Positions 1 through 24,742 of a DNA stretch of 24,742 nucleotides are shown piece after piece; within the stretch, counting starts at the first letter, position 1, and each line of letters starts with the position of its first letter. The DNA comes from a virus: IMG/VR virus record IMGVR_UViG_3300020051_000087, positions 1 through 24,742 of that record; one strand, 5' to 3'. The notes under the pieces are model-generated. The model searched no databases, was not told where the DNA came from, and saw only the letters and a program-made list of their open reading frames with translations. The position numbers were made by a program, and so were the translations under genes.

Positions 1-2
1 CT

Positions 3-695
3 AAACTTTGGGCATCTAAAATTTCTGCTGCTAAGTCTAAGTTTGACGTTTACCCCTCTGCCTACGCTAACGGCTGGGCTGCTAAAGAATATAAGAAAGC
101 AGGTGGTGGTTGGAAATCAGAGAGCGTAGAATACACAACAGAGGAACCAGTAATGGAAATGAGTTACAAAGAGAAGTTCGCTGCCATGCTGAAGAAGTCT
201 GGCAAATCACTTGATCAAATGGATGACGATGAGAAGAAGAAATTCTTCACTACAGTCGATGCTGCACATAAAGCAAAGAACGAAGACACCGAGATTGACG
301 AAGCTATCAAGTTGAAAGGATTTGGTAAAGACGCTGGTCCAAGCAACATGAGCAATCCAGCAGCCCGCGCATCTTTAATGAAGTCTACGCCCGCTGTCAA
401 GAAAAAAGTCAGCGACATGACTCCTGCTGAGAAAATGGCTAATGCTAAAAGACGTAAAGAATACAACGAATACCAAAAGTCCAAACGCAACGCTGCTCCT
501 CATAATACTAGCGCGACACAAGGTAAAATGATGTCGCCTAAAGGAACTATGCAAGAAAGCGACTTGGATGCGAACGAGATTATTGAGCCTGAAGTAGTTG
601 AGACCCAGACTCCTGAAGTAGAGTCTGTAGTGGATCAGAACATGCGGGCGTATGTACAACAAATTACACAACATGCTAAAGACACAAACTTTTAA
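3..695 (+). CDS. Phage protein with DUF5872-like segment (5' partial)
   Basis: The reading frame is open from base 3, before the first in-frame ATG at 153, so the gene begins outside the window. Its first visible residues contain a YPSAYANGWAAKEYKK..GGGWK segment, which I recognise as DUF5872-like and common in aquatic phage and giant-virus proteins. After a short linker comes a lysine- and acid-rich part containing DDDEKKKFF, followed by low-complexity charged sequence and a Glu/Val-rich tail. The following gene is preceded by AAAGGAG and belongs to virion-type genes, so a structural or head-maturation role is possible. That is inference from position; no catalytic motif is visible. ATG 153 is probably internal, because homology-like sequence continues upstream of it without a stop. 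Confidence 0.75.
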   Translation, partial: KLWASKISAAKSKFDVYPSAYANGWAAKEYKKAGGGWKSESVEYTTEEPVMEMSYKEKFAAMLKKSGKSLDQMDDDEKKKFFTTVDAAHKAKNEDTEIDEAIKLKGFGKDAGPSNMSNPAARASLMKSTPAVKKKVSDMTPAEKMANAKRRKEYNEYQKSKRNAAPHNTSATQGKMMSPKGTMQESDLDANEIIEPEVVETQTPEVESVVDQNMRAYVQQITQHAKDTNF

Positions 696-706
696 AGGAG
701 AATCAT

Positions 707-1495
707 ATGTCAGGTTGGGGAAAAGCAGACAACAAAACTGCATCGGGCACTATCGCCCTTGGCACTGATGGAGCTGTAACAGGCACATCAACTGCCTTTA
801 CTACGGAAGCCGCAGTAGGTGATATCCTCACTGCCAACTCCATTGATTTTAGAATCACAGCTATTGCTGATGATACGAATGCAACAGTTGTTGACGCTGA
901 TACAGCTGGTGCAGCTATTGTTGCTCAATCAGCTGGTGCTTCTTACACATTGAGCGAAAAGCCGACAATGATGAGCTTTAACTCTGTTGGTGGATATTCA
1001 TCCGAAACAGTTTTTGGTGTTGACGAAAACGAAATGGCAGCCAACAACGATGTTGAGGGTGCCGCACACGCTGGTTGGGTGCATGTTCGCACTAACGGCT
1101 CTCGGAAAATTGTTGAAACACTTGTTGCTATGTCTAAGAACGGCATCACGGGTGATGCTGAAGATGTAGTCTTTGAAGACTTCCGCATTGCTATTACTAC
1201 GCAACCTGCAAGTCGATCTGATGCAACAGGCACGGCAGTAACATTCGCAGTGGTATCTACTATCACTGGCACAGGCGGCACACAGACATTCCAATGGGAA
1301 CGTTCTCTGGACAGTGGTTCTAACTGGGTTACGGTTGACGGTACAATTGATGGCGCAGTATACAGCGACTTCACTACTGCTACACTAGCTGTTTCTGATA
1401 ACACTGGTCTTGATACATATCAGTACCGCGTGATTATTTCTGCTACAGGTGCTGATAGCGTAACATCTTCTGCGGCAACGTTGACAGAGGCATAA
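707..1495 (+). CDS. Virion-type protein with C-terminal Ig-like domain
   Basis: This 262-residue protein starts at an ATG with a strong AAAGGAG ribosome site. The N-terminal part (about 1-90) has the MSGWGKADNKT opening and beta-rich Gly/Thr repeats (GTVTG-like, AVGDIL) seen in small structural or head-decoration proteins of marine T4-like phages. The middle carries a HAGWVHVRTNGSRK segment. The last 100 residues (from about 162) read as an immunoglobulin-like fold, with QPASRSDATGTAVTFAV, a central FQWERS tryptophan strand and a late YQYRV strand. Ig-like domains are common surface decorations of phage capsids and tails. The role is inferred from sequence style and from neighbouring structural-type genes; the particle location is unknown. 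Confidence 0.7.
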   Translation: MSGWGKADNKTASGTIALGTDGAVTGTSTAFTTEAAVGDILTANSIDFRITAIADDTNATVVDADTAGAAIVAQSAGASYTLSEKPTMMSFNSVGGYSSETVFGVDENEMAANNDVEGAAHAGWVHVRTNGSRKIVETLVAMSKNGITGDAEDVVFEDFRIAITTQPASRSDATGTAVTFAVVSTITGTGGTQTFQWERSLDSGSNWVTVDGTIDGAVYSDFTTATLAVSDNTGLDTYQYRVIISATGADSVTSSAATLTEA

Positions 1496-1499
1496 TCTC

Positions 1500-1940
1500 A
1501 TGACAATCTCACGAAGAGTGTTAGTAATTACTGAAGTGAAGGAAGATGGTACATCCTTCTTCAAGGATACGTATGAAGCTGCCTCTAGACAGGGAGAAGA
1601 CTACGCTACCGAACTCAATGCAATATATGGCGTAGTCGCTGATGATACATTAGCATCTGATTGGTCACTGCACGATATGGGGGATGTAAATCCCCATAGA
1701 GATTGTGAGGCTAATTTGAACTGTCAACACGGCGCCGTATGGAGCACTGAGAACGCATTAGGTGATACGTTGGTAACATATTTTAAATGTTCCGAAGCAG
1801 ATCCCATAGTGTATACTACGGATCATGCATTATTGGTAGAACGATTGGCGCACAATACTGAACATTCAGTCACTGTTACGTCTAAGCTATATCCTGCTGA
1901 TGAGCATTTTACTATAGATTTTGACAACGAAATCACCTAG
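1500..1940 (+). CDS. Hypothetical protein in virion module
   Basis: I do not recognise this 146-residue protein. It starts 4 bases after the Ig-like gene. A beta-strand-rich beginning (RRVLVITEVKEDGTSFF) is followed by an acidic central region with several cysteines (positions about 89-120) and an acidic C-terminus. No signal peptide, membrane segment or enzyme motif is visible. Its place between two structural-type genes suggests a virion or assembly protein, but nothing in the sequence proves this. Confidence 0.7.
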   Translation: MTISRRVLVITEVKEDGTSFFKDTYEAASRQGEDYATELNAIYGVVADDTLASDWSLHDMGDVNPHRDCEANLNCQHGAVWSTENALGDTLVTYFKCSEADPIVYTTDHALLVERLAHNTEHSVTVTSKLYPADEHFTIDFDNEIT

Positions 1941-1950
1941 GAGTTAGAAA

Positions 1951-2394
1951 ATGGCAGATCAAAAAATCAGTGAGTTGACCGCAGTTACTACAACCGCTAA
2001 TACAGATAATATCGTATTAGCTCGTAGTAGTGCGAACAATAAGATTACAGTGGCTAATTTCTTTTCAGCAATTGCTACACCTGCCAGTTTCTCGGGTAAG
2101 GTATCGTTAACAGGAGCTGAGACAATAACCCAACCAGGTGCTGTCTCAGTTGCTACTAATATCAGTTACATTACGAATGCTACAAGTGCCGGTACACTGA
2201 CTATTGCAGCTGGTGTAGAAGGCCAAATAAAGGTAATTATCTGCACATCTAACACAAGTAGCAATACATTAACATTGGATGACTCAGATTTAGCACAGGA
2301 CACAATCGTATTTGATGCCGCTGGCAAGACCGCGACGCTTATATATACTAACACGAAATGGTATATGATAGGTGGAACGGCTACGTCAACGTAA
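1951..2394 (+). CDS. Fibre/appendage-like small structural protein
   Basis: The 147-residue product opens with MADQKISELTAVTTTANTD, then N.KITV.NFFS. This opening is frequent in tail-fibre and appendage proteins of marine myoviruses, where it precedes a beta-structured part. The rest is rich in Thr, Ser, Ala and short beta strands (TLTIAAGVEGQIKVIICTS, NTLTLDDSDLA, KTATLIYTNTKWYMIGG). It looks like a compact beta-sandwich or fibre-end domain. A good AGGAG ribosome site lies upstream of the ATG. The fibre assignment rests on the opening motif and composition; receptor binding is not demonstrated. Confidence 0.65.
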   Translation: MADQKISELTAVTTTANTDNIVLARSSANNKITVANFFSAIATPASFSGKVSLTGAETITQPGAVSVATNISYITNATSAGTLTIAAGVEGQIKVIICTSNTSSNTLTLDDSDLAQDTIVFDAAGKTATLIYTNTKWYMIGGTATST

Positions 2395-2403
2395 CCAATA
2401 TGA

Positions 2404-2772
2404 ATGACTGAACTAAATGATGAAAATTATTTAATTTTCGCAATTAAAAACTATAACAACCCGGCGTGTGAAGGGATGGCTGATATGGAAGATGACTTGA
2501 AAAGATTCAAGTATGTCAAAAGACTCTTCCGACGTTACGAAACTTCGGGTGTATTGAGTGAAAGATTAATACTCAATCACTTGACGGTGTTGTACAATGT
2601 TTTTGATAATGCGGCAACTCCCTTGCTTTTCTTTAGAATAGAAGAAAAGTATTGGGCGATTTTAAAGTCATTTCTAGTATTCATCAATAGAGTGCCACTA
2701 GAACAGATAGGAAGCAACGAGCCGTATATACCATTAGATGGGTATGTACTAGAAACACTGAGGAAGCTGTAA
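2404..2772 (+). CDS. Conserved T4-like phage protein, unknown function
   Basis: The product has 122 residues and is mostly helical, with the signature NYNNPACEG..DMEDDLKRFKYVKRLFRRY, then RLILNHLTVLYNVF. This pattern is one I recall as a widely shared uncharacterised protein of marine T4-like phages. No catalytic motif or membrane segment is present. Its stop overlaps the next start by one base (TAATG), so the two are probably translated together. No strong ribosome site precedes the start. Function unknown; it probably belongs to the adjacent virion/assembly genes. Confidence 0.8.
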   Translation: MTELNDENYLIFAIKNYNNPACEGMADMEDDLKRFKYVKRLFRRYETSGVLSERLILNHLTVLYNVFDNAATPLLFFRIEEKYWAILKSFLVFINRVPLEQIGSNEPYIPLDGYVLETLRKL

Positions 2773-3305
2773 TGTCACGTTTTGTAGATGCGGTAGTAGC
2801 ATATAGAATACTCCGAATGTTGGCTACCCCAATTGAACGTAGCGATGCCTTCAGAATGGGTATCATTGATAAGGACGGAGAGAAGCTAAAAGATCCTCAG
2901 TCTTCCGAAGAACTCGACTCATATTCACTTCTACAAAGATTTGTATTCAAGGTGCAGAAAGCACTTATGAAATCCCCTGATCGAAACGCAAAAAGACTCT
3001 TGACATTTGCAGCCGCTATTGCTATACTGCGTGAATCATCAGAGATGGATCACGATCAGGGAGAACTGGAATCTCTCCTCGACCTTTATATGACAGAAGA
3101 AGCTGTTCAGGCACAAAGTAAACTTTTAGAACATAATGATATGCTCACATTCAAAAACTTTCATATGGAAGAAATGGGTGTAGGCGGTGGCGGCATTGCT
3201 GGTATAGGTACTGGACCCGCAGACCAAAGAGAGCCAGGTCGCGATCCAGTTTTCATGCCTATGGTTCAACGAAAGAAGAAACGAAAGAAGGAAAATGTCA
3301 ACTAA
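2772..3305 (+). CDS. Conserved phage protein with Gly-rich C-terminal tail
   Basis: This 177-residue protein is coupled to its upstream partner by a one-base overlap. Residues 1-115 are helical and include a hydrophobic stretch, RLLTFAAAIAILRE, probably an amphipathic core rather than a membrane segment. The C-terminal part (about 120-177) has LTFKNFHMEEMG, then a run of glycines, IAGIGTGPADQ, then a very basic end (RKKKRKKE). Tails of this kind recur in aquatic T4-like phages, often on proteins next to the one upstream. The start of the next gene lies inside its last codons. The molecular role is unknown. Confidence 0.8.
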   Translation: MSRFVDAVVAYRILRMLATPIERSDAFRMGIIDKDGEKLKDPQSSEELDSYSLLQRFVFKVQKALMKSPDRNAKRLLTFAAAIAILRESSEMDHDQGELESLLDLYMTEEAVQAQSKLLEHNDMLTFKNFHMEEMGVGGGGIAGIGTGPADQREPGRDPVFMPMVQRKKKRKKENVN

Positions 3306-3789
3306 TAGCGAATACGAAACTCGATTAGCAATTGTCGAAAACGATGTGAAACAAATGGGGCAACTGTTTGACCGCATGGACACCGCTATTGAGAAAATAA
3401 CTGACATTTCAAATGCAGTGAATCAAATGCTTGCTGTACACGAAGCAAAATTGAACACACATAGCACTAAACAAAACGAAATATTTTCGTTGTTTGAATC
3501 AAGACGAAAAGATGTTGAAAATTCTAATAAGGAAATACATTCAAGAATTACTACGCAGGGTAGAGAGTTGCAATCAGAGATGAAAGAGGACACCCGCAGA
3601 GTAATGGAAGCTATTGATCAACTCAAAAGTATGATAAGAAACAGTATCCGCGAGAGTGTGGAAGACGTTAACAAGCTAGAAGATAGAGTAGTACAACTAG
3701 AACAGCGACAATGGCTAGTTATGGGCGGTGCTATGGTAGTAGGTTTTCTCATTGCAAACGCTTCGACCATATTGGAAATGATTTCTTGA
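3295..3789 (+). CDS. Coiled-coil protein with C-terminal membrane anchor
   Basis: The 164-residue product is almost entirely helical. Heptad-like sequence runs from about residue 8 to 140, and one hydrophobic segment (WLVMGGAMVVGFLIANAST, about 140-158) sits at the C-terminus. This resembles small tail-anchored phage proteins of the haemolysin XhlA type, which are often near structural or lysis genes. The start overlaps the previous gene by 11 bases and has an AAGGAAA ribosome site. The TGA stop lies within the TTGACA of the promoter that serves the primase. An inner-membrane location is predicted from the single anchor; the role is unproven. Confidence 0.75.
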   Translation: MSTNSEYETRLAIVENDVKQMGQLFDRMDTAIEKITDISNAVNQMLAVHEAKLNTHSTKQNEIFSLFESRRKDVENSNKEIHSRITTQGRELQSEMKEDTRRVMEAIDQLKSMIRNSIRESVEDVNKLEDRVVQLEQRQWLVMGGAMVVGFLIANASTILEMIS

Positions 3790-3814
3790 CATCTTAGTCA
3801 GTATGCAGTATAAT
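3786..3814 (+). promoter_or_regulatory. Consensus sigma70-type promoter for primase
   Basis: TTGACA at 3786-3791, a 17-base spacer, and TATAAT at 3809-3814 match the bacterial housekeeping consensus exactly. The predicted transcription start falls on or next to the A of the primase ATG at 3822, so a transcript from here would have essentially no leader. Confidence 0.88.
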
Positions 3815-3821
3815 ACTTGTT

Positions 3822-4844
3822 ATGAGCTTATATATTGATATCAAATTTCTGACGCAAATCACCCATCGTTTCGAGCTATTCAAGAAGAAAGATAACTTTC
3901 TCTGGAATGTTCGTTGCCCTATCTGTGGTGACTCACAAAAAAACAAACGCAAGATGCGAGGTTACTTCTTTCGCAAAGGAGAAGACCTGATGTATAAGTG
4001 CCACAACTGTCAACACAGCGCACACTTTGGGTCTATGCTCAAGCAGCTAGACGGACTGTTGTACAAAGAATATGTCCTAGAACGTTATGCTACAGGTGGC
4101 AGCGCGAAGAAGTTTGGCACTGAAGCTAGAGTGAAGACAGTGTTTGACAATCCCCCTCCCTTTAAGCCTCTATGGCAGAATCTTTTTGACTCAGTATACT
4201 CACTACCTTATGATCATGAGGCAGTAGAATACTGTGACTCTCGGATGCTTCCTGATGAAGCTACAAAGCGACTGTACTACATTTCTGATGTGCGAGACAT
4301 TGTGCAACTGAATAACAAGTACAGGGCATCAATAACAACTAGCGAACCTAGACTTGTGATACCCTTCTGCAATGAGCATGGGAGACTCACAGGCGTCACC
4401 TTACGAGCGATGAGAGGTGAAGCGTTACGATACATCATGGTAAAAGTAGATGAGTCTGCTCCTACAGTATTTGGACTCGATACGGTTGATAAGACACAGC
4501 CTATCACTGTAGTTGAGGGTCCTCTTGATAGTCTATTCTTAGACAACGCTATTGCATGCGCAGGTGTTGCTTTCAATCAGATTGAACGATTGAACTTGCC
4601 TTTATCGCTCACTACTATTGTGTTTGATAATCAGCCTAAGAATTTAGAGCTATGTAAACTGATGTATAAGTATATCAAAGACGGGTTTTCTATATGTATC
4701 TGGCCTGACTCAATCGCAGGTAAAGACATAAATGAGATGGTTCTAGACGGCATGAAGCCCCTAGAAATTCAGAAAATTATAAATGATAATACATATAAAA
4801 ATCTCACAGCAGAACTAAAATTTACTAACTGGAAGAAATGTTAA
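3822..4844 (+). CDS. 61: DNA primase, T4 gp61 family
   Basis: This primase would make RNA primers for lagging-strand synthesis, working with a replicative helicase (gp41 in T4). Its 340 residues match the length of T4 gp61. An N-terminal zinc finger is visible as RCPICGDS (Cys32, Cys35) and YKCHNC (Cys60, Cys63). The central TOPRIM region has VVEGPLDSLF, with Glu232 and Asp236 as the expected metal-binding acids, followed by a later acidic FDNQ motif. The ATG lies 7 bases after a consensus -10 box and has no visible ribosome site, which implies leaderless translation. An internal start is unlikely because the N-terminus fits the family. The next gene follows after 2 bases. Confidence 0.92.
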   Translation: MSLYIDIKFLTQITHRFELFKKKDNFLWNVRCPICGDSQKNKRKMRGYFFRKGEDLMYKCHNCQHSAHFGSMLKQLDGLLYKEYVLERYATGGSAKKFGTEARVKTVFDNPPPFKPLWQNLFDSVYSLPYDHEAVEYCDSRMLPDEATKRLYYISDVRDIVQLNNKYRASITTSEPRLVIPFCNEHGRLTGVTLRAMRGEALRYIMVKVDESAPTVFGLDTVDKTQPITVVEGPLDSLFLDNAIACAGVAFNQIERLNLPLSLTTIVFDNQPKNLELCKLMYKYIKDGFSICIWPDSIAGKDINEMVLDGMKPLEIQKIINDNTYKNLTAELKFTNWKKC

Positions 4845-4846
4845 TT

Positions 4847-5536
4847 ATGAGCAAGGTCAACCTGATCGCATTGAGCAAGCCAAATGCAACAACAGACTGC
4901 AACACCGCCGAAGAGCTGGTAGCATATGCGGCTAGAGTGAGCAACCCAGCTAACCAATCGAACAAAGAAACAGCACCGAAATTACTGAAATATTTAATCA
5001 ACGAAAATCACTGGTCTCCTTTTGAAATGGTTCACATGACAATTGAGATTACAACAACACGGGACATCGCAAAGCAAATACTGCGCCATCGTAGTTTTAG
5101 CTTCCAAGAATTTAGTCAACGTTATGCTAAAGCTACTAATTTTGTAGAGCGAGAATGCAGAATGCAAGATCCAAAGAATAGACAAAACTCTATTGAGTTG
5201 GATCAGCATCCTTTGTACAAAGAAGGTGATAGGATCGCTGAAGATTGGAACATGAAGCAGAAAGATCTTATTAGAAGAGCGCAAGAGACTTACGAATGGG
5301 CCCTAGATAAGGGTATCGCAAAAGAACAAGCAAGAGCCGTTCTACCAGAAGGCAACACAGAAACCGTTCTGTATATGGCAGGTAGTTTGCGATCATGGAT
5401 TCACTACTGTGAGTTACGCATGGGAAACGGTACGCAGAAAGAACACGCAGAAATTGCATCCGCTTGCTGGTCCATCATGGGGGCACATTTTCCCTCAGTC
5501 ATTTCAGCACTAAATGATATCATCATTCAAAAATAA
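4847..5536 (+). CDS. thyX: Flavin-dependent thymidylate synthase ThyX
   Basis: ThyX converts dUMP to dTMP using methylene-tetrahydrofolate, FAD and NADPH. The family signature RHRxxSxxxxSxRY is complete at residues 80-93 (RHRSFSFQEFSQRY). The SPFEMVH segment and the C-terminal EIxxAxWxIM-like region are also typical. At 229 residues it is normal in length. I chose the ATG at 4847 because GGAAG lies about 11 bases upstream; an ATG at 4838 is in frame but too close to it and overlaps the primase stop. The location between primase and ribonucleotide reductase fits a dNTP-supply operon. ThyX is common in marine phages. Confidence 0.96.
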   Translation: MSKVNLIALSKPNATTDCNTAEELVAYAARVSNPANQSNKETAPKLLKYLINENHWSPFEMVHMTIEITTTRDIAKQILRHRSFSFQEFSQRYAKATNFVERECRMQDPKNRQNSIELDQHPLYKEGDRIAEDWNMKQKDLIRRAQETYEWALDKGIAKEQARAVLPEGNTETVLYMAGSLRSWIHYCELRMGNGTQKEHAEIASACWSIMGAHFPSVISALNDIIIQK

Positions 5537-5546
5537 AGAGAAACAT

Positions 5547-7346
5547 ATGGCAAAACAAGAATATATGGGGCTACAAATAGATTTATCACGCGATGAACTA
5601 TTTGATAAGCTAGGCGCTCAACGTCTACAAGAAAGTTACATGCGTGACGATGAGACTAGCCCTCAACATAGGTTTGCCTATGTCAGCAAACAATTTGGAT
5701 CATCACCTGAACACTCACAAAGATTATACGATTATGCGTCGAAACACTGGCTTTCTTATTCAACCCCAATTCTCTCGTTTGGTAAAAACAAAAGAGGCAT
5801 GCCTATATCTTGCTTCCTTAATTTCATCGAAGACACTGCTGAAGGACTTGTTCAAAACTATTCAGAAACATCGTGGCTCAGTATGCTTGGTGGCGGTGTT
5901 GGTATTGGCTTTGGTATTCGCAGCGCAGGCGACAAGTCAACTGGTGTCTTACCTCACCTCAAAACATACGATGCAAGTACCCTGGCTTATCGACAAGGCA
6001 AAACTAGACGCGGAAGTTATGCCGCTTACCTCGATATCAGCCATCCAGATATACTCTTGTTCCTCGATATGCGTAAGCCCACTGGTGATCAAAATCTGCG
6101 TTGCCTAAACTTACATCACGGTATCAACATCACTGACAGATTCATGGAAATCATTGAACGATGTATGGTTGACCCAGAAGCAGATGATGGCTGGAACTTA
6201 TGTGACCCACACTCCGGAGCTATTCGTGAGACTGTATCAGCCAAGTACTTGTGGCAGAAGATACTAGAATTGAGAATGGAAACAGGCGAACCGTATCTAC
6301 ATTTCATCGATACAAGCAATCGAACGATGCCTCAGTTTCAGAAAGATTTGGGACTGAAGATTCATCAAAGCAATCTATGCTCTGAGATCATTCTACCTAC
6401 AAACGAGCAACGAACCGCAGTGTGTTGCCTTTCATCTGTCAACTTAGAACACTACGATGCATGGTCAAAAGACCCACAGTTTCTAAAAGACATGGCAGAA
6501 ATGCTAGATAATGTGCTACAGTACTTCATCGATGAAGCTCCTGATACTGTAGCCCGTGCAATATTCTCTGCTACACAAGAACGTAGCATTGGTATCGGCG
6601 CACTAGGCTTTCATGCCTACCTGCAAAAGAAAAATCTTCCTTGGGAAAGTGCTGTAGCCAAGGGTGCAAACATGAGAATGTTCAAACTGATAAGAGGAAA
6701 GTTAGATGAAGCGAATTTACAACTTGGGAATGCTAGAGGTGAGGCTCCTGATGCGAAGGGCACAGGGCGAAGATTTAGTCATGTTATGGCTATCGCTCCC
6801 AACGCTAGTTCTAGTATTATTATGGGAAACACTTCGCCGTCCATTGAGCCATTTAGGGCGAACGCTTACAGGCAAGACACCATATCGGGTGCCTTCCTCA
6901 ACAAAAATAAGCATTTGGATGGTCTTATTAAAGAGCGAATTTCAGCAGGTGAAAAAGTCGATTATGATGAAACTTGGTCGTCAATCATAGCAAACGATGG
7001 TTCTGTACAGCAACTGTCCTTTTTGACTGATTGGGAAAAGGATGTGTACAAGACAGCTATGGAGATTGATCAACGCTGGGTGATTGAACACGCGGCTGAT
7101 CGACAGAAGTTTATTGACCAAGCGCAATCACTCAATCTATTCTTCCGCCCTGATGTGAACATCAAGTACCTACATGCTGCACACTATCTAGCGTGGAAGC
7201 AAGGTCTGAAAACGCTGTACTACTGTCGTTCCGAGAAGTTGGGTAAGGCAGACAAGGTGTCGAAGCGAGTTGAGCGACAAATAATCAAAGAAATTGATAT
7301 GCAGAGTTTGATTGATGAAGACAATTGTGTGGCGTGTGAAGGCTGA
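5547..7346 (+). CDS. nrdA: Class I ribonucleotide reductase, large (alpha) subunit
   Basis: The enzyme reduces ribonucleoside diphosphates to deoxyribonucleotides with a radical delivered by NrdB. The active-site set is visible: ISCF (Cys89), SNLCSE (Asn276, Cys278, Glu280), AVCC (Cys293/294), the radical-transfer pair TLYYC (Tyr558, Tyr559) and the C-terminal redox pair CVAC (Cys594, Cys597). The protein has 599 residues against about 760 in Escherichia coli. The difference is largely the missing N-terminal ATP-cone, so dATP activity control of the usual kind is probably absent. The start at MAKQEYM is preferred over an upstream ATG at 5514 that lies inside thyX. Its 3' end overlaps the PP-loop gene. 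Confidence 0.95.
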   Translation: MAKQEYMGLQIDLSRDELFDKLGAQRLQESYMRDDETSPQHRFAYVSKQFGSSPEHSQRLYDYASKHWLSYSTPILSFGKNKRGMPISCFLNFIEDTAEGLVQNYSETSWLSMLGGGVGIGFGIRSAGDKSTGVLPHLKTYDASTLAYRQGKTRRGSYAAYLDISHPDILLFLDMRKPTGDQNLRCLNLHHGINITDRFMEIIERCMVDPEADDGWNLCDPHSGAIRETVSAKYLWQKILELRMETGEPYLHFIDTSNRTMPQFQKDLGLKIHQSNLCSEIILPTNEQRTAVCCLSSVNLEHYDAWSKDPQFLKDMAEMLDNVLQYFIDEAPDTVARAIFSATQERSIGIGALGFHAYLQKKNLPWESAVAKGANMRMFKLIRGKLDEANLQLGNARGEAPDAKGTGRRFSHVMAIAPNASSSIIMGNTSPSIEPFRANAYRQDTISGAFLNKNKHLDGLIKERISAGEKVDYDETWSSIIANDGSVQQLSFLTDWEKDVYKTAMEIDQRWVIEHAADRQKFIDQAQSLNLFFRPDVNIKYLHAAHYLAWKQGLKTLYYCRSEKLGKADKVSKRVERQIIKEIDMQSLIDEDNCVACEG

Positions 7347-7926
7347 AGTAATTGCAGATGCTATCCCCCACGATAAACGCATAGCCGTTTCAGTATCAGG
7401 TGGTTGGGATAGCGCGGTGCTGTGGCACATCGTGTATAACGAGTGCAAGAAAAGAGGACAGGAGTGCAAACCGTACACTGTCCCTAAGATAGATGGTGCT
7501 CAAAGATGGGCTAATGAAGTCATAAAGCAATCTGGCTATGAAGGTGAAACTACACTTGTAGGCAGCGTCACTGCTGAAGATGTATCTAGGTATGTGAGAA
7601 GTGGGCTTTGGGAGATCATCAAAGACAATCACGCTGATGTAGTATATGTAGGTACGAATAAGTATTATGATGGCATGGCACCTGAGCATCAGCGGCAGCA
7701 TCCTAGCAGCTGGGGAGCAGAGCATTTATGCATTCAGCCCTTCTTTGATTACACTAAGGATGTAACGGTACAATTAGCCTTTGATTTAGGCATTGCGTAT
7801 GATATAATGAACATCACGCATTCTTGCACTGAGAAAGATGAGGGTAGATGCGGGTACTGCCCTTGGTGCAAAGAACGTGCATGGGCTTTTAACGAAATTG
7901 GGAGGAAAGATGAAGGTATTAATTAA
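7315..7926 (+). CDS. QueC-like PP-loop protein (7-cyano-7-deazaguanine synthase family)
   Basis: QueC makes preQ0 from carboxy-deazaguanine with ATP and ammonia. The 203-residue protein has an N-terminal PP-loop SVSGGWDSAV (canonical SGGxDS) and a C-terminal cysteine cluster, SCTEKDEGRCGYCPWC, with spacing C-x7-C-x2-C-x2-C, like the zinc site of QueC. The following KERAWAF also fits. I use ATG 7315; a longer reading begins with TTG 7312. It overlaps the nrdA end by 32 bases and glutaredoxin by 17, inside the dNTP operon. No QueD, QueE, FolE or base-inserting enzyme is visible here, so DNA deazaguanine modification is only a possibility. Another PP-loop amidating or thiolating activity remains open. 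Confidence 0.7.
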   Translation: MKTIVWRVKAEVIADAIPHDKRIAVSVSGGWDSAVLWHIVYNECKKRGQECKPYTVPKIDGAQRWANEVIKQSGYEGETTLVGSVTAEDVSRYVRSGLWEIIKDNHADVVYVGTNKYYDGMAPEHQRQHPSSWGAEHLCIQPFFDYTKDVTVQLAFDLGIAYDIMNITHSCTEKDEGRCGYCPWCKERAWAFNEIGRKDEGIN

Positions 7927-8095
7927 ATCACGCGACGATTGCAAATTTTGCACTGAAGCTAAAATGTTTCTACAGGGTATGGACATTGAGTATACTGAGG
8001 AAGAACAGCCTGAGGGTAGAGTGCCTCAAATCTACATCGATGATGAGTTTATCGGTGGTTACACCGAACTGATCGAATGGGCAGTAGAAAACTAG
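7910..8095 (+). CDS. grx: Glutaredoxin
   Basis: A short thiol-disulphide oxidoreductase of 61 residues. It has the CKFC active-site pair in the first strand-helix unit (residues 11-14) and the conserved cis-proline and glutathione-site region RVPQIYIDDEFIGGYTEL. The ATG at 7910 has GGAGGAAAG just upstream; a longer reading from 7838 lies inside the previous gene and has no homology-like sequence. Placed between nrdA and nrdB, it would most simply reduce the C-terminal CVAC of NrdA after each turnover. A role in iron-sulphur handling is less likely, because its CxxC dithiol type is the redox class. Confidence 0.9.
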   Translation: MKVLIKSRDDCKFCTEAKMFLQGMDIEYTEEEQPEGRVPQIYIDDEFIGGYTELIEWAVEN

Positions 8096-8099
8096 AAAC

Positions 8100-8107
8100 T
8101 ATAAATA
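8100..8107 (+). promoter_or_regulatory. T4-late-type promoter box before nrdB
   Basis: TATAAATA is identical to the T4 late promoter core and lies 38 bases before the nrdB ATG, in the short gap after grx. Three other copies in the window sit 24-31 bases before starts. Function is inferred from sequence and position. Confidence 0.5.
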
Positions 8108-8145
8108 CGTTGCTCGTTATGAACACTAACATCGAAAGGACACAT

Positions 8146-9129
8146 ATGGCGAAGAAATTAAATCTACAAGATAACCGAGATTACTTTAAACCTTTTAACT
8201 ATCCATGGGCATATGACGCATGGCTAAAGCATGAGCAATCACACTGGTTGCACACCGAAGTCCCTATGGCTGAAGATGTCAAGGACTGGAAGAATCGACT
8301 AAATGAAGCTGAGAAGGGCTTCCTAACGAACATCTTTAGATTTTTTGTACAAGGCGATGTTGATGTAGCAGGTGGGTATGTCACAAACTATTTACCTTAC
8401 TTCCCACAGCCTGAAGTACGCATGATGTTGTCAGGATTCGCTGCCAGAGAAGCACTGCACGTTGCAGCATACGCACACTTGATTGAGACCTTAGGGATGC
8501 CGGAGAGCACCTATAACGAGTTTCTAGAGTATGATGCTATGAAAGACAAGCATGATTACTTCACTAATTTAGCAAACACTAATGGCACAAAAGAATCTGT
8601 AGCAACCAATATCGCAGCATTCTCTGCATTCACTGAGGGTATGCAATTATTCTCCTCTTTCATTATGTTGTTGAACTTTCCGCGTCATGGTAAGATGAAA
8701 GGCATGGGTCAGGTCATCACTTGGTCAATTGTTGATGAGACAATGCATGCTGAGTCAATGATCAAACTGTTCCGAACATATGTAGAAGAGAACTTAGATC
8801 TATGGAACGACGATCTAAAAGGTAAGATCTACACAATTGCAGAACAGATGGTTGAACTTGAAGAGAAGTTTATCGATCTCGCCTTTGCGTTGGGTCCAAT
8901 GGAAGGCCTGACTCCAGAAGATGTTAAGAAATATATCAAGTATATCTGTGACCGCAGATTGATAAGTCTTGGACTTAAGGGCATTTACAAAGTGAAGAAG
9001 AATCCTCTACCATGGGTAGAAGAGATGATCAATGCGCCTACGCATACAAACTTTTTTGAGAACCGAGCAACTGATTATGCTAGAGGTGCATTGTCAGGTG
9101 ACTGGTCAGATGTGTGGAACGCGGCGTGA
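8146..9129 (+). CDS. nrdB: Class I ribonucleotide reductase, small (beta) subunit
   Basis: This di-iron subunit generates the tyrosyl radical used by NrdA. Helix motifs are clear: EALHVAAY with Glu102, His105 and Tyr109 matching E115, H118 and radical Y122 of E. coli; the FTEG glutamate; and DETMHAESM carrying the final Glu/His ligands. The aspartate ligand is probably in GDVDV (Asp71 or 73). Tyr109 argues for the tyrosyl-radical type rather than the Phe-bearing class Ic. The chosen ATG has GAAAGGA before it, whereas the upstream extension to 8077 lies in grx. Length is 327 residues, a little short of bacterial NrdB. Its stop forms a GTGA overlap with the next gene. Confidence 0.95.
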   Translation: MAKKLNLQDNRDYFKPFNYPWAYDAWLKHEQSHWLHTEVPMAEDVKDWKNRLNEAEKGFLTNIFRFFVQGDVDVAGGYVTNYLPYFPQPEVRMMLSGFAAREALHVAAYAHLIETLGMPESTYNEFLEYDAMKDKHDYFTNLANTNGTKESVATNIAAFSAFTEGMQLFSSFIMLLNFPRHGKMKGMGQVITWSIVDETMHAESMIKLFRTYVEENLDLWNDDLKGKIYTIAEQMVELEEKFIDLAFALGPMEGLTPEDVKKYIKYICDRRLISLGLKGIYKVKKNPLPWVEEMINAPTHTNFFENRATDYARGALSGDWSDVWNAA

Positions 9130-9299
9130 AGACAAGATTATTAGAATGCGAGGCATGCGAGTCCTCATTTTGTATCGAGCATACAATGGATGATAAATTC
9201 TATCCAGTTGAGTGGTGCCCGTTTTGCGGTGCATCACTTGACATAGAAGACTCGATTGATGAGGATTGGTTAGACCCAGACGAGACTGTTGAATCCTAA
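9126..9299 (+). CDS. Small zinc-ribbon-like protein
   Basis: This 57-residue protein has two CxxC pairs, CEAC near residue 8 and CPFC near residue 31, separated by about 20 residues. A strongly acidic C-terminus follows (DSIDEDWLDPDETVE). The geometry suggests a zinc ribbon. I chose GTG 9126, which overlaps the nrdB stop as GTGA with GGAA about 7 bases upstream; GTG 9114 is an alternative. Translational coupling to nrdB suggests co-expression, but no link to ribonucleotide reduction can be shown. It could be a protein- or nucleic-acid-binding adaptor. Confidence 0.65.
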   Translation: MKTRLLECEACESSFCIEHTMDDKFYPVEWCPFCGASLDIEDSIDEDWLDPDETVES

Positions 9300-9336
9300 G
9301 AATATATTGAAATACTCTTTTTCAGCAGTGATTGAC

Positions 9337-9344
9337 TATAAATA
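9337..9344 (+). promoter_or_regulatory. T4-late-type promoter box
   Basis: TATAAATA lies 28 bases upstream of the small MNGKGS gene, in a 73-base gap after the nrdB operon. It could start a transcript covering the radical SAM block. This is the best placed of the late-type boxes because the gap is non-coding. Confidence 0.6.
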
Positions 9345-9372
9345 AAAGTTTAAACTGTAGGAGATTGATTCA

Positions 9373-9573
9373 ATGAATGGAAAAGGTAGCACCCGGCGTA
9401 AGGCATTTGTAAATAACGAAACGTTTGCAAACAACTGGGACGAGATATTTGTTAAAGACAAGACTTCCCACATACGAGATGAGCAGAATTTTAAATTTAA
9501 ACAACAAGATCTCACGGAACTGAACGGCGACGGCAATCGTGAGCGTGGTCGCTATGGTGAAGATGAGTCATAG
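9373..9573 (+). CDS. MNGKGS-type small basic protein
   Basis: The 66-residue product begins MNGKGSTRRKAF and continues NNETFANNWDEIF. This matches a short protein family (MNGKGSxxR..., F..NWDxIF) that I recall from many phages and bacteria, with no known function. Here the family part is followed by about 30 extra hydrophilic residues rich in Gln, Asp, Glu, Gly and Arg, ending GRYGEDES. AGGAG precedes the ATG and a late-type box lies further upstream. The radical SAM gene starts 11 bases after its stop. That makes it a conceivable substrate or partner, but the wide spread of the family without such neighbours argues against this. Confidence 0.7.
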   Translation: MNGKGSTRRKAFVNNETFANNWDEIFVKDKTSHIRDEQNFKFKQQDLTELNGDGNRERGRYGEDES

Positions 9574-9584
9574 TATGAGGTAAT

Positions 9585-10562
9585 ATGAGCGAAAAATATT
9601 GTGCAATGCCTTTCAAGTGGGCAGTGTTTCTACAAACAGGAGAGCAAGTGATATGCAATCCTACATGGGGGACACACCCTAAGCTGTCAGGCGACACAAT
9701 AGTTGAGCGTTTCAATAGCCCTGAGATCAATGCAATCAGGGAGAGCGTACTCGACGGCTCATATAGTTACTGTGGCGACAACTGCCCTTACCTGAAAACA
9801 TACAGGGAGGGTGGTTCTCCTCGAGTCTTCTATCCTAAAGAAGCACTGCAAATTGAAGAATATCCTAGCGCAGTAGAAATGTGCGAGGATGATGTTTGCA
9901 ATCTAGCATGCCCTACATGTAGAAACGATTTCATATTAGAGAGCAAACAGCAGAGAGACTCCTACGACGAGGTTCAGGAGTTTTCTGACAAGATAAAGTT
10001 TCTAGCAACTACAGCTTCGGGCGACCCTCTTTACAGCAAAAAATCATTTGAGATGCTAAAGAACATTAGCAGAGAAACTTACCCACAACTGATGCAGATA
10101 CGAATGCATACCAATGGGCTGTTGCTGATGCAGAAGTGGGAAGAGATCAAACATTTAGCAGAAGATTTTATCCTAGACCTAAACATATCTATGGATGCTG
10201 CACGTTATGACACATACAAGGTAGTGCGCAAGGGAGGCAACTTCGACTTGCTCATGCGCAACCTAGAATTCATGAATGAAAAGTCCGTCGGCAATCTTAC
10301 AATATGGTACTGTGTGCATGATTTGAATTTCAGAGAGATACGAGAATGTTATGACCTAGTGGAACGCACACTGACCAATCACAATGTTAAGTACAACTTT
10401 TTTAATGTAGAGCATTGGTCGCAAGATCCTGCACTATACAAGCGTCAGAAGGTTGACAACTTACTGCACCCAGATCACGCTGAGTATCAGGAACTTGTGA
10501 CACAGTTTAAAAATGATCTAGCATCTGAGATACAATCAGGGAAAATTGTACATAATCTATAG
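9585..10562 (+). CDS. Radical SAM protein with N-terminal SPASM/twitch-like cysteines
   Basis: Radical SAM enzymes bind a [4Fe-4S] cluster through CxxxCxxC and cleave S-adenosylmethionine to start radical chemistry. The motif is CNLACPTC (Cys105, Cys109, Cys112) in this 325-residue protein. Before it, residues 1-70 carry further cysteines, YCAMPF (Cys6), ICNP (Cys24) and CGDNC (Cys63, Cys67). These look like a SPASM or twitch auxiliary-cluster unit placed at the N-terminus instead of the usual C-terminus. Later barrel strands include LNISMDAARYDTYKVVRKGG. SPASM enzymes typically modify peptides or proteins. No substrate is identifiable. The gene follows the MNGKGS gene closely. Confidence 0.82.
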   Translation: MSEKYCAMPFKWAVFLQTGEQVICNPTWGTHPKLSGDTIVERFNSPEINAIRESVLDGSYSYCGDNCPYLKTYREGGSPRVFYPKEALQIEEYPSAVEMCEDDVCNLACPTCRNDFILESKQQRDSYDEVQEFSDKIKFLATTASGDPLYSKKSFEMLKNISRETYPQLMQIRMHTNGLLLMQKWEEIKHLAEDFILDLNISMDAARYDTYKVVRKGGNFDLLMRNLEFMNEKSVGNLTIWYCVHDLNFREIRECYDLVERTLTNHNVKYNFFNVEHWSQDPALYKRQKVDNLLHPDHAEYQELVTQFKNDLASEIQSGKIVHNL

Positions 10563-10594
10563 CAATAAATAGTGCATTACACTATGAGATTGTT

Positions 10595-10930
10595 ATGGCA
10601 AAGAAGAAGAAAGAGAAGCAAGTACACCGCGTCTATTGTACATACTTTCCCAACGGTGATTACTATATAGGTTATAGTGGCAAGACGCAGAAACTTTATG
10701 AGAAATACTATGGCTCATCCAAATATGTGCTACAGTATGAAGGTGAATTAGTGAAAGAAACTATTGCTGAATTTGAAATGAAGTCCTGGGCTAAGATGCA
10801 GGAGTTTTTGTTACAATGGCAGCAACGACACGATCCTAAATGTTTGAATTCAATGTTGAATATCAGACTAAACAAAGAGCCACTCGCTAACTTTGTTCCT
10901 ATAGACTGGAGCCCGAAATGCCATTTATAA
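10595..10930 (+). CDS. GIY-YIG-like nuclease-domain protein
   Basis: The 111-residue protein has VYCTYFPNGDYYIGYSGK near its start (residues 13-30). This matches the two-strand GIY-YIG nuclease core (Y14 with Y24-I25-G26), followed by YEKYYGSSK, where family members usually have an Arg or Lys/Tyr helix. A lysine-rich leader (KKKKEK) precedes the domain. The catalytic arginine and glutamate cannot be placed with certainty, so activity is open. There is no NUMOD or HNH extension, so it could be a stand-alone homing-type or repair-type nuclease. Its ribosome site is weak. The next gene starts within its last codons. Confidence 0.6.
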   Translation: MAKKKKEKQVHRVYCTYFPNGDYYIGYSGKTQKLYEKYYGSSKYVLQYEGELVKETIAEFEMKSWAKMQEFLLQWQQRHDPKCLNSMLNIRLNKEPLANFVPIDWSPKCHL

Positions 10931-11862
10931 TCTTGCTTGCAATATCCGCCCTCGGAGTTTCCGCTGTAGCTGGGTACTTTTCTATCGTAGGTCTGATGGC
11001 TATTTTCCCTGCTGCGGCGTATTCTATTGCAGCAATGGGTGTAGTGTTAGAGGTTGCTAAACTAGTAACAGCATCATGGCTGTACCGAAACTGGGAGACT
11101 GCAAACCTACTGATCAAACTATACTTTGTGCCAGCAGTTATTGTACTGTCCATTATCACATCTATGGGCATTTTCGGCTTTCTATCTAAGGCTCACATTG
11201 ATCAAGGCATTGAAAGCGGTGATGCGACTGCGAAGATAGAACGGATTGATACTCGCATAGCATCAAACGATAAAGAGATACAACGCGCACAGACTACCCT
11301 AGACAACTTCGACGCGACACTAGATCGATACACTGAGCTAGGCTATGTGACAAGAGGATTGGACGCGAGAAACGAACAGAAAGAAGAGCGCACGGCAATG
11401 CGAGCTATAATCGATGCGGCTGAAGATGCAAATGATTTACTCTATGACACTCGCTCGGAGTTACAGTCTGAAGTACGAGCGTTTGAAGTAGAAGTAGGAC
11501 CTATCAAATACATAGCAGACCTGATATATGACAATGGCAGGGAGAATCTAGAGGCGGCAGTCAGGGCAGTCATCATTGCGATAGTACTAGTGTTTGATCC
11601 TCTTGCTATTCTACTAGTGGTTGCTGCTAATATGCAGTACATGGCGCACACAGGCGGGCGTATAGAGTTTTTATCGCTTAGTGACGATGCAACAGAAGCT
11701 GAAATGATGGTAGAGCCTGAGCCAGAAGCATCCTCAATGCGAGACGAAATCATGGATGAAGACAAGGCGCTATTGACTAAGGTAGCAAACGGGGTATCTC
11801 TCAACCCGGCTGAAAGAAAGAAGCTAAAAAACTTAGATTGGTTGGTTGACAGGAAAAGCTAA
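10918..11862 (+). CDS. Conserved membrane protein with cytoplasmic coiled coil
   Basis: This 314-residue protein resembles a membrane protein I know as conserved in marine T4-like phages. Hydrophobic segments lie at about 1-20, 22-55 (AIFPAAAYSIAAMGVVLE) and 65-90 (FVPAVIVLSIITSMGIFGF), then at 212-238 (VIIAIVLVFDPLAILLVVA). Between them a soluble coiled-coil region of about 120 residues contains SKAHIDQG and charged heptads, then VGPIKYIADLIY. The C-terminal tail is acidic. Its start overlaps the GIY-YIG gene by 13 bases with GGAG upstream. It is probably in the host inner membrane, and its role is unknown. The radical SAM/SPASM gene begins 3 bases after its stop. Confidence 0.85.
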   Translation: MPFIILLAISALGVSAVAGYFSIVGLMAIFPAAAYSIAAMGVVLEVAKLVTASWLYRNWETANLLIKLYFVPAVIVLSIITSMGIFGFLSKAHIDQGIESGDATAKIERIDTRIASNDKEIQRAQTTLDNFDATLDRYTELGYVTRGLDARNEQKEERTAMRAIIDAAEDANDLLYDTRSELQSEVRAFEVEVGPIKYIADLIYDNGRENLEAAVRAVIIAIVLVFDPLAILLVVAANMQYMAHTGGRIEFLSLSDDATEAEMMVEPEPEASSMRDEIMDEDKALLTKVANGVSLNPAERKKLKNLDWLVDRKS

Positions 11863-11865
11863 ATT

Positions 11866-12981
11866 ATGTGGAATTATGATGATGTAAACTTTGTGAATAT
11901 AGAACTGTCCAGCCTCTGCAATTCTATATGTGCTTGGTGTCCTCGATATGAGGACATGTCCAGCGTTGTCAACAAACAACTCAAACCTACATACATAACC
12001 TTTGATCAATTCAAGGATTGGTTTCCTGCTGACTTTTGTGCCCGCATTGACAACTGGACCTGCTCTGGTGATTATGGTGATGCTGGAACAAACCCAGATC
12101 TGCTGCTGATACTAGATTATGTGCTGACACACAACCCTGAAGCCTCAGTGCATCTTAATACCAACGGGGGTATGCGCAATTCCAATTGGTGGGGCGAACT
12201 AGGAAAACTATTCTCACACCGAGAGCAGCGCAAGATGATATTCTCCATCGACGGGCTAGAGGATACAAATCATCTTTACCGCAGAAATGTCAAGTGGGAT
12301 AAGGTAATGGCAAATGCTGGAGCGTTTATCGACAACGGCGGCAATGCATACTGGGACTTTTTGATATTCAAGCACAACGAGCATCAGGTAGCGGACGTAA
12401 GGTATCTAGCGTGGGAGATGGGCTTCCTAGATGTGACTGTGAAATATCCTAAGGGATTTGAGAAAGGCAACATGAAAGTCAAGGATGCCGACTACAATGT
12501 GCTGTATGAATTAGAACCGATTGATGAGAGCTACATACAAAATACATACCCTGCAACCCCTCCTAATTATAAGGCAGAAGATGTTCAATACATTACAATC
12601 AAAGAAAAGGTAGAAACACGGTATGCAGACACACCAGGAGACATCAAATGCTTCTCACATCGTAATGGTGTTGAGATACGCATAGCCGCTGACGGCACAG
12701 TGTACCCTTGTGTGCATTTCGGACATCTGAGTATGCACCCAAGATTCAATCAATTGTTCCCGAAAGCACAGATGATTGACATATTCAAGGACAAACGATT
12801 GTCTCTGCATGACAGATCTCTTAAAGAAATACTCGCAGACGACCCTTATAAATGGGTGCATGATAGCTGGGAGTCTAAATCCTGTGTTGTCTGCTGGCAG
12901 AACTGTGGGGTGTCAACAGACAAGCAAACGGTAATGGAACAAATATATCAAAACGAAGGAAAAATTCATGGCACAGTCTAA
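11866..12981 (+). CDS. Radical SAM/SPASM domain protein
   Basis: The 371-residue protein begins NIELSSLCNSICAWC, giving the CxxxCxxC radical SAM motif (Cys18, Cys22, Cys25). SAM-barrel features follow, including TNGGMR and FSIDGLEDTNHLYRRNVKW. The C-terminal third has a SPASM arrangement: KCFSHRNG, IRIAADGTVYPCVHFGH, then SCVVCWQNCG, enough cysteines for one or two auxiliary Fe-S clusters. Proteins of this architecture modify peptides, proteins or small molecules. It overlaps the following SDR-fold gene by 14 bases, implying a joint function. No RiPP precursor is obvious nearby. The exact reaction is unknown. Confidence 0.87.
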   Translation: MWNYDDVNFVNIELSSLCNSICAWCPRYEDMSSVVNKQLKPTYITFDQFKDWFPADFCARIDNWTCSGDYGDAGTNPDLLLILDYVLTHNPEASVHLNTNGGMRNSNWWGELGKLFSHREQRKMIFSIDGLEDTNHLYRRNVKWDKVMANAGAFIDNGGNAYWDFLIFKHNEHQVADVRYLAWEMGFLDVTVKYPKGFEKGNMKVKDADYNVLYELEPIDESYIQNTYPATPPNYKAEDVQYITIKEKVETRYADTPGDIKCFSHRNGVEIRIAADGTVYPCVHFGHLSMHPRFNQLFPKAQMIDIFKDKRLSLHDRSLKEILADDPYKWVHDSWESKSCVVCWQNCGVSTDKQTVMEQIYQNEGKIHGTV

Positions 12982-13579
12982 AATTCTAATTGTCGGCGGT
13001 GGTTCTAAATTTGGCGCACAGTTGGCGACAACAGCAAAAGAATACGGTGATGAGGTCCACGTTATTACAGGCAATACGGATATTGAAGCTGACCGAGTTA
13101 TACCTGTTAACTGGCATCATGTATCAACAGGCGATATCATACCAAAGATTGACAAGGATTATGATGTAGTGGTGTTCAATCAAAATGGTGGGGGGTCGCC
13201 TAATGACATCGTACAAGAAAACGTACAACTAGAACATTGGAACCGTGCATTCTTTAACAATGTACAACTATCATATTATATCGCACAATACATAGAGGTT
13301 ACAGAGAACTCTAAAATTGTTTGGATGTTATCTCCAGTGCTACACCCAAGTGCAAGAACCGATGGTTTCATTCTAGGTGGTTACGCGGCGGATAAGGCAT
13401 ATAGCTATCACATGATGAAATCATTCTCTACCCAGAAGAGTAAAAATTACTATGGTCTAGCGCCAAAACACTTCGGCAACTCGCCGTTCTTTGCGCCTGT
13501 AATGTATGAAACTATAATGAAACTAACCTCAGATAGGTCAGGTAAACTGTTGAATGAAACCGGTGAACCGTGGAGCTAA
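12968..13579 (+). CDS. SDR-fold NAD(P)-dependent oxidoreductase-like protein
   Basis: A 203-residue Rossmann-type protein. The N-terminal strand KILIVGGGSKFGAQLA carries a glycine-rich nucleotide-binding turn resembling the TGxxxGxG of short-chain dehydrogenases. A YxxxK pair appears in GGYAADKAYSYHMMK, preceded by WMLSPVL with a candidate catalytic serine. It is shorter than typical SDRs (about 250 residues). Its start lies inside the end of the radical SAM/SPASM gene with AAGGAAAAA upstream, and its stop overlaps the next GTG start. A reaction following or preceding the radical SAM step is plausible but inferred only from the overlap. Confidence 0.75.
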   Translation: MAQSKILIVGGGSKFGAQLATTAKEYGDEVHVITGNTDIEADRVIPVNWHHVSTGDIIPKIDKDYDVVVFNQNGGGSPNDIVQENVQLEHWNRAFFNNVQLSYYIAQYIEVTENSKIVWMLSPVLHPSARTDGFILGGYAADKAYSYHMMKSFSTQKSKNYYGLAPKHFGNSPFFAPVMYETIMKLTSDRSGKLLNETGEPWS

Positions 13580-14244
13580 CTTTTCATGGCGTAGAGTGGG
13601 AAACGATTAACAATTCTTTCTCTGATCGATACATGTCTCTGTTGGAAAATCAACTGTGGGAGTCTGAAGAATACTATGAGGATGATGTCAGGCTAGAGTC
13701 AATTGAAGCCGAGATTCATGAGACCTGCAATGAGTTGGATATCGTGTATACTGATATTAATACGTTGCATGAAGAAACGGTTGATAATAGAGCTAACAAT
13801 CAACTGTACTCTAAGCTGAATGACTTGATTCACTATTATGAGAGAGTCGAGCAATCCTATCCTCCCAGATGGGGATACAGAAACGGCAACTCAGCTATAG
13901 AATTGCAGGATAGTGATTACGATTTCTTTACAGTAGATAGAAAATACGGATACCTGTATGTCATGTATCCTCATGTCGCAAGGCATTTCGCGGAAGCAGT
14001 AATGTCTGATGATCCTCATGGTACGATTGAACCACAGACTCTAGCGCGACCAAACTTTTTCTGTTGGTTGGGATCAGATATGATAGTTGAGGACAAGTTT
14101 ATGCGCCGCGCAAAGAACTTTATTGATAAATATGATTTATCTTATGACCTGACAGATAAGACATTGGCAGTAGGGTACATCCCTTTTGCAAGACTGAGAA
14201 AGGATGTGCCCAATCTACAAGAGAAATTGCAATGGATCAAGTGA
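13570..14244 (+). CDS. Conserved phage protein, unknown function
   Basis: The 224-residue product is acidic and mostly helical at its N-terminus. Its C-terminal half is richer in aromatics (DYDFFTVDRKYGYLYVMYPHVARHF, FFCWLGSD, VGYIPFARLRKD). I recall similar proteins in marine T4-like phages, where a YPxVxxHF segment and an F.WLG segment recur, but no function is known. Translation seems to begin at GTG 13570, which overlaps the upstream stop by 10 bases; no nearby ATG keeps the N-terminus. It ends the accessory operon, and a consensus promoter for the next unit follows. Confidence 0.78.
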   Translation: MELTFHGVEWETINNSFSDRYMSLLENQLWESEEYYEDDVRLESIEAEIHETCNELDIVYTDINTLHEETVDNRANNQLYSKLNDLIHYYERVEQSYPPRWGYRNGNSAIELQDSDYDFFTVDRKYGYLYVMYPHVARHFAEAVMSDDPHGTIEPQTLARPNFFCWLGSDMIVEDKFMRRAKNFIDKYDLSYDLTDKTLAVGYIPFARLRKDVPNLQEKLQWIK

Positions 14245-14270
14245 TTAATTCCGAATGGTCAAACACTTTA

Positions 14271-14299
14271 TTGACATGGTGTTGCATTCTAGTTATAAT
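14271..14299 (+). promoter_or_regulatory. Consensus sigma70-type promoter
   Basis: TTGACA at 14271-14276, a 17-base spacer and TATAAT at 14294-14299 lie in an 83-base gap and precede the WYL_2-like gene by 28 bases. An AACGGAGA ribosome site lies between them. Confidence 0.88.
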
Positions 14300-14327
14300 G
14301 ATACACTCAATTAAACGGAGATAGAAG

Positions 14328-14585
14328 ATGGGTATCAAAGAAACGCGCGATGAACTAATCGCTCTACTACAGGCTGGTGAAGTCACGATCAACTTCCAAA
14401 AAATGGATGAAACTGAGAGAGAATTTGTTGCTACATTAAAAGAAGGTGATGTTCCTGCTTTGACTGAAGCAAATGATTCTAACTCTGATAAAAAGAAGCG
14501 TGACGATCAGATTGTGGTATGGGTTCCTGCATTGCTTGGTTGGAGAACGGTCAAATTAGACCGAATCAACTCAATTACTGCTTGA
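14328..14585 (+). CDS. Small WYL_2-like (Sm/SH3-fold) phage protein
   Basis: The 85-residue protein has the outline LQAGEVTINFQKMDETEREFVATLKEGDVPA, an acidic and lysine linker, then IVVWVPALLGWRTVKLDRINSI. This is the pattern of the WYL_2 or Sm-like SH3 small beta-barrel proteins found next to primase and RNase H in many T4-like phages. Such barrels often bind nucleic acids or protein partners. It is driven by the consensus promoter just upstream. Its TGA stop is embedded in the TTGACA of the next promoter. The fold assignment is from memory of the motif; no direct function is known. Confidence 0.78.
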   Translation: MGIKETRDELIALLQAGEVTINFQKMDETEREFVATLKEGDVPALTEANDSNSDKKKRDDQIVVWVPALLGWRTVKLDRINSITA

Positions 14586-14610
14586 CATTAGACTCCTGTT
14601 ACTATATAAT
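14582..14610 (+). promoter_or_regulatory. Consensus sigma70-type promoter
   Basis: TTGACA at 14582-14587, a 17-base spacer and TATAAT at 14605-14610. The -35 box contains the TGA stop of the preceding gene. It drives the basic protein and RNase H genes, with AAAGGAG before the ATG at 14638. Confidence 0.88.
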
Positions 14611-14637
14611 ACATAGTAACAATCAAAGGAGTCCATC

Positions 14638-15153
14638 ATGGCACGACAAAGACAAGAACCAGAGCAGAAAAAGGTACGCAAAAAACGCAAGCCGATGACT
14701 GTTGAACAAAAGGCAGCTGCCGTTGAACGTCTAGCTAAGGCTAGAGCAGCGCGGCAAGCTGCTAATCCCCCTCAGTACAAAAACATTCACCCTAAGGTCC
14801 TTGCATTGGATGAAGACGATTCGCTCTCATTCAACAAGGTCCGTGAGTGGATCAAATTCAACAAAGATTTGCTATCATCTCACGGGCGCGAGATACGATC
14901 AGGAATAAAAGGTGCTGAAGCTAAGGCTGCATCTGTTTCTGCCTACATCAATGCTATGAACGCATATTTGCAAGGCGGTGATTGGATTGATAACTATTAC
15001 GGCAGAGACCGAGAGCATAGAATGACATGGCGATCTGTTGCTATGGCATACTACCCTGATGGCGAACCTAAACGTACTAAAGGTATCTATTATCCTGATG
15101 TAGGATATGTCTGGGGTGAGCAGCCTGAAGGTCTTGAGGAGTTAATGGCATGA
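14638..15153 (+). CDS. Basic conserved phage protein upstream of RNase H
   Basis: A 171-residue protein with a highly basic start (RQRQEPEQKKVRKKRKP) and an alanine- and lysine-rich helix (EQKAAAVERLAKARAARQ). The more structured second half includes KVREWIKFNKDLL, YINAMNAYLQGGDWIDNYYG and MAYYPDGEPKRTKGIYYPDVG. Proteins of this style are conserved beside RNase H in aquatic T4-like phages; no function is known to me. The basic region suggests contact with nucleic acid. It has its own consensus promoter and an ATGA overlap with RNase H, so the two are probably made together. Confidence 0.78.
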   Translation: MARQRQEPEQKKVRKKRKPMTVEQKAAAVERLAKARAARQAANPPQYKNIHPKVLALDEDDSLSFNKVREWIKFNKDLLSSHGREIRSGIKGAEAKAASVSAYINAMNAYLQGGDWIDNYYGRDREHRMTWRSVAMAYYPDGEPKRTKGIYYPDVGYVWGEQPEGLEELMA

Positions 15154-16028
15154 TAGTAGTAGATTTCAATCAAACCGCGATTTCGACCTTCATGGGCGAG
15201 ATTCGCGGCAGAACTGATGTTGAGGTAAATGTACCTCTGTTACGACACATGATTCTGAATGCCATACGTGGATACAAGACTAGGTTCGGCAATGAGTTTG
15301 GTGATCTTGTCATCGCATGCGACAATCGACACTATTGGCGCAAGAAAGTGTTCCCTTACTACAAGGCCTCCCGCAGAAAAGTGCGCGACGATTCAGGCTT
15401 TGATTGGCCTAGCATCTTTGAAGCACTGAACGCGATACGCAATGAGATAGATGAGTTCCTACCTTACCCTGTGATCGATGTAGATGGTGCTGAGGCTGAC
15501 GATGTTATCGGCGCACTAGCGGCGTACAGTCAAACCGCTAAAGAAGGCGTGTTGTTCGAGGAAGCTGAGCCGTTATTGATTATATCTGGTGACCATGACT
15601 TCAATCAATTGCAGAAGTGGCCAAACGTGCATCAATACTCACCTGTCAAGAAAAAGATGATAAAGATTGAAGAATCGGCACATGCTATTTTGATGGAACA
15701 TATCATCCAGGGTGACAAGGGTGATGGTGTGCCTAATATCTTGAGCGACGATGATACCTTTGTCACTGATAAGAGGCAAAAGCCAATTCGCAAGGTTCTA
15801 TTGGCTGAGTGGAAGAAGATGTCACCCGAGGATTTTGTGACAGGTGATATGGCTGCTGGCTATGTGCGCAACAAGCAACTTGTAGATCTAAGCATGACTC
15901 CAGCGGATATAAAGGAAGAGATTATATCGTCATATCAACGGCAACTAAATAAAGATAAGGGTCAACTCTTAAATTATTTTATTAAATACAAATTGAAAGG
16001 CATGATTGATGTCGCGGAGGATTTCTAA
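15150..16028 (+). CDS. rnh: RNase H / 5'-3' exonuclease, T4 Rnh family
   Basis: The enzyme removes RNA primers and flap ends during lagging-strand replication. Characteristic motifs are the first metal aspartate in VVDFNQ, ACDNRHYWRKKVFPYYKASR, the acidic pair region VDGAEADDVIG, IISGDHDFNQLQ, and the helix-three-turn-helix segment QGDKGDGVPNI. Length is 292 residues compared with 305 in T4. The start is coupled to the previous gene by ATGA. It shares a replication role with the primase at 3822 but has a separate promoter. All expected acidic residues seem present, so activity is likely. Confidence 0.93.
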   Translation: MIVVDFNQTAISTFMGEIRGRTDVEVNVPLLRHMILNAIRGYKTRFGNEFGDLVIACDNRHYWRKKVFPYYKASRRKVRDDSGFDWPSIFEALNAIRNEIDEFLPYPVIDVDGAEADDVIGALAAYSQTAKEGVLFEEAEPLLIISGDHDFNQLQKWPNVHQYSPVKKKMIKIEESAHAILMEHIIQGDKGDGVPNILSDDDTFVTDKRQKPIRKVLLAEWKKMSPEDFVTGDMAAGYVRNKQLVDLSMTPADIKEEIISSYQRQLNKDKGQLLNYFIKYKLKGMIDVAEDF

Positions 16029-16030
16029 GA

Positions 16031-16531
16031 ATGAAGTTTAGACAAGTGGACGAAGGGTTTGAATGGGTATTCAAAGCTGAAGGTGTAGACGCACAGGTAG
16101 CAAGGCTCAAGCAATGGGCAGAAAACAACCAGACCTTGGTGTCTATCGTGCGATGGGGTGTTGGAGCGCAAAAAGTTGACTGGGGGCTGCCCAGCGGTAT
16201 GCCAGATACAATCAAACTGGATGAAGATATCCCTGCAGGAATGAGTGATACAACTATCCAGATGGAATGGAGACGTATAAATGCATTCTCTGATCCTAAT
16301 GGCAATATGCAAAAGCTGGTTGATTGGAAGCGAGAGGCTAACTGGATGCAGGTATTGGAAGGCTTACATCATATGGAAGCTAAGTGGTTGACGGCTGCTA
16401 AAGACGGGACGCTGCTAGAGCTATGTCCTCAGTTAGAGACTCTGTTGCCCGCATTGGGTATAGAGGAGTATAATGTCCCTGTAAAAAAGAAACCGCGAAA
16501 GAAAAGGTCTCCAAAGAAATCAGTCGCCTAG
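16031..16531 (+). CDS. DUF6433-like conserved T4-type phage protein
   Basis: The 166-residue product has GMSDTTIQMEWRRINAFSDPNGNMQKL, then KREANWMQVLEGLHHMEAKWL and AKDGTLLELCPQL. I recognise this as the core of a family (DUF6433, from memory) found in T4-like phages near replication or late-regulation genes. The C-terminus is very basic (KKKPRKKRSPKKS). A GGAGG ribosome site lies 11 bases upstream of the ATG, within the RNase H end. Its TAG stop shares the palindrome CTAG with the stop of the minus-strand neighbour, so the two genes meet tail to tail. The role is unknown. Confidence 0.75.
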   Translation: MKFRQVDEGFEWVFKAEGVDAQVARLKQWAENNQTLVSIVRWGVGAQKVDWGLPSGMPDTIKLDEDIPAGMSDTTIQMEWRRINAFSDPNGNMQKLVDWKREANWMQVLEGLHHMEAKWLTAAKDGTLLELCPQLETLLPALGIEEYNVPVKKKPRKKRSPKKSVA

Positions 16532-17052
16532 TCAGGGCGATATGGGTCATAGTAACGACCCCATTGCCAATCCGCTGGTAGCTCAAATCCATCTAATTCA
16601 ACGAGATGCATTTTGCCAGTGGGTTCGACGCACCACTTTCGCTTAGATCTACTGTAGGCTGATTCACGAATCTTGCGTATTGTAGAAGGCTTATGCTTTC
16701 TACCGTACATAGGGTTAAACTCACCTCGACGGGTGCCTTTCATAGTCTTGGATACTTTATCTCGGAACTCCTGACTGCGCCCTTTCTGCACTGCTGGGTG
16801 ATTCTCTCCTAGCTTGGCTTCTCTAATACGTTGTCTTCCTTCTGGAGTGTGCCAAGCTGTCCTGTCTCTACAGCGGTCTACAATAGGAAGGTTTTGCTTG
16901 TTAGCAATGATCACATAGTCTCGCACACCTTCTACAGTGGACTGCTTGATGATCATCTCGCGTGGCTTGGGGACCTCTTGTAGGGTGTTTTCATCGACAA
17001 TCCAGTACTCGGATCGCGTCAGGAAGAGAAAAAACCTGCTTGCTCTAGCCAT
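16528..17052 (-). CDS. NUMOD3-repeat protein, homing-endonuclease relative
   Basis: This is the only minus-strand gene in the window. The 174-residue protein has two NUMOD3-like DNA-binding repeats, REAKLGENHPAVQKG and FNPMYGRKHKPSTIRKIRES. A basic C-terminus follows, ending in PADWQWGR, as in homing-endonuclease tails. The N-terminus (RFFLFLTRSEYWIVD..., about 70 residues) shows no clear GIY-YIG or HNH catalytic motif, so cleavage activity is doubtful. I chose the ATG at 17052 because a longer start at 17097 would include the late-type box at 17084-17091. It is transcribed toward the DUF6433-like gene. It is probably a mobile or formerly mobile gene. Confidence 0.7.
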   Translation of the reverse strand: MARASRFFLFLTRSEYWIVDENTLQEVPKPREMIIKQSTVEGVRDYVIIANKQNLPIVDRCRDRTAWHTPEGRQRIREAKLGENHPAVQKGRSQEFRDKVSKTMKGTRRGEFNPMYGRKHKPSTIRKIRESAYSRSKRKWCVEPTGKMHLVELDGFELPADWQWGRYYDPYRPD

Positions 17053-17083
17053 ATTGTATATACTCAAATCAATGGTTATTGCA

Positions 17084-17091
17084 TATTTATA
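17084..17091 (-). promoter_or_regulatory. T4-late-type promoter box, minus strand
   Basis: TATTTATA on the + strand reads TATAAATA on the minus strand, 31 bases before the NUMOD3 gene. It lies inside the first copy of the early promoter cassette, where the other copies have a perfect inverted repeat. Confidence 0.6.
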
Positions 17092-17125
17092 TAACAAAAG
17101 GATCTAAAAAAAGGCGAAAAAAAGG

Positions 17126-17154
17126 TTGCGAAGGGCACCAATATAGCATATAAT
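17126..17154 (+). promoter_or_regulatory. Early-type promoter in cassette 1
   Basis: TTGCGA, 17 bases, TATAAT. The -10 box is consensus and the -35 box deviates from TTGACA in the same way in two of the three cassettes (TTGCGA, TTGCGA, TTGCGT). Confidence 0.83.
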
Positions 17155-17186
17155 AGTATTTCAAAAGTCGAGTTGAGAGAGAAAAT

Positions 17187-17408
17187 ATGATTATATCAAC
17201 ACAGATAGCCCGAGCATTCAATAAAGCAGTAACCAGTACTGAGAACCTGTGGGAAGATGGATCAGTTAATTGGAACTATGTGGATGCAGATGTACACATG
17301 AACATGCTGGGCAAAGCGCCAGACAACTATACAGATCAGTTTGATTACCTGGCTGATTGCTACACTGGTTACGTCAGTCCAGCAGACCGCATAGTACAGC
17401 TCTGCTGA
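17187..17408 (+). CDS. Small phage protein, paralogue of the 22231 gene
   Basis: The 73-residue product begins MIISTQIARAFNKAV, continues NL..DGSVNWNYVDADVHMNM and ends in a hydrophilic tail with YLADCYTGY. The same plan (IST..., FN.AV, G...WNYVD.DV.M.M, D.LDYL) appears in the protein at 22231, so the two are paralogues. Small proteins with a WNYVDADV-like core are familiar from marine phages, without a known function. It is the first gene behind promoter cassette 1 and has the ribosome site GAGAGAGAAAA. Likely an early host-interaction protein; this is inference. Confidence 0.75.
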   Translation: MIISTQIARAFNKAVTSTENLWEDGSVNWNYVDADVHMNMLGKAPDNYTDQFDYLADCYTGYVSPADRIVQLC

Positions 17409-17472
17409 CTCTAGGCTGCTCCGAGTCTCAGGTTCTTAGAATTTCAATTGCTGCAATGAAAAGGCTTTAAAT

Positions 17473-17820
17473 ATGTACTACACTCACACGGTCAACCCTA
17501 TTGGATGCTTCACTGAGAAGGATCATGGACAGTACTTTGAGTACTCTAATAACACTGATAGGGTAGAGAACTGTAGCGAGTGGTGCTGCTTTCCTCATCT
17601 AGTGTGGGTCGGTGACACGGCTGGTGGTGCTCCTGGCTATCGTTATGCGACTGTCAAAAAGACCGTTGCTTACATCGTTGTGGACGAGGACGAGTCCGGT
17701 CGCCCAGTCATTGAGAAATGGCAACTAAAGAAAAACAACCCTTACGAGGTGCTCGAGGTGACTAACCCAGAGCTTATTCTGGACCCTTCTAAGCCTGCTT
17801 ATATGATCAGAACGTTATAA
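17473..17820 (+). CDS. Hypothetical small protein
   Basis: I do not recognise this 115-residue protein. It has a Cys/Trp-rich core (NCSEWCCFPHLVWVGD), then GGAPGYRYATVKKTVAYIVVD and an acidic, proline-containing C-terminus with PYEVLEVTNPELILD. The four cysteines could bind a metal, but the spacing (C-x3-CC and an early lone Cys) fits no family I know. AAAAGG precedes the ATG. Its TAA stop lies inside the inverted repeat that opens promoter cassette 2. Confidence 0.7.
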   Translation: MYYTHTVNPIGCFTEKDHGQYFEYSNNTDRVENCSEWCCFPHLVWVGDTAGGAPGYRYATVKKTVAYIVVDEDESGRPVIEKWQLKKNNPYEVLEVTNPELILDPSKPAYMIRTL

Positions 17821-17917
17821 GCATATAACAAAAGGTTCTAAGAAAACGTGATAAAAAGGTTGCGTTTAGGGTCAGATTGTCATATAATAGTAGTTCAAAA
17901 GTTGAGAGAGAAAAGTT
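17814..17917 (+). repeat. Promoter cassette, copy 2
   Basis: Begins with the perfect inverted repeat GTTATAAGCATATAAC (17814-17829), shared exactly with copy 3. AAAAGGTTCTAA, a purine-rich stretch, TTGCGT, a 17-base spacer, TATAAT and the shared leader TTCAAAAGTTGAGAGAGAAAA follow. It directly precedes the 43-residue ORF. Confidence 0.88.
17860..17888 (+). promoter_or_regulatory. Early-type promoter in cassette 2
   Basis: TTGCGT at 17860-17865, 17 bases, TATAAT at 17883-17888. The start of the 43-residue ORF is 30 bases further on. Confidence 0.83.
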
Positions 17918-18049
17918 ATGCGATATACGAAAAAAGAATTTCTTCAGTTGCTAGAAACAAAACTCAAGTCTGAGGTATGCCCTATTCGCATCGCACAACT
18001 TGAAATGAAGATATTCAAATTAAAGTTGGAGTCAGCAGTTATGGTGTAG
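17918..18049 (+). CDS. 43-residue helical microprotein
   Basis: A short ORF starting at the ATG directly behind promoter cassette 2, with GAGAGAGAAAAG as ribosome site. It encodes a lysine- and leucine-rich protein (KKEFLQLLETKLKSEV, then RIAQLEMKIFKLKLE), most likely one amphipathic helix pair, with no signal peptide. A probable terminator lies 14 bases after its stop. The dedicated promoter, ribosome site and terminator make it a believable gene, even though nothing resembles a known family. A small early host-takeover protein is a reasonable guess. Confidence 0.65.
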   Translation: MRYTKKEFLQLLETKLKSEVCPIRIAQLEMKIFKLKLESAVMV

Positions 18050-18062
18050 CGTTACGGCAGGA

Positions 18063-18103
18063 GCGCGGCTGTGTCGATACCGCGCATGACTGTTTCTTTT
18101 TTT
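18063..18103 (+). terminator. Probable intrinsic terminator
   Basis: GCGCGG (18063-18068) pairs with CCGCGC (18080-18085) around an 11-base loop, and a T-rich run follows (18093-18103). Seven bases between stem and T-run make it imperfect. Its place after the 43-residue ORF and before the next gene supports the call. Confidence 0.5.
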
Positions 18104-18123
18104 ATTGTTAGGATGTGAATTTT

Positions 18124-18507
18124 ATGGCTTATATATCAGCAACTGAAGTTAAGGCGATTCGTGAAGAACTCAAGAAGGAGTTCCCTAAGTATCGTTTCTC
18201 GGTTCGTAAATCCTCTGGCGGACTAGCCGTTTCCGTCTCTCTCACTAAAGGGCCCAAGGGTCTGCTAGAAACTGTCGGTGAGCAATTCACTGGCTCTGGT
18301 TTTCAGTCTATCAACCACTATCATACGAACATGTATGGCGAGTACAAGGGTATGTTTGACAAGATCCTTACCACTATCAAGTCTGCCCCTGCTAAAGTGG
18401 GTCGCGGTTGGTATGACAACTCCGACGCAATGGTCGATTACTTCGACACTGCTTTCTATATACATATGGAAGTAGGCCGATACGGCAAAGGGTACACAAC
18501 GGTTTAG
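18124..18507 (+). CDS. LPD29-like domain protein
   Basis: The 127-residue protein reads ISATEVKAIREELKKEFPKYRFSVRKSSGGLAVSVSLTKGP, then TVGEQFTGSGFQS and a small aromatic C-terminus. I recognise this as the LPD29 (large polyvalent protein-associated) domain, better known as a module of very long polyvalent proteins carried by phages and conjugative elements. Here it stands alone. The ATG at 18124 has AGGA 10 bases upstream, while GTG 18115 is too close. It lies after the terminator and shortly before the secreted-protein gene. The biochemical role is unknown. Confidence 0.7.
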   Translation: MAYISATEVKAIREELKKEFPKYRFSVRKSSGGLAVSVSLTKGPKGLLETVGEQFTGSGFQSINHYHTNMYGEYKGMFDKILTTIKSAPAKVGRGWYDNSDAMVDYFDTAFYIHMEVGRYGKGYTTV

Positions 18508-18515
18508 GAGATACA

Positions 18516-18878
18516 ATGAAAAAATTAGCAATTGCCGCGGTAATCATCGCGGCTTTAGGTGTTTCACAATCAGTAGAGGCTAGTAGCACTAGTGACAAGG
18601 TTGCTATCGGCGTTACTGGCATCCTAGTTGGTAAGTGGTGGAGCGACAGGCAGTCGTATAGTCCAGCGTACTCTGGCTATGAGGAATACTCTAGCATGGG
18701 TTATTACAGTTCCTCAGGAACATGGTATCCCTTTGATAAGCGGTACCCTCGTTTCAGATGTCGAGGCAACCGCATAGATTGTGCATACCAGATGGGTGTG
18801 TATGAGCGAGAACGCGCAGCCTTTAACGAAGCAAAGCGTCAGGCGTATGAGTGCGGTAGATGGGGCAGGTGTAAATGA
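18516..18878 (+). CDS. Secreted Tyr/Ser-rich small protein
   Basis: The 120-residue product starts with a typical Sec signal peptide: two lysines after Met, a hydrophobic AIAAVIIAALGV core, and a likely cleavage after VEA at about residue 22. The mature part contains a Tyr/Ser/Gly-rich stretch (YSPAYSGYEEYSSMGYYSSS) and a C-terminal basic region with four cysteines (RFRC, DCAYQ, YECGRWGRCK) that could form disulphides. It should reach the host periplasm. TTAGGAGA precedes the ATG, and ATGA couples it to the HAD gene. A role in host envelope change or superinfection exclusion is conceivable but unsupported. Confidence 0.78.
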   Translation: MKKLAIAAVIIAALGVSQSVEASSTSDKVAIGVTGILVGKWWSDRQSYSPAYSGYEEYSSMGYYSSSGTWYPFDKRYPRFRCRGNRIDCAYQMGVYERERAAFNEAKRQAYECGRWGRCK

Positions 18879-19483
18879 TTGTACTAACTGACATAGACGG
18901 ATGTGTACTTGACTGGGAAGAAGGCTTTACAGTATGGATGGATCATCGCGGTCACACCCAGGTTCCTGGATACAAGGAGCACTACGGCATCGACACTCGG
19001 TATGGCATGGAGAAGTCGTTGTCAAAGAAACTAGTCGAGCAATTCAACTCTTCGGCTGCAATAGGCTTTCTTCCTCCGCTCCGTGACGCGCAGTACTATA
19101 TCAAGCTGCTGCACGAAAAGCTACAGGTCAAGTTTGTAGCGGTCACTAGCCTAAGCGACGATCCTTATGCAAAGAAACTGAGAGAGCGCAACCTTGCTAA
19201 GTTATTTGGCGATAACACTTTCGAGGAAGTTATATGCTTGCCTTGTGGTGCTGACAAGGATGATATCCTCGAGGAGCTACAGGCAAAGTATGCTGACAGT
19301 ATCTGGATCGAGGACAAAACTACAAACGCTAGGGTAGGTGCTGCTCTAGGTTATGAAACTTTATTGATCGAGCATAAATATAACATGCACGACCAAGGAG
19401 ACTTCACTCTGGTGAAGGGCTGGGAAATGATTTACAACTATATAGAGGTAAACTATGAGCGTTTATGCACTGGAACAGTTTGA
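18875..19483 (+). CDS. HAD-superfamily phosphatase-like protein
   Basis: The 202-residue protein opens with the HAD motif I, LTDIDGCVLDW (Asp6, Asp8). AVTSLSDD gives the motif II position and IWIEDKTTNARVGAALGY resembles the motif IV acidic turn. The layout fits small phage HAD phosphatases such as 5'-nucleotidase or polynucleotide 3'-phosphatase relatives, which act on nucleotides or DNA ends. The substrate cannot be told from sequence. It overlaps the upstream gene by 4 bases (ATGA) and the downstream gene by 29. All expected acidic residues are there, so it is probably active. Confidence 0.8.
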   Translation: MIVLTDIDGCVLDWEEGFTVWMDHRGHTQVPGYKEHYGIDTRYGMEKSLSKKLVEQFNSSAAIGFLPPLRDAQYYIKLLHEKLQVKFVAVTSLSDDPYAKKLRERNLAKLFGDNTFEEVICLPCGADKDDILEELQAKYADSIWIEDKTTNARVGAALGYETLLIEHKYNMHDQGDFTLVKGWEMIYNYIEVNYERLCTGTV

Positions 19484-19676
19484 ATCTTTTTGTCGCAAGA
19501 TGTACCATAGGAACTGCGAGGAGCGCGGTGAATGGGGTGATGAATTATTGACCTACGAGGAATACACGAACAATAATCGTGGCTTCCTAATTCACATTTA
19601 CGAGCAACTGGAAGATGAGTCTTTCGGTGAAGCATTAAAAAAAGGGAGCCTTAAGGAATGGATGAGATCACTCTAA
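19455..19676 (+). CDS. Small hypothetical protein
   Basis: This 73-residue ORF starts 29 bases inside the HAD gene with GAGG as ribosome site. The protein is acidic and aromatic (YALEQFESFCRKMYHRNCEERGEWGDELLTYEEY), ends in FGEALKKGSLKEWMRSL and has no membrane segment. I do not recognise it. The overlaps at both ends and the ribosome sites support translation. Function unknown. Confidence 0.65.
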   Translation: MSVYALEQFESFCRKMYHRNCEERGEWGDELLTYEEYTNNNRGFLIHIYEQLEDESFGEALKKGSLKEWMRSL

Positions 19677-19846
19677 CTGCAATAACATTTACCTGCACTT
19701 TCATATCGTACTACACAGGCAGATACTTCGGTGGTGCCAAAGGTCAGGCTGTAGGCATGGCTATTGTTATGTGCTGGCTAAAACAGCGACCTGAATCTTG
19801 GGCGAACTGTGAGAAGGACTTCTACAGGGATATGAGAAACCTCTAA
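19658..19846 (+). CDS. Small membrane protein
   Basis: The 62-residue product has one hydrophobic N-terminal region (TLTAITFTCTFISYYTG, residues 4-20), a small Gly/Ala segment with AVGMAIVMCWL, and a polar C-terminus. It probably crosses or associates with the membrane. GGGAG lies 9 bases before the ATG, and the gene overlaps the preceding one by 19 bases. Its stop abuts the next ATG with no gap. No family is recognised. Confidence 0.65.
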   Translation: MDEITLTAITFTCTFISYYTGRYFGGAKGQAVGMAIVMCWLKQRPESWANCEKDFYRDMRNL

Positions 19847-20593
19847 ATGGAAGACTTTTATTATTACGCCAGTGGACAGGAAGTCGAACCTTATTCAGCT
19901 AAATTCATAGAGTCCGACACGGAACTACGGTACGAATTCAACAAGGAAAACGAACCAGAAGAGCTTCTAGCCAATGGCTGGGAAGAGATGTCTAACGGCG
20001 AGTATCCCTGGAGTATAACAAGTCCCCTTGATCATGACACCGTGGACATTAGGTATCGAATCAACAAACACGGATTCCGCTGCAATGAAATGCCCTTTGC
20101 TGCTGCACCACGCGCGGTGATCGCATTAGGGTCTAACATGGCTTTCGGTGTAGGCGTACCAGAACCCATGACTTGGCCTCATCTAGTGGCTAGTAAGCTA
20201 GGGCATCGTGCAATCACACTAGCTAAACCCAATTCGTCGCTAGAATCGCAGTATAGGCTGCTTCTCGCGTGGTTACCGCAGCTACAGTCGGAGTATGTAG
20301 TATTGCAGGAGCAGCATGACTCCTTGAGCCAATGGGAGCGATTTGAGGGTGAGGAGCTTATAAGCGAATTCATCCCAGGTGATGTGCGACCAATGGAAAA
20401 GATTAGACGGGACATGGTACTCAGGGCTATGCAATCATTGTGTAATCAGTTTAACTCTACCTTTATTCACATATCTCCTGAGGTAGAACTACTCGACGAG
20501 CCTGACTACGGCAGAGACCTAATGAGTCCTGGTAGAAGGCAGCATCGATATGTCTCATACCAAGTACTGAAGCGCATGGGGCAACTTGATTGA
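19847..20593 (+). CDS. SGNH-fold protein, apparently catalytically degenerate
   Basis: This 248-residue protein aligns by eye with its downstream neighbour over most of its length: L..GW, Y..N.HGFR, the VIALG strand, AFGVGV and TWPHLVA. In active SGNH/GDSL hydrolases the first block has a nucleophilic serine (GDS or GCS); here the block reads GSNM, with Asn97 at that position. The block V DxxH is DLMSPG, with Ser227 replacing histidine. Both catalytic residues therefore seem lost, so a binding or partner role is more likely than hydrolysis. It begins directly after the small membrane protein's stop and overlaps the second paralogue by 4 bases. Confidence 0.7.
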   Translation: MEDFYYYASGQEVEPYSAKFIESDTELRYEFNKENEPEELLANGWEEMSNGEYPWSITSPLDHDTVDIRYRINKHGFRCNEMPFAAAPRAVIALGSNMAFGVGVPEPMTWPHLVASKLGHRAITLAKPNSSLESQYRLLLAWLPQLQSEYVVLQEQHDSLSQWERFEGEELISEFIPGDVRPMEKIRRDMVLRAMQSLCNQFNSTFIHISPEVELLDEPDYGRDLMSPGRRQHRYVSYQVLKRMGQLD

Positions 20594-21387
20594 TAAAACG
20601 CCCTCGAAGTATGCTATTCGGATCTGAACCTTGTAACTACAACTCTGCATGGATGACAGGTGATACCGAGGAGATGTATCTCAACCAAGACCGTGATGCA
20701 CTGAAAACTCACGGCTGGGATAACAAGGCTAAAGCATACAGCCTAAATTACACTACCAATGAGTATGGCTTCAGGGAAGAGCGAGACTACCGACTCCAAG
20801 GCGACATGGCTCTAGGCTGTAGTTTCACATATGGCATGGGAGTGCATAAGGAAGACACTTGGCCTAGTATGTTGGGGGGACTGACTGATAGACACATCTA
20901 CAACTTCGGTATGCCTGGACATGGGCTGATGGGCGCGTTTCGTATAGCGATGCATTTTGCTCTACTGCTCAAGCCCAAGAATGTCTATATCCTAGCTCCA
21001 GGGTTTGATCGCATAGAGTATTTTTACCCTCACGATTCTACTTGGGCGCCACACGGGGGTTGGAGTGACCCGTCTGATGAAGTAGCCATGACAATGTTGA
21101 GTCAGGAGAATGCCTTTTTACTAAACTCCACGGCTCTATGTGGCATCAAGGGTATTTGTGACTCAATTGGTGCTAACATGTATATGATACACCCTGCTAT
21201 TGGAATGCAAGGGGGACACGCTATTGGCGTTATGGGTAGAGACCTAGTACACCCAGGTAGACTGGTTCAGAAGGAGTATGCCAAGCTGTTCGTTTCTGCT
21301 GACCCCTGGACATTCACACATCAAAACATCGGAGCGGCATTCACACTACCCGATCCTACGCACTCTCCTGTACTCTTTCCTGAGTAA
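20590..21387 (+). CDS. SGNH/GDSL-like hydrolase
   Basis: The 265-residue protein has the SGNH block I in ALGCSFTYGMGV (Ser78), block II-like NFGMPGHG, a long hydrophobic helix then LLKPKNVYILAPGFDRIEYF, and block V RDLVHPG with Asp218 and His221. A serine esterase or acetyl-hydrolase activity on glycans or lipids is likely, but the substrate is unknown. The start is a TTG at 20590 overlapping the upstream TGA by 4 bases, with GGGG 8 bases before it; ATG 20611 is an alternative. The first paralogue is immediately upstream. Promoter cassette 3 follows. Confidence 0.75.
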   Translation: MIKRPRSMLFGSEPCNYNSAWMTGDTEEMYLNQDRDALKTHGWDNKAKAYSLNYTTNEYGFREERDYRLQGDMALGCSFTYGMGVHKEDTWPSMLGGLTDRHIYNFGMPGHGLMGAFRIAMHFALLLKPKNVYILAPGFDRIEYFYPHDSTWAPHGGWSDPSDEVAMTMLSQENAFLLNSTALCGIKGICDSIGANMYMIHPAIGMQGGHAIGVMGRDLVHPGRLVQKEYAKLFVSADPWTFTHQNIGAAFTLPDPTHSPVLFPE

Positions 21388-21413
21388 ATCCACATCGCTG
21401 TATATACGAAAAA

Positions 21414-21523
21414 GTTATAAGCATATAACAAAAGGTTCTAAAAAAAGGTGAAATAAAGGTTGCGAAAGTCACCAATACCTCGTATAATAGTGTTTCAAAA
21501 GTTGAGAAGAAAAGGAAAATCAT
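21414..21523 (+). repeat. Promoter cassette, copy 3
   Basis: Opens with GTTATAAGCATATAAC (21414-21429), identical to copy 2. It continues AAAAGGTTCTAA, an A-rich stretch, TTGCGA, a 17-base spacer, TATAAT and leader TTTCAAAAGTTGAGA with AAAAGGAAAA before the ATG at 21524. It fills the only sizeable gap between 20590 and 24327. Confidence 0.88.
21460..21488 (+). promoter_or_regulatory. Early-type promoter in cassette 3
   Basis: TTGCGA at 21460-21465, 17 bases, TATAAT at 21483-21488. The spacer includes GTCACCAATA, close to the GGCACCAATA of cassette 1. Confidence 0.83.
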
Positions 21524-21724
21524 ATGACACTATCAGAAGGCTTAGTAGCTCAGATCTCAAAAGAGGCTCTGGAATTGATGGAAGGCGAGAAGCTAACTGC
21601 TCTTGTCCCTTCTTCATCGTGCTACTCCTCAATGCAGAGTGAGTATTGGTTAGAAGGTCGTCCTGCTGTTCAGGTCGCGATTCAACGTTTAACTGCTGAG
21701 TATTTCAGCGTGGAGAGTGTGTAA
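21524..21724 (+). CDS. Small hypothetical protein behind cassette 3
   Basis: A 66-residue protein without a recognised family. It has a helical start (GLVAQISKEALELMEGEKLTA), a Ser/Tyr stretch (SSSCYSSMQSEYW) and a helical end (AVQVAIQRLTAEYFS). There is no signal peptide or membrane segment. It is the first gene after promoter cassette 3, with AAAGGAAAA as ribosome site, and its stop overlaps the next ATG by one base (TAATG). The position suggests early expression. Confidence 0.7.
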   Translation: MTLSEGLVAQISKEALELMEGEKLTALVPSSSCYSSMQSEYWLEGRPAVQVAIQRLTAEYFSVESV

Positions 21725-22044
21725 TGGAAAAGCAACTACAAAAGCTGGTTGAGGAGATCAACAAGGACTACCTAAGATTCATGCCGCCCACGTCTGAGGT
21801 TCGTGAGAAGATGGCCTCTGAATTTGTAATGTCGCTTGAGATTCTTGAAGGTCGTAAGTACTACAAAATCATCAAGGGAGGTTCTGTGTGGGGCTTCGTT
21901 GTCAAGGTCGCGGACTCTAAGTTCAAGGCTGGAGATCTGCTCAAGGCAGCGTCCTGGGCTGCCCCTGCTCGTAACAAGGCTCGTGGCAACATCCTCGAGG
22001 GTGACTACAGCTGGGTTCGTTGGACTGGTCCCGAGTATCTTTAA
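21724..22044 (+). CDS. Small conserved-type phage protein
   Basis: The 106-residue product has a helical first half (QKLVEEINKDYLRFM). A beta-rich, basic second half follows: GRKYYKIIKGGSVWGFVVK, KFKAGDLLKAASWAAPARN and WVRWTGPEYL. I recall the KFKAGDILKAASW...ARGNI...WTGP pattern from small proteins of marine phages and some bacteria, without any assigned function. It is coupled to its upstream neighbour by TAATG. No catalytic motif is apparent. Confidence 0.72.
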   Translation: MEKQLQKLVEEINKDYLRFMPPTSEVREKMASEFVMSLEILEGRKYYKIIKGGSVWGFVVKVADSKFKAGDLLKAASWAAPARNKARGNILEGDYSWVRWTGPEYL

Positions 22045-22054
22045 GGAGAGTAGT

Positions 22055-22231
22055 ATGATTATATTTGAAGGTGATTTTGTACGCAGACAAGGACAATCGA
22101 AATGGTTGGAAGTTGTCTGCGTTGTGGATGAAATGCATATTCAACTCAGCGATGGGGCTTATGTAAGGGTAAGTGAGCGATCTATTAGTCAGGTCTTGAG
22201 TGCAACGGAATACAATGAGGAGGTGGCGTAA
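22055..22231 (+). CDS. Small beta-rich hypothetical protein
   Basis: This 58-residue ORF starts at an ATG with a good AAGGAGAG ribosome site. A longer reading beginning at 21836 is only an out-of-frame extension through the previous gene. The protein (FEGDFVRRQGQSKWLEVVCVVDEMHIQLSDGAYVRV in short strands) looks like a small SH3-like barrel. Its stop overlaps the next ATG by one base. No family was recognised. Confidence 0.65.
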   Translation: MIIFEGDFVRRQGQSKWLEVVCVVDEMHIQLSDGAYVRVSERSISQVLSATEYNEEVA

Positions 22232-22440
22232 TGAATATATCAACAGAGGTTGTAAATTCGTTCAACGAAGCAGTAATAAATCCTGAGAATATTCGGGACG
22301 GCTTAATCGATTGGAACTATGTGGACAGTGATGTGTTCATGGATATGAAAGATGCTGACCACCTGAGCGTCTCGGACATTAATGACCAACTCGATTATCT
22401 TATTACTCAATATGAACAGCAAAGTGAGGTAACGGTATAA
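22231..22440 (+). CDS. Small phage protein, paralogue of the 17187 gene
   Basis: This 69-residue protein reads MNISTEVVNSFNEAV, then GLIDWNYVDSDVFMDM and INDQLDYLITQY. It matches the 17187 protein in the ST...FN.AV, WNYVD.DV.M.M and D.LDYL positions, at similar lengths. The copies lie 5 kb apart, each within a unit started by a promoter cassette (cassette 1 or cassette 3). Start and stop overlap both neighbours by one base. Function is unknown. Confidence 0.75.
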   Translation: MNISTEVVNSFNEAVINPENIRDGLIDWNYVDSDVFMDMKDADHLSVSDINDQLDYLITQYEQQSEVTV

Positions 22441-22817
22441 TGTTTAAATTGTTTCAAATTCGTCCAAGCCGTGAGCAGTGTGACCGAGTCAATGAGTTAG
22501 GTTGGACTCAGGCGTTTGAGGAGATGCCAATCATTGAGGCATGGCAAGCGGTTGGGCGAGGTGGTTCTGAGGCTTATGTCACGGAATACGACCAGTATTT
22601 TGAGCATGTCGCGGACATCGCAGTGGATTCTTTGGAAGCGGCATTTGATGCGCATAACATGGAAGACGAGTCCAAGATCACTCGCTACCGACCACAGCAC
22701 AGCATGTCCGTTGGTGATGTTCTGGTGGATGAGTTTGGTGGTGTTCACATGTGCGACAATATCGGCTTCACTCAAATCATGTCCTCTTTCATCGGATCGA
22801 ATCAAAAGGTAGCCTAA
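22440..22817 (+). CDS. Small protein with YodL-like SxSVGDV motif
   Basis: The 125-residue protein starts FKLFQIRPSREQCDRVNELGW and ends with HSMSVGDVLVDEFGGVHMCDNIGFTQI. The SxSVGDV segment after an acidic helical part recalls YodL-like or related small proteins of plasmids and phages, in which a similar motif precedes a short C-terminal strand. The match is weak and from memory. GTAATG couples it to the previous gene. No catalytic residues can be named. Confidence 0.7.
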   Translation: MFKLFQIRPSREQCDRVNELGWTQAFEEMPIIEAWQAVGRGGSEAYVTEYDQYFEHVADIAVDSLEAAFDAHNMEDESKITRYRPQHSMSVGDVLVDEFGGVHMCDNIGFTQIMSSFIGSNQKVA

Positions 22818-22821
22818 GGGA

Positions 22822-23307
22822 ATGTTCTATATTCATGTGGAAGGCGGAACTCAAATGATGCGGCATCTAGCTCAAGATGCCGTTGTCTACCTCATGAGCA
22901 AAGAACTACCGAGAAAGCGGGTACTCAACCTGGATATCGAGATTAAAAATATTCGCAAAGAAGGCTGTCATGGCATGATAGATTCTTGGAAAGATCGAGG
23001 GAAACCTTACTCTATCATAGAAATAGACAATGGCAAGGACATGAGCCTTTATGATTTTATCGAAGTCCTCTGCCACGAATTCGTACACATGATACAGTTT
23101 CTAGACGGCAGATGGGTACAGAAGGAAAACAAAATATACTGGAAGGGGAGTGATCTCACGGATATGGCATACTACAAACAACCGTGGGAAAAAGAGGCAT
23201 TCGCCCGCCAGAAGCCATTAGCCAAATACATTCTAAGAGAAGAGCTAGGTATCACTCTCAAAGAGGCAAAACAGATTAAAGTCCGAGGCTATAAATACTT
23301 CACTTGA
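22822..23307 (+). CDS. SprT-like zinc metalloprotease domain protein
   Basis: The 161-residue protein has the zincin motif HEFVHMIQ (His85, Glu86, His89). About 35 residues later comes QPWEKEAFAR, supplying the probable third ligand (Glu123 or Glu125). The arrangement resembles SprT-like or small phage metallopeptidases. There is no signal peptide, so action in the cytoplasm is likely, on host or phage proteins. AAGGGA precedes the ATG. Its last codons include a late-type TATAAATA. Proteolytic activity is predicted from the ligands; the target is unknown. Confidence 0.75.
   Translation: MFYIHVEGGTQMMRHLAQDAVVYLMSKELPRKRVLNLDIEIKNIRKEGCHGMIDSWKDRGKPYSIIEIDNGKDMSLYDFIEVLCHEFVHMIQFLDGRWVQKENKIYWKGSDLTDMAYYKQPWEKEAFARQKPLAKYILREELGITLKEAKQIKVRGYKYFT
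23290..23297 (+). promoter_or_regulatory. T4-late-type promoter box
   Basis: TATAAATA inside the end of the metalloprotease gene, 24 bases before the next ATG. Because it is coding (Tyr-Lys-Tyr), chance is a real alternative. Confidence 0.4.
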
Positions 23308-23321
23308 CAAGGAATTCCTGA

Positions 23322-23585
23322 ATGGCACGCACAAACCGTAAGAAGCCTTATCAACCTAAGCGGAAACAATACATCTCGCTATCAACGCTCGTATCGGAAA
23401 TGACACAAGAAGGCGTATTCATCGACGTATTCGACGGTATCAGCATAGAGGCAAACGGCTATAGGTACGGCATGTATGATTCTACAGTATCAATGGAACC
23501 CGTGACCGCTGTTGAAGAGGTGATCGTAGCCAAGGTAAAGCCTAAGAATAAACCCAAGAAAGCCCCAAAAAAGAAGGATCAATGA
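23322..23585 (+). CDS. Small basic hypothetical protein
   Basis: This 87-residue protein is basic at both ends (ARTNRKKPYQPKRKQ and a C-terminal KPKNKPKKAPKKKD). The middle is short and beta-rich (GVFIDVFDGISIEANGYRYGMY). The lysine-proline tail suggests nucleic-acid or membrane contact. An AAGGAATT ribosome site precedes it, and iscU begins one base after its stop, so co-translation is likely. No family was recognised. Confidence 0.68.
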   Translation: MARTNRKKPYQPKRKQYISLSTLVSEMTQEGVFIDVFDGISIEANGYRYGMYDSTVSMEPVTAVEEVIVAKVKPKNKPKKAPKKKDQ

Positions 23586-23586
23586 T

Positions 23587-24012
23587 ATGGCATACAGCGA
23601 TAAAGTAATGGATCACTATGACAATCCACGCAACGTCGGTAAGCTAGACGCTGCGGATCCTAATGTAGGTACGGGTATGGTAGGCGCACCTGCTTGTGGT
23701 GACGTAATGAGACTTCAGATTGTGGTTGAGGAAGGTATCATCACTGACGCTAAATTCAAAACGTATGGATGCGGAAGCGCAATCGCTTCATCCAGCCTGT
23801 TAACGGAATGGGTCAAGGGAAGGACTTTGGAGTCTGCATATACAATAAAGAATACGGAGATCGCAGAAGAACTAGCCCTCCCACCAGTAAAGATACATTG
23901 TAGCGTATTAGCGGAAGATGCTATCAAGTCAGCAATAGATGACTATCAGTTAAAACAGAATACGCTCAAGCAAGATGCGGTTGATACATGGATGAGGGAT
24001 ATCAGATGGTAA
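23587..24012 (+). CDS. iscU: Iron-sulphur cluster scaffold IscU
   Basis: IscU is the scaffold on which IscS and frataxin partners build [2Fe-2S]/[4Fe-4S] clusters before transfer to client proteins. The 141-residue protein matches bacterial IscU closely: NPRNVG, GMVGAPACGDVMRLQI (Cys37, Asp39), KTYGCGSAIASSS (Cys62), and LPPVKIHCSVLAEDAIK (LPPVK chaperone site, His104, Cys105). Every cluster ligand and the HscA recognition site are intact. The last 25 residues extend beyond the usual end, with DTWMRDIRW. No IscS, HscA/B or ferredoxin is seen, so it would depend on host partners. AAGGA precedes the ATG. It is flanked on both sides by phage genes. Confidence 0.96.
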   Translation: MAYSDKVMDHYDNPRNVGKLDAADPNVGTGMVGAPACGDVMRLQIVVEEGIITDAKFKTYGCGSAIASSSLLTEWVKGRTLESAYTIKNTEIAEELALPPVKIHCSVLAEDAIKSAIDDYQLKQNTLKQDAVDTWMRDIRW

Positions 24013-24034
24013 CATTTACACCCAGGAAAAGGAC

Positions 24035-24094
24035 ATGATTTATTATATTTTGTTCGCTTTCATAGTAGGGTTCTATATAGGAAAGATTAGATGA
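24035..24094 (+). CDS. 19-residue membrane microprotein (possible)
   Basis: A very short ORF, mostly hydrophobic (IYYILFAFIVGFYIG) with a basic KIR end, so a single membrane helix is expected. AGGAAAAGGAC is its ribosome site, and its TGA overlaps the next ATG as ATGA, the style of coupling used elsewhere here. Size alone makes it uncertain. It could instead be a leader whose translation sets up the next gene. Confidence 0.5.
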   Translation: MIYYILFAFIVGFYIGKIR

Positions 24095-24327
24095 AATACG
24101 CGGTAAAGTATCCATTTAATGACGAATACCTGTATGTGATACACGGAGACAGTAAGTTTCAGCTAAGACCCATACTCTTTGACAGTATAGAGGAAGCAGC
24201 GGATCTAGCAGATGTGTGGGGTGAGGATGCTATAGTAGTCATAGTAAACATAGAGGATAGCGTATTAGGCTTCCTTTGTCAGTCAGGCATCAAGTCGGAA
24301 AGGTTATCGATAACGTTCTATACATGA
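24091..24327 (+). CDS. Small hypothetical protein
   Basis: The 78-residue product has a beta-rich start (KYAVKYPFNDEYLYVIHGDSKFQLRPILF) followed by an acidic helix (SIEEAADLADVWGEDAIVVIV). There is no membrane segment or known motif. The ATGA overlap with the upstream microprotein is its only sign of regulation. The family is unknown. Confidence 0.65.
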   Translation: MKYAVKYPFNDEYLYVIHGDSKFQLRPILFDSIEEAADLADVWGEDAIVVIVNIEDSVLGFLCQSGIKSERLSITFYT

Positions 24328-24340
24328 GGTATTTCTATTT

Positions 24341-24508
24341 ATGAGGGTGCAAAAAGAGCTGGTCTTAGTTCGTGGCTCCTATTCCCTAGGAAGTCAAGCG
24401 TTTTCTACAATATTCGGTAGAGTAGGTCCCTGTCAACCTTTTTCTGTAAGGTTCGGTAAGGAAGGCACCTGTCAAGTACCTAGGAGACCAAAAGGAGTTA
24501 CCACATGA
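24341..24508 (+). CDS. Possible 55-residue ORF over tandem repeat
   Basis: This ORF ends in an ATGA overlap with the next gene but has only a distant GAGG before its ATG. Its middle is encoded by two diverged 39-base units, giving FGRVGPCQP and FGKEGTCQV. The amino-acid composition (Gly, Arg, Val, Pro) is unlike neighbouring proteins. The stretch may instead be a regulatory leader for the membrane protein downstream. Confidence 0.35.
   Translation: MRVQKELVLVRGSYSLGSQAFSTIFGRVGPCQPFSVRFGKEGTCQVPRRPKGVTT
24398..24475 (+). repeat. Two 39-base tandem units
   Basis: Units at 24398-24436 and 24437-24475 share TTTTTCT-, TTCGGTA-, -AGG- and CCTGTCAA positions, about two thirds identical. A GTCAA also occurs exactly 39 bases earlier (24393), but that unit is otherwise poorly conserved. 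Confidence 0.55.
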
Positions 24509-24678
24509 TACGAAGAGCCTGTGCATACGCCTGGGAGGTATGGGCTAAGGCATTGGGGGAGAAGGCATCCGAAGACAGCCGCACCTCTGACCTAGTAGCC
24601 TTAGTTAGGACTGTCATAGTACTGGTTAACGTAGTATGTGCCTTATTCATTATGACCAATATCGTACATAACTGGTAA
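24505..24678 (+). CDS. Small membrane protein
   Basis: A 57-residue ORF with AAAAGGAG before the ATG. The first half is polar (YAWEVWAKALGEKASEDSR) and the second is a single hydrophobic helix (LVRTVIVLVNVVCALFIM), so a tail-anchored inner-membrane protein is expected. No family is recognised. A consensus-like promoter for the next gene follows directly. Confidence 0.68.
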   Translation: MIRRACAYAWEVWAKALGEKASEDSRTSDLVALVRTVIVLVNVVCALFIMTNIVHNW

Positions 24679-24685
24679 ATAAAGG

Positions 24686-24714
24686 TTGACATCGTTTCTA
24701 TCCTATACTATACT
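24686..24714 (+). promoter_or_regulatory. Sigma70-type promoter at window end
   Basis: TTGACA at 24686-24691, 17 bases, TATACT at 24709-24714. AAAGG before the -35 box recalls the promoter cassettes. An AAAAGGAAG ribosome site follows at the very end, so a gene begins just outside the window. Confidence 0.82.
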
Positions 24715-24742
24715 ACGTCTGTTGCGTTAAAAGGAAGAACCT

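Follow-up and report, generated by a model that had tools for sequence, protein, structure and literature searches.

Promoter cassettes of a marine T4-like phage carry an upstream element spaced in helical turns and coincide with gene exchange

The usual view is that early phage promoters capture the host RNA polymerase through near-perfect core boxes. A stretch of 24,742 bp, here called the window, is a complete IMG/VR record and itself a fragment of a T4-like marine phage; it contains promoter cassettes that resemble one another far beyond these boxes. This raises the question of what maintains the additional sequence: a bound factor, a function of the leader RNA or recombination between the copies, all of which the initial annotation had considered. 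Here we describe an operator-like upstream element with turn-by-turn spacing and an often weak -35 box, common to marine T4-like phages and to unrelated Pseudoalteromonas and Vibrio phages. With moderate confidence we propose early sigma70-type promoters with a protein-bound, helically phased upstream activation element, the cassettes doubling as blocks of exchange.

Three promoter cassettes and their leaders

Three cassettes lie in the same orientation (+ strand) at about 17075-17186, 17814-17917 and 21414-21523, each ahead of a run of small genes and at the positions given by the initial annotation (17075, 17814, 21414). In a blastn search of cassette 1 against the window the other two copies were the sole matches (E=7.5e-26, 84%, and E=7e-17, 78%). 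A search for the motif in the whole genome and in relatives had been suggested as a check; besides the three copies in the window, the motif recurs in relatives. The same three cassettes are present in two near-identical relatives (L009, identical to G001, and L010), and two more copies, c4 and c5, are found on contigs of the same samples, which probably come from the same phage population. A genome is therefore likely to hold at least five copies.

Cassette 1 comprises a degenerate inverted repeat (GTTATTGCATATTTATATAAC, 17075..17095), a core element (TATAACAAAAGGATCTAA, 17090..17107, at -71..-54), the promoter TTGCGA-17-TATAAT (17126..17154) and a leader (TTTCAAAAGTCGAGTTGAGA, 17155..17186). 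The inverted repeat GTTATAAGCATATAAC is perfect in the two other copies, as had been claimed, with its centre at -73.5 in both (17814..17829 in cassette 2, where it overlaps the stop codon of a 115-aa ORF, and 21414..21429 in cassette 3). It overlaps the core element TATAACAAAAGGTTCTAA (17824..17841 and 21424..21441), which is followed by the promoters TTGCGT-17-TATAAT (17860..17888) and TTGCGA-17-TATAAT (21460..21488), and by the leaders GTTCAAAAGTTGAGA (17889..17917) and TTTCAAAAGTTGAGA (21489..21523). Cassettes 2 and 3 share AAAAGGTTCTAA, the counterpart of which in cassette 1 is AAAAGGATCTAA. The promoter layout described earlier, TTGCGA/T, exactly 17 bp and TATAAT, thus holds in all three cassettes.

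A function of the leader RNA, as riboregulator or translational operator, was the other cause offered for the conservation. A purine-rich leader of the AAATTGAGAGAG type does precede start codons throughout the lineage. However, the leaders of 29-35 nt fold no better than shuffled sequences (z = 0.5, 1.1 and 0.5), and it is the leader, not the upstream element, that varies from cassette to cassette, so that this explanation was not borne out and appears scarcely credible. The inverted repeat was also considered as a terminator and rejected, since the cassettes have no stem-loop with a T-run next to them; in cassette 2 the region of the inverted repeat gave no RNA fold.

Conservation, spacing and distribution of the upstream element

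The conserved upstream core reads TATAAC-AAAA-NNN-TCTAA; a further arm on its left often completes the palindrome GTTATA-N4-TATAAC. Within the cassettes this 18-bp element is better conserved than the stretch from -35 to -11. In 46 non-redundant sites the T, T, A and A of TCTAA (+23..+27), which the inverted-repeat search did not require, are conserved at 93-97%. The left arm GTTATA is absent from cassette 1 and, among the matches listed, from 33 of 76 promoter-linked sites (43%), so that the element cannot in every case be a simple dimer site. The perfect inverted repeat is dispensable, and the invariant part is its right half plus TCTAA; of the conserved inverted repeat of the initial annotation this half stood and the full repeat did not. 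Promoters of the carriers often combine a weak -35 box (TTGCGA, TGTACA, TATACA) with a near-perfect -10 box.

With promoters called by consensus, the spacing between TATAAC and the -10 box is confined to values close to 49, 59, 69 and 79 bp. Among the matches listed, 40 non-redundant promoters, from a set similar to the right-half set below, gave a Rayleigh R of 0.95 (p~2e-16) at a best period of 10.2 bp; the two anchors used as controls gave flat distributions (p=0.14 with n=10, p=0.5 with n=178). These promoters are not fully independent, because a single, loosely connected T4-like superlineage accounts for most of the carriers. A pattern confined to the right half was found in IMG/VR at 97 sites among the matches listed, 76 of which precede a promoter plus an ORF; in 75 of these 76 the distance from the start of the inverted repeat (the TATAAC distance plus 10 bp) is 58/59, 68-70, 79 or 89. 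The set based on the inverted repeat, 56 promoter clusters among the matches listed, gave R=0.75, a best period of 10.1 bp and p~1e-14. Steps of ten bp also separate related promoters (59 in L330 versus 69 in L265; 69 in L242 and L227 versus 79 in L230), and in c4 the distance to the -35 box is 36 bp in L012 versus 46 bp in L170. Judged from sequence, such spacing represents helical phasing, the pattern to be expected if an activator bound upstream makes contact with RNA polymerase. The bound factor which the initial annotation had read from the extended conservation thereby gains good support, both from conservation across phages and from the spacing in helical turns.

The core element recurs in dozens of uncultured T4-like marine phages of IMG/VR. 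The palindrome stands in phase upstream of promoter-like sites in Pseudoalteromonas phages C7 and SL25 and in Vibrio phage 1.262.O, carriers unrelated to the T4-like ones, and the same arrangement was read by eye in phages HS5 and PS_L5, in copies with one to two mismatches. Extended palindromes occur in intergenic regions of temperate-looking Pseudoalteromonas phages. A good match was absent from five T4-like or other cultured phages (C48C1, Melnitz, HTVC008M, S-WAM1 and Nitrincola 1M3-16). A motif scan of genome contigs gave five scattered matches, with Gammaproteobacteria absent from their titles, and BLAST of the element against plasmids gave low scores throughout. Matches of a scan with TATAACAAAAGGNTCTAA were set aside, as many were coincidental or fell in coding sequence, with no promoter suitably spaced from them; in unrelated ones the spacings scatter.

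Proposed mode of action and alternatives

T4-type early promoters are sigma70 promoters of the form UP/-35/TGn/-10 (PMC2988021, PMC1524935). The cassettes resemble them in their strong -10 box (TATAAT after a 17-bp spacer in all three), in an A-rich tract (-44..-38 in all three, -40..-44 in T4-type promoters), in conservation past the core boxes and in the short early-type genes downstream on one strand. They differ in the -35 box, which is TTGCG[AT] and not GTTTAC or TTGACA (that of lineage cousins is TTGACA/T), in the lack of an extended -10 TGn in cassettes 1-3 (by reading in cassette 2) and in an extra phased element of 18-28 bp at -71, a description of which was not found for T4. A literature search with the palindrome string returned nothing, and no description of the element was found. 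T4 middle promoters, dependent on MotA/AsiA, were rejected as a model, as the MotA box (TGCTTtA) is not found 11-13 bp before the -10 box; TGCTTTA was read in c5 only, 15 bp before it.

In the reading we favour, each cassette would be an early sigma70-type phage promoter with near-perfect -10 box, weak -35 box and an upstream activation element, which lies at about -71 in the window and to which a sequence-specific protein most likely binds. The bound protein would sit on the DNA face towards RNA polymerase and probably contact the enzyme at its alpha C-terminal domains or on its back, in the manner of a class I activator, assisted by the phased A-tracts between element and promoter. Class I activator-dependent promoters are exemplified by CRP at -61.5, -72.5 or -82.5. 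Like these, the cassettes have an upstream palindromic site stepped in whole helical turns and a weak -35 box; unlike them, the element is not a CRP site, and the inverted-repeat centres lie at about -53.5, -63.5, -73.5 and -83.5. The consensus operators of CRP, FNR, Fur/PerR, ArcA and Fis do not fit the element. The Zur box, GTTATA-N1-TATAAC, has half sites identical to those of the palindrome, with the wrong spacing.

A host origin of the factor is probable, given that the genes are probably early and that the palindrome is common to unrelated phages. A single unrecognised transcription factor of marine, probably gammaproteobacterial hosts, serving several unrelated phage groups through a common phased operator as main activator of early genes, is a bolder and more doubtful proposal. 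Such a factor may be a nucleotide-responsive protein of the CRP/FNR type, as the gene of a phage adenylate/guanylate cyclase is present in about 25 carrier loci and in several is immediately followed by the operator. Should a host factor bind, these phages would share an early dependency and a possible host-range determinant, and the element would offer a sequence tag linking uncultured phages to their hosts.

RNA polymerase itself might instead read an UP element plus intrinsically curved DNA, which would make a dedicated factor needless. The A-tract at -44..-38 resembles the proximal UP subsite, an A-rich -40..-44 is usual in T4-like early promoters (PMC1524935), and A-tracts recur about every 11 bp. 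As in UP and phased A-tract promoters, A-tracts stand at alpha-CTD positions and curvature is predicted. For cassettes 1 and 3 the bend predicted upstream ranks at the 100th and 98.6th percentile within the window, but for cassette 2 only at the 89th. Several spacers of 69 and 79 are not A-tract repeats (L230, L274), and a further sequence-specific block is conserved upstream; that its non-A/T and its ordered positions are strictly conserved across phages (TATAAC, TCTAA, the GTTATA arm) is unexpected of an UP element. We consider this account unlikely.

Less likely still is an operator for a repressor or phage-encoded regulator that shuts off or times the early promoters, even though the palindromic shape, the several copies per genome and the extended intergenic palindromes of the temperate-looking Pseudoalteromonas phages would suit it. 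Binding sites of repressors as a rule overlap the promoter. Whole-turn steps from about -51 to -91 fit polymerase contact better, and unrelated phages could hardly share a phage-encoded protein; AsiA (PF09010) and the MotA C-domain (PF09158) had no matches in the incomplete genomes G001, G002 and G013, searched without a positive control. It is very improbable that the ten-base steps are a by-product, free of any phase constraint, of duplicated ten-bp A-tract units and recombination between copies. Recombination of this kind is demonstrated and some longer spacers resemble added A-tract units (L265, L378), but half-turn spacings are absent among the 40 non-redundant promoters from the matches listed, long spacers without repeats stay in phase (L230, L274, L285), and the phase is common to unrelated phages.

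Genes behind the cassettes and their exchange

All genes behind the cassettes lie on the + strand. Cassette 1 is followed by a 73-aa ORF (17187..17408), a paralogue of 22231-22440, and by the 115-aa ORF (phrog_23785, 17473..17820). The run after cassette 2 (17918..21387) encodes a 43-aa ORF, an LPD29-domain protein (phrog_10415), a 120-aa ORF and a HAD-like protein (phrog_420), and further products of 73 aa, 62 aa and a paralogous pair of 248 and 265 aa. That after cassette 3 (21524..24012) encodes products of 66, 106 (phrog_5014), 58, 69, 125, 161 and 87 aa, then a NifU-like protein. Since these ORFs are small, on the same strand and in a T4-type layout, they may plausibly form a co-ordinated, probably early group.

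PeSL cassettes were reportedly described by Arbiol 2010 and Comeau 2014. According to PMC4503421 they are mobile regulatory cassettes of T4-type phages, in which repeated early-promoter cassettes form seams for small-gene exchange, as do those found here (three in the window plus c4 and c5); the stem-loop terminator that PeSL cassettes have beside the promoter is absent from these cassettes. As homology blocks, the cassettes of this phage act as recombination seams at which small genes are exchanged, and they allow regulation to be studied along with modular evolution. Shuffling of genes by recombination between copies, raised in the initial annotation, is supported by three observations. Behind cassette 1, four relatives have four different genes: the 73-aa ORF is replaced by other genes in L018/L056, L096 and L097, the 115-aa ORF standing directly behind the cassette in L096. 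At c4 the upstream gene is swapped. Mosaic cassettes occur as well: c4 of L049 carries the interior of c5 (2 of 59 differences), and cassette 1 of L096 combines its own flanks with the spacer of cassette 2 and the core of cassette 3/c5.

The promoter cassettes and their upstream block

The window is a phage fragment of 24,742 bp from IMG/VR. The three co-oriented cassettes claimed for it (approximately 17075-17186, 17814-17917 and 21414-21523, (+) strand) are present as stated, by sequence reading and by blastn, in which copy 1 matched the two other copies with E=7.5e-26 and 7e-17. Promoters throughout are predicted, i.e. called by consensus match. With TATAAT set as -12 to -7, the -35 hexamer begins at -35 and an 18-bp block, TATAACAAAAGG[TA]TCTAA, occupies -71 to -54. 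The inverted repeat, described in the initial annotation as common to all three, is centred at -73.5 in cassettes 2 and 3; in cassette 1 its left arm is degenerate. For cassettes 1, 2 and 3, predicted curvature reaches the 100th, 89th and 98.6th percentile, respectively. Immediately upstream of cassette 1, on the opposite strand, lies a homing-endonuclease-like gene (16528-17055, (-)), whose position is retained in relatives (68-100% identity). The small gene after cassette 1 (17187-17408) has a paralogue (45% identity) among the genes behind cassette 3 (22231-22440). A GC-rich hairpin with a T-rich stretch behind it (18056-18105), downstream of the 43-aa ORF of cassette 2, folds no better than shuffles.

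Cousins with 65-84% identical exonuclease share the layout of A-tract, TTGACA/T, TATAATAGT and AAATTGAGAGAG leader. Their promoters occupy matching positions, behind the endonuclease-like gene and ahead of the LPD29 gene (phrog_10415, downstream of cassette 2), without the upstream block. In the window clade and in c4 and c5, two further cassettes on contigs from the same samples, the block hardly varies (8 of 12 alleles are identical and the rest have 1-2 changes) and lies 36 bp, in most c4 copies 46 bp, upstream of the -35. Looked for in relatives, the block was found upstream of promoters in T4-like records, and the palindrome also in unrelated phages; in the T4-like records examined, every site with at most two mismatches stands upstream of a promoter. 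In G013, a 165-kb relative, the promoter at the cassette 3 position has a weak block match (14/18), its TATAAC being 48 bp before TATAAT, in phase.

Spread and helical phasing of the element

BLAST of inverted repeat plus element (TATAAC-AAAA-NNN-TCTAA) against cultured phages matched Vibrio phage 1.262.O (E=3e-5) and several Pseudoalteromonas phages. An IMG/VR scan with TTATAAGCATATAACAAA yielded 84 stretches, most inspected ones lying ahead of a TATAAT promoter with a small ORF. The consensus of 46 non-redundant promoters is AAAAAGTTATAAGCATATAACAAAATNNTNTAAAAAA; in TCTAA, which the search pattern did not include, conservation is 93-97% at four of the five bases.

Among the matches listed, the repeat starts 48/49, 58/59, 68/69 or 79 bp from the -10 of the promoters, and 56 non-redundant promoter clusters gave R=0.75 with a best period of 10.1 bp. 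For a palindrome-independent IMG/VR scan, ATATAACAAAANNNTCTAAA was chosen so that the left arm was not demanded. Among the matches listed, 76 of 97 sites had a promoter and ORF; spacing was in phase at 75 of these 76, the left arm being intact at only 43. The TATAAC-to-TATAAT distance in 40 non-redundant promoters was 48/49 (22), 58-60 (12), 69 (4) or 79 (2), giving R=0.95 (p~2e-16); phasing p-values overstate independence, since loci were chosen because they carry the element and most fall into a single, loosely linked T4-like superlineage (at least two shared proteins chain 64 of the 71 carrier loci together). No period was seen with the control anchors, TATAACAAAA lacking TCTAA (n=10) and TCTAAA lacking TATAAC (n=178). 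Spacing of related promoters differs in ten-bp steps, and half-turn spacings are clearly absent.

Cultured phages C7 and SL25 of Pseudoalteromonas and Vibrio phage 1.262.O carry the palindrome at in-phase distances; HS5 and PS_L5 have copies with one to two mismatches in the same layout, as read by eye. The symmetry is prolonged in several Pseudoalteromonas copies by the flanks AAATAAC[AG]TTT and AAA[CT]GTTATTT. No good match to the element was seen in five further cultured phages, among them T4-like phages of SAR11, OM43 and Synechococcus. From this distribution the element therefore seems to track hosts and not phage ancestry. Intergenic extended palindromes (AAATAAC[AG]TTTA-GYTATA-N4-TATARC-TAAA[CT]GTTATTT) occur in Pseudoalteromonas phage HS5 (L346; 4576, 15575, 16967, 30555) and in H105/1 (L339; 402); in these temperate-looking phages they appear to be the same operator.

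T4 early promoters are described as built from several elements, among them UP elements and additional consensus regions (PMC2988021, PMC1524935). In the promoters studied here, the A-tracts that separate the element from the -35 probably introduce a bend; curvature alone leaves the conserved TATAAC and TCTAA unexplained. Promoters with the element have a near-perfect -10 and often a weak -35. Helical quantisation and a sequence-specific site, combined with a near-perfect -10 and often a weak -35, are the signature of an upstream activator touching RNA polymerase (class I logic). By analogy, an activator bound at the element would contact RNA polymerase. A host protein is favoured as the putative factor, because the downstream genes are probably early and the palindrome is common to unrelated phages.

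Gene exchange and number of cassettes

Recombination between copies with shuffling of genes, also raised in the initial annotation, is supported by mosaic alleles and alternative neighbour genes. With the same upstream gene, four different genes follow cassette 1: a 73-aa ORF in the window and near relatives, a 53-aa ORF in L018 and L056, a 56-aa ORF in L097 and, directly, the 115-aa ORF (17473-17820 in the window; phrog_23785) in L096. Upstream of c4 the gene in L012/L033 differs from that in L028/L170, sequence identity beginning at TTATAAC. Window cassettes 2 and 3 and L170 c4 share the ten bases immediately left of TATAAC, which are unrelated in orthologous c4 copies. Cassette alleles are mosaic: L049 c4 has a 59-bp interior equal to c5 at 57 positions between c4 flanks, and L096 cassette 1 has its own flanks with cassette 2-like and cassette 3/c5-like interiors. 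Promoter repetition and shuffling are shared with PeSL cassettes (concept summarised in PMC4503421), but the stem-loop of the latter is lacking here.

The 5'-3' exonuclease/RNase H (15150-16028) is ~46% identical to T4-type RNase H of Synechococcus phage S-WAM1, Methylophilales phage Melnitz and Stenotrophomonas phage DLP6; the phage also encodes nrdA/nrdB, thyX, glutaredoxin and NifU-like genes. Contigs with c4/c5 encode T4-type gp43 polymerase, UvsX and clamp loader. As read from contig names, they co-occur with window-like contigs in samples 3300018410, 3300022907, 3300040815, 3300031162 and 3300035487, and G013 unites exonuclease (70%) and polymerase (66%) in one genome. For these two reasons we infer at least five cassettes per genome, pieced together across contigs rather than on one.

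Neighbouring genes and further features

Among the matches listed, about 25 carrier or related loci encode a phage adenylate/guanylate cyclase, and in several of them the element lies directly behind this gene. In L382, L370, L284, L294, L367, L408, L365 and L403 a phased element stands ~15 bases past the end of the cyclase gene (phrog_35576; homologues in HTVC008M and Melnitz). This adjacency may be conserved gene order only; no such gene was seen in contigs of the window's phage.

At 14582-14640 a hairpin encloses a sigma70-type promoter (TTGACA-17-TATAAT), and the Shine-Dalgarno of ORF 14638-15153 forms the 3' arm of this hairpin. A hairpin of altered sequence is retained in orthologues (z -2.2 to -5.5 in 8 of 9 tested). 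By analogy the arrangement looks like T4-style sequestration of the ribosome site in read-through mRNA, which the internal promoter would escape. Early-type promoters in G013 (35457 (+), 134894 (-)) and in locus L144 (upstream of 18156) precede a conserved AGGGTGTGT..CCCTTTAAAGAATA stretch in which no ORF is obvious, a candidate small RNA. Finally, the adjacent paralogous ORFs 19847-20593 and 20590-21387 (~21% identity) are conserved lineage-wide, and a GSN/GCS...G.G motif, recognised by eye, suggests that they are SGNH-hydrolase-like.
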